From Scytonema millei VB511283 (GTDB lineage Bacteria; Cyanobacteriota; Cyanobacteriia; Cyanobacteriales; Chroococcidiopsidaceae), in contig NZ_JTJC03000001.1 of assembly GCF_000817735.3 (NCBI RefSeq), positions 1,082,128 to 1,126,216 of the forward strand: DNA of 44,089 nt, given 5' to 3'. The notes under the pieces are model-generated. The model saw only the letters and a program-made list of their open reading frames with translations. It ran no database searches and was not told the DNA's origin. The first letter of the stretch is position 1; each line of letters opens with the position of its first letter. Made by a program: the position numbers and the translations under genes. Positions 1-44,089 of the stretch are shown piece by piece.

Positions 1-60
1 ACCTCCGAGACTTTTATCTACCTTGCCATGATCCGTATCATGGTTAGGCGGCTGGCATAA
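1..60 (+). CDS. IS5-family transposase, C-terminal 19 residues only (partial)
   Basis: Frame 1 is open from base 1 to a TAA at 58-60 and encodes TSETFIYLAMIRIMVRRLA. This 'F.Y.AMIR.M.RRLA-stop' ending is characteristic of a large group of cyanobacterial IS5/IS4-type DDE transposases. The rest of the gene is off the left edge. The stop codon is 33 bp from the IS tip, a normal spacing for such elements. The same tail is encoded on the other strand at 44027-44089. Confidence 0.75.
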   Translation, partial: TSETFIYLAMIRIMVRRLA

Positions 61-93
61 AATCTCACCCTTCAAAACTTTTCAAACATCCTC
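1..93 (+). mobile_element. IS5-type insertion sequence, one end (truncated by window edge)
   Basis: The first 93 bases are the exact reverse complement of the last bases of the window from 43994 on. The outer tip reads GAGGATGTTTGAAAAG when read inward to the element, which looks like a terminal inverted repeat of cyanobacterial IS5-family elements. The base triplet next to the tip on the host side is TTA (94-96), the kind of 3-bp TNA target expected for the IS1031 subgroup. The IS body lies to the left, outside the window. The family assignment rests on the transposase tail and the tip and is inference. Confidence 0.8.
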
Positions 94-96
94 TTA

Positions 97-365
97 GAGG
101 TGTTAAGTACCATAGATACAGATAAGTTACCAACTTCGTTAGGTCTGTTCTTAAGTGTAATCTATAAGATGCTGTTGTAGTACGGAAATCACCCAATGAT
201 TTTAGTTGAGGCAATTCTTCATGCGGTCGGGCTTTATAATTCTTCAAGAGTTAAATTTAAGCTTTATTATTTCTGCTTCTTCAGGAAGAAGGTAAAAATT
301 GATAAACCCCTTTGAAAAAGCTTAAAAAGGGGGTTATGGGATCTATTCTTAGTGCGACCGCGCTT
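97..365. other. non-coding stretch with one dispersed inverted repeat
   Basis: No convincing gene is seen between the IS tip and the small gene at 366. Bases 305-335 form an inverted repeat (AACCCCTTT ... AAAGGGGGTT) that matches a repeat class seen again at 25089-25120, where AACCCC is likewise followed by TTAAAAAGGGGGG. It lacks a clear T tract in either direction, so I call it a dispersed repeat and not a terminator. Confidence 0.5.
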
Positions 366-533
366 TTATTGTCCTCTCATTCTGGCTTTGTATTCTGCAT
401 AATAGTTGCTGAATTTCCAGAATTCGACAATTAGATGCCGCACGGAACGATAGCTTTTTTTAGCAAAATTGTAGGCTTGCTGTCTGTGGCTAACAGGTGC
501 GCGATCGGTATTTTGATAAGAAGTTTCTCTCAT
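366..533 (-). CDS. small hypothetical protein, 55 residues
   Basis: A 55-codon gene runs on the minus strand from ATG at 533-531 to TAA at 368-366. It begins MRETSYQNTDRAPVSHRQQ and ends AEYKARMRGQ; it is basic, rich in Tyr and Arg, and has no membrane segment. The start is supported by AGGAG with a 7-base spacer immediately upstream. It follows the 95-residue gene at 571-858 by 37 bp on the same strand, so the two probably form an operon. I do not recognise a family. The strong ribosome-binding site and the operon position are the reasons for believing it. Confidence 0.65.
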   Translation of the reverse strand: MRETSYQNTDRAPVSHRQQAYNFAKKSYRSVRHLIVEFWKFSNYYAEYKARMRGQ

Positions 534-570
534 GTTTTTCTCCTAAAAATAATCACAGTTTCTGACAAAA

Positions 571-858
571 TTAGCGGTAATATCTTTGCTCGATCCAAGA
601 ACGCATTTCTGCTTCAGAACCAAAACTTGTTGACTCATTTGTATTTGGATCGAATGCTTGCCACCATGTATTGCCTTGGCGATCGCGGCGTTGCTTTACT
701 TGTAGTTCGTTGCTTTGAAATAACCAAGCAAATAAATGTTGCAAAAATCTGGTAATCTTGGCATAGTCCCTTGGCTTTGCCACAATAAATTTAGTTTGAG
801 ATTTACGGTCAGTTGTTTCATTTCCAGGGGAAATTAAGTAATCGCAATTAGCTTTCAT
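571..858 (-). CDS. small hypothetical cyanobacterial protein, 95 residues
   Basis: The protein begins MKANCDYLISPGNET and ends with a C-terminal half containing QGNTWWQAFDPNTN and SEAEMRSWIEQRYY. The 'WWQ.FDP.T....F.SE.E...W.E..Y' pattern resembles small soluble proteins common in cyanobacteria, without known function. No signal peptide or membrane segment is visible. It is the promoter-proximal gene of a two-gene minus-strand unit with the 55-residue gene at 366-533, and it is divergent from the LysR gene at 1046 across a 187-bp gap that should hold both promoters. A plus-strand frame across the same bases (435-755) is a shadow. Confidence 0.65.
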   Translation of the reverse strand: MKANCDYLISPGNETTDRKSQTKFIVAKPRDYAKITRFLQHLFAWLFQSNELQVKQRRDRQGNTWWQAFDPNTNESTSFGSEAEMRSWIEQRYYR

Positions 859-1045
859 AGTTTAAGGTAATTGAAAGTAAAAATAAGTCTTTGCTTTGCG
901 GCACAAATCTAATCTAACAACTGTTAATTCTGATGACAAAGCAATCTATGCATAGTTGTATGAATAAAATCGATAGCTCGAAAATAAGGTAAGTTATGAA
1001 TGGGTGGCACTAAGCTAAATTCTCAAATCGTTTATTATTGGAGCC

Positions 1046-1966
1046 ATGCTTGAGCTTAACAATAGTCAGATCAAACTCTCCCAACTGCGAGCATTATTGG
1101 CAGTAGCCGAATATGGTAATTTTAGTGAAGCCGCTTTACGCTTGGACTTGTCTCAATCAGCAGTCAGCCACGCGATCGCATCATTAGAAGATGAATTAGG
1201 AATCTTATTATTCTCTCGCGGTCGGCAAGGCGCAATTCCCACCCCCGTAGGGGAACAGGTAATTGAATACGCTCGGCAAATCTTGCAGCTGTTGGAAGAG
1301 ATGGTTGCCGCAGCAAAGTCAGAAAAAAGCTTGCAGAGTGGCACTGTCAGAGTTGCTTGTATACGGAGTGCAGCCACCCATATCTTACCGTCTGCGATCG
1401 CCCAGTTTCGCCGCCGCAGCCCAGGAATTGCGATCGACATCTTAGAACATTTCGACCACTTAGATGTAGAGCAAGCTATACGCGAAGGTCAGGCTGACGT
1501 TGGTTTTACCCACCTTCCCACCAGTGCAGAATTTGAGGCTTGGGAAATTTTGCGGGATGAATATGTCGCTCTACTACCACCGTCTGCTCATCTTAAGCAA
1601 AATCAGTGTACGTGGGAAGAACTATTTGCTTATCCATTAATTGTTCCTAGTACCAATAATGCGTGTTTTACCACGCTCCGCAACCACCTACTGAGCGCAG
1701 GTATTCGGATCGATAATCAGGTTGCTTACCAAGTTAACGAAGACTCTACATCTGTCAGTATGGTATTACAAGGTCTAGGCGCAACAATTATGCCACGGCT
1801 AGCAGCAGAACCAATCCCGTCAGCCTTACGGGTGTGTAGCTTACCAGTCCCCTTAGAAAGAGTCATTGGGGTCGCTGTATTAGCAAATACGCTGCTAACT
1901 CCAGCCGTGTTTTCCTTTTTAGACGTGCTACGCGGTGTCGCATCTCCTCCGGTGAAATGTGCGTAA
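1046..1966 (+). CDS. LysR-family transcriptional regulator
   Basis: A 306-residue protein with a winged helix-turn-helix at about residues 10-70 (LSQLRALLAVAEYGNFSEAA, then SQSAVSHAIASLEDELG and LLFSRGRQG), the standard LysR N-terminus. The remaining residues form the two-lobed periplasmic-binding-like effector domain, beginning near GTVRVACIRSAATHILP. The length is normal for the family. GGAG lies five bases before the ATG. It is divergent from the small-protein pair at 366-858; LysR proteins often control a divergent neighbour, so that pair is the first candidate target (inference). The effector cannot be read from sequence. Confidence 0.93.
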   Translation: MLELNNSQIKLSQLRALLAVAEYGNFSEAALRLDLSQSAVSHAIASLEDELGILLFSRGRQGAIPTPVGEQVIEYARQILQLLEEMVAAAKSEKSLQSGTVRVACIRSAATHILPSAIAQFRRRSPGIAIDILEHFDHLDVEQAIREGQADVGFTHLPTSAEFEAWEILRDEYVALLPPSAHLKQNQCTWEELFAYPLIVPSTNNACFTTLRNHLLSAGIRIDNQVAYQVNEDSTSVSMVLQGLGATIMPRLAAEPIPSALRVCSLPVPLERVIGVAVLANTLLTPAVFSFLDVLRGVASPPVKCA

Positions 1967-1968
1967 TT

Positions 1969-1998
1969 CAGTTATCAGTTATCAGTTATCAGTCAACC
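1969..1998. repeat. heptamer tandem repeat (TTATCAG)n
   Basis: Three to four tandem copies of TTATCAG directly follow the LysR stop codon. This is the short tandemly repeated heptamer class known from cyanobacteria. The same unit recurs at about 6177-6214, 8190-8225, 12330-12352 and 36165-36200. Confidence 0.9.
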
Positions 1999-2020
1999 AT
2001 TAACCGTCAACTACCAATGA

Positions 2021-3313
2021 CTAATGACCGATAATACTAAAAACTTGTTGCTCTAACTTATCGCACGACTGGCGTACGAGTCTCAGTCCTTCATCTAGAG
2101 AAATTTCGCCTGTGGAGGTTTGGAATTCTTGCAGAAGTTCCGCTTCTGTAGTTTCATATTCACCGAGATCGGAGCGCATCTTCGTCAAAAAAGTTATTCC
2201 TTCACCGTCTTGAGTCGCAAATTCAAATATGGAGTCGAGATAATCCTTAACCTCCCGATTTTTCACTCCTTCGGTTACGGCTGCATAAAGCAAGTCGTTA
2301 TCTAAATATTCAAATTCTGGTACGTCTAACCGATCGCCATTTAATTGAAAAGTCTTGACTCCTGCTTTCGGTCTGACGGTTAAATTCTCGCGTCTGACTC
2401 TCGCACCAGCATTACTCACTAAAGTTGCGATCGCCAATATGCGATCGGGATAGTTACTATCCGTACCGCGCAATTCGATCGTCCCAATCTTGTTAAGCCG
2501 GACGCGGTTCCATGCTGTTTTTAACAAGCTACCTCCCGCCTCAAAAAACAGGTGGCGTTCTACCCCAGCGCGATCCATTGCTGATAACCAAGCATGGTAG
2601 CGTGAAAACTGTAACTCGACTAATTCTTCCACATTGTGAACGTAAGGCTGAAGTCCTCCCACTGCTTGGAGATGGGTGTAAACTCCTTCCCAGCCGAAAA
2701 TATCTCGTCCTCGGTAATGTACGGTATGCGCTGACACATTCATTCCCCGTCCTTCGTAAAACGGACAAGCGCGGGAAAGTGCGATGAGTGCAGCGTCTAA
2801 AGCTGTAGCTAGATTGAAGAGATTCAGGATTTCCGCTTGGGCTGCTGGCGTAGCGTCGTAAGATATCCCTATACGCGGATCGATCGCCCCTGGCGAGACT
2901 TCTAAATGTATGTGCGTACCCGTACACCTACCTGCGTGTAAGAAGCGATCGTAACCCACGGTACGCAGTTGAACGTGATACCATAGCTTATTACGAATTA
3001 TCGGCATGACATGCAAGGGATAAGTAGACAAGGGATAGAGTCTCAAATCCAATTCTTGCCCCGCCTGAATTGCTATTTGCAGGTTACTTAAATACTCTTG
3101 AGCGAGTTGAGTTACCGAAGTGACAGGATTTGTATTAATTTCAACAATATGCTTAACCCATTCCGGTGCAAAACAATCTGGATTGCTGCCTTTTTCAGTT
3201 GCGATCGCCTGACAGCGCGATAAAAACTCATCGGCACGATGAGCAATTGCCCCAGTTTTATCGACGAGGAAAAACTCTTGTTCAAATCCGAGTCGCCGTA
3301 TTGCTTCTGTCAT
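2021..3313 (-). CDS. GCS2-family carboxylate-amine ligase (glutamate-cysteine ligase-like)
   Basis: A 430-residue soluble protein that opens with RRLGFEQEFFLVD, the GxExEF nucleotide/metal-binding signature of the GCS2 (YbdK-like) superfamily of ATP-dependent glutamate-cysteine ligases. Further family features are GTHIHLEVSPG in the middle and TIELRGTDSNYPDRI later, a strand carrying acidic metal ligands. The ligase would join an amino acid to a carboxylate through an acyl phosphate. It does not start like the usual cyanobacterial GshA (GFEVEMYTG), so it is more likely a paralogue with a different substrate. The gene stands alone; the downstream gap is a heptamer repeat. Family assignment is firm, substrate unknown. 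Confidence 0.8.
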   Translation of the reverse strand: MTEAIRRLGFEQEFFLVDKTGAIAHRADEFLSRCQAIATEKGSNPDCFAPEWVKHIVEINTNPVTSVTQLAQEYLSNLQIAIQAGQELDLRLYPLSTYPLHVMPIIRNKLWYHVQLRTVGYDRFLHAGRCTGTHIHLEVSPGAIDPRIGISYDATPAAQAEILNLFNLATALDAALIALSRACPFYEGRGMNVSAHTVHYRGRDIFGWEGVYTHLQAVGGLQPYVHNVEELVELQFSRYHAWLSAMDRAGVERHLFFEAGGSLLKTAWNRVRLNKIGTIELRGTDSNYPDRILAIATLVSNAGARVRRENLTVRPKAGVKTFQLNGDRLDVPEFEYLDNDLLYAAVTEGVKNREVKDYLDSIFEFATQDGEGITFLTKMRSDLGEYETTEAELLQEFQTSTGEISLDEGLRLVRQSCDKLEQQVFSIIGH

Positions 3314-3470
3314 GGCTAAAATCTCTGCAATTTAGTTTTCCACCTCTACTGCAATGATTTCACGATCGCTGATAATTTAAAGTATCTAAGAGATAGACTT
3401 TGGCTACCGAGCTAAAATATCTCTCTTACGGCGTAAATTTAACGCGCTCAATGATGTTAAGCCTAAGATA

Positions 3471-3683
3471 TTAAGCCCAATATTCCGGCTGGCAAAGATC
3501 GATCGCTAGTGCGATTAAATTGGCAAAATCAATCTTGACAACTAACAACCAAAAACGTGTTTGTTCTCGCTGTCTTTGGCTACCCCCAAAAAAGGCAATT
3601 CGCCAAACTGTAGCAGCTAGAGGTAGCCAGGGATAAGTTTTTCTCAGCAGTCGGAACCACAGAGGACAAAATTGGTTTGGCAT
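3471..3683 (-). CDS. possible small protein, 70 residues (weak)
   Basis: In the 470-bp gap 3314-3784 the best frame is on the minus strand from ATG 3683 (MPNQFCPLWFRLL) to a stop at 3471, ending LCQPEYWA. It is rich in Trp, Arg and Leu and contains a stretch LVVKIDFANLIALAIDL that could be one hydrophobic helix. There is no good ribosome-binding site and no recognised family. The gap also carries GATCGATCG-type palindromes. I see no other gene in it. Confidence 0.25.
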   Translation of the reverse strand: MPNQFCPLWFRLLRKTYPWLPLAATVWRIAFFGGSQRQREQTRFWLLVVKIDFANLIALAIDLCQPEYWA

Positions 3684-3784
3684 CGGTGTTATGAAGAAGG
3701 CAGAAGTACGGAGGCAGAGAGCAGAAGGGCATGGTATTATCACATCCAGATTCGCATAATATCGAACGTTCGTTATTCAAAAAG

Positions 3785-4465
3785 TCAGACAAAAGCGATC
3801 GCCTGTACGTTTAATTCCTGTCGCCACTGCGATACAGGTTTTTCCCAAGCCTCTTCCCATTTTTGAGCAATAAAGGGTTTTGCAGACATACCCATTTTCC
3901 AACCTTGAGCGATGGCTTGGAGTAGTTGGGGTAGTTCCTCTGGATGCATCAGCGTGGTACTAACTAAAGCATTAGCAATCAACATACCAGCCAAAGGCAA
4001 CCGAAATTGTGCCAAGTAAAATGCTTGCAAACCAATTTCAGCAATTTCTGACGTACCAAAACCTGTAACAACGTGCCAAATATCGTGAGTCTGCTGCCAA
4101 CGATATTCAATGTAGCTGGTATCGGCATCTATTTGTACTTCGGGATCGATGCGATCGAATCCTTGTTGTTTCAAACTAGAAGCGTAAGCGTAGCCAAGAG
4201 AATCTTGAGGATATCGCAACAGCGCGTCAAGATCGTGAGCTGGAGCAATGTAGCGTTCTTTTAACATTGCTGCTACTTCTGGATTTGCCTTCATTGCCTC
4301 TGCTGCTAACTCAAAAGCACGACTGTGTATCAAGCAGTGGCTTAATTCATCAACAGTATCTAAATTTTCTGGCTCGAAAAGTAGGAAGAAGAAGGCTTTC
4401 ATTGCCTTGAGAAATCGAAGGTGATGCGAAATGCTTTTCCAGGTTTGAGAACTGAGGGATTGCAT
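3785..4465 (-). CDS. Coq4-family protein
   Basis: With the start at 4465 (MQSLSSQTWKS; AAGGAGAT lies 7 bases upstream) the protein has 226 residues. An upstream-extended frame to 4549 would read through the operator region and is unlikely. The key motif is HDIWHVVTGFGTSEIAE, matching the Coq4 metal motif HDxxH-x11-E. Coq4 in other organisms acts in ubiquinone synthesis, recently assigned to C1 modification of the ring. Cyanobacteria make plastoquinone and not ubiquinone, so the role here is open. The gene is divergent from a TetR gene at 4573, with two operator palindromes between them, so TetR control is likely. Confidence 0.8.
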   Translation of the reverse strand: MQSLSSQTWKSISHHLRFLKAMKAFFFLLFEPENLDTVDELSHCLIHSRAFELAAEAMKANPEVAAMLKERYIAPAHDLDALLRYPQDSLGYAYASSLKQQGFDRIDPEVQIDADTSYIEYRWQQTHDIWHVVTGFGTSEIAEIGLQAFYLAQFRLPLAGMLIANALVSTTLMHPEELPQLLQAIAQGWKMGMSAKPFIAQKWEEAWEKPVSQWRQELNVQAIAFV

Positions 4466-4514
4466 AGTTGTATCTCCTTGTGGAGACGTTAGCTGTAACG
4501 CCTCTACGATAGAA

Positions 4515-4556
4515 TATGAATAATGTTCATATTTATAAAATACGAACATCGTTCAT
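4515..4556. promoter_or_regulatory. two operator palindromes for the TetR regulator
   Basis: Site 1 (4515-4531) is TATGAATAATGTTCATA, a perfect 6-bp inverted repeat around 5 bases. Site 2 (4542-4556) is ACGAACATCGTTCAT, with GAAC-ATC-GTTC at its core. The two 15-mers (4516-4530 and 4542-4556) agree at 11 of 15 positions and are centred 26 bp apart. They lie between the Coq4-like start (4465) and the TetR start (4573), which is where an autoregulating TetR would bind both promoters. A TATAAAAT element lies between them at 4533-4540. Confidence 0.7.
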
Positions 4557-4572
4557 GTTTTGTCAAGTATAG

Positions 4573-5211
4573 ATGGCAATAAATTCTCAAAAAAATGCTC
4601 GAATGCGGCGAAAACCCCAGCAGGCGCGGAGTCAAGAGCGAGTCGATCGCATATTGCATGTAGCAGAGCAGATGTTTATTGAATCAGGGTATCAGGATAC
4701 AACCACAAGAGCGATCGCTTCCCGTGCTGAAATTCCTGTAGGTTCGCTGTATCAGTTCTTTCCCGACAAAGCTGCAATTTTGAAAGCATTAGCAGCAAAA
4801 TACATAGAACAGGAACGACAGATATTTGCCGACTTGCATACTGAAGAGGCGATCGCATTACCATTATCTGTATATGTAGAAAGAGTTCTCGACACATACG
4901 ATCGCTTTTATAGTAACAATCCTGGTTATCGAATTGTCTTCGAGCAGTTATTGAAGGCAATGCCAGAAGTTCCACTTTCGATGTATGAAGAGATGGAAAT
5001 ACCCCTTACCGCTGAGTTGCAAAAATTTCTAGCGCGGAGAAAACCAAGTTTAGATCCGGCGCAGTGCGAGTTAATTGCCACTATTTCTGTAGAAGTTGTT
5101 GGGACTTTGCAGTGGCTATCTTTGCATCGAAATGAGGCATTCCGTAGTAAGGTTATAGGCGAGACCAAGAAATTGATCTTGAGCTATTTAAAGTTATATT
5201 TAGATGAATAA
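4573..5211 (+). CDS. TetR/AcrR-family transcriptional regulator
   Basis: A 212-residue protein. The N-terminus has the TetR helix-turn-helix: RILHVAEQMFIESGYQDTTT, then IASRAEIPVGSLYQFFPDKAAILKAL (about residues 26-72). The C-terminal all-helical domain is divergent and presumably binds a ligand. It starts 8 bases from a weak ribosome-binding site; an internal ATG at codon 11 (MRRKPQQARSQ) is an alternative start. The promoter region holds two matching palindromes shared with the divergent Coq4-like gene, consistent with autoregulation and control of that gene. It converges on the DUF1338 gene with 13 bp between the stops. Confidence 0.92.
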   Translation: MAINSQKNARMRRKPQQARSQERVDRILHVAEQMFIESGYQDTTTRAIASRAEIPVGSLYQFFPDKAAILKALAAKYIEQERQIFADLHTEEAIALPLSVYVERVLDTYDRFYSNNPGYRIVFEQLLKAMPEVPLSMYEEMEIPLTAELQKFLARRKPSLDPAQCELIATISVEVVGTLQWLSLHRNEAFRSKVIGETKKLILSYLKLYLDE

Positions 5212-5224
5212 AATAATAAATAGC

Positions 5225-6133
5225 TTAAGATTGTTTCCTCGTCATTTCAAATAAATGTTGAGCATTTTGTCCCAAAAAAGCATCAAATAACACTTTCTTT
5301 CCTGATGCTTCTACTGGGTAGCGTTCGGCAATTTCGTAATAAGCATAAGTCCAAGGAATTTGAATCAATTTCCCAGTCACATCATCTATGACTGTCACCA
5401 TCTCTTTCACTGCATGGGTTGCAGTCTGACGCAAACCAACTTCTAAGCTACCTTCAATTTGGGCTTTCATCGGCACTCCCAAAGTAGCTAAGCCGTTAGC
5501 TGTAGTCTCTATATCTGGATATTGTAGAGCGTGCTGGCGGTTGACGTAGCCAGTGAAATGATTGACTGCATATCCATGTAATAATACCCAAGCTCCATAT
5601 TGGGTAACTCGATTAACTGCTTCTACCACAGATTGTTTGGGAGGCGACCAAGGACGGGTGAATACGCCTTGGAGTCGATCTATAATCAGCTCTATGTCGA
5701 TTGGTTTCGTTGGATTAGTAGGCATTGCCAACCCTACAGAGGCATCGCTGACAGATTGGTAAATGAGAGATGCGATCGCCTCTGGTAATTCTTCTACAAT
5801 CAATTCACTGATGAATAGTTTGGGTAGATCGAACTGTTCCTGCTCTGGGTGTTGATAGTGGCGAGCATATAAATTCTGTGCGGGAAAAACATATTCTCCC
5901 GCTACCTTATATCCTAAAGTCTCGGCAACACTTGCTAAATACTCAATGCCTAAATTCTGCGTTCCTTCAGGTGTATCAATATTTAACCGCAGCGAACGAA
6001 AGGCAATATGGTCGTTAGCAACCGTACCACCTGCTTGTAAAATCATTTGTTCGTAAACTTGAGCGTAGCTGACTCTAGCACGGTATTGTTGCCAGAGTCG
6101 ATCCCAAAGATGAAGGGCAATTTCAGTTTGCAT
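5225..6133 (-). CDS. DUF1338 / 2-oxoadipate dioxygenase-decarboxylase (HglS-like) protein
   Basis: With the start at 6133 (MQTEIALHLWDRLW) the protein has 302 residues. An upstream extension to 6205 only translates heptamer repeats (SVISYQLSV) and is discarded. NDHIAFRSL near residue 45 carries the His-x3-Arg pair of the DUF1338 family, and HGYAVNHFTGYVN supplies a second His; these fit the vicinal-oxygen-chelate-like Fe(II) site of HglS. Known members convert 2-oxoadipate to D-2-hydroxyglutarate in lysine catabolism; whether this member shares that substrate is not shown. The gene stands alone and converges with TetR. Confidence 0.8.
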   Translation of the reverse strand: MQTEIALHLWDRLWQQYRARVSYAQVYEQMILQAGGTVANDHIAFRSLRLNIDTPEGTQNLGIEYLASVAETLGYKVAGEYVFPAQNLYARHYQHPEQEQFDLPKLFISELIVEELPEAIASLIYQSVSDASVGLAMPTNPTKPIDIELIIDRLQGVFTRPWSPPKQSVVEAVNRVTQYGAWVLLHGYAVNHFTGYVNRQHALQYPDIETTANGLATLGVPMKAQIEGSLEVGLRQTATHAVKEMVTVIDDVTGKLIQIPWTYAYYEIAERYPVEASGKKVLFDAFLGQNAQHLFEMTRKQS

Positions 6134-6141
6134 AGCGCGAT

Positions 6142-6214
6142 GTAAGTCGTAAGTCGTAAGTCGTAAGTTGAGATTCACTGATAACTGATAACTGATAACT
6201 GACAACTGATAACT
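6142..6214. repeat. two heptamer arrays: (GTAAGTC)n and (ATAACTG)n
   Basis: Bases 6142-6170 hold four copies of GTAAGTC (the last varied); bases 6177-6214 hold about five copies of ATAACTG with one variant. Both units are 7 bp. They occupy the 5' side of the DUF1338 gene and leave little room for an ordinary promoter close to its start. Confidence 0.9.
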
Positions 6215-6332
6215 GTCAACCGTTTCCTCACAAGTTCCTCAAATTCTATTTCTATATTAAATATCAAGTCATCTGAGTCATCTGTGAATGACGGTAGTGT
6301 GACTGGTAGATGCTACGCCTTTGCGCTGATAG

Positions 6333-6372
6333 AGTTCCGCACGTTCTATGGTGGTGAGTGCGGAACTTTTTT
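6333..6372 (+). terminator. strong intrinsic terminator with no gene upstream of it
   Basis: AGTTCCGCAC (6333-6342) pairs perfectly with GTGCGGAACT (6358-6367), a 10-bp GC-rich stem with a 15-base loop followed by a run of T. It is oriented for plus-strand transcription. The nearest plus-strand gene upstream is tetR, which ends at 5211 with a minus-strand gene in between. It may therefore end a small RNA of about 60-120 nt starting around 6250-6310; no clear -35 box was found. Confidence 0.75.
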
Positions 6373-6379
6373 ATAATTT

Positions 6380-6470
6380 GTCATTAGTCATTAGTCATTA
6401 GTCATTTGTTATGGTGATAGTAAGAGCCAAATTTTGGCTTTTGACTTTTGACTTTTGACTTTTAACTTTG
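6380..6470. repeat. heptamer arrays (GTCATTA)n and (GACTTTT)n
   Basis: TCATTAG units fill 6380-6407 and GACTTTT units fill 6437-6470. Both are 7-bp units. They lie between the orphan terminator and the oxidoreductase gene, 100 bp upstream of its start. Confidence 0.9.
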
Positions 6471-6572
6471 TACATATTTGTTCAACTAACTTCATTCGGT
6501 TGAAACAAACTCACAAGATTCTCAACTTTTCTACTTAGTGTAAAAGTAGACATATTCCGGGGAGAGTCTGAT

Positions 6573-8135
6573 ATGGAAAGCTTCGATTTTGTCATTATGG
6601 GAGCTGGACTAGGAGGACTGTCAGCTGCCGCTTGTTTGACTCGACAAGGATATCGAGTAGCAGTTTTAGAGCAGCATTACTTAGCGGGAGGATGCTGTCA
6701 TACATTTGATTATGGGGAATATAGATTTTGTGCGGACGTTCACTATATTTCTCAGTGTGGATCGGGTCAGGCGATCGCGCAATTTCTCAATTACATCGAG
6801 CGGGATGTCCCCTTTGTTTCCCTCAACCCTGATTGCATCGATCGCGTCATTGCTCCAGAAATTGACTTTAAAATTCCTCTAGGTTGGGAAAATTTGCGTC
6901 AGCGTTTGCTCTCAACTTTTCTAGAGCAAGCCACGCCAATTAATCGCTATTGTGACGAGATTAAGCAAGTACACCAAGAGATTCGCAGCCTAGTTCAAGA
7001 AGTCCGCTGGTACAATCGCCATCTCTCAGATTGGCTGAAGTTACCCAAGTATTGGAATTTATTTGTGAGGCGAAATTGGACGCTACAAGATCTCTACAAT
7101 CATGTTGGTTTGTCACCTGCACTGCAAACGATATTAGCAGGACAGAGCGGAGACTATGCTTTGCCACCCGAGGAAATTGCGCTGTTTACTCATACTTCTT
7201 TAGTATGGGATTACTCGGAAGGAGCCTATTACCCTCAGCATCACTTCAAACACTTGGTTGATGAGATTGTTGCAGCCATTACCTCTGGTGGTAGCGTCGT
7301 GCAATTTTCAACTCCCGTAGAATATATCGAAGTTGAAGACCGTCAAGTCCAAAAAGTCATTGCTGGAGGTAGAACTTATCAGGCTACTCGTGCTTATATC
7401 AGCGACCTAGACCCCAAGTTAACTTTACAGTTAATGCGGGAAACTGTCGAAGAATTAAGTAACCGGGAGCGTCAACGCCTGACTGGTTACGAATATTCTG
7501 CTAGTGCTTTTAATATTTATTTAGGTTTAGATAGCCGCTTCGAGCCAGAAAAATATGGGATTGGCAATTGGAATATTTGGTATTATCCCAATGGCGATTT
7601 AAATCAAGCCTATCGCCAACAATTGCTGGGTGACTTACACCATCCTTGGATTTTTCTTTCTTGTCCTACGATGAAATCTCCAGCAGGTGGTATGGCTCCG
7701 CTAGGACATCACGTATTAGAAATTGCTACTGTGTGTCCCTACGAACCGTTTAAACAGTTGCACTCAACAGATCTTAAAGCTTATAAGGCGAAAAAACGGC
7801 AATTTTATCAAGAAATGATGACAAGCGTGCGAGATTTAATTCCTGATGTAAATGCTTATACTCGGATGAAGATTTCTGGAACTCCCACTACCAGCGAATA
7901 CTATCTCGGACAACCACAGGGAAACATTTACGGTGCGAAGTTAATCCCCAAGCAAGTCGGTTTAAATCGTTTGGGATATACAACTGAATTGCCAAATCTT
8001 TTCTTCGTCGGTGCTAGTGCTGGATATCCCAGTGTCCCAGGTGTCATTGGCAATGGTATGGATGTGGTTGAATTAATTACAGGTCAATCGGTCTGGAATC
8101 GAGCTAACGCTTCTGAACTATTAATTAAAAGATAG
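6573..8135 (+). CDS. FAD-dependent oxidoreductase, CrtH/retinol-saturase-like
   Basis: A 520-residue protein. The N-terminus FVIMGAGLGGLSAAACL followed by GYRVAVLEQH is a classic FAD-binding Rossmann motif, with GGCCHTF after it. The C-terminal FFVGASAGYPSVPGVIGNGM matches the second FAD segment of the phytoene desaturase / carotenoid isomerase (CrtH) / all-trans-retinol 13,14-reductase group. It would act on a polyene or carotenoid-like substrate at a membrane. GGGGAGAG lies 9 bases before the ATG. A small 4-TM protein gene follows at 8304 on the same strand. The true cyanobacterial crtH cannot be excluded, but the sequence looks like a divergent member; substrate unknown. Confidence 0.85.
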   Translation: MESFDFVIMGAGLGGLSAAACLTRQGYRVAVLEQHYLAGGCCHTFDYGEYRFCADVHYISQCGSGQAIAQFLNYIERDVPFVSLNPDCIDRVIAPEIDFKIPLGWENLRQRLLSTFLEQATPINRYCDEIKQVHQEIRSLVQEVRWYNRHLSDWLKLPKYWNLFVRRNWTLQDLYNHVGLSPALQTILAGQSGDYALPPEEIALFTHTSLVWDYSEGAYYPQHHFKHLVDEIVAAITSGGSVVQFSTPVEYIEVEDRQVQKVIAGGRTYQATRAYISDLDPKLTLQLMRETVEELSNRERQRLTGYEYSASAFNIYLGLDSRFEPEKYGIGNWNIWYYPNGDLNQAYRQQLLGDLHHPWIFLSCPTMKSPAGGMAPLGHHVLEIATVCPYEPFKQLHSTDLKAYKAKKRQFYQEMMTSVRDLIPDVNAYTRMKISGTPTTSEYYLGQPQGNIYGAKLIPKQVGLNRLGYTTELPNLFFVGASAGYPSVPGVIGNGMDVVELITGQSVWNRANASELLIKR

Positions 8136-8303
8136 TTTATCTCTCCTGGGTTGTTAGCTGTTAGCAGGGAGAATGGACACAGTGACCAGTTGTCAGTTAT
8201 CAGTGACTAGTTGTCAGATACTAGTTACCAAGGTTTTTAGTTGCGATCGCCAGTTATTGTCGAACTGGTCGCTGTCCTAACCTCTAACCCCTAAACCCGA
8301 TAT

Positions 8304-8759
8304 ATGAGCATCAGTAAGCAAGGAAAAATAATTGCTCTTTGGATAGTATTTCTATTCGGAACAGTTTTTCACACGCAGTTGGCTTTAATGCCGCTGCTGT
8401 ATGGTGAAAATGTAGTGATGCTTAATACTCAGGGAAAAATGCCTGTATTCGAGTCATGGTTAATGTTAGGCATGTTTATCTTACCAGCGATCGCAATTGT
8501 AGTGACTGCATTTAATAATTCGAGACGATACAGACTCATACATTTTTGCATGACAGTTCTGTTCACTGTCATAAATTTTATTCACATTGTCTTCGATCTA
8601 TCAGTGCAACCGATCGTTTGGCATCAAATTGTTTCGATCGTCTTGTTATTTGTGAATGGGCTATTGTTAAATATTGTTTCTTTGCAATGGTTGCGAGAGC
8701 GAGATAAAAGTCCTAAACTTCGCAAGAAAGTGACTGTTAAAGCAGTCAAAAATCCCTAG
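8304..8759 (+). CDS. hypothetical membrane protein, four predicted TM segments
   Basis: A 151-residue protein with four hydrophobic segments at about residues 8-28, 50-70, 76-98 and 104-126, and a basic C-terminal tail (SPKLRKKVTVKAVKNP). No family was recognised. It follows the CrtH/RetSat-like oxidoreductase on the same strand after a 168-bp gap that contains degenerate CAGTTATCAG-type heptamers, so co-transcription is possible but not certain. The tail shape suggests the C-terminus is cytoplasmic. The gene converges with the one ending at 8783. Confidence 0.65.
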   Translation: MSISKQGKIIALWIVFLFGTVFHTQLALMPLLYGENVVMLNTQGKMPVFESWLMLGMFILPAIAIVVTAFNNSRRYRLIHFCMTVLFTVINFIHIVFDLSVQPIVWHQIVSIVLLFVNGLLLNIVSLQWLRERDKSPKLRKKVTVKAVKNP

Positions 8760-8782
8760 TTGTAAAATTTGAAAATCAAAGC

Positions 8783-9205
8783 CTAAAAAGCTACTTGTTT
8801 TTGTGAGTATAGACGATCGCAATAGAGCATCCAACCCAATCCAAATAAACTCGATAGAGAACCTGCGATCGCAGCTTTGACACCCCATCCCACGGGTCCC
8901 AGCCAATCATTAATTTCGTTTAAAATCGCCGTACTAACTTTAGCAACGACATAGGCTGTCCCCACCGCGCCAATAGTAACCATACCTAACTCAGCCAAAA
9001 TTTCTAATAGATTTTTCTGTGATAGATCTTCCTCAAAATAGATTTTCCAAATTAAGGTGTACATGCCAATATCAGCAGCAGTTAAGACAAACTGTTTTGG
9101 CATTTCTGCGCCTGGAGAAGGGAGAGCTGACACAGCGCCACCACTAGCAGCATAACCCGCGATCGCTAAAACAGCTTCGATTCTCTTTTTACCTTGTAGA
9201 TCCAT
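8783..9205 (-). CDS. hypothetical protein with Gly/Ala-rich hydrophobic segments
   Basis: A 140-residue protein starting MDLQGKKRIEAVLAIAGYAASGG with AAGGAGAT 4 bases upstream of ATG. Hydrophobic Gly/Ala-rich stretches occur at about residues 12-28, 72-92 and 107-128 (GWGVKAAIAGSLSSLFGLGWML). The pattern of Gly-rich helices around an acidic central part recalls proteins linked to small GTPases (YcjF/DUF697-type), but the match is too loose to assert. It stands alone between a convergent neighbour and the pentapeptide-repeat gene. Confidence 0.6.
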   Translation of the reverse strand: MDLQGKKRIEAVLAIAGYAASGGAVSALPSPGAEMPKQFVLTAADIGMYTLIWKIYFEEDLSQKNLLEILAELGMVTIGAVGTAYVVAKVSTAILNEINDWLGPVGWGVKAAIAGSLSSLFGLGWMLYCDRLYSQKQVAF

Positions 9206-9290
9206 GATTATCTCCTTGATGATTGGTAATTGGTCAGAGATCGGATTGTGTCCTCATCCCATCCTAAATTGCTTTCATTACTGTTTAATA

Positions 9291-9683
9291 TTAGCTAGAG
9301 CGATCCGATCGCATTCCTGCTTGTATGGGGTCAAATCCTGGGGGAAAGTGAGTGGTATCGGGGTCGTAATCTGCTTCGCGTAAGTCTGCTGTTTCTAGTT
9401 TGGCGTGACGTAAATCTGTACCAATCAAAATTGCTCCGCGCAAATTGGCTCCGCTGAGATTAGCTTCGTTGAGGTTAGCATAGCTGAGGTCTACTCCTCT
9501 TAAGTTAGCGCCGCTTAAGTCGGCTCCACTTAGTTCGGCATAACTTAAGTCTGCACCCTTCAAATCGGCAGCTTTAAGGTCAACTGCGCTTAGTTCTATA
9601 CTTGTAAAGTCGCGTTTTCCAGCCGCATATTGGTTTAAAAGTTCGGCTGTATTGACAATTGGGTTGGGGATGACTTCAGACAT
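9291..9683 (-). CDS. pentapeptide-repeat protein
   Basis: A 130-residue protein whose middle (about residues 28-108) is made of A(D/N)Lxx units: LSAVDLKAADLKGADLSYAE continues with AELSGADLSGANLRGVDLSY and further units. About 15 consecutive pentapeptides are expected to form a short right-handed quadrilateral beta-helix. The N-terminus (VNTAELLNQYAAGKRDF) is a cap often seen in cyanobacterial members. No signal peptide, so it is probably cytoplasmic. Function unknown. No strong ribosome-binding site precedes the ATG. Confidence 0.92.
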   Translation of the reverse strand: MSEVIPNPIVNTAELLNQYAAGKRDFTSIELSAVDLKAADLKGADLSYAELSGADLSGANLRGVDLSYANLNEANLSGANLRGAILIGTDLRHAKLETADLREADYDPDTTHFPPGFDPIQAGMRSDRSS

Positions 9684-9776
9684 GGACTAATCTCACAGTT
9701 GTATAGTTAAAGGTTTTATTTCTATTTTAAAGGCAAAAAGAATAGTTGGTAATTTTGTAGTTCGGTATAATTTTGT

Positions 9777-9804
9777 CACGCAAAGACGCAGAGGCGCAAA
9801 GGGT
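9777..9804. repeat. dispersed repeat (cacgcAAAGACGCAGAGGCGCAAAG)
   Basis: A 28-bp copy of a dispersed cyanobacterial sequence in which ACGCA and GGCGCA units alternate. It lies in the otherwise featureless 195-bp gap between the pentapeptide-repeat gene and the GNAT gene. Confidence 0.6.
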
Positions 9805-9878
9805 AATTAGTGCTTTTGCAATTTGACAGGGAAATGCAAGCCAATCGATTTATATTATGTGTTGTTTAAATAGAACTT

Positions 9879-10394
9879 ATGATGATAATTCGTGCTGAAG
9901 CTGTTGAAGATTATACTAATATTTTTAAGGCAAATAAACTTGCATTTGGGCGAGAAGATGAAGCAAGATTGGTTGATAATGTTCGTCAATTAGCTAATTT
10001 TAACCCCAAGTTATCTTTAGTAGCAATTGCAGGCGATCGCCTTGTCGGGCATATTTTATTTAGCGAAATTGCGATCGCCAGTCCTCAAGGTGAGTTTACA
10101 GCATTGGCTTTGGCTCCATTAGCGGTTCTGCCTCAGTTTCAAAATCAAGGTGTCGGTTCTCAACTGGTGAGAGCAGGATTGAAACAGTGTCAGATTTTAG
10201 GATACAAAATTGTGATAGTTCTGGGTCATCCAATCTTCTACAGTCGCTTTGGTTTTGTACCTGCGATAAATAAAGGATTGCGATCGCCTTTTTCAGTTCC
10301 AGATGAGGTATTTATGGTACTGGAACTCGTACCTGAGGCATTAACTGGAATTAGCGGTATGGTGAAGTATTCATCTCCATTCGACCATGTTTAA
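9879..10394 (+). CDS. GNAT-family N-acetyltransferase (YhbS-like)
   Basis: A 171-residue protein. The acetyl-CoA site is the segment LAPLAVLPQFQNQGVGSQLVRAG (Q-x-x-G-x-G/A loop at about residues 85-100), followed by IVIVLGHPIFYSRFGF, the 'GxPxYYxRFGF' signature of the YhbS-type subgroup. The substrate is unknown. It begins MMIIRAEAVEDYTNIF; the second Met is an equally good start. Monocistronic: it converges with mutL, whose stop lies 52 bp away. Confidence 0.88.
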   Translation: MMIIRAEAVEDYTNIFKANKLAFGREDEARLVDNVRQLANFNPKLSLVAIAGDRLVGHILFSEIAIASPQGEFTALALAPLAVLPQFQNQGVGSQLVRAGLKQCQILGYKIVIVLGHPIFYSRFGFVPAINKGLRSPFSVPDEVFMVLELVPEALTGISGMVKYSSPFDHV

Positions 10395-10445
10395 AACGAT
10401 AGCAGCAAACGTGAAATATAGATTTTGCCTAGTTTCTAGACTTGC

Positions 10446-12293
10446 TTAAATTCCGTGGCTTTTGCCGATGACCCAATGACGGCGGAAAAAACGCGATAAA
10501 GTCGATTCTTCTAAGGATAAATAAATCGGACGACCGTGGGGACAGGTGCGGGGGTTACGGGTGCGCTGCCACTGGTTGAGTAGCGTTTGCATTTCTTCTA
10601 AACTCAAAGGCGTACCGTTACGGATGGCACAGCGACAAGCAGTCGCTACTTGAGCCGCTTGTAAGTCTCCACCCAAGCTTAATTCTACTAAAGCATCGGC
10701 GCAGTCATCGCGCTGTACTAGCATTGCCGGGGCGCTGCGGACTGCCCACAAGCGATCGCCAAACGGTTCGACTTCTAAGTTCAACCGTTGCAATTGAGCT
10801 ATTTGAGCCAGCGACAGATGATTCAGAATTACTGGCGGTTCTAGGGGGATGAGTTGCCAGCGATCGCAGAGTTGCTCGTACAAGACTCGCTCGTGGGCGA
10901 TGTGCTGTTCTACCAACCACATACCACCAGGATGTTCTACCAAAATATACATATTGTGTACCTGGGCGATCGCTTTGAGATAATGGTAATTGGTAGTTGG
11001 TAGTTGGTAGTTGGTAGTTGCTCCCTCAGCTCCCTCAGCTCCCTCAGCCTCCTCAGCTCTCTTTTCCCGACTCCCGTTTTCTGCGATCGCCCGACTCGTA
11101 CCATATACGCCTTTTTCTTCCGCGACTTTAATCAGTTGAGTGACTCGTGTATGATGAGCCGAGTCAGACACGCTGTTACTATTGAGGCGCAGTATTTGTT
11201 CTATAGCGCCTGTCGTGTGTTCTTGCCAATGACTCAGATGATGTAGGTAAATTTCGGTTTTCGCTGGCTGACGGTTCCAATCGATCTGCCACGGCGCAAC
11301 TCGCAAATGGAGAAAACAAACTGGATAGCGATCGCGGGGTAAAGTCCGTGCCATCGCTGAAAAGATCGTTTGTTCCAATTCTGCAAACTTCACCATTCTA
11401 CCGTTCACCGCCACCCTCACCCAATCTGAACGATGACGATGACAGCGATCCGGTAAACCCAAAACCAATTGAAGAAATGAGTGGTGAGAATTCGGAATTC
11501 GGAATGCAGAATTCAGAATGAATTTTGAATTTTGAGTTGTTTCCTCAGCTCTCTTCCCCCCTGCTCCCTGCACCGAAGCGCTCCCTGCTCCCTCAAAAGG
11601 AGTCGGCACTTCAACCTTAAGATACTGCAAATCGTTCAAACTGACTTGGCGCAGCATTTGTGGTATTAAGTGCTGGGTAGTAGCTCCAGGGGAGAGGGTA
11701 AACCACTCGCGATCGTCTTGCCAGACTTGCCAGGTGACGTGAGGATGACACAGGGCAATTTGCTGAATTGTATTTTGGATCGCTCTGATTTGTTGACTGA
11801 GAGAAGGCATTCCCTGACGGCGTTCTGCCCAAGTTGCGAATAAATTGGAGACGGTGACGACTGTACCAGGAGCGATCGCCACTGTTTCTGTCTCTATCGC
11901 TTCGCCGCGATCGCAGTATTTCACGCGCCATCCCTCGCCAGCCTCGGCAGCACGGCTGAAAATTTCTAATTCAGCAAGTTGAGCCAGACTATGCAACGCC
12001 TCGCCACGAAACCCCAAACTTGTAACCTGCCACAAATCTTCACAATTGCGTATTTTGCTGGTGCTATGGGCAGTAGCACACGCTTGTAAATTCTCCAAAT
12101 CCATGCCACAACCATTATCGGCAATGCGAACGCGCCACTGTTGCGGATAAAGGTAAATAACTATTCGCGTTGCTCCAGCATCCAAGGAGTTTTCTGCCAG
12201 TTCCCGCACGACAGCAGCCAGAGAATCAATGACTTCTCCAGCAGCAATGAGATGCACGACTTCAGTAGGTAAAGGTAAAATCCCAGGTGTCAT
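10446..12293 (-). CDS. mutL: DNA mismatch repair protein MutL, with two in-frame repeat insertions
   Basis: A 615-residue protein. The GHKL ATPase is complete: VRELAENSLDAGATRI (motif I), DNGCGM (motif II), TSLGFRGEALHSLAQL (motif III). The C-terminal dimerisation/endonuclease domain starts near YLKAIAQVHNMYILVE and ends with CPHGRPIYLSL. Two segments do not belong to the family: residues about 231-271 (ending FILNSAFRIPNSHHSF) and about 403-436 (EGAEGAEGATTNYQLPTTNY). They are translations of heptamer and 9-mer repeats at 11480-11600 and 10985-11085. The first lies within the transducer region before LQLVLGLPDR, the second in the linker. The frame stays open, so function may persist. Confidence 0.93.
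   Translation of the reverse strand: MTPGILPLPTEVVHLIAAGEVIDSLAAVVRELAENSLDAGATRIVIYLYPQQWRVRIADNGCGMDLENLQACATAHSTSKIRNCEDLWQVTSLGFRGEALHSLAQLAELEIFSRAAEAGEGWRVKYCDRGEAIETETVAIAPGTVVTVSNLFATWAERRQGMPSLSQQIRAIQNTIQQIALCHPHVTWQVWQDDREWFTLSPGATTQHLIPQMLRQVSLNDLQYLKVEVPTPFEGAGSASVQGAGGKRAEETTQNSKFILNSAFRIPNSHHSFLQLVLGLPDRCHRHRSDWVRVAVNGRMVKFAELEQTIFSAMARTLPRDRYPVCFLHLRVAPWQIDWNRQPAKTEIYLHHLSHWQEHTTGAIEQILRLNSNSVSDSAHHTRVTQLIKVAEEKGVYGTSRAIAENGSREKRAEEAEGAEGAEGATTNYQLPTTNYHYLKAIAQVHNMYILVEHPGGMWLVEQHIAHERVLYEQLCDRWQLIPLEPPVILNHLSLAQIAQLQRLNLEVEPFGDRLWAVRSAPAMLVQRDDCADALVELSLGGDLQAAQVATACRCAIRNGTPLSLEEMQTLLNQWQRTRNPRTCPHGRPIYLSLEESTLSRFFRRHWVIGKSHGI
10985..11085. repeat. repeat insertion inside mutL: (TTGGTAG)n plus (CTCCCTCAG)n
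   Basis: About four copies of TTGGTAG (10987-11020) are followed by three copies of a 9-bp unit CTCCCTCAG. In the mutL frame they read TTNYQLPTTNY and EGAEGAEGA. The same pair of units, in the same order and orientation, sits in the AEC permease gene at about 31226-31310. Confidence 0.9.
11480..11600. repeat. repeat insertion inside mutL: GAATTCG-, TTTTGAA- and CCCTGCT-type heptamers
   Basis: A composite of GAATTCGGAATTCGG, TTTTGAATTTTGA and CCCTGCTCCCTG units, each with 7-bp periodicity, lies within the transducer-domain coding region of mutL. The order GAATTC block, TTTTGAA block is seen again (reversed) in pbpC at 36300-36410. Confidence 0.88.
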
Positions 12294-12692
12294 AAGATCT
12301 AGTCTAATGGAGCGCTTGGTGACAGCGAGCAGTTGTCAGTTATCAGTTATCAGTGGCGATGAGAGCTAGTGGCGAGATTCTTTATCTAGTTACCAGTCAC
12401 CAGTCACTACTGACTTTTTATAAACATTTTCTAGGATTTACGATTGATGGTGACGAAATGTGGTTCCATTACTGTAGATAAGTGTTGCAACAGAGATTGC
12501 AACAAATTTTACCTGCAAATACTTACAAATATTTAAACAATTGAGAGTGGTAAGCCTATGGCTGAGTGTCACTTTTTGAGTCTGCTAGTCTATCTTTCGT
12601 AGGATATTTTGAACGTTCTTTCTAGAGAAAGATCGTTTCAAGTTGTGTTTGTTGGTAAATTACAAAACAATGCAATTTGGAAGGAATTTATT
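12294..12692. other. intergenic region upstream of mutL and the rhodanese gene
   Basis: This divergent gap holds degenerate CAGTTATCAGT heptamers (about 12330-12352) and a CCAGTCACCAGTCACT tract (12391-12406). A frame extends upstream of the rhodanese start to 12609 (NVLSRERSFQVV) but lacks a ribosome-binding site, so I treat it as leader. Nothing else is recognisable. Confidence 0.5.
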
Positions 12693-13148
12693 ATGAGTAA
12701 CAATCCTTTAGGGGGTGTGATTCCGCCACAACCACCTATTGATGCTCAATCAAATGCTCACGCGCTAAAATCTCGTTTAGAATGGGGCGAACCTGCTTTC
12801 ACAGTTATTGACGTGCGTAACCGCGAGGCTTTCAACGACGGTCATATCATGGGTGCTATGACAATGCCAATAGAACAATTGGTAGAGCGAGCAAAGCCTG
12901 CTTTGGCTACAACTAGAGACATATATCTATATGGCGAAACCGACGAGCAAACGGCTGAGGCAGCTCAACAACTTCGCAACGCAGGGTTCGAGCATGTGTC
13001 AGAACTCAAAGGTGGATTACCAGCATGGAAGGCGATTGGTGGTCCAACAGAAGGTATAGTCGAATCGCAAACCCCTCCTGGTGCTGATGATTATAATGTT
13101 GTTGCCCGCGTGCAAAATCATCTAGAAACTCAACAAAAAGACGTGTAA
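12693..13148 (+). CDS. rhodanese-like domain protein lacking the catalytic cysteine
   Basis: Start chosen at 12693 (MSNNPLGGVIPPQPPID) because GGAAGGAA lies just upstream; the protein then has 151 residues. The rhodanese fold is clear: FTVIDVRNREAFNDGHIMGA (CH2A-type motif), then YLYGETDEQTAEAAQQL, then LKGGLPAWKAIGG. At the position where an active sulfurtransferase has a Cys-x4-Arg loop, this one has YGETDEQT with no Cys at all, so it cannot carry a persulfide there. It is more likely a binding or regulatory rhodanese. A terminator follows at 13201. The next genes are ccmK3-ccmK4; no functional link is evident. Confidence 0.88.
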   Translation: MSNNPLGGVIPPQPPIDAQSNAHALKSRLEWGEPAFTVIDVRNREAFNDGHIMGAMTMPIEQLVERAKPALATTRDIYLYGETDEQTAEAAQQLRNAGFEHVSELKGGLPAWKAIGGPTEGIVESQTPPGADDYNVVARVQNHLETQQKDV

Positions 13149-13200
13149 TTTATTTGCTTGCCGAGCGATCGCGTTAAGCAATCTAGGGAATAAAAACACT

Positions 13201-13227
13201 CCCACTCCAAAATTGTTCTGGGGTGGG
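13201..13227 (+). terminator. probable intrinsic terminator after the rhodanese gene
   Basis: CCCACTCC (13201-13208) pairs with GGGGTGGG (13220-13227), with one G-T wobble and an 11-base loop, followed by ATATTTAT. The T tract is weak, so efficiency is uncertain. Confidence 0.55.
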
Positions 13228-13374
13228 ATATTTATCTTCAGGTTGGCAACCGTTTACCAGCGAGAACGCAGTCTCCTTAGACGATCGATCGCGTGGTACA
13301 AAATTGGCGATCGCGGCTCTTAAAATGCTCTACAGTAAAATGCATTGATGCAATTGATACTAGGAGTCGCGATC

Positions 13375-13686
13375 GTGCCAGCAGCAGTAGGAGTCATTGA
13401 AACTTTGGGTTTTCCAGCAGTGCTAGCCGCAGCAGATGCAATGGTGAAAGCAGGCGAAGTCACCCTCGTTTACTATGGGATTGCCGAAAAAGGAGAGTTT
13501 TTAGTCGCGGTTCGCGGTAAAGTAGCAGAGGTAAATCGATCTGTAGAAGCAGGAATTGCAGCTGCAAAAGAAGTGTTTGGCGCTCAAGTCATCGCTCACT
13601 ACATCATTCCTAACCCGACAGAAAACATAGAAACGGTATTACCAATTCAATACACTCAAAAAGTGGAGCAGTTCCGAACGTTTTAA
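13375..13686 (+). CDS. ccmK3: carboxysome shell protein CcmK3 (BMC-H domain)
   Basis: GTG at 13375 is chosen as start: AGGAG lies 9 bases upstream and the product (103 residues) then begins at the usual BMC position, PAAVGVIETLGFPAVLAAAD. The single BMC domain covers the whole protein. The pore-lining segment reads YYGIAEKGEFL where hexamer-forming CcmK paralogues have (K/R)xGS, which is the CcmK3 pattern. CcmK3 proteins elsewhere do not assemble alone but form mixed hexamers with CcmK4. ccmK4 follows 197 bp downstream on the same strand, the standard satellite ccmK3-ccmK4 arrangement away from the main ccm operon. Confidence 0.9.
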   Translation: MPAAVGVIETLGFPAVLAAADAMVKAGEVTLVYYGIAEKGEFLVAVRGKVAEVNRSVEAGIAAAKEVFGAQVIAHYIIPNPTENIETVLPIQYTQKVEQFRTF

Positions 13687-13883
13687 GGCGACTGGCGATG
13701 AAAGTAAGGATGCGATCGCCTGTCAGAGCTTATTGTCAAAATTAGGAATAAATATCTATTGACAAATGAGAACTGACACAAAGTGCTTTCGCTCTGTCAA
13801 AATATAGGATGAGCATTTATAGAATGTATTTCTTAAGCTCTATACTTTAAATTCTTGCCACGATCTATATTGGGGAGATAGCA

Positions 13884-14219
13884 GTGCCACAGGCAGTTGG
13901 ATCGATTGAAACGAAAGGTTTTCCTGCTGTGCTAGCCGCAGCAGATGCGATGGTTAAAGCCGGAAGAGTAACTTTAGTTGGTTATATTCGAGTTGGTAGC
14001 GCTCGTTTCAATGTTAACGTGCGGGGTGATGTCCAAGAGGTCAAAACCGCTGTTGCCGCAGGAATTGAGGCAATAGAAAATGTATACGGAGGCACGCTTG
14101 AATCTTGGGTGATCATTCCGCGCCCGCACGAAAACGTAGAAGTTGTACTACCCATCGGCTTTACAGATGAAGTCCAGCGCTTCCGCGACTCAGTGGAACG
14201 ACCGATAATTCAAAGATAG
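13884..14219 (+). CDS. ccmK4: carboxysome shell protein CcmK4 (BMC-H domain)
   Basis: A 111-residue BMC-H protein starting with GTG at 13884 (GGGGAGAT about 5 bases upstream). PQAVGSIETKGFPAVLAAAD is the canonical CcmK N-terminus, and the pore loop IRVGSARF carries the R-x-G-S pattern typical of CcmK4. It forms a hexameric facet tile that tunes metabolite passage through the beta-carboxysome shell. The C-terminal tail (RDSVERPIIQR) is short. It pairs with ccmK3 just upstream. Downstream is a 160-bp block of tandem repeats, so the transcript probably ends there. Confidence 0.92.
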   Translation: MPQAVGSIETKGFPAVLAAADAMVKAGRVTLVGYIRVGSARFNVNVRGDVQEVKTAVAAGIEAIENVYGGTLESWVIIPRPHENVEVVLPIGFTDEVQRFRDSVERPIIQR

Positions 14220-14382
14220 GGAGCAGGGAGCAGGGAGCAGGGGGAAGAGAGCGATCGGGAGCTGAGGGAGCGATCGGGAGCTGAGGGAGCGATCGGGAGC
14301 TGAGGGAGAAAGAAATTTAAAATCTCCACACCCCACACCCCACACCCCACACCCCACACCCCACACCCCACACCCCACACCC
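14220..14382. repeat. cluster of three tandem arrays (GGGAGCA, 19-mer, CCCCACA)
   Basis: Three arrays lie end to end: GGGAGCA heptamers (about 14220-14243); a 19-bp unit GCGATCGGGAGCTGAGGGA repeated three times exactly (14251-14269, 14270-14288, 14289-14307); and CCCCACA repeated seven times exactly (14331-14379). The 19-mer combines a HIP1-like GCGATCG core with the 9-bp GAGCTGAGG unit seen elsewhere in the window. Confidence 0.95.
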
Positions 14383-14419
14383 TTTCTTGATTGATAACTG
14401 TTCCCTACTCCCTCTTTTT

Positions 14420-15151
14420 GTGACTCGGATTTCAATTATTATTCCCACGTTGAATGAAGCAGGCTGTATTGGACGTACTCTGCGACAGCTAAGCATACTC
14501 GATCCTCCAGCGTGGGAGGTGTTAGTTGTCGATGCTGGTAGTGAAGATGGTACGGTTGCGATCGCTCAAGCTGCGGGAGTGCAAGTTTTATTCTGTACCG
14601 ATCGAGGGCGTGCAATTCAAATGAACCAGGGGGCAAAAGCTGCCACTGGAGAAATTCTTTGTTTCATCCATGCCGATACTTGGGTTCCAGACGATCTCGT
14701 CGAGATAATCGAGCAGACTTTGGCAGATCCTGGAGTTGCAGGTGGGGGTTTTGTTTCCCTCATGGCAGGTTCCTCCAAAACTCGTTGGTTGATGTCTCTG
14801 CACAATTTTCTCAAAACTTATTACGCGCCGTTACTATTTCGTCCCCACTTATTTTTTCAGGGTTTGAGGTTACTATTTGGCGATCAGGCGATTTTCTGTC
14901 GTCGAACTGATTTTTGGCAATGTAGTGGCTTCGATCGCACTCTGACAATTATGGAAGAAGCCGATTTCTGCTTGAAATTAGTGCGGCAAGGGCGCATCCG
15001 GCAAGTCAATCGCATCGTTCAAAGTAGCGATCGCCGTGTTGCCCGTTGGGGATTCTGGAAAGCAACAGCAATATATCTATATATTGGTTTTTTGTGGGGG
15101 TTTGGTATTTCCCCCACATATTTAAAGCGACTGTATCGGGATATTCGGTAA
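14420..15151 (+). CDS. family 2 glycosyltransferase, TIGR04283 type
   Basis: The GT-A fold starts RISIIIPTLNEAGCIGRTL and has VLVVDAGSEDGT. The segment GRAIQMNQGAKAATGEILCF followed by IHADTW is diagnostic of the TIGR04283 group (often near radical-SAM or arsenosugar/selenodomain genes; none are seen here). HAD is the DxD-like metal site. A C-terminal hydrophobic segment (AIYLYIGFLWGFGI) suggests membrane association. I prefer GTG at 14420 (243 residues) because an ATG at 14387 lies right against the repeat array and adds 11 residues unlike the family; neither has a clear ribosome-binding site. Confidence 0.85.
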   Translation: MTRISIIIPTLNEAGCIGRTLRQLSILDPPAWEVLVVDAGSEDGTVAIAQAAGVQVLFCTDRGRAIQMNQGAKAATGEILCFIHADTWVPDDLVEIIEQTLADPGVAGGGFVSLMAGSSKTRWLMSLHNFLKTYYAPLLFRPHLFFQGLRLLFGDQAIFCRRTDFWQCSGFDRTLTIMEEADFCLKLVRQGRIRQVNRIVQSSDRRVARWGFWKATAIYLYIGFLWGFGISPTYLKRLYRDIR

Positions 15152-15167
15152 GTGGTCATTTGTCATA

Positions 15168-15190
15168 CCCTTCGGGAAGGGCTTCGCCCT
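15168..15190. repeat. dispersed hairpin repeat CCCTTCGGGAAGGGCTTCGCCCT
   Basis: Overlapping short stems (CCCTTCGGGAAGGG and AGGGCTTCGCCCT) form a compact dispersed repeat common in cyanobacteria. It lies between the convergent glycosyltransferase and P450 genes and could help end transcription, though no T run follows. Confidence 0.6.
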
Positions 15191-15240
15191 ATGTCATTTT
15201 TCATTTGTTGTTAGTTGACATCTGACAGTTGACTGCTTCA

Positions 15241-16677
15241 CTAATAGTTAGTAGTTAATGAATTCTTACCTGTATACTGTGATCTCTTCTCTCCCTCAGC
15301 TTCCTCAGCTCCCTCAGCTCCCTCAGCTCTCTTCCTCCGTCCAGTCATAACCATTTCTACTCTAGTAGGGGCTGAGACTAAACCTCGCCGCATGGGACGT
15401 ACGGGGCGGTTGTTGGCTAGCGAGAGTTCTAAGTTAGATAAGATGGTAGCCAAGACGAGTTTCATCTCAAACAGAGCAAAAGCTGCACCAATACAGCGCC
15501 GCACGCCGCCACCGAAGGGTAAGTACTCGTAAGGAGAAAATTGCCGTTCTAGGAAGCGTTCTGGCTTAAATTGCTTTGGTTCGGGGTAAAGGTCTGGGCG
15601 ATGATGGGCGAGATAAATGCTACCTACTAATACCGTACCTGGTTCTAACTGTTGTCCTAAGAGAGTAACGGGCGATCGCACGACTCTAGGAAAAGTGAGC
15701 ATTCCGATTGGATAGATCCGCAGGGTTTCGGAACAGACGGCGTTGAGATAGGGTAGTCGCACGATCGCGTTATGGTCTGGTGTATCGCCTAGACTATCGA
15801 GTTCTGCCAGCAACTTTTGCCGGACTTCAGGCAGTTTGTGAATCCAATATAATGCCCATGTCAAAGCTGTAGCCGTGGTTTCGTGACCTGCAACTAGCAA
15901 AGTTATCAACTCATCGCGTAATTCCTCATCTTTCATTGGTTCTCCGGCTTCATCCCGCGCCGCCATTAGTAAGCTAAGGATATCGGTACGCGCGGGATCG
16001 GGGTTGGCGCGACGTGCTTCTATTTCAGTTTGGAGGATTTGGTTGAGGTGCTGTTTTTGACGTAAAAACTTCCGCCACGGACTCCACGCACCAAGATCTC
16101 GTTGTAAGAAGGGAAAGAATAGTTGGCTGGCTTTGAGGGGCGAGTTCGTTAACTCCAGCATATCGTAGAGGAGTTTTTCAATCTGTTGATAGGATTCTCC
16201 TTCTCTCAAGCCGAAAACAGCCTGCAAAATGACGTTGAAGGAAATGGCTTGCATGGAATCACGCATGGAGAAAGGCTGATTCGGGTTCCATCGGCTGATA
16301 ACTTGTTGGGTAATCTCGGTAATGATGTCACCGTATGCCTTCATTCGATCGCCATGAAAAGGAGGAACCATCAGTTGGCGATGGCGGCGGTGGCGATCGC
16401 CACTTTGCATCATGACTCCAGAATTTCCTAATAATGGAGTCAGAATTTCGTTCATTTCTCCAGGTGCATCGAACTGCTTGTAAGTATCGTTGGTTAATAT
16501 TTCCTGTAACAGTTGGGGACTGTTGACGTAAACAAGGGGACGATAATTTAAACCTACCTTGAGGGTAAACCAGTCACCATAACGTTGAGCGCAAGACTCC
16601 ATTAAAGCAAAGGGATTAGCAATCCACTGTATCAGTTGAACGAGCGGTGGAGTTTTTGGACCTTGGGGTAGGAACAT
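15241..16677 (-). CDS. cytochrome P450, CYP110-like, with repeat-derived C-terminal tail
   Basis: A 478-residue P450. Visible motifs: I-helix LLVAGHETTATAL (about residue 261), K-helix ETLR (about 316), and heme loop YLPFGGGVRRCIGAAFALFE with the cysteine ligand near residue 392. The N-terminus PQGPKTPPLVQLIQWIANPF fits the CYP110 group of cyanobacteria, whose members hydroxylate fatty acids, alkanes or terpenes. The natural end is around VEMVMTGRRK. The last ~34 residues (AEGAEGAEEAEGEKRSQY and TTNY) are translated 9-mer and heptamer repeats at 15241-15345. No redox partner gene is adjacent. Confidence 0.92.
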   Translation of the reverse strand: MFLPQGPKTPPLVQLIQWIANPFALMESCAQRYGDWFTLKVGLNYRPLVYVNSPQLLQEILTNDTYKQFDAPGEMNEILTPLLGNSGVMMQSGDRHRRHRQLMVPPFHGDRMKAYGDIITEITQQVISRWNPNQPFSMRDSMQAISFNVILQAVFGLREGESYQQIEKLLYDMLELTNSPLKASQLFFPFLQRDLGAWSPWRKFLRQKQHLNQILQTEIEARRANPDPARTDILSLLMAARDEAGEPMKDEELRDELITLLVAGHETTATALTWALYWIHKLPEVRQKLLAELDSLGDTPDHNAIVRLPYLNAVCSETLRIYPIGMLTFPRVVRSPVTLLGQQLEPGTVLVGSIYLAHHRPDLYPEPKQFKPERFLERQFSPYEYLPFGGGVRRCIGAAFALFEMKLVLATILSNLELSLANNRPVRPMRRGLVSAPTRVEMVMTGRRKRAEGAEGAEEAEGEKRSQYTGKNSLTTNY

Positions 16678-16841
16678 AATTTCTGTCTCTAAATCTCTTT
16701 CTAAATCTTTTTTATTGTTACGCCAGCCTTAAGTAGTCAAAATATAGATACTGCATTACTGAAAATAATCTACCGCAAGCAGATGTAGAGTCAACCGCGA
16801 TCGCCTTAAACTTTCCTAGCGTTTTCTCGTTGGCGATCGCT

Positions 16842-18137
16842 ATGGTGGATATTTATATTCTCGATTTGTTTGTCATTGGGGTACTACTGCTAGCAGTCAC
16901 CCTTGGTTCGGGTTGGATTTCCCGCTTACCTTTTTCTTTTGCCCTCATTTACTTAGTTGTAGGAATTATTCTCGGTCCCTACGGCTTCAAACTCATTCAA
17001 GTACAACCAAATACAGAGTTTTTGCAACGGCTGACCGAATTTGTCGTGATTGTCTCGGTGTTCAGTTGCGGCTTAAAAATGAACCGTCCCTTACAATTGC
17101 GAGCATGGCAAATTACAGCCAGATTGATCGGGTTGCTCATGCCCATTTCAATTGTAGCGCTGGCAGCAGTAGGACATTGGTTATTGGGGATGAATTGGGG
17201 TGCAGCCGTGTTACTGGGTGCAATTCTCGCCCCTACCGATCCCGTATTAGCTTCAGAAGTACAGCTAGCAGACATTGACGATGAGGATGAATTACGTTTT
17301 GGTCTGACTTCCGAAGGAGGTTTGAATGACGCACTGGCATTTCCCTTTGTCTATTTTGGCTTGCATTTATTCAAAGACCCCAATTTAGATAACTGGTTTA
17401 AACAATGGGTAGCCGTAGATTTAATTTGGGCGATCGCATCTGGCATTGTGATGGGAATTGCCGTAGCTAAAGCTATTACTTGGCTCGATCGCAAGCTACA
17501 AAAACGTCGTCCTGCTGATGTTTTGATGGAGGATTTTGTTGCTCTAGGAACGATCTTGATTACCTATTCCTTGACAGAAATTGTTAATGGTTATGGATTT
17601 ATTGCTGTATTTGTAGCGGGGTTAGTCGTCCAGCGAAATTACGCAGACGATCCAGAAAAACGCGAATCCGAACTAGAATTCGTCGAACGAATTGAAAAGT
17701 TAATGGAAGTCGGAACAATTCTGTTACTGGGGTCGCTGTTGAGAATGCAACCCTTGTGGCAATATCTCGGAAATTCACTGATTGTGGCAGGTTTATTACT
17801 CTTTGTCATCCGTCCCGTAGGAGCATGGATTAGCACGATTGCAACAAATCCTCCGGTAGAATGCGATCGCCGTCGCTTGCATCCTGCCAGTCGGTGGTTA
17901 TTTGGTTGGTTTGGTATTCGCGGTGTTGGTTCTTTGTACTATCTCTTCTACGCTTTTGGTGAAGGTTTAAAAGACAGTGCGGCAGAACAAATTGCCTGGA
18001 TTACTTTCACGACAATCGTTATTTCTGTCGTTTTACATGGAATTAGTGCCACACCTTTAATGAATTGGTACGAGCGTAGAATCAGAGGGAAAAGCAGACG
18101 AGCAAAACACGCAACTCTACCCGAACAAAGCGAGTAA
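16842..18137 (+). CDS. CPA1-family Na+/H+ (cation/proton) antiporter
   Basis: With ATG at 16842 (MVDIYILDLFVIGV) the protein has 431 residues; an in-frame TTG at 16830 is possible. About 12 hydrophobic segments are visible. The ion-binding region reads GAILAPTDPVLASEVQ, then LTSEGGLNDALAFPFVYF, where the ND pair matches the conserved CPA1 site. It exchanges Na+ or K+ for H+ across the membrane, for pH and salt homeostasis. Near the end, WFGIRGVGSLYYLFYAFG carries the family's conserved Arg. The C-terminus is short and cytoplasmic, without a TrkA-C domain. Confidence 0.92.
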   Translation: MVDIYILDLFVIGVLLLAVTLGSGWISRLPFSFALIYLVVGIILGPYGFKLIQVQPNTEFLQRLTEFVVIVSVFSCGLKMNRPLQLRAWQITARLIGLLMPISIVALAAVGHWLLGMNWGAAVLLGAILAPTDPVLASEVQLADIDDEDELRFGLTSEGGLNDALAFPFVYFGLHLFKDPNLDNWFKQWVAVDLIWAIASGIVMGIAVAKAITWLDRKLQKRRPADVLMEDFVALGTILITYSLTEIVNGYGFIAVFVAGLVVQRNYADDPEKRESELEFVERIEKLMEVGTILLLGSLLRMQPLWQYLGNSLIVAGLLLFVIRPVGAWISTIATNPPVECDRRRLHPASRWLFGWFGIRGVGSLYYLFYAFGEGLKDSAAEQIAWITFTTIVISVVLHGISATPLMNWYERRIRGKSRRAKHATLPEQSE

Positions 18138-18144
18138 ATACTGC

Positions 18145-18172
18145 GTAGAGACGGATCGCGGTCCGTCTCTAC
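18145..18172. terminator. bidirectional hairpin between convergent genes
   Basis: GTAGAGACGGA (18145-18155) and TCCGTCTCTAC (18162-18172) form a perfect 11-bp stem with a 6-base loop. It sits between the antiporter stop (18137) and the convergent gene ending at 18180. It belongs to a dispersed GTAGAGACG repeat class; no long T tract follows on either side. Confidence 0.55.
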
Positions 18173-18179
18173 ATCCGTG

Positions 18180-18554
18180 CTATTTTGCAATTTTTTCCAG
18201 TAAACCTTTTGTCTTATCTTTGAGACTAGTTTTCCCTTCTTGGGCTTGAGCATCAATATTTTTGATATTAGCTTTCAGGTTAGGATCGAAATTTCGATTA
18301 GAGTTAGTAGTCCTTGCTTGTTTTGCCTCTTCCATTCTTCCCGTGGCTTCGCTATATTCATATGCCCGCTCGATCTTTTCTTCTGGAGTAGGTTTATACT
18401 CTGGAGGGATGAGTTTTGTCTCTTCTAAAGTGGCTGCATAAACTGGCGAATAGTTCGCGATCGCCATGCCAAAAAAGCCAAGTAAACTCACGAGAAATAA
18501 CAGTAAAAGCTTTTGCAAAAGTGCTTGTTTTAGATTGGATAAAATCCCACGCAT
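18180..18554 (-). CDS. secreted/lumenal hypothetical protein with signal peptide
   Basis: A 124-residue protein. The N-terminus has positive charges then a long hydrophobic stretch (LLLLFLVSLLGFFGMAIA) ending SPVYAA, a good Sec signal peptidase site after about residue 40. The mature part is hydrophilic, rich in Lys, Glu and Ala (EEKIERAYEYSEATGRMEEA), and predicted helical. No family was recognised; small helical lumenal or periplasmic proteins of this type are common in cyanobacteria. It converges on the antiporter gene. Confidence 0.65.
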   Translation of the reverse strand: MRGILSNLKQALLQKLLLLFLVSLLGFFGMAIANYSPVYAATLEETKLIPPEYKPTPEEKIERAYEYSEATGRMEEAKQARTTNSNRNFDPNLKANIKNIDAQAQEGKTSLKDKTKGLLEKIAK

Positions 18555-18659
18555 AACAGTCTCTCAAAAATTTTGACGATGAGAGCAGCTTACATTTTTT
18601 GCTATATCTATTCCTTCTATCAAAGGAAGCATAATATTACCATTTCCCATTCAATGTAG

Positions 18660-18687
18660 GTAGGGGCGCACAGCTGCGCGCCCCTAC
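18660..18687. repeat. dispersed hairpin repeat GTAGGGGCGC...GCGCCCCTAC
   Basis: A perfect 10-bp inverted repeat (18660-18669 with 18678-18687), 3' of the gene at 18693-19796. A second member of the same family is at 29107-29134. Likely to act as a transcript 3' end by position, but no T tract follows. Confidence 0.8.
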
Positions 18688-18692
18688 TTCAT

Positions 18693-19796
18693 TCACAACC
18701 ATTGCTGCTGAATGTGAATATTACGACTTGCCATAGTTTGTTCAAATAAATCTGTGGGTAAGGCTTGTTCTACAGTCGAAACGCCGGGGTGCTTGAGCTT
18801 ACCTGATAATAAAAGTTGGGCAATACTACCAGTACCGCAGCCAGCAGCGATCGCGGTGTTATCGTGAATCAACGTCGAACAATAACTCGCCTGCTGTCCG
18901 TCTTTTAACCCAGTGACTTCGGAACGAATTGCCACTCCAATTCCGCTAAAACGATTGGTCACATCAGTCATAAAGTGGCTGACATGGGATAAAAATTCGA
19001 TCGCGCTGCGCCGTTGCATCCAGGATTTGGGGAAGACATGGGCAGCAATCCAAGTGAGATGATTGTAAAAATCGGGAACGGAACCAAATTTGGTAATTAC
19101 GGTTTTGACGGGGAAGGCTTCCGGTAAGGTAAAAGCTTCTGGCATATCAAACCAGTAAACGCCAGATTTACCATAAGGTGCGGGAAAATCTACGACTTCG
19201 CGATCGCTATATGGCTTAATTTCCACCCACTGACCGTCAATCCAAGCGGTGAAAGGCTTCTGCAACCCCAAAAATGTCGTTCGCATCACCGTTACGCCAG
19301 CACCTCCAGAACCTGCTACTAAGTAACTGAGGTGGATGCGTTCTGGCTGGTCTAATTTTTCTACTCCCTGACGTACCATGCTGTTTGAGATTCCAGGGAA
19401 AACGCCTGTATTGACGATTGCTGTCACCCCAGCAGCTGAAGCCGCTGGAGATAAATCTAAAGCTTTGCGGGTAAAAGACCGATGATCGCTGACATCGAGA
19501 TAATCTATACCCGTTTCGATACAAGTTTTCAGAACGCTAGCGTCACGGAAATGAAACGGTCCGGCACAATGGATGACGAGATTGGAAGAAGCGATCGCTT
19601 CTCTTAATTTGGCTTTGTCTGCTATATCTAATGCTAGCGATCGAACCTGAGAACCCAGCTGCTTGCTGACTGAGGTTGCTGTATCGGGGTTACGGCTAGT
19701 GATGGTAATTTCTGCTGATGTATAACTGGCAATGTCTTGGGCTACACTGCTGCCGATTCTTCCCCTGCCACCAAGAATTAAAACTCGATCTGTCAT
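18693..19796 (-). CDS. saccharopine dehydrogenase-like NAD(P)-binding protein
   Basis: A 367-residue protein starting MTDRVLILGGRGRIGSSVA, a GxGxxG Rossmann fold for NAD(P). Typical family features are ITSRNPDTA (NADP ribose region), LVIHCAGPF and YLDVSDHRSF. The C-terminal half carries the family's substrate domain (FDMPEAFTLPEAF). Members are mostly uncharacterised oxidoreductases and few are true saccharopine dehydrogenases; substrate unknown. A TTG one codon upstream is a weaker start. Upstream on the same strand lies the BrkB-like gene, 88 bp away, so the two might be co-transcribed. Confidence 0.82.
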   Translation of the reverse strand: MTDRVLILGGRGRIGSSVAQDIASYTSAEITITSRNPDTATSVSKQLGSQVRSLALDIADKAKLREAIASSNLVIHCAGPFHFRDASVLKTCIETGIDYLDVSDHRSFTRKALDLSPAASAAGVTAIVNTGVFPGISNSMVRQGVEKLDQPERIHLSYLVAGSGGAGVTVMRTTFLGLQKPFTAWIDGQWVEIKPYSDREVVDFPAPYGKSGVYWFDMPEAFTLPEAFPVKTVITKFGSVPDFYNHLTWIAAHVFPKSWMQRRSAIEFLSHVSHFMTDVTNRFSGIGVAIRSEVTGLKDGQQASYCSTLIHDNTAIAAGCGTGSIAQLLLSGKLKHPGVSTVEQALPTDLFEQTMASRNIHIQQQWL

Positions 19797-19884
19797 CAAT
19801 CCAGAGTTATTACACCTTTTCTATTTGAACAGATTTTATGCCCGCTCTGCCTCGGTAGTAGGTATGAGTTTGGTTTTACCTCTA

Positions 19885-20862
19885 TCACTGTCTGCCAAAC
19901 CAGTTTTTTATCTTTGTCAAAAAACCAGAACGGCGGCGAGGACGGATACGCGGTGAATTTTGAGGATCTACAGATGGTAGTCGGTTAGCAGCAACAGAAA
20001 CAGCATGTTTTGTTGGCACAATTTCAGAACCATATTTACGGGCATAAACTTGCGTAAATTCAGCCCCTAAAAAGAAAACTTGGGCAGAATAATAAATCCA
20101 CACTAAAAGAACGGCAAGGGAACTAGCTGCACCAAAAGTCGAACTGACGGCTGCACTACCGAGGTACATACTCAATAATGTTCTGCCAATTGTGAATAAG
20201 AAAGCCGTTGTTGCCGCACCAACTAAAACATCTTTCCAAGCTATTTTGACATCGGGCAAGATAACGTAAATCATCGCAAATAATAATGTCATCAAGCTAA
20301 AAGAAACGACAAAGTTGAGGATAGATAATCCAGTGGCTAAACCGGGTATCCAACTATTCATAAAGCTGCTAAATGCTGCTAGTGCCGTACTCAACAATAG
20401 GGATAATAACAATAAAACGCCAATCCCTAAAACCATGCTAAATGAGATCAGGCGGCGGCGAATTAATACCCAGATTCCTTGTCCTGGTTTTGGTGCAACT
20501 TCCCAAATTGTATTGAGTGCGTCTTGCATTTCACCAAATAAACCTGTCGCACCTAACAGAAGTGTAGCAATACCGACAAAAGTTCCAGCAATACCCGTTC
20601 TAGTTTGGTTGACATTAGCCAGTGCAGTTTGTACGACTTTTGCCCCCGCTTCTCCTACTAAATCTTGAATCTGGGTGACAATTTCTCCTCTAGCAGCTTC
20701 TTCCCCGAATACTGCACCTGCCACGGCGATCGCGATCATCAGCAGTGGTGCGATCGAAAATATCGTGTAATATGCTAAGGCTGCTGCTAGCCGCGATGCT
20801 TTATCCTGGTTCCACTCCTGAAATGTCTCTTTTAATAATTCTCCAACAGATCGCAAGTGCAT
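19885..20862 (-). CDS. YihY/BrkB-family inner-membrane protein
   Basis: A 325-residue protein with six hydrophobic segments. The family core is visible: DKASRLAAALAYYTIFSIAPLL (residues about 20-41), GATGLFGEMQDALNTIWEV, and VLLVWIYYSAQVFFLGAEFT near residue 255-275. The family includes YihY and Bordetella BrkB; the biochemical function is not settled. The C-terminus is a basic tail (RIRPRRRSGFLTKIKNWFG). Start ATG at 20862. Confidence 0.92.
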   Translation of the reverse strand: MHLRSVGELLKETFQEWNQDKASRLAAALAYYTIFSIAPLLMIAIAVAGAVFGEEAARGEIVTQIQDLVGEAGAKVVQTALANVNQTRTGIAGTFVGIATLLLGATGLFGEMQDALNTIWEVAPKPGQGIWVLIRRRLISFSMVLGIGVLLLLSLLLSTALAAFSSFMNSWIPGLATGLSILNFVVSFSLMTLLFAMIYVILPDVKIAWKDVLVGAATTAFLFTIGRTLLSMYLGSAAVSSTFGAASSLAVLLVWIYYSAQVFFLGAEFTQVYARKYGSEIVPTKHAVSVAANRLPSVDPQNSPRIRPRRRSGFLTKIKNWFGRQ

Positions 20863-21114
20863 TGTTTGTCTCTTGTTGGTAGTTGGTCAATTATGCCTAC
20901 ACTTGAACTAAACCAGTTGAGATCTCTCAACTCCCTAGTAATTCGTAGGCTGAAGAAAATCGCTTTTGTCGCAGTCAAAAAGCAAAATGGTATGGATTTA
21001 TTGTAAGCTAGCTAGCCTGAGTTTTTATATCACAAATTTTTCCTATACCCAATCAAGTAGGTATTTTTATTTAAATATTTTTTTATGAATACAATTTAAT
21101 TTCGGAGTGATTTA
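20863..21114. other. AT-rich intergenic region
   Basis: No gene, terminator or array was found. The 3' part (21020-21110) is strongly AT-rich. It separates two minus-strand genes and must hold the BrkB-gene promoter. Confidence 0.4.
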
Positions 21115-21948
21115 TTATACAGTAATTGGAGTTTGAGATTCAGTATTGTCAGCTTGAAGAGGAAAAACTAAAAACTTTTCGCGATCGCTCAAACATTTTT
21201 GCGAAACCATGTCCGGTAAATTGGGTAAGATAAGTGCTGTTTTTCTGAGAAAGGTACTCGTCCACTTTCTAATCCAATAGTGCTGCATTTGATTGATAAT
21301 CTCTGCATCGTTGCCCGTAAAAATGAATTCAGCATTCTCATTCATCTGAAAGTATGCCAAACACTCAATCTGTTTGGGACGAGTAGAATCCCAATATTTT
21401 ATTGTCGATTTTCTTCCCATATAAGTACTTGTAAATTTACTTAAATGGTTGAGAGCATTCAATAATTCTAAAACTATAATTTTTTCTTTTTGTTTGATCG
21501 ACACGCTCTGAGTGCCATCGCATACTTGAGAAACTGTCTGTGAAATTGGCTGCGCGATCGCGCGAACGAGAGGAAATTCTTTAGCTAATTGCTGAAATAT
21601 AGTAATTGTTTGTTCGACATCTTTTTTGAGTACAGTTTTTAATTGTAGGTTAGCGATCGTTTTAATTGCCGCTAGTCCCATACTAGTCAAAACTAACAAG
21701 GTAACTTGCGAACTCACTTTATATGTATAAACGTAATTTGTGTGAATCGGAAATTCAAAAACATCAAATGCATCGGGATTTTTGATGATGTTACGGATAA
21801 AATTATGATTGAGAAATTCTTTGACTTGCCATTGTACAGTTTGCTCTTTCAAGCATAGGTAAGATTTTGGTTGCTCTTGAATGAGAATAATTCCTAATCC
21901 CACTACTCCTGGCAAGTTGAGAAAATTCTTAATAGTTGTCTCAATCAT
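21115..21948 (-). CDS. hypothetical protein, 277 residues
   Basis: A soluble protein that starts MIETTIKNFLNLPGVVGLGI. The N-terminal ~110 residues alternate hydrophobic strands and helices (FEFPIHTNYVYTYKV, then LLVLTSMGLAAIKTIANLQL), a layout that resembles a roadblock/LC7-type fold, but the resemblance is by eye only. The C-terminal half has no recognisable motif. I do not assign a function. It is flanked by long AT-rich gaps on both sides and looks monocistronic. Confidence 0.6.
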   Translation of the reverse strand: MIETTIKNFLNLPGVVGLGIILIQEQPKSYLCLKEQTVQWQVKEFLNHNFIRNIIKNPDAFDVFEFPIHTNYVYTYKVSSQVTLLVLTSMGLAAIKTIANLQLKTVLKKDVEQTITIFQQLAKEFPLVRAIAQPISQTVSQVCDGTQSVSIKQKEKIIVLELLNALNHLSKFTSTYMGRKSTIKYWDSTRPKQIECLAYFQMNENAEFIFTGNDAEIINQMQHYWIRKWTSTFLRKTALILPNLPDMVSQKCLSDREKFLVFPLQADNTESQTPITV

Positions 21949-22091
21949 GGGGCAATAATCCTTGTCATATTAGCTGAAATCATCCTCTATTATTGATTCT
22001 TCAGTTTGAGTTTACAGGCAAGATTTGATAAGGTTATACATAAATAAAAATAGCTTATTTTGTCAGTAGACTATGAATAGAAAAACCATAA

Positions 22092-22220
22092 CCGATTAGT
22101 TTAAGGAGAAATTCCTTTCTTCTCAAGGTAGATTTTACTGAAAATACCTCTGAGGGTAGAGGCGGTGTCACTTATGTCGGTAAATCCACGGAAAATATGA
22201 TTAATTTTATCAAAAAATAA
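22092..22220 (+). other. open frame without start codon; possible gene remnant, then a hairpin
   Basis: In the 340-bp gap 21949-22287, a plus-strand frame is open from a stop at 22089 to TAA at 22220 and reads ...FTENTSEGRGGVTYVGKSTE... to NMINFIKK. It has no start codon near a ribosome-binding site. Immediately after it, TAGGGT...ACCCTA (22221-22245, with an inner CGC/GCG stem) forms a hairpin, as at the end of a gene. It may be the 3' end of a decayed gene. Low confidence. Confidence 0.25.
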
Positions 22221-22287
22221 TAGGGTACGCGATCGGCGCACCCTAGCAATGTTGATTAGGTTTCAAACAATCGGACAAATTTTACCT

Positions 22288-22842
22288 TCATCGCCTCAAG
22301 ATAAATATTTGCGTGAAGTAATATTCACCTTTTGAATTTCTAGAAACACCAACACCAGTTAGGTTGTAACTACCTACGATGTTCCGTTGGTGTCCAGAAC
22401 TATTTAACCAGCCTTGAACGGCATTAGCAGCAGGATCGGCATAACCTTGATTATAAGCAACATTTTCTGCCGCTCCTCTATAGGGAATGACTTTGGCAAT
22501 CTCTTGCACTCTCTGCTGAAAACCATTATGGCTGAAAGGAACTGCACCACTCGCCATATTTTGACTGTGAATTCGGGCTTGATTGCTAATGGTATTGTCC
22601 CAAGTTAGAGGAGCTAAATTACGTCCTTGACGATACTGATTAATTCGGTTGAAAACAGCCCGTTCTATGGAGGAAGTATCAGCCTGAGCTAGGATAGTCG
22701 TATTAGGTTTCGGCTTTGCAAGTATGTTTTTCTTAGCGATCTCCCGGTGAGAAGTAGGGGTTTTAGCGTTAGCCGCAATTGTTGTTCCAGCGGTGAAAAT
22801 GACTGAACACAAGGCTAGTTTGAACAAAACAGAATGCTTCAT
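22288..22842 (-). CDS. secreted CAP-domain (SCP/PR-1, YkwD-like) protein
   Basis: A 184-residue protein. Residues 1-26 are a Sec signal (LFKLALCSVIFTAGTTIAANA). The CAP domain starts near residue 60: RAVFNRINQYRQGRNLAPLT, then ARIHSQNMASG, then GAAENVAYNQGY, and the C-terminal WLNSSGHQRNIVG with YYFTQIF. The His of HSQNMA, Glu of AENVA and His of SGHQRN are the usual cavity residues. Bacterial CAP proteins are extracellular; roles are mostly unknown. Two identical 17-bp palindromes lie upstream at 22902 and 22947. Confidence 0.92.
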   Translation of the reverse strand: MKHSVLFKLALCSVIFTAGTTIAANAKTPTSHREIAKKNILAKPKPNTTILAQADTSSIERAVFNRINQYRQGRNLAPLTWDNTISNQARIHSQNMASGAVPFSHNGFQQRVQEIAKVIPYRGAAENVAYNQGYADPAANAVQGWLNSSGHQRNIVGSYNLTGVGVSRNSKGEYYFTQIFILRR

Positions 22843-22901
22843 GCAATGAGTTCCAATGAAAGAATAAGCAAGTGAAACTGAAAATTTTCAGGATGAATCG
22901 C

Positions 22902-22963
22902 TGCTAAAAGAATTAGCAGGCAAGTTTATTTTCGAGACTGAACTGTTGCTAAAAGAATTAGCA
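22902..22963. promoter_or_regulatory. two identical 17-bp palindromes upstream of the CAP-domain gene
   Basis: TGCTAAAAGAATTAGCA occurs exactly at 22902-22918 and 22947-22963, 45 bp apart. Each is a perfect 6-bp inverted repeat (TGCTAA/TTAGCA) around AAGAA. They lie 60-121 bp before the CAP gene start. Operator use is inference. The plus strand is also open here up to 23068, encoding LLKELA at each palindrome, but without a start codon at its beginning. Confidence 0.5.
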
Positions 22964-23319
22964 AATGTACAGTTTAATCTAATGCGGTCACTCTTGAAAC
23001 TTTTTGCAGAAAGATTTAAAATTGACTGCAAAAATATAGTCTATAAATCTATTCAACTTTATCTCTAATTAGCTAACAAGCGAATTATTACTGAAGCTAT
23101 ATATCGAAGTAATTTTACTGAAATCTCAGCTACAGCGATTTTGTTTAAGTCATAAACCGATTGCTGTATTTGTTGATAGTTAATGGGTTAGCTGTTAACA
23201 CTCGGTATATAGCAATTCTCCTTCCGATGAGATACGTTCGTAGGGACGCACATCTGTGTATTGATGTCAACTTAAAGAGCGATCGCCCAAATCTGTTGAG
23301 TGCGATCGTCAATTTGACT

Positions 23320-23475
23320 ACGGCAGAAAGATCTCCCCAACCCATGCCAGTCGCACGGCAGTCGCTACAACGGGGGAACCCCCCGCAACGCGCTGCCTCC
23401 TCAACGGGGGGCGACGAAGTCCGCGATAGTGCCACCCCCGCACGCGACTGGCTCCCCTTAAAAAAAGGGGCGATA
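23320..23475. repeat. mosaic of dispersed GC-rich repeats (ACAACGGGGG class)
   Basis: Contains GCTACAACGGGGGAACCCCC followed by GCAACGCGC, the same element that occurs in reverse inside pbpC at about 36248-36285, then CAACGGGGGGCGACGAAGTC and a CTCCCCTTAAAAAAAGGGG hairpin. Local GC content is well above the neighbourhood. Confidence 0.8.
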
Positions 23476-23563
23476 GAAAATCGTCTGCAACATAGCTTGA
23501 GTGAAATAGGGTAATGTCACGAAAAATTGACATTTGGATAGAGGTAGGCGATCGCAATCGACA

Positions 23564-23587
23564 TTATGTCATAAATTCATGACATAA
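23564..23587. promoter_or_regulatory. perfect 9-bp inverted repeat TTATGTCAT-N6-ATGACATAA
   Basis: Arms 23564-23572 and 23579-23587 match exactly around AAATTC. AT-rich, no T tract beyond, so more like a protein-binding site than a terminator. The next gene downstream is the DUF4912 gene at 23845, 257 bp away. Confidence 0.45.
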
Positions 23588-23770
23588 CGATCCCCAAAAA
23601 CTGATACCTACGTGGGATCGATTGAAATCGGTCTTTTCACAACGATCTTGCTAAGAGTTTTTCTGCTACAAATAGTTAACAAAGCGATCCCCGCGATCCC
23701 AAAAAAATAATGTCTGCCGCAAGGCAAGAATTGTAATTAGGGAAAAGGGAGAAGGCAGCTTCTCTTGCAC

Positions 23771-23819
23771 TAAATTCCGAATTCTGAATTCCAATTCCGA
23801 AATTCCGAATTCCGAATTC
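23771..23819. repeat. heptamer array (GAATTCC)n
   Basis: Six or more imperfect copies of GAATTCC/GAATTCT end 25 bp before the DUF4912 start codon. The same heptamer is inserted in mutL (11480 on) and pbpC (about 36370-36410). Confidence 0.9.
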
Positions 23820-23844
23820 GTACTTCATATCGGAGGTCAAATTT

Positions 23845-25083
23845 ATGGCGAAAGAACGCCCACCTCTAGACGACATGACACTGCGGCAGTTGCGTCGAGT
23901 TGCTAGCGAATATAGCATCTCTCGCTACAGTCGAATGCGTAAGTCGCAACTATTGGCAGCAATACAACAAGCCGAGCGTACTAAACTCTCTAGCACTCAA
24001 CCGCGTAATCTGGAGGCACAAGAAACAGTGGAAGCAGCTAAATTTGAACTGGGACAAGAAGACCGGACTGGTGGTTCCTTAGCTGACGTGGATGAGGGTT
24101 TGGCGGATTTACCCGGAGGCTATGGCGAAAGCCGAATTGTGCTGATGCCACGCGATCCGCAATGGTCGTACACGTACTGGGATATTCCCAACGACCACAA
24201 AGAAGAACTGCGTCGCCAAGGCGGACAACAGCTAGCGCTGCGCCTCTACGACGTGACAGATATTAACATTGAATTTCAAAGCCCCCACAGCATTCAAGAA
24301 TACCCCTGTGACGAACTAGCGCGGGAATGGTATTTACCGATCCCAGTGAGCGATCGCGATTATGTGGTAGATATCGGTTATCGCTGCGTTGACGGTCGTT
24401 TTCTGGTTCTAGCTCGTTCCGCTACCGTCCACGTTCCCCCCGTTTATCCTAGCGATTGGATTGAAGACCACTTCGTTACCGTCAGCATAGATGAAGATCT
24501 GCGCGGTAAGACTGTATTTGAACTGGTTCCCCCTGCTAAGCGCATGTCAATGGCAGCTGGTGGTGCAGCCGCTACTGGCAATCCAATCTACGATGAAATC
24601 TTTGGTATGGCTCAAGGTGCAGAAGCGCAGCGAGTTGCGGGTTCTCTATTCGGCTCTATGCAGCAGGTTCCAGAACAAGCGATCAGTTCTTACGTCTTCC
24701 CCTCTGGCGTAGGAATGTGGGCAGTACCTACCGTATCTGGTTTAACCATGTCTGGCGTAGGCATGTCTGGCGTAGGCTTCTCCGCTTCCGCCGTCCCCAT
24801 GCGTCCGCGCCAGTTCTGGTTAGTTGCCGATGCTGAGTTAATCGTCTACGGTGCAACCGAACCAGATGCAACAGTAACCATCGGCGGTCGTCCAATCAAA
24901 CTCAATCCCGATGGGACATTCCGCTTCCAGATGTCATTCCAAGATGGGTTAATCGACTACCCAATTATGGCAGTTGCAGCCGATGGCGAACAAACTCGTT
25001 CGATTCACATGAAGTTCAACCGCGAGACACCTTCGCGCAATACCAATACTAAGGAAGAAGCCGTCCTCGAATGGTTGCCCTAG
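23845..25083 (+). CDS. DUF4912-domain protein with N-terminal SAP/Rho-N-like segment
   Basis: A 412-residue protein. Residues about 9-46 (DDMTLRQLRRVASEYSISRY, then SRMRKSQLLAAIQQ) resemble the small helical Rho-N/SAP nucleic-acid-binding motif. DUF4912 begins near ESRIVLMPRDPQWSYTYWDI and runs through LRLYDVTDI and YVVDIGYRC. A Gly/Met-rich linker with repeats of MSGVGMSGVGFS (about residue 300-315) precedes a C-terminal beta domain (TVTIGGRPIKLNPDGTFRFQ). GGAGG lies 8 bases upstream of ATG. Function unknown; the family is well conserved in cyanobacteria. A terminator follows at 25138. Confidence 0.85.
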   Translation: MAKERPPLDDMTLRQLRRVASEYSISRYSRMRKSQLLAAIQQAERTKLSSTQPRNLEAQETVEAAKFELGQEDRTGGSLADVDEGLADLPGGYGESRIVLMPRDPQWSYTYWDIPNDHKEELRRQGGQQLALRLYDVTDINIEFQSPHSIQEYPCDELAREWYLPIPVSDRDYVVDIGYRCVDGRFLVLARSATVHVPPVYPSDWIEDHFVTVSIDEDLRGKTVFELVPPAKRMSMAAGGAAATGNPIYDEIFGMAQGAEAQRVAGSLFGSMQQVPEQAISSYVFPSGVGMWAVPTVSGLTMSGVGMSGVGFSASAVPMRPRQFWLVADAELIVYGATEPDATVTIGGRPIKLNPDGTFRFQMSFQDGLIDYPIMAVAADGEQTRSIHMKFNRETPSRNTNTKEEAVLEWLP

Positions 25084-25137
25084 TTTAGATCCCCCCAACC
25101 CCTCTTAAAAAGGGGGGCATACAGATCCGCAAAAAAA

Positions 25138-25161
25138 CCTCGATCGCGATCGGGGTTTTTT
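25138..25161 (+). terminator. intrinsic terminator after DUF4912 gene (probably bidirectional)
   Basis: CCTCGATCG (25138-25146) and CGATCGGGG (25147-25155) pair, followed by TTTTTTG; on the other side AAAAAAA precedes the stem, so it can also end the minus-strand gene that stops at 25180. A dispersed CCCCCC...AAAAAGGGGGG repeat lies just before it (25089-25120). Confidence 0.8.
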
Positions 25162-25179
25162 GTTTCAATGTATTATTTT

Positions 25180-25527
25180 TTAGTTAAATTGAGCCGCAAT
25201 CTCGTCAGTCTTAGCTGCCATAATAAAGTCGTTTTTGTGCAACCCAGAAATGGCATGTGTCCACCAACTGACTTTGACTTTACCCCACTCAGTTAATAGT
25301 GCGGGGTGATGTCCTTCCGCCTCAGCGATTTCACCCACGCGATTTGTAAAATTCAAAGCAGTTTGGAAATCGGGAAATTTGTAAGTACGGGTTAAATGTG
25401 GTATTCCTTCTACTTCCACAATTTGCCAATCGGGAATTTGCGGTTTGAGTTGTGCCTCTTCCTCTGGCGTGACTCGCGGTGCATCCTTCTTGCAAGCAGT
25501 ACATTTTTGTTGTGTGAGAGTTTCCAT
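25180..25527 (-). CDS. pterin-4a-carbinolamine dehydratase
   Basis: A 115-residue protein. The active-site region is [20 protein letters not shown], matching the family motif E-x-x-x-HHP...W..V.V.L.TH..GGL, followed by [19 protein letters not shown]. The enzyme dehydrates 4a-hydroxytetrahydrobiopterin to recycle the pterin cofactor, and family members also act as Moco-related or DCoH-type helpers. The N-terminus has CTACKKDAP, a CxxC pair typical of one bacterial subgroup. No aromatic amino acid hydroxylase gene lies nearby in the window, so the physiological partner is unknown. Confidence 0.9.
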
Positions 25528-25603
25528 AGCACTATCTACGTTGGTATCTCTAGTTTAATTTTATCGAGTGGGAGTAGATATGTAGACTGAAACCCATTAC
25601 CAA

Positions 25604-27058
25604 TTACCCACTACCATGACCCTGCTTCCGTTCTTTCAATTTCAATAAAATCTCAGCGTGAATCTCGCGAGTGATGGGATAGAAATAGGCTAGAATCAAG
25701 CCACCAATCAGGAATATTACAGGCAAAACACTAGCAGCAAGGCGAATGGCAAATAATGCTGATTCTGGTTGTGCTGGTAATTCTTGTCCCGCCGCAGCCT
25801 CTCTGAAACCCGATGCTTGTAAGGCATTCCCAACTAAAAACAAACCAAAAGCTAAACCAAATTTTTGCAACAACACCATAAAACCGTAAAAAATTCCTTC
25901 GCGGCGCAGTCCGGTATTGAGTTCGTCTAATTCAATTACATCCGGCATCATCGACCAGGGAATTAAATAAGCTGTAGATACTCCCATGCCTGTCATGACT
26001 GCTAAAGCAAACATCAAACCTAATTGACCAGGTTGTAAGAAATATAGTCCGATCGCTGCTATTACCCATAAAATCATTCCCATAAAATACACGGCTTTTT
26101 TGCCAATTTTTTTACTTAAATAGCTCCATACCAGCAACATGACAATTGCAGTGCCTTGTACGGCAATTAAAACTGTAGGAACTTGCGCTTCTTTTAGTTG
26201 CAGGTAGTTGACAACAAAGTAGGGAATAATACTAGCTTCTACCTGCACGGCTAACCAGGAACAAAGGTAAATTCCAATCACAGATAAAAAAGGTTTGTTG
26301 GTAAAAACAATTTTGAATTGTTCTTTAATTGGTAGAGCTGGGGGTTCTTCAACTGCCGTGCGTCTGGCTTCAAATGCCAAAACGCGATCGCGCGTTCCGT
26401 AAACGCACCAATAGAGTGATAAAGTTGCAATTACTGCACAAATTGCCGCTAGAATGAAGTATTGCTGTTGGCGATCGCTAATTGTAGAAAAAACAATTTG
26501 TGCCAAAATCAGCGAGAAAATACTGCCACCAATGGAAAAAATAAAGCGAAAACTATTCAGGCTCGTCCGCTCGTCATAATCTTGAGTTAGTTCTGGAGTC
26601 ATTGCCGTATAAGGCAAATTGACCACAGTATAAAAAACTTGAGACACTACCCCAATGACTACGTAATACCAAAACAAGCTCCACATTTGGCTGGTAGGCT
26701 CGGTACTAAAGCGCGGTACAGTCCACTGTAAGAAGAAGAAAATTCCAAAGGGAATGGCTCCATAAAATAACCACGGTAAACGGCGACCCCAACGGCGAGA
26801 TTTGGTTTTATCGGTCAGCACTCCGACAATTGGGTCGTTGACTGCATCCCAGATCTTACCAATCAGCAAAATGCTGCCTGCTAAACCTGCGGGAATGCCA
26901 GCCACATTTGTAAAAAAAACCAGCAGAAAAAATCCGCCAATCCCAGCAGCAATTGCTGGTCCCAAATCCCCTGCACCATAGGCAAGTTTGGTTTTTAAGT
27001 CTAACTTGTCACTTAAAGATGTTGCTTCAGAATCACCATTAGGGGAGGAATTATGCAT
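25604..27058 (-). CDS. GPH-family (MelB-like) sugar:cation symporter, MFS superfamily
   Basis: ATG at 27058 (MHNSSPNGDSEATSL) gives 484 residues; the frame also reaches a TTG two codons upstream. The family signature is clear: KIWDAVNDPIVGVLTDKTKS then RRWGRRLPWLFYGAIPFG near residues 70-105, with the Asp residues that coordinate the cation in MelB. About 12 hydrophobic segments are visible. It would import a glycoside or related solute with Na+ or H+. It is divergent from the phosphoribosyltransferase gene across 68 bp. Confidence 0.9.
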   Translation of the reverse strand: MHNSSPNGDSEATSLSDKLDLKTKLAYGAGDLGPAIAAGIGGFFLLVFFTNVAGIPAGLAGSILLIGKIWDAVNDPIVGVLTDKTKSRRWGRRLPWLFYGAIPFGIFFFLQWTVPRFSTEPTSQMWSLFWYYVVIGVVSQVFYTVVNLPYTAMTPELTQDYDERTSLNSFRFIFSIGGSIFSLILAQIVFSTISDRQQQYFILAAICAVIATLSLYWCVYGTRDRVLAFEARRTAVEEPPALPIKEQFKIVFTNKPFLSVIGIYLCSWLAVQVEASIIPYFVVNYLQLKEAQVPTVLIAVQGTAIVMLLVWSYLSKKIGKKAVYFMGMILWVIAAIGLYFLQPGQLGLMFALAVMTGMGVSTAYLIPWSMMPDVIELDELNTGLRREGIFYGFMVLLQKFGLAFGLFLVGNALQASGFREAAAGQELPAQPESALFAIRLAASVLPVIFLIGGLILAYFYPITREIHAEILLKLKERKQGHGSG

Positions 27059-27126
27059 AAACAAGATGGTAAAAGTTTAGAATAAATGACTCTGCCATCT
27101 AGTATTAGCGCTAAACCGTACCCGTT

Positions 27127-27651
27127 ATGTCAGATCTTTATGTTTCTTGGTCGGACTACCACCGCACAATTGAGAAGTTGGCAGTCCAGGTTTACCAATC
27201 GCAGTGGCAATTCAATCAAATTGTCTGTCTCGCCCGGGGAGGCTTGCGGGTTGGCGATATTATTTCCCGCATCTACGAACAGCCGCTAGCGATTTTAGCG
27301 ACTTCATCTTATGTGGGTGCAGGTAAGCAAGAAAGAGGTAGTCTAGTTGTCTCTCGTTACTTAACCATGACAACAGATAAATTAGGTTCTCGCATCCTCT
27401 TAGTTGACGATTTGGTTGACTCTGGCGCAACGTTACAGCAGACTATCCCTTGGTTGCAAGAGCAGTTTGCTACGGAAGTTGAAGAAATTCGTACCGCTGT
27501 TTTGTGGTACAAAGGCTGTTCTGCGTTTGTCCCAGATTATTACGTCGATTATCTACCCGATAGTCCCTGGATTCACCAACCGTTTGAGCCATATGAAAAG
27601 ATGAATATTGCGGAACTAGCTGCATCGCATCAGGAGGCGGGAGTCGGGTAG
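27127..27651 (+). CDS. purine-type phosphoribosyltransferase
   Basis: A 174-residue protein of the type I PRTase fold. The PRPP-binding motif is ILLVDDLVDSGATLQQT (about residues 90-106). LARGGLRVGD near residue 36 is the PPi-binding loop, as in xanthine/hypoxanthine-guanine PRTases. The C-terminal WIHQPFEP is typical of this group too. Predicted role: purine salvage from PRPP and a nucleobase; the base specificity is not decidable by eye. The gene converges with the MATE gene, 20 bp between stops. Confidence 0.88.
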   Translation: MSDLYVSWSDYHRTIEKLAVQVYQSQWQFNQIVCLARGGLRVGDIISRIYEQPLAILATSSYVGAGKQERGSLVVSRYLTMTTDKLGSRILLVDDLVDSGATLQQTIPWLQEQFATEVEEIRTAVLWYKGCSAFVPDYYVDYLPDSPWIHQPFEPYEKMNIAELAASHQEAGVG

Positions 27652-27671
27652 AGGCGGATGTTGCCCACAAG

Positions 27672-29072
27672 TTAAGAATTTGGCGTACAGGAACAGAGAG
27701 AATATTGTAATTGCTTGCGAGCAGATAATGTGCGAAACCGCCAGATAAACGCAATAGATGCGATCGCCAGCCCAATTGATTGCCCAATCCACAATCCTAC
27801 ACCACCTAAGCCAAATTGGAACCCTAGCAGACAACCGCTCGTTAAACCAGCTCCCCAGTAAGCTAAAAAGCCTAGTAACATTGGAACGCGAGTATCTTGC
27901 AATCCTTGCAGCGCGCCATTAGCAGTTCTTTGCACTCCATCGACAATTTCTCCTAAAGCTGCGACAAACAGCATCGGGACAGCAATTGATAAAACGTTTG
28001 CATTTGCTGGGTCGCGCAGATCGATAAATAATCCTACTATCTGTTGAGGAAAGAGTAACACGGCGATCGCCATGAATGCCATTGAGCCAGCACCCAAAAC
28101 CATACTGACGTATCCGGCTCGTTTAGCTGCTTTTAAGTTTTGCTGTCCGAGCCATTGACCGACTCGCACTGTTGTCGCGTATGACATCCCCAAGGGAACC
28201 ATGTAAAAAACGACCGTAGTTTGTAAAACGATTTGGTGTGCTGCCAAAATCTCAGTTCCTAAAGTACCCATGAGGAACGTGACAATATTAAACAGCCCAT
28301 ATTCTATAGCTGTCGCTATCCCAATCGGCGCACCCAGCCAGAGCAATTCCCAAATAATACGCGGTTTAATTTGATGTAATGCCTGAAAAATGCCGTAATT
28401 TCTCAGTTGTTTGTGCCAAATTATGTAAACAGCTAAAGACAAAAACCTACCCCAAAAACTGAGAGCGCTAGTTAGTGCCAAACCCACCAGTCCCAGGCGC
28501 GGAAAACCAAACATACCCAGACCCAAGATATAATTACCTGCGATATCAAACAACGTCCAGGCGATCGCAATAACCATGACTGGACGTGCTTGCGATACGC
28601 CAGCTACGACACTTCTGAGTACGGTAAACCCCAAAGCTGGAAATATTCCCCACAGTGCAACATCCAGATATTCATTTGCAAGAGAAGCCGTTCTGGAGGT
28701 TTGTCCGAGCTGAAGCATCAGTGCGTCCAAATGTCCGACAATTGGCATCAGAGCAATTGCTAGAACCACAGATATCCACAATCCCTGGCGCGTTACCTGC
28801 GTGACTCGCGATTTATCACCTGCGCCATGCGCTGCGGCTAGGAGGGGGCTGACTCCCACCACTATGCTAGTTGCGGTATTTAACAGCGTCATAAACGTGA
28901 TGGAGGCTAATCCACCTGCGGCTAGAGTTTCTTGTCCCAACCTACCCATGACTACCGTATCGGCAAAACCCGTAACAGATTGGGCAAGTTGGGCGCTGAC
29001 TAAAGGAACGGCAAGTTTGAGAAATTTCTGAATTTCAGCCCGAATGTTGGAGCGATCGCTGTGAGAAGACAT
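27672..29072 (-). CDS. MATE-family efflux transporter (NorM-like)
   Basis: A 466-residue protein with 12 hydrophobic segments in two halves. N-half landmarks: LAVPLVSAQLAQSVTGFADT then VVMGRLGQETLAAGGLAS; C-half: ELLWLGAPIGIATAIEYGLF then LGTEILAAHQIVLQT. These match NorM-type Na+- or H+-coupled multidrug exporters. The C-terminus (RKQLQYSLCSCTPNS) is short and unlike the family, possibly from local drift. It stands alone on the minus strand. A GTAGGGGCGCAC hairpin repeat lies 35 bp upstream of its start. Confidence 0.92.
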   Translation of the reverse strand: MSSHSDRSNIRAEIQKFLKLAVPLVSAQLAQSVTGFADTVVMGRLGQETLAAGGLASITFMTLLNTATSIVVGVSPLLAAAHGAGDKSRVTQVTRQGLWISVVLAIALMPIVGHLDALMLQLGQTSRTASLANEYLDVALWGIFPALGFTVLRSVVAGVSQARPVMVIAIAWTLFDIAGNYILGLGMFGFPRLGLVGLALTSALSFWGRFLSLAVYIIWHKQLRNYGIFQALHQIKPRIIWELLWLGAPIGIATAIEYGLFNIVTFLMGTLGTEILAAHQIVLQTTVVFYMVPLGMSYATTVRVGQWLGQQNLKAAKRAGYVSMVLGAGSMAFMAIAVLLFPQQIVGLFIDLRDPANANVLSIAVPMLFVAALGEIVDGVQRTANGALQGLQDTRVPMLLGFLAYWGAGLTSGCLLGFQFGLGGVGLWIGQSIGLAIASIAFIWRFRTLSARKQLQYSLCSCTPNS

Positions 29073-29106
29073 GGTGCAATATCTGAGACTGTATGGAAGG
29101 AAGTCG

Positions 29107-29134
29107 GTAGGGGCGCACGGCTGTGCGCCCGTAC
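29107..29134. repeat. dispersed hairpin repeat GTAGGGGCGCAC...GTGCGCCCGTAC
   Basis: GGGCGCAC (29111-29118) and GTGCGCCC (29123-29130) form a perfect 8-bp stem, extended by GTA/TAC. Same family as the repeat at 18660-18687. Confidence 0.8.
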
Positions 29135-29177
29135 AAGGGAGCCGATGAATAAGGTTGTACAGAAGAAACTTGTCGAA

Positions 29178-29450
29178 TTAATTTTGGGTAGGATCGGGCA
29201 TGAAAAGAATTGAGCCGATTGTGAATATAATGCTGGCTGAGAAATGTAAAACGGCAGACACAGTAATACCTTTAAAAATTTCTAATATGGCATCAAATAC
29301 AAACATTAACGAGCCAATGAGAAATAACCAACTAGCAACTGAGGAGCGATCGAGCTGATTGAGAATATTGGCGATCGCCATACTTTTTATCGACTCTACT
29401 AAATCGATTGCTTGACAATTATCCCCATTTACATACTTTTTTAGCAGCAT
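29178..29450 (-). CDS. small membrane protein, YrhK-like
   Basis: A 90-residue protein; AGGAG lies 6 bases before ATG at 29450. Two hydrophobic segments (SSVASWLFLIGSLMFVFDAIL, then AVLHFSASIIFTIGSILFM) with the FLIGS...FxxxA...IG pattern of YrhK-type small proteins. The N-terminal third is hydrophilic. It is divergent from the AraC-type gene at 29618; two direct repeats 21 bp apart in the gap (29491-29523) suggest that AraC protein controls it. Its bulk function is unknown. Confidence 0.65.
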   Translation of the reverse strand: MLLKKYVNGDNCQAIDLVESIKSMAIANILNQLDRSSVASWLFLIGSLMFVFDAILEIFKGITVSAVLHFSASIIFTIGSILFMPDPTQN

Positions 29451-29490
29451 CTCAATCTCCTAAAATTTCACTGAAACTCGGGCAGTTAAT

Positions 29491-29523
29491 TTTGGCGTTA
29501 CATACTGTAACTTTGCCGTTACA
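29491..29523. promoter_or_regulatory. 21-bp-spaced direct repeats, probable AraC-type operator
   Basis: TTTGGCGTTACA (29491-29502) and TTTGCCGTTACA (29512-29523) differ at one of 12 positions and start exactly 21 bp apart, two helical turns, as in the paired half-sites of AraC-family activators. GTTAC-ATACT-GTAAC (29497-29511) also forms a 5-bp inverted repeat. The site is 41-73 bp upstream of the YrhK-like start and 95-127 bp upstream of the araC-type start. Confidence 0.65.
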
Positions 29524-29617
29524 ATTACAGAATAGGGAAACTCAAAGCTTCGATCTATTTGAATCTTGCGCGACTATCAAAATCTTGCGGTCAGTTTTGC
29601 AGAAGGCTAAAGCACAG

Positions 29618-30493
29618 ATGGCGAAAGCATCACACACACATATACGCGATCCCAAATTACCGATCGCGTCGAGCCAAAATTTAGGTTGGGAATCGATTGT
29701 TGTTGAAGAATTTCAGCAACCCCCTGGAGGCATAGAACATTTCGCCTTGCCAGAACACGCGATCGCCGTATGTCTGGCGACGAAACCCAATCGCTTACAT
29801 CAAATCATGGGCGATCGCCGTTACGTAGGACTCTATACTAAAGGCGATATTTCCATCACCCCCGCTCATCTCCCTTCTTCGTATAAATCAGAAGGCGAAG
29901 ATCGCTACCTGCACATTCAGATTTCACCTCAATTCTTACAACAAGTAGCCAAAGAAGCGATCGAAATCGATCCAGCTCGCGTGGAAATTCTACCAGAATT
30001 TCGGGTACGCAACCCCCAAATTGAGCAGATATCAATGATGTTGCGATCGGCACTCCATCAAAACGATGCTTGGGTGAATCGCCTCTACATCGAATCTTTA
30101 GCCAATCTGCTAACAGTGCATTTACTCCGCGACTATGCTACAACTCAACCGCGTGTAGCACTTTATGAAGGAGGATTAGGCGATCGTAGATTACTGCAAG
30201 TTGCAGAATATATCAACGCTCATCTAGATCGAGAGATTAAACTAGCAGATTTAGCTCACCTTCTGGGAATGAGTCAGTTTCATTTCAGCCGCCTATTCAA
30301 ACAATCCCTCGGCACTTCTCCCCATCAATACCTACTCCAGCAAAGAGTAGAACGAGCAAAACAGTTATTAAAACAAACAAACCTATCGGTAGTCGAAATC
30401 GCTCTACAATCCGGCTTCAGCAGCCACAGCCATCTCAGCCAACAATTTCGTCAACTCACAGGCATGACACCCAAAGCTTACCGAGCCGGATGA
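29618..30493 (+). CDS. AraC-family transcriptional regulator
   Basis: Start chosen at 29618 (MAKASHTHIRDPKLPIASS), 291 residues. A longer frame to 29408 would overlap the small gene on the other strand and cover the operator, so it is rejected. The C-terminal ~100 residues hold two helix-turn-helices: IKLADLAHLLGMSQFHFSRL then FKQSLGTSPHQYLLQQRVER, and LSVVEIALQSGFSSHSHLSQ then QFRQLTGMTPKAYR, the AraC/XylS signature. The N-terminal ~190 residues should bind an effector. A tandem-heptamer block follows the stop codon. Confidence 0.92.
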   Translation: MAKASHTHIRDPKLPIASSQNLGWESIVVEEFQQPPGGIEHFALPEHAIAVCLATKPNRLHQIMGDRRYVGLYTKGDISITPAHLPSSYKSEGEDRYLHIQISPQFLQQVAKEAIEIDPARVEILPEFRVRNPQIEQISMMLRSALHQNDAWVNRLYIESLANLLTVHLLRDYATTQPRVALYEGGLGDRRLLQVAEYINAHLDREIKLADLAHLLGMSQFHFSRLFKQSLGTSPHQYLLQQRVERAKQLLKQTNLSVVEIALQSGFSSHSHLSQQFRQLTGMTPKAYRAG

Positions 30494-30496
30494 GCA

Positions 30497-30583
30497 AAGT
30501 CAAAAGTTAAAAGTTAAAAGTCAAACTAAGGAGTCAGGAGAAAAGGAAGCAAATCTAGCCACTAGCCACTAGCCACTAGCCAC
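30497..30583. repeat. heptamer arrays (AAAAGTT)n and (TAGCCAC)n
   Basis: AAAAGTT/AAAAGTC units (about 30499-30522) and four exact TAGCCAC units (about 30556-30583) fill the gap between the convergent AraC-type and AEC permease genes. Confidence 0.9.
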
Positions 30584-30588
30584 TCACT

Positions 30589-31602
30589 CTAAACACCAAA
30601 CAACCACAACCAAAGTGGTAAAGTCAACAACAGACTTGCAGAACCAAGTGCTAAAGCCGTCACAGCCAAATCGCGATCGAGATCGTAAGCTTCGGCAATT
30701 ACCAGAGTAGCAAACGCTGGAGGCATAGCCATTTGTAAAACGATCGCCAGTTGAGGCGCGCCTGTAAAACCACATAGAGTCAAGACGCTACCCACAACTA
30801 AAGGAACGATCAGCATTTTGATTGTCAAACTAACTGCGGCTTTAGGTAAATTGCGCCAAGACTTGAGATGTTGCAAGCGCATCCCGATAAGAACTAACGA
30901 TAGAGCAACTACACTCCAACCCAAACTCGATAAAATTGATTCTGCTACAGCAGGTAAGGGAACTTGACGAAATAACAAGCCAAACCCCATACTCCACAAA
31001 GCAGGATTAACTAGTATTGCTTGGATAAGTGAAGTGCGATCGCTTTTCCCCTTACCAAAACGCGCCGCTAACACTACCCCTAAACCATAAGATCCCAAAG
31101 TCGATCCTAAAAGATCGTAAAACAGCGTCCAGCCAAAATACTGCGTCCCCACCACCGCTAAAGCAACGGGAAATCCTATATAACCCGTGTTGCCTACCAT
31201 TGCTGCTAGAAGAAAACTGCCTTGGGTTGGTAGTTGGTAGTTGGTAGTTGGCAATGGGTAGTTGGTAGTTGCTCTCTTCTCTCCCCCAGCTTCCCCAGCT
31301 CCCTCAGCTCTCTTCCCCTGCTCGCTGCTCCCTGCTCCCTGCTCCCTATTCCCGCATAATCGAATCCACCCCCAAGCTAAACCCGCTCCGAGTAAAATAG
31401 CTATCCAAGCGCATATAGGTGCGATCCAAATAGCACCCGATAAGTCAGCTTGGCGCAAGAAGGCAATAATACTAATCGGGACTCCAATCCAAAACAGAAA
31501 TTGTCCTAAAGTATGGGGAGAGAGCTGAGGTATTCTGCTGCTGGCGAAAAATCCTAATGAAACCAAGCCAATCAGTTGAGCGTATAGTATCAAAAGCTGC
31601 AT
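30589..31602 (-). CDS. AEC-family (auxin efflux carrier-like) permease with in-frame repeat insertion
   Basis: A 337-residue membrane protein with hydrophobic segments from residue 5 onward: LLILYAQLIGLVSLGFFAS and FWIGVPISIIAFLRQ are typical of the AEC/malonate-auxin carrier family, as is AAMVGNTGYIGFPVALAVVG in the second half and GAPQLAIVLQMAMPPAFATL near the end. Between residues about 82 and 125 lies a hydrophilic stretch (REQGAGSSEQGKRAEGAG, later TTNYPLPTTNYQLP) translated from heptamer and 9-mer repeats. It falls between TM segments, in a loop, which may explain why it is tolerated. Confidence 0.88.
   Translation of the reverse strand: MQLLILYAQLIGLVSLGFFASSRIPQLSPHTLGQFLFWIGVPISIIAFLRQADLSGAIWIAPICAWIAILLGAGLAWGWIRLCGNREQGAGSSEQGKRAEGAGEAGGEKRATTNYPLPTTNYQLPTQGSFLLAAMVGNTGYIGFPVALAVVGTQYFGWTLFYDLLGSTLGSYGLGVVLAARFGKGKSDRTSLIQAILVNPALWSMGFGLLFRQVPLPAVAESILSSLGWSVVALSLVLIGMRLQHLKSWRNLPKAAVSLTIKMLIVPLVVGSVLTLCGFTGAPQLAIVLQMAMPPAFATLVIAEAYDLDRDLAVTALALGSASLLLTLPLWLWLFGV
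31226..31355. repeat. composite repeat insertion inside the AEC permease gene
   Basis: TTGGTAG units (about 31226-31272) are followed by CTCCC(C/T)CAG 9-mers (about 31280-31310) and CCCTGCT heptamers (about 31317-31350). The order TTGGTAG, 9-mer is the same as inside mutL at 10985-11085. Confidence 0.9.
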
Positions 31603-31760
31603 TACAAAAAGAAAATTATTCTTCTGAAAGAATTAGTAGGGAATGGGGAATAATGGACTAGTGCAGTTTAACGAATGATACTTAGCCGTTAATCGGTCTT
31701 AGGTTTACAATTGCCAGTTGTAAACTTAAAGCTGGCGAGGCGAACTGTAAGGAGTGAGTT
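31603..31760. other. intergenic region upstream of the carboxypeptidase gene
   Basis: A 158-bp divergent gap with an AACTGTAAGGAGTGAG ribosome-binding site at its right end. TTACAATTGCCAGTTGTAAAC (about 31706-31726) is an imperfect inverted repeat (TTTACAA.TTGTAAAC). No gene. Confidence 0.4.
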
Positions 31761-32618
31761 GTGGATAACGCTGACTTATCGAGAAAGCGACAAAAACATT
31801 CAAATTCTGCAAATCGTCGATCGCCCGATGATATTCCAGAGGCTTTGCGAGATGCAACCCCTTCTAATTCTGGCACTCCATCTAATCGTGCTTCTAGTGG
31901 GAAGCCGATTTATTTAATTGGTGGTTTGCTAGCTGTAGGTGCGATCGCAGTAGGAGCTGGTTTATGGTACTTCACCTCTATCCCATCACAAAACATCACT
32001 CAACCTATACCTACTGTTTCTCCTAGTCCGACTGTTTCTAGCCCTGCAACACCACAAACACCAGTAGCCGACAATCCTTCTCCCGCTAATTCAGACAACC
32101 TTTTAGGACATTTACCGTATCAAGAAGCACCCGAATCAGAACTCGCGCCAATTCTACCAGGAAGTTCCATGAGGTTACGTCAAGCCGCCGCTCAAGAGTT
32201 TCAAGCGATGGTACAAGCGGCTAGAGCTTCAGGAGTCAATTTAGTCCCGATTTCCGGTTTTCGTTCTACCAAAGATCAGCAGCATATCTATTTTGATATT
32301 CAGGCAGAACGGGGTCAATCTGTAACTAAACGTGCCGAAGTCAGCGCCCCTCCTGGCTACAGCGAACATCATACAGGTTACGCCGTAGATATTGGTGATG
32401 GCAATACACCAGCAACGAATTTAAATACTAATTTTGAGAAGACGAAAGCCTTTAAATGGTTAGAGGCAAATGCAGCGAGATTTCACTTTGAAATGTCTTT
32501 TCCCAAGAATAACTCGCAAGGGGTAAATTACGAACCTTGGCACTGGAGATTTGTTGGCGATCGCGATAGTTTAGAAACATTTTATAAAGCCAAAAATCTC
32601 AGTCGCAAGACACCTTAA
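31761..32618 (+). CDS. membrane-anchored VanY-type D,D-carboxypeptidase
   Basis: A 285-residue protein starting with GTG at 31761, supported by AAGGAGTGAG 3 bases upstream. A cytoplasmic hydrophilic N-terminus is followed by one TM helix (IYLIGGLLAVGAIAVGAGLW, about residues 50-70), a Pro/Ser/Thr-rich linker, and a periplasmic VanY domain. The zinc motif is YSEHHTGYAVDIGDG (SxHxxGxAxD) and the last ligand lies in EPWHWRFVG. It trims the terminal D-Ala from peptidoglycan stem peptides. The gene stands alone on the plus strand after the divergent permease. Confidence 0.92.
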   Translation: MDNADLSRKRQKHSNSANRRSPDDIPEALRDATPSNSGTPSNRASSGKPIYLIGGLLAVGAIAVGAGLWYFTSIPSQNITQPIPTVSPSPTVSSPATPQTPVADNPSPANSDNLLGHLPYQEAPESELAPILPGSSMRLRQAAAQEFQAMVQAARASGVNLVPISGFRSTKDQQHIYFDIQAERGQSVTKRAEVSAPPGYSEHHTGYAVDIGDGNTPATNLNTNFEKTKAFKWLEANAARFHFEMSFPKNNSQGVNYEPWHWRFVGDRDSLETFYKAKNLSRKTP

Positions 32619-32687
32619 TTGTTTTTGCGCTGTTATATTACTTAGTTGATATATAAAGCAATATTGCCGAAAGGTTATTAGCTCATA

Positions 32688-33149
32688 ATGATGCACGCAG
32701 TTACCTATAGACCACCAGAATTTGGAGATCAACAACAAATTAGTGCTTGCATGTGGGCTTCTGCGGATTTATGGGAACTCACAGACGGAACATCAGAAAG
32801 TGTTACCGAATGGAAACAAATTTGTGACCCAGGAGAATTAAGAGACAGAATCTTGAGTAGCGAGAGAATGTTGGTTGCTACCTGGAATGGAATAGTTGTT
32901 GGTTTTATTGCATTTCGGAGAGGAAATCATCTATCGCTGTTGTTCGTCCGAAGAGAATTTGCTAGGCAAGGAATCGGTAGGGAGCTGCTTGCTCGTAACA
33001 GCAACGATCTTGATACAATCACTGTTAATTCATCTGATGCAGCAGTAGGCTTTTATCGGAAAGTCGGGTTTATCCAAAGTGGCGATCGCTTTTTCAAAAA
33101 TGGGGTATGGGCAACACCCATGAAGTGGACTAAAATTGCAGTGAGTTGA
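32688..33149 (+). CDS. GNAT-family N-acetyltransferase
   Basis: A 153-residue protein. The acetyl-CoA-binding segment is LFVRREFARQGIGRELLAR (R-x-x-G-x-G/A pattern) near residues 87-105, followed by VNSSDAAVGFYRKVGFIQSG, the usual beta6-beta7 region. Substrate unknown. The first two codons are both ATG; either can be the start. The 99-base xisH remnant begins 2 bp after its stop codon, on the same strand. Confidence 0.85.
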   Translation: MMHAVTYRPPEFGDQQQISACMWASADLWELTDGTSESVTEWKQICDPGELRDRILSSERMLVATWNGIVVGFIAFRRGNHLSLLFVRREFARQGIGRELLARNSNDLDTITVNSSDAAVGFYRKVGFIQSGDRFFKNGVWATPMKWTKIAVS

Positions 33150-33151
33150 AA

Positions 33152-33250
33152 GCACTGACTCATCCTTTAACATTACAATTTGTTAGTGCCGAAAACAAAA
33201 CTCAAAAAATTATTGTTGAAGTCAAAAGTTTTATAGAACTTATAGGATAG
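33152..33250 (+). pseudogene. remnant of xisH (fdxN-element excision control family)
   Basis: A frame of 33 codons reads ALTHPLTLQFVSAENKTQKI then IVEVKSFIELIG-stop (TAG 33248-33250). It has the order of XisH-family landmarks: THDPLTL..., AAE...QKI.VE(I/V)KSF. The stretch between QF and SAEN is shorter than in the family, which has an acidic DLGAE segment there, so an internal deletion is likely. No start codon or XisI partner is present. Intact XisH-XisI pairs are widespread in cyanobacteria. Identification is by eye from motif order. Confidence 0.6.
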
Positions 33251-33400
33251 TTGCTATGCTGATTTAGATATAGGGGCAGCTAACGAGTAGCTGGGAGGCG
33301 ATCGCTCTTGAGCGCTTGTGTCAAGGGTGATGTCGCTCTTTAAACTGCAACCTTAGCTAAAAAGTTATATTCAAAATATCGAGTTTTGCTAAAAACCATC
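33251..33400. other. spacer between xisH remnant and Phd antitoxin
   Basis: No xisI remnant is visible. GGAGGCGATCGCTCTTGAGC lies in the middle. It must hold the antitoxin promoter; nothing else is recognisable. Confidence 0.3.
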
Positions 33401-33610
33401 ATGCACCAGATTAACTTAAAAGAAGCCGAGACTCGACTAGCTGAGCTAATTGAAGAAGCGGCAGGCGGGGAAGAAGTCGTTATCATCCGCAGCGATGGGA
33501 AATCTTTCAAAATTGTGCCGCTTGGTACGATAGAAGCAATCCCTAAATTCGGCAGTGCAAAGGGGATAGTAAAAATGTCAGATGATTTTGATGCGCCGTT
33601 AGCTAAGTAG
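33401..33610 (+). CDS. Phd/YefM-type antitoxin without adjacent cognate toxin
   Basis: Start at ATG 33401 (MHQINLKEAETRLAELIEEA), 69 residues; an upstream TTG extension is rejected. INLKEAETRLAELIEEAAGG followed by EEVVIIRSDGKSFKIVPLG is the Phd/YefM fold of type II antitoxins, which usually bind DNA and mask a PIN or Doc/RelE toxin encoded just downstream. Here the next gene, 12 bp on, is on the opposite strand (DUF3368 toxin) and has its own antitoxin. So this is an orphan, or its toxin was lost. The C-terminal part (FGSAKGIVKMSDDFDAPLA) is the typical toxin-binding tail. Confidence 0.85.
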   Translation: MHQINLKEAETRLAELIEEAAGGEEVVIIRSDGKSFKIVPLGTIEAIPKFGSAKGIVKMSDDFDAPLAK

Positions 33611-33622
33611 CAATAAATTAAG

Positions 33623-34093
33623 CTAATCTTCCGTTAGCAACCGTTCTAGTAGGCTTGGTGCGACCCAAAAACCAACTTCTTGCAACTGTTCAAAAGTTCT
33701 CCCTAAATCCAGTAACCCACTTCTAGCAGCATCTTTTATAGTACCCAACAGTCCGACAATCTTTAATCCACGTTCCACTGCAATTTGCCTTGCTGCCTTG
33801 TCATCTAAAATTACTAAATCAGCTTCCAATCGCTCGGCAAGTAGAATTGCTGCTCGTTCACCAGGGTCGAGTGTCGTTAGTTCAATACTCTGAAGAATTT
33901 TAATTGATTGTATTTGCAGCCATTTGGGAGGTTGAGCAATCCAGTTTTTCACCATAGGCGGCGATGCAGATGCACTCAGTTCGCTAGCAACAACTTGAGG
34001 AATAGTGACAACACGATACAGAGTTTGCAGTATTTCAATTTGGTTAATCAGTAACAAATAGCAAATTGGAGAAGTATCAGAGACAACAATCAT
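33623..34093 (-). CDS. DUF3368 PIN-like toxin
   Basis: A 156-residue protein starting MIVVSDTSPICYLLLINQIE. The first Asp (VSDTSP), the Glu of DPGERAAILLAE and the Asp pair of DLVILDDKAAR are the acidic residues expected of a PIN nuclease active site. DUF3368 members pair with UPF0175 antitoxins. The gene overlaps the upstream antitoxin by 4 bp (ATGA), so translation is coupled. The predicted action is RNA cleavage when the antitoxin is lost. Confidence 0.88.
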   Translation of the reverse strand: MIVVSDTSPICYLLLINQIEILQTLYRVVTIPQVVASELSASASPPMVKNWIAQPPKWLQIQSIKILQSIELTTLDPGERAAILLAERLEADLVILDDKAARQIAVERGLKIVGLLGTIKDAARSGLLDLGRTFEQLQEVGFWVAPSLLERLLTED

Positions 34094-34356
34094 TGCACTC
34101 TGAATTTTTTGAGAGTTTGAAGATCCTTTTCTAATTCAGCTTCGTCATAATTCAGATAAACACCCATCCGCTTTAAAAAGGCATGAGTTTCAAGACGAGA
34201 TGGTAGTTGTAGGATTTGACGCACTTCAGCAGTGTTAACTTTACCACAGCGGTAAGCATCAGCAATAATGACCTCTAGAAGCCGACGCGAGAGACTACCC
34301 CATGTTTGGTCTAGTCGTTGGGCAATTTCATCAGGAATGTCAACCGTAATTTGCAT
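34090..34356 (-). CDS. UPF0175 antitoxin
   Basis: Start at ATG 34356 (MQITVDIPDEIAQRLDQTWG), 88 residues; a 23-codon upstream extension is unlike the family. The short N-terminal strand (ITVDIPDEIA) and the segment RRLLEVIIADAYRCGKVNTA, then EVRQILQLPSRLETHAFLKR are the UPF0175 helix-turn-helix region. It is the antitoxin of the DUF3368 toxin that it overlaps by 4 bp. Autoregulation is expected; no palindrome was identified upstream with certainty. Confidence 0.88.
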   Translation of the reverse strand: MQITVDIPDEIAQRLDQTWGSLSRRLLEVIIADAYRCGKVNTAEVRQILQLPSRLETHAFLKRMGVYLNYDEAELEKDLQTLKKFRVQ

Positions 34357-34455
34357 ACTATTTTTTGCTGGAAACCGTACTCTCAAATCTATGGTAAGCG
34401 ATCGCGCCTTTTTATTAAGCGACAATTGTTATAAGCTGTTACACAATTTTGACTT

Positions 34456-35319
34456 TTAACTTTTAACTTTTGACTTGCTTACAGCTTTCCTCGCTGTAAC
34501 CCCAATAGTTGAATAATAAATTGCCCACGATCGCAGATCTTCGGCAAATTGACAATACCGATCGATGTCTTGTTGCGTTGTTTTACCCGTAGCAATATAT
34601 TTATCCGCTAATCGCTCGGCAGACATTTTCATAACTGTAGCAATTCCCGAACCACCTGGAGCTAAAGGAGTATCATTCTCTACAGATAAATCTTGCAAAT
34701 TCAACTGTTGAAATATTGCAGGCAATCTAATTCCAAAAGCATAATCCATACCCCTACTAGCAAACATTTGGGCGATCGCCTCATTCACCCGATTCATTGA
34801 CTGACAAGCTGCTTCATTTCCCGCGATCGCTCTAGCAGCAGAAAAATCTGGTTCTTCGATCGCAATCCATCCCCCAGGTTTGAGCAAATCTAACATTTTT
34901 GCGAGAGCAACTTGAAATTCTGGAACATGAATCAACACGTAGCGAGTATGAATTAAATCGAAAGATTGACTTTCTAGCGCTAGATGACGAATATCGGATT
35001 CTATAACTTCTATATTCGCTCGTTTGAGCTTGGCAACAAAACGAGTATTTAAATCGACAGCCACAACCTTACCATCGTCTCCAACAATTTCTGCCATCCA
35101 TCGGGCGATCGATCCTGCTCCTGCACCAACTTCAAGACAGCGCCAATTTGCAGCAATACCTGTTGCTTGAATTCGCTGACGGCTGGCTGGATCGAAGACT
35201 CGTTCGATTGCTTGGAGTCTTGCCAATTCTTTCAGCTCGGTTTCTGTCAATTCATCTTCTTCGGATTCAACTTGAGTCAAAGGCTGAGAATTAGCAAAGA
35301 TGTATGTAGAATCTGACAT
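34456..35319 (-). CDS. class I SAM-dependent methyltransferase
   Basis: Start at ATG 35319 (MSDSTYIFANSQPL; GAGGT 5 bases upstream), 287 residues. SAM-binding motif I is CLEVGAGAGSIARWMAEIV, then VVAVDLNTRF (motif II), then FDLIHTRYVLIHVPEF and LLKPGGWIAIEEPDF (motifs post-I to III). Substrate unknown. The last ~8 residues (SKSKVKS) come from the heptamer array (GACTTTT-type) at 34449-34475, so the native C-terminus has probably been replaced. It is upstream of the UPF0175 antitoxin gene by about 100 bp. Confidence 0.88.
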   Translation of the reverse strand: MSDSTYIFANSQPLTQVESEEDELTETELKELARLQAIERVFDPASRQRIQATGIAANWRCLEVGAGAGSIARWMAEIVGDDGKVVAVDLNTRFVAKLKRANIEVIESDIRHLALESQSFDLIHTRYVLIHVPEFQVALAKMLDLLKPGGWIAIEEPDFSAARAIAGNEAACQSMNRVNEAIAQMFASRGMDYAFGIRLPAIFQQLNLQDLSVENDTPLAPGGSGIATVMKMSAERLADKYIATGKTTQQDIDRYCQFAEDLRSWAIYYSTIGVTARKAVSKSKVKS

Positions 35320-35339
35320 TTTCACCTCTGTAACTCTGA

Positions 35340-35453
35340 TTAATTTTCGATCGCACGACCAATAGAAAAACCTCGGCGTGTAGGTCTACTTTGTGCTAAC
35401 TGTACCTGAAAACTGACGCGATCGCTCGTCCCATCACTTCTAGCCTCCACAGT
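35340..35453 (-). pseudogene. orphaned last 37 codons of pbpC after an in-frame stop
   Basis: Immediately after the TAG at 35456-35454 the same frame stays open to TAA at 35342-35340 and reads TVEARSDGTSDRVSFQVQLA and onward to RRGFSIGRAIEN. Together with the preceding ELRPGN this gives PGN-stop-TVEARSDGTSDRVSFQV, the shape of the last beta strands of the C-terminal BiPBP_C domain of PBP1C (PGxWxLxVxxxxxSDxVxFxV). It suggests a one-codon nonsense change, plausibly TGG to TAG. Confidence 0.7.
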
Positions 35454-37919
<2,466 letters not shown>

Positions 37920-37974
37920 CTACCAACTACCAACCACCAACCACCAACTACCACTGATAACTAGTCATTAGCCA

Positions 37975-38910
37975 CTAGTCACTAGTCACTGAATTATTCC
38001 CGCCGTATTTAATTAATAGCGCGATCGCAATACTCACAGCTAGTACCAACACCATACTTAACGCCGAACCAAATCCCCAGTTCTGGGTTGTGCCTAAAAA
38101 CTGATTGTAAATTAACCTGGCGATCGTCATACTGGATGCACCACCGAGTAACTCTGGAGCAATGAAATCTCCAATTGCCGTAATGAAAACTAACAGCGAA
38201 CCTGCGGCAATTCCTGGTAAAGTTTGGGGGACAGTTACCTTCCAAAAGGTTTCAGCGGGATTTGCTCCTAAATCCGCGGCTGCTTCTAGCAATCTGCGGT
38301 CTAATCTTTCAAGGGAGGCGTAGAGAATCAAGACCATATAAGGCAGTAAATTGTAACTCAAGCCAATCAAAACTGCCGTACTGCTATTGTGAATCTGGAG
38401 GCTGGGTAAACCAACACTGTTGAGCAAAGAGTTCAGCACGCCTGTAGGACGCAAAATCGTAATCCAGGCATAGGAACGCAGTAACGAAGATGTCCACAGG
38501 GGTAAGACAAAACCCAATAAAAGTAGAGTCCGCCAGCGTTGGGGAGCCAACAAAGCAATCCAGTAGGCGACGGGAAATCCTAGTAACAAGCAAATAATAG
38601 TACTAAAGCTAGCTAAAAATAGCGATCGCCCCATCACTCCCATATACAGGGGTTGAAATACCTGAATATAGTTATCTATACCACTAGGATTGACAATATT
38701 TCCCGGGCGAAACCCCGGCACTAAACTCAACTCAAAAATAATCAGTGTTGGTAGTACCAATAACAATATCAACCAAATTCCAGCCGGGGTTAGAAATATT
38801 GTTGGTTCTAGCCAATTCCACCAACGAGGATGTTTCGGTGGTAGCGGTGGTTCGTCGGCATCCTGACTTGACGTTGCATCGAGTTGAAGCGGTGACTTTT
38901 TTGCAGGCAC
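37975..38910 (-). CDS. potB: spermidine/putrescine ABC transporter permease (PotB)
   Basis: A 311-residue protein with six hydrophobic segments, the first at IFLTPAGIWLILLLVLPTLI. The EAA loop that contacts the ATPase is LEAAADLGANPAETFWKVTV then PQTLPGI (about residues 222-248). It is the PotB-type permease of the polyamine importer whose ATPase and binding protein are encoded upstream. The final residues (NSVTSD) come from the TAGTCAC heptamer array at 37966-37990. The second permease, potC, is not downstream; pbpC follows instead. Confidence 0.9.
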   Translation of the reverse strand: MPAKKSPLQLDATSSQDADEPPLPPKHPRWWNWLEPTIFLTPAGIWLILLLVLPTLIIFELSLVPGFRPGNIVNPSGIDNYIQVFQPLYMGVMGRSLFLASFSTIICLLLGFPVAYWIALLAPQRWRTLLLLGFVLPLWTSSLLRSYAWITILRPTGVLNSLLNSVGLPSLQIHNSSTAVLIGLSYNLLPYMVLILYASLERLDRRLLEAAADLGANPAETFWKVTVPQTLPGIAAGSLLVFITAIGDFIAPELLGGASSMTIARLIYNQFLGTTQNWGFGSALSMVLVLAVSIAIALLIKYGGNNSVTSD

Positions 38911-38919
38911 AGTTTGTAG

Positions 38920-38948
38920 AAGGGAGTAGGGAGTAGGGAGTAGGGGTT
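38920..38948. repeat. heptamer array (GGGAGTA)n
   Basis: Three to four copies of GAGTAGG in the gap between potD and potB. Further T/C-rich units (CTTTTTCCTTTCTCC) follow at 39000-39025. Confidence 0.85.
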
Positions 38949-39048
38949 AGAAATGAGATCTAACAACTACCAATTACCAACCAATCATTCATACTTCATC
39001 CTTTTTCCTTTCTCCTTTTTCCTTCATACTTTCCTAACTTCCGATCCC

Positions 39049-40170
39049 CTAGCTACTCGTTAGTTGCGTCCAGTAGCGATCGTAAACTGCATCAAAATCT
39101 CCCAAGGGGGAAATACGTTCGCATTTATTTAAGACCGATTCTGGAGGAAACAAATTCGGATCTTGGCGCAACTGAGTTGGTAACTGTTCTAATGCAACTT
39201 GATTGGGAATGGCTACAGTTTGTCGCTGGCAAATTTCTGCTGCTACCGTAGGTTCCAAGTTGTAATTGAGCCAAGCATATGCAGCATCGAGATTGGGTGC
39301 GGTTTTGGGAATGGCGATCGTATCCGTCCACAAAGACGTGCCACTGGCGGGAATGATATATCTGAGATTGGGGTTTTCTTGAGAAATTTTAATTCCATCA
39401 GTGGAATATGCCATCGCTAACACTAAATCCCCAGCGAGGATTTGACTGCGCCAAGCATCGGTATCAAATGCAGCAATACTGGGTTTGAGTTCTCGTAACT
39501 TCTCGTAAGCCTGCTTAACTTGCGGCTCATCTTTAGAGTTGTAGGAATAACCCAACATTCGCAAAGTTGCGCCCATGACTTCCCGCACGTCATCAATTAA
39601 AGTCATGCGTCCCGACAATTGCCGACTATTTTTCCACAAATATTCCCAATCTGTAGGTGGTTCCTTCAACTGCTGGGTATTGTAAACAAATCCAGTTGTT
39701 CCCCAACTCATGGGAATACTGTGACGATTTTGCGGATCGTAAGTCGGATTTTGAAATTGGGGGGCAAGTCGGTCTAAACCTTGGAGGCGCGAACGGTCGA
39801 GTTCGTGGAGCATTCCCCTTTCTATCATTCGCCTTACCATATAATCGCTAGGATAGATGACGCTGTAATTTCCTCCTCCTCCTGCTTGCAACTTTGCCAG
39901 CATTGCTTCGTTTGATTCGTAGATGTCTGCAACGACTGGTACTTTGAACTGAGAGGTAAAGTTTTTAATCAGCTCGTCATCCGTATACTGCGACCAGGTA
40001 TAGACAAATAACTTGTCTGTTGGACTTGCTGGTGGTGCTGTCCGTTGGACTCCTCCCTGTCTCCAGCCACAACGGGTGAGGGCAAGTCCAGAAATTGCGG
40101 CTACTGAGGTGTGAATAAATCTGCGTCTCGATCGCGAAAATCTTTGTACTGGCTGATGGTTTGTGTTCAT
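39049..40170 (-). CDS. potD: polyamine ABC transporter substrate-binding protein (PotD)
   Basis: A 373-residue protein. The N-terminus has a Tat-type signal, FSRSRRRFIHTSVAAISGLA, followed by LTRC, an imperfect lipobox. The mature protein begins near TDKLFVYTWSQYTDDELIKN, the usual start of spermidine/putrescine-binding proteins, and has GNYSVIYPSDYMVRRMIERG and LVLAMAYSTDGIKISQENP in the ligand domains. It captures polyamines outside the inner membrane and delivers them to PotB. It overlaps potA by 4 bp (ATGA), showing translational coupling. A 138-bp repeat-containing gap separates it from potB. Confidence 0.92.
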   Translation of the reverse strand: MNTNHQPVQRFSRSRRRFIHTSVAAISGLALTRCGWRQGGVQRTAPPASPTDKLFVYTWSQYTDDELIKNFTSQFKVPVVADIYESNEAMLAKLQAGGGGNYSVIYPSDYMVRRMIERGMLHELDRSRLQGLDRLAPQFQNPTYDPQNRHSIPMSWGTTGFVYNTQQLKEPPTDWEYLWKNSRQLSGRMTLIDDVREVMGATLRMLGYSYNSKDEPQVKQAYEKLRELKPSIAAFDTDAWRSQILAGDLVLAMAYSTDGIKISQENPNLRYIIPASGTSLWTDTIAIPKTAPNLDAAYAWLNYNLEPTVAAEICQRQTVAIPNQVALEQLPTQLRQDPNLFPPESVLNKCERISPLGDFDAVYDRYWTQLTSS

Positions 40171-41312
40171 TCGCTTCCACTGGCTTTTAAAGCTATACAG
40201 TCACGAGTCGCCCAACGAACGTAGATCGGTATATCAGTGTCTGATAAGGTGTTGCCTGCATTTGGTTGTAAGACTTTAATGCGATCGCCCGAGTCTAATT
40301 CTACTAAGTAGTGAACGTGGGTTCCCAGGTACATAACGTGTAGGAGTTTACCAGCAAAACAATTCGTACGAATAGTAGGACGTTCCAAGCTCAACTCAAT
40401 TTTTTCTGGGCGCACGCTGATCGTAACTGGTGCAGACGTTGCGGTTGGTTCTGTATAGTCGTATCTTTGCACGACAATTTTTAATCCCTTGTTGCTATCA
40501 ACCTGGAGAGTCGAGCGATCGCTATGCGCGATTTTCCCGGCTAATAAGTTAGTATCACCGATAAAATCAGCTACAAATGCCGTACTCGGATGTTCGTAGA
40601 TTTCCTTGGGAGAACCAATTTGTTCGACCTTGCCACGATGCATCACGGCAATGCGGTCTGATAAAGACAGGGCTTCTTTTTGGTCGTGGGTGACAAAGAT
40701 AAATGTCACGCCCAAATTTTGATGCAGATTGGATAATTCTACCTGCATTTCCTGACGTAGTTTCAAGTCGAGTGCGGCTAAAGGCTCATCTAACAACACG
40801 ACTGCCGGACGATTGACTAATGCCCTTGCCAAAGCAACTCGCTGCTGCTGTCCGCCTGAGAGTTGTACGGGAAAGCGCGATCGCATCGTCTCCATTTTGA
40901 CTAACCTCAGTGCGGCTTCCACGCGACTATTCAGTTCCACCCGCGAGAGTTTTTGCAACCGCAACCCAAAAGCAATGTTCTCCCACACATTTAAGTGGTT
41001 AAACAAAGCATAGCTTTGAAACACAGTGTTGACGGGGCGGCGATAGGGCGGAACGCGATTCATCTGTTCACCCTGAATCAATATCTTTCCCGCGTCCGCT
41101 CGTTCAAATCCAGCAATTAAACGTAACGTTGTTGTTTTGCCACAACCAGAGGGACCGAGAATACTGAAAAATTCTCCTCGTCGAATATTCAGGTCGATCC
41201 CGTTTACAGCCAATTCTTGATGAAAAAACTTATAGACGTTTTGCAGCTCAACATCTAGCAGCGATGCACCGACTTTTCCCCCTGTATACCGTGTTGCAGT
41301 TCGAGCCGTCAT
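40167..41312 (-). CDS. potA: spermidine/putrescine ABC transporter ATPase (PotA)
   Basis: A 381-residue ABC ATPase. Walker A: LGPSGCGKTTTLRL; Q-loop: NTVFQSYALFNHLNV; signature: QLSGGQQQRVALARAL; Walker B: AVVLLDEPLAALD; switch His: FVTHDQKEA. A C-terminal TOBE domain (ITISVRPEKIEL, later VHYLVELDSGDRIKV) follows, as in PotA. It powers polyamine import with PotD and PotB, encoded downstream in the same operon (4-bp overlap with potD). The gene is divergent from mrdA across 183 bp. Confidence 0.95.
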   Translation of the reverse strand: MTARTATRYTGGKVGASLLDVELQNVYKFFHQELAVNGIDLNIRRGEFFSILGPSGCGKTTTLRLIAGFERADAGKILIQGEQMNRVPPYRRPVNTVFQSYALFNHLNVWENIAFGLRLQKLSRVELNSRVEAALRLVKMETMRSRFPVQLSGGQQQRVALARALVNRPAVVLLDEPLAALDLKLRQEMQVELSNLHQNLGVTFIFVTHDQKEALSLSDRIAVMHRGKVEQIGSPKEIYEHPSTAFVADFIGDTNLLAGKIAHSDRSTLQVDSNKGLKIVVQRYDYTEPTATSAPVTISVRPEKIELSLERPTIRTNCFAGKLLHVMYLGTHVHYLVELDSGDRIKVLQPNAGNTLSDTDIPIYVRWATRDCIALKASGSE

Positions 41313-41495
41313 CCGTATTGTCCCAGGTAATATATTTTATCTTCCAGTCTGCACGGTATTTTGTCGAACTGCCAATAAATTTACTTGTTCCTGCTATTAG
41401 CTGAGCGAACGCTCACTCCAATTGATTAAAATTGATGGGTAAATGCTGCTTTATCTGAGCGCGATCGCCTCAGTTGTGGGTAACTTAGATTTTAA

Positions 41496-43328
41496 ATGCT
41501 ACCGCGCCAATATCGTCAATCCCACCCCATGAAAATCATTTACCCCGCCTATGGCAGTAAAACGAAAACCACCCGCACTGTCGGGCGTAGTTTCCAAGCC
41601 GTAGTGTTAATGCTAGGGATTACTCTTGCCTTGTTTGGTGGGATTGGCAGTCGGCTGGCATATTTACAGCTGATTGAAGGGACTCGCAATCGTCAGTTGG
41701 CAGACAATAACCGCATTCGCTTGATTCCCAAACAGCCAGAACGGGGTAGTATCTTCGATCGCAAAGGCAGAATTTTAGCAACTAGTCGTCTGTCTCATTC
41801 CGTTTACATTTGGCCTATGGCTCCCAAAAAACCGGAATGGGACAGTACTAAACAACGGCTTGCCCAAATTTTACAAATGCCAGCCGCCGAAATTCAACAA
41901 CGCATGGATAAAGCCGGGGTAAATTCTCCTAGCCTAATTCGCATGGCACGAGATATTAACCCCGCTCAAATTACGGCTTTGGCAGAATACAAAAATCAAT
42001 TAAAAGATGTAGAAGTTTACATCGAACCGATTCGCAGTTATCCCAACGGTCAAATCGCCGCCCACATTCTCGGTTATACAGGCGAGATGAATGACGATAC
42101 ATTAGCTGAGAAACGTAAAGAAGGCTATCGCCTCGGAGATGTCATCGGACAAATGGGAGTAGAAGCAGCCTTTGAGAAGCAACTGCGGGGTGAATGGGGC
42201 GGACAACAGGTAGAAGTTGATGGGAAAGGCAGGGTTTTACGATATTTAGGCGAGAAGAAGGCAAGGTCGGGTCAGAACATTCATTTAACGATCGATCTAG
42301 AGTTACAAAAAGCCGCCGAAAAAACTTTGGGCGATCGCCAAGGGGCAATTGTCGCCCTCGACCCCCGTACTGGCGGGGTTTTGGCAATGGTGAGTCGTCC
42401 TACCTTCGACCCCAACGTATTTTCTAAACGCATCACCCCCGCCGTATGGCGCAGCCTGCAAAAGAAAGACCACCCCTTTGTCAACCGTGCCTTAAGAGGC
42501 TTTCCCCCTGCCAGTACGTACAAAATCATCACCGCTACAGCTGGCTTGGAGTCGGGGAAATTTTCGCCTAAAACGCGATTGCAGACTTACGGTTGCATGA
42601 ACATCGGTGGTACGAGATTCTGCGATTGGAATCTTGCCGGATTTGGCGTACTCGATTTTCCTGGGGCGTTGGCTTGGAGTAGCGATACATTTTTCTATCA
42701 AATCGGTCGGGGAATTGGCGGACCGACTCTGATTGAATGGACGCGAAAGTTTGGCTTTGGGCGCAAAACGGGAATCGAACTCGCACCGGAAGAGGCTAAA
42801 GGTTTAGTTGCGGATGATAAATGGAAGCGAGCCAACTATGACTTACCTTGGAAGGTAGGGGACACGGTAAACATGTCCATCGGTCAAGGATTTTTGCAAG
42901 TTTCTCCCTTGCAAGTTGCTGTGATGTTCGCCGTTCCTGCTAGTGGTGGCTACCGGATCAAACCGCACTTACTGCGAGATAACGAGGAAGCGAAGAAATG
43001 GCGGGAGTCTTTAAATATCAAACCAAGCACCGTGCAAACCGTCCGTCAGGGATTGCGACAAGTCGTAGCTAGCGGGACGGGTAGGGCATTGAATTCTCCT
43101 ACCATTCCCCCCGCTGCTGGTAAAAGCGGTACGGCGGAGACTTATAAGAAGAAATCTCACACTTGGTTTGGCGGTTACGCCCCATACAATAAACCAGAAA
43201 TTGTGGTCGTAGCGTTTGCCGAACACTCTGGTGGTGGCGGTGGAAAGCTTTGCGCCCCAATGGTGTTGAAGGTTATGGAAGCTTATTTTCACGGACAGAA
43301 AGCAAAGGGAGAAGTTGTAAGTCGGTAG
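41496..43328 (+). CDS. mrdA: penicillin-binding protein 2, D,D-transpeptidase
   Basis: A 610-residue class B PBP. One N-terminal TM helix (AVVLMLGITLALFGGIGSRL) is followed by the dimerisation domain (RLIPKQPERGSIFDRKGRIL). Transpeptidase motifs: PPASTYKIIT (catalytic Ser, about residue 339), SSD (SxN equivalent, in LAWSSDTFFYQIG), and KSGTAETYKKK (about 542). PBP2 makes peptidoglycan for side-wall elongation and works with RodA, which is not in this window. An internal ATG at codon 12 (MKIIYPAYG) is an alternative start. It is divergent from potA. Confidence 0.95.
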   Translation: MLPRQYRQSHPMKIIYPAYGSKTKTTRTVGRSFQAVVLMLGITLALFGGIGSRLAYLQLIEGTRNRQLADNNRIRLIPKQPERGSIFDRKGRILATSRLSHSVYIWPMAPKKPEWDSTKQRLAQILQMPAAEIQQRMDKAGVNSPSLIRMARDINPAQITALAEYKNQLKDVEVYIEPIRSYPNGQIAAHILGYTGEMNDDTLAEKRKEGYRLGDVIGQMGVEAAFEKQLRGEWGGQQVEVDGKGRVLRYLGEKKARSGQNIHLTIDLELQKAAEKTLGDRQGAIVALDPRTGGVLAMVSRPTFDPNVFSKRITPAVWRSLQKKDHPFVNRALRGFPPASTYKIITATAGLESGKFSPKTRLQTYGCMNIGGTRFCDWNLAGFGVLDFPGALAWSSDTFFYQIGRGIGGPTLIEWTRKFGFGRKTGIELAPEEAKGLVADDKWKRANYDLPWKVGDTVNMSIGQGFLQVSPLQVAVMFAVPASGGYRIKPHLLRDNEEAKKWRESLNIKPSTVQTVRQGLRQVVASGTGRALNSPTIPPAAGKSGTAETYKKKSHTWFGGYAPYNKPEIVVVAFAEHSGGGGGKLCAPMVLKVMEAYFHGQKAKGEVVSR

Positions 43329-43816
43329 GGGCGAGTTTGGAAACCCACCCGTAGGGGAGTCGGCGGTCGGAATGAATTACTCAGGGTTTGTACGTTTACG
43401 TACAGACAAGTTTGGCTTTTTTGGTTATGCGCTTTGGATGTTTCTGCTAATCGCGAGAGATTCGAGAGTTAGCTTTCAGCCATTTAGATAAAGCTTTCTT
43501 AAGTATCGAAACGATTTATGCTAAAAATCTCAATACACAAGTTAAAATTCTTTTTGAAATGAACGCAGTGTTACTGTGAATGTTGAATATATGAGTTCCA
43601 CTCAGGCGTTGGATAAGTCATAGTTGCGATCGCTCTTTAACAAAGTTTCACAATAGTTTCAGTATTTTCTCTAAACTTGACAGAGAAAAAATGAAATATG
43701 TTGATTTTATGTGACGAAAAGCACTTTTTTGCTGTTTGAACCGAACCTTGAGATGCAAATGTAAGTACTTACTGTTTTGTTAAAAACTTCAAACCCGCAT
43801 TTACTAAACAACTTTT
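43329..43816. other. intergenic region between mrdA and the interrupted TPR gene
   Basis: About 490 bases without a gene. TGTACGTTTACGTACA (43389-43404) is a perfect 7-bp inverted repeat around TT. The right half is AT-rich and must hold the promoter for the TPR gene. No terminator with a T tract was found after mrdA. Confidence 0.45.
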
Positions 43817-44005
43817 ATGACCGCAACGACTAATAACAATTTGACCTCGATTGAGGAATTTCCATCTGCTGTTGAAGTTGCTAAGATTTGGCAGCAAAAG
43901 GGGACTCAATTAGCCAATTTAGGTAAATATACAGAAGCATTGAATTACCTAAATCGAGCTATAACAATTCATGAAGACAATCCTACTGCTTTAGAGGATG
44001 TTTGA
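43817..44005 (+). pseudogene. TPR protein gene, truncated by IS insertion
   Basis: The frame starts MTATTNNNLTSIEEFPSAVE and contains one TPR-like helix pair (IWQQKGTQLANLGKYTEALNYL then NRAITIHEDNPTAL). The coding sequence meets the IS tip (GAGGATG at 43994) and ends at a TGA inside the IS (44003-44005), giving 62 codons. The rest of the protein, likely more TPRs, lies beyond the IS outside the window. The ATG has no strong ribosome-binding site. Confidence 0.75.
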
Positions 44006-44089
44006 AAAGTTTTGAAGGGTGAGATTTTATGCCAGCCGCCTAACCATGATACGGATCATGGCAAGGTAGATAAAAGTCTCGGAGGTTTG
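43994..44089 (-). mobile_element. IS5-type insertion sequence, one end, inverted relative to that at 1-93
   Basis: Exact reverse complement of bases 1-93, plus three further bases. The tip GAGGATGTTTGAAAAG lies next to TTA (43991-43993), the same triplet as at 94-96. The element's body is off the right edge. It interrupts the TPR gene. Confidence 0.8.
44027..44089 (-). CDS. IS5-family transposase, C-terminal 20 residues only (partial)
   Basis: On the minus strand, QTSETFIYLAMIRIMVRRLA is followed by a stop at 44029-44027. Identical to the tail encoded at 1-60 with one more residue visible. The rest is outside the window. Confidence 0.75.
   Translation of the reverse strand, partial: QTSETFIYLAMIRIMVRRLA

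Follow-up and report, generated by a model that had tools for sequence, protein, structure and literature searches.

A probable recent nonsense mutation near the 3' end of pbpC in Scytonema millei VB511283

The pbpC gene of Scytonema millei VB511283, which encodes PBP1C, probably carries a nonsense mutation that arose recently and was seen in no other genome examined; we give this reading a probability of about 0.7. By comparison of the aligned codons, the difference is one G-to-A transition, found in this genome alone among those examined. No new mechanism is likely to be involved: the change is most probably an ordinary nonsense mutation, or else an error in base calling.

The window analysed here is a 44,089-nucleotide stretch of the genome. 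As it stands, the pbpC open frame occupies 35454..37919 on the minus strand and codes for 821 aa from a TTG. Its N-terminal part is repeat-derived. Heptanucleotide tandem repeats are numerous in the window (27 tandem-repeat rows), and one of them, at 37815-37846, sits inside the putative N-terminal extension; the true start is therefore uncertain. With 568.4 bits against the NCBIfam equivalog PBP_1c (TIGR02073; cut-off 494.2), the product of this minus-strand gene is shown by profile match to be PBP1C. The transglycosylase domain (PF00912; 37140..37655, minus strand; residues 89-260; 181.3 bits) is followed by the transpeptidase domain (PF00905; 36402..36896, minus strand; the best stretch of the match, covering residues 342-506; 69.8 bits) and by a BiPBP_C domain (PF06832; 35409..35657, minus strand; residues 755-837 of the read-through frame), coordinates of domains and insertion in pbpC being converted by hand from protein or codon positions. 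Both matched catalytic domains lie upstream of the TAG that cuts the third. Three further PBP paralogues occur in the genome, with matches that span both catalytic domains. Downstream of pbpC, 14 bases beyond its TAA, is a methyltransferase gene (34456..35325, minus strand), and the same close spacing is found in both congeners. Also near pbpC are genes for a VanY-type D-Ala-D-Ala carboxypeptidase (31761-32618, plus strand) and a class B PBP with PBP dimer and transpeptidase domains (41496-43328, plus strand). A Phd/YefM-like antitoxin match (33386-33610, plus strand) adjoins a DUF3368 match (33623-34093, minus strand), both below Pfam's cut-off.

The pbpC frame reads ...FFWELRPGN and is then stopped by an in-frame TAG (35454-35456, minus strand), where relatives have TGG (Trp). 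The original prediction had described a single in-frame stop after PGN with an open frame beyond it, and this is what the window holds: 37 sense codons (TVEARSDGTSDRVSFQVQLAQSRPTRRGFSIGRAIEN; 35343-35453, minus strand) lead to a TAA (35340-35342, minus strand) at the position where the frames of both congeners end. The TAG thereby costs PBP1C its last 38 residues. The continuation shows homology to the C-terminal end of full-length PBP1C, carries an RRGFS motif near its end and aligns without gaps to the corresponding part of PBP1C from two congeneric genomes, so it is not a chance open frame. The suggestion that it supplies the end of BiPBP_C also held. The truncated frame matches positions 9-73 of the 90-position profile and thus lacks a complete C-terminal domain; with the TAG read as tryptophan, the match extends over 9-90 and its score rises from 38.0 to 45.4 bits.

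The source genome (G000; 5.97 Mb in 17 contigs, rated 99.95% complete) was compared with two congeneric genomes, G001 and G002. Their pbpC genes match at 87-93% identity, in two segments each, and both have TGG at the position of the TAG, then a similar ending and the same spacing to the next gene. A wider homologue set of 87 rows comprised 80 named loci, the best 80 of 150 confirmed by a scan, and 7 loci from whole genomes; a family search at the strict limit of 1e-150 found a match in 7 of 19 genomes. Four pairs of rows (L089/L091, L004/L112, L041/L113 and L044/L114) have identical DNA in the matched stretch, hence 83 homologues are distinct. The codon at the TAG position is TGG in 86 of the 87 rows (82 of the 83 distinct homologues) and TTC in one, from a bin labelled Candidatus Eremiobacterota. 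No stop occurs at this codon among the 83, both congeners included and the named loci being the best 80 of 150. The single change from TGG to TAG that had been proposed is therefore sufficient, and the proposed check on the relatives bears this out, since their proteins here have PGxW-T-V/L-E or a near variant. After this codon the C-terminal motif is GFS in 81 and GFL in 2 of the 83 distinct homologues, with an exact RRGFS in 59. This ending of cyanobacterial PBP1C lies at or just beyond the end of the Pfam BiPBP_C match, and we know of no role assigned to the conserved GFS/RRGFS sequence.

The last 188 residues of the read-through frame were modelled by structure prediction from a 43-row alignment. 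The model has a mean pLDDT of 83 and a pTM of 0.59, and the block means for residues 141-170 are 94-95. Its end strands comprise residues 141-145, 149-157, 160-170 and 180-182, and the stop codon is residue 151. In the model, what is lost with the TAG is most of strand 149-157, strand 160-170 and the short strand 180-182 at the GFS motif. In a Foldseek search against the PDB, the four best matches were FnIII-like modules from CbhA of Clostridium thermocellum (15-17% identity); an S-layer protein came next, and after it many Ig-like domains. The domain as modelled is Ig-like. Six matches had E <= 0.001, with query-normalised TM-scores of 0.35 at best, which are low because the query is longer than the matched domain. 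A PDB sequence search with the C-terminal domain yielded no useful match (one at E 0.77). Loss of core strands, as modelled, should destabilise the domain.

A second peculiarity of this gene is a repeat-rich in-frame insertion of 76 codons (36186-36413, minus strand), which lies some 730 bases from the TAG, in the loop that precedes the transpeptidase KTGT motif. Insertions of 43 codons in G001 and 95 codons in G002 occupy the same place; their content differs from that of the 76-codon one, and none of the three contains a stop. Two genomes of the family have 25 and 27 codons here. A text pattern caught the stretch before KTGT in 71 of the 87 rows and missed it in 16; among the 71, its median outside the genus is 75 residues and its maximum 113. 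It is 89, 122 and 141 residues long in this genus, the 89 of G001 falling within the range of the others. A few other cyanobacterial loci also have long stretches (L048, L040 and L056). The PBP1C loop before the KTG motif thus seems to be permissive and to collect repeats. A tie between the TAG and the repeat insertion was considered and rejected: the insertion is common to the genus and the stop is not, for in both congeners this loop holds repeat-rich insertions and the gene's end is intact. The earlier observation that stop and repeat insertions occur together in the gene is accordingly accurate as description and fails as a link.

The age of the stop was gauged from the 37-codon tail behind it and the 702-codon gene body, insertion left out. 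The body is by codon comparison under purifying selection, with Ka/Ks of 0.11 and 0.13 between this genome and the two congeners. For the tail, Ka/Ks is 0.14 between G000 and G001 (3 nonsynonymous changes) and 0.31 between G000 and G002 (7 nonsynonymous), about equal to the 0.32 (7 nonsynonymous) between G001 and G002; five of the tail's nonsynonymous changes are confined to G002. Changes unique to this genome among the three number 66 synonymous and 28 nonsynonymous in the body, and 3 synonymous and 1 nonsynonymous in the tail. In this test of 37 codons on one branch, the single nonsynonymous change compares with about 11 expected had the tail been free for the whole branch (P 0.0002) and with about 1.5 expected under constraint like that of the body (P 0.56), which limits the free period to less than 0.34 of the branch (one-sided 95%). 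The tail, then, still looks constrained. Since it would have been free for at most about one third of the branch, the stop is on this evidence young, or not effective, or not real. An intact, constrained tail would appear equally under a base-call error or under read-through.

The first of these alternatives, in which an error of base calling or assembly put the TAG into an undamaged gene, we consider unlikely, though it deserves real weight. The coding quality of the assembly appears good, and this speaks for a real mutation. In a strict scan of two 400-kb pairs (about 0.8 Mb of 5.97 Mb) with non-overlapping ORFs of at least 200 aa, at least 80% identity and at least 70% coverage, 306 of 446 G002 ORFs (129,216 query residues) were kept against this genome, and 304 were clean, two had internal stops and none had a frameshift. 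Similarity past the second internal stop comes to only 3 of 14 matches, so that pbpC is the sole internal stop with similarity on both sides among the 306 compared genes. We regard the consensus as good because of this count and the absence of frameshifts; the completeness rating also speaks against an error. In the reverse direction 313 of 456 ORFs were kept and 310 were clean, with one stop and two frameshifts in G002. A looser scan of one 400-kb pair, with overlapping ORFs of at least 120 aa and at least 70% identity allowed, flagged 8 of 151 G002 ORFs, pbpC among them, for internal stops against G000, and 7 of 148 when reversed, plus one frameshift in G002. The cases in G000 other than pbpC were ORFs of 132-249 aa, several with a poor match near the stop; in one, B125, the match near its stops looked good. 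Even so, a single miscalled base could well be present in 6 Mb. The rest of pbpC is intact and its tail conserved and constrained beside a body of low Ka/Ks, just as an error would leave them. The change is a single substitution, one assembly of the species was compared, and four N runs (530 N in total) lie in the first 400-kb stretch sampled from this genome.

Read-through of the TAG, with full-length PBP1C still made by suppression, perhaps at a low or regulated level, is very improbable. The constrained tail would suit it, and a published survey (PMC7918605) argues that in bacteria many genes with in-frame stops are not pseudogenes. TAG is nevertheless a normal stop here. A search of the genome with Rfam RF00005 gave 52 tRNA matches from the 150 of 368 first-look candidates that were scored, and at none of these 52 did ARAGORN read a CTA, TTA or TCA anticodon. 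A pattern search for CTA-type tRNAs gave four matches, against seven in a backward control. Two lie within tRNA genes, both Arg-TCT, and were rejected; around the remaining two ARAGORN finds no tRNA. The genome's 84-kb contig C12 bears a tRNA array (L189:16381-17866) with 12 ARAGORN tRNAs and one extra. The latter (L189:17427-17501), missed by ARAGORN and found by cmscan with Rfam, has by manual reading the anticodon GTG (His), not CTA, and a weak, damaged tRNA-like piece at the array edge (16242-16305) reads GTC; folding gave no cloverleaf for either piece. The release factor gene prfA (RF1) is present (531 bits), and TAG is the terminator of 133 of 456 ORFs in this genome and of 139 of 446 in G002 (0.8 Mb from each), so the picture is of RF1 kept and TAG not avoided, unlike that of amber recoding. 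Programmed read-through would go with a stop conserved across species, whereas none of the 83 distinct homologues has one, and no second gene of the 306 has a both-sided internal stop. A leaky, strain-specific TAG switch, giving mostly short, inactive PBP1C and a little read-through product that keeps the C-terminal domain under selection and tunes cell-wall synthesis, is a very long shot. Equally doubtful is an old or adaptive stop, with the shorter protein as the working form and the tail dispensable. Both catalytic domains do precede the stop, and the nonsynonymous share of body changes on this branch is low (28 against 66 synonymous); but the tail shows one nonsynonymous change where about 11 would be expected had it been free throughout (P 0.0002), its GFS or GFL ending is universal in the homologue set (81 and 2 of 83), and the TAG interrupts a domain that is modelled with confidence. 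The original prediction had offered recent loss, suppression and sequencing error side by side. Recent loss is the best supported of these and sequencing error possible, and suppression is left without support.

If a recent nonsense mutation is indeed the cause, a G-to-A transition would have turned the conserved pbpC tryptophan codon TGG into TAG. Translation would then end there, with transglycosylase and transpeptidase kept and the last Ig-like strands and GFS tail absent. The cut C-terminal domain would probably be misfolded or unstable, and PBP1C impaired or lost. Such a loss may be tolerable, since the genome encodes further class A-like PBPs and PBP1C is dispensable in another bacterium. 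Among the listed papers on PBP1C with BiPBP or in cyanobacteria, on pseudogenes in Chroococcidiopsis, on stop read-through and on heptanucleotide repeats, no title or abstract opening names the PBP1C of this strain or its C-terminus. Annotation should mark the PBP1C of this strain as truncated, or the base should be checked again; the protein should not be taken for a normal short PBP1C. If real, the allele shortens the C-terminus of PBP1C naturally and could help to show what role the Ig-like BiPBP_C domain and RRGFS ending play in cyanobacteria. The general picture is unchanged by a truncated pbpC.

Compared with known PBP1C (TIGR02073), this protein passes the equivalog cut-off and has all three Pfam domains. 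It differs in that its BiPBP_C ends at profile position 73 of 90 and the conserved GFS ending is gone, and in the repeat-enlarged loop before KTGT, a feature shared with its congeners. The closest parallel is the single-nonsense allele treated in the survey by Belinky et al. (PMC7918605), according to which in-frame stops are widespread in bacterial genes, have dN/dS below 1 and tend to persist briefly. As with those alleles, one substitution makes the stop, the orthologues lack it and have a sense codon one change away, and the downstream sequence is intact, in frame, constrained and homologous to the orthologues' C-terminus, consistent with a short-lived state. No feature was found that sets the pbpC case apart from such alleles. 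Its stop lies near the 3' end, costs 38 residues and is seen in none of the other species examined.
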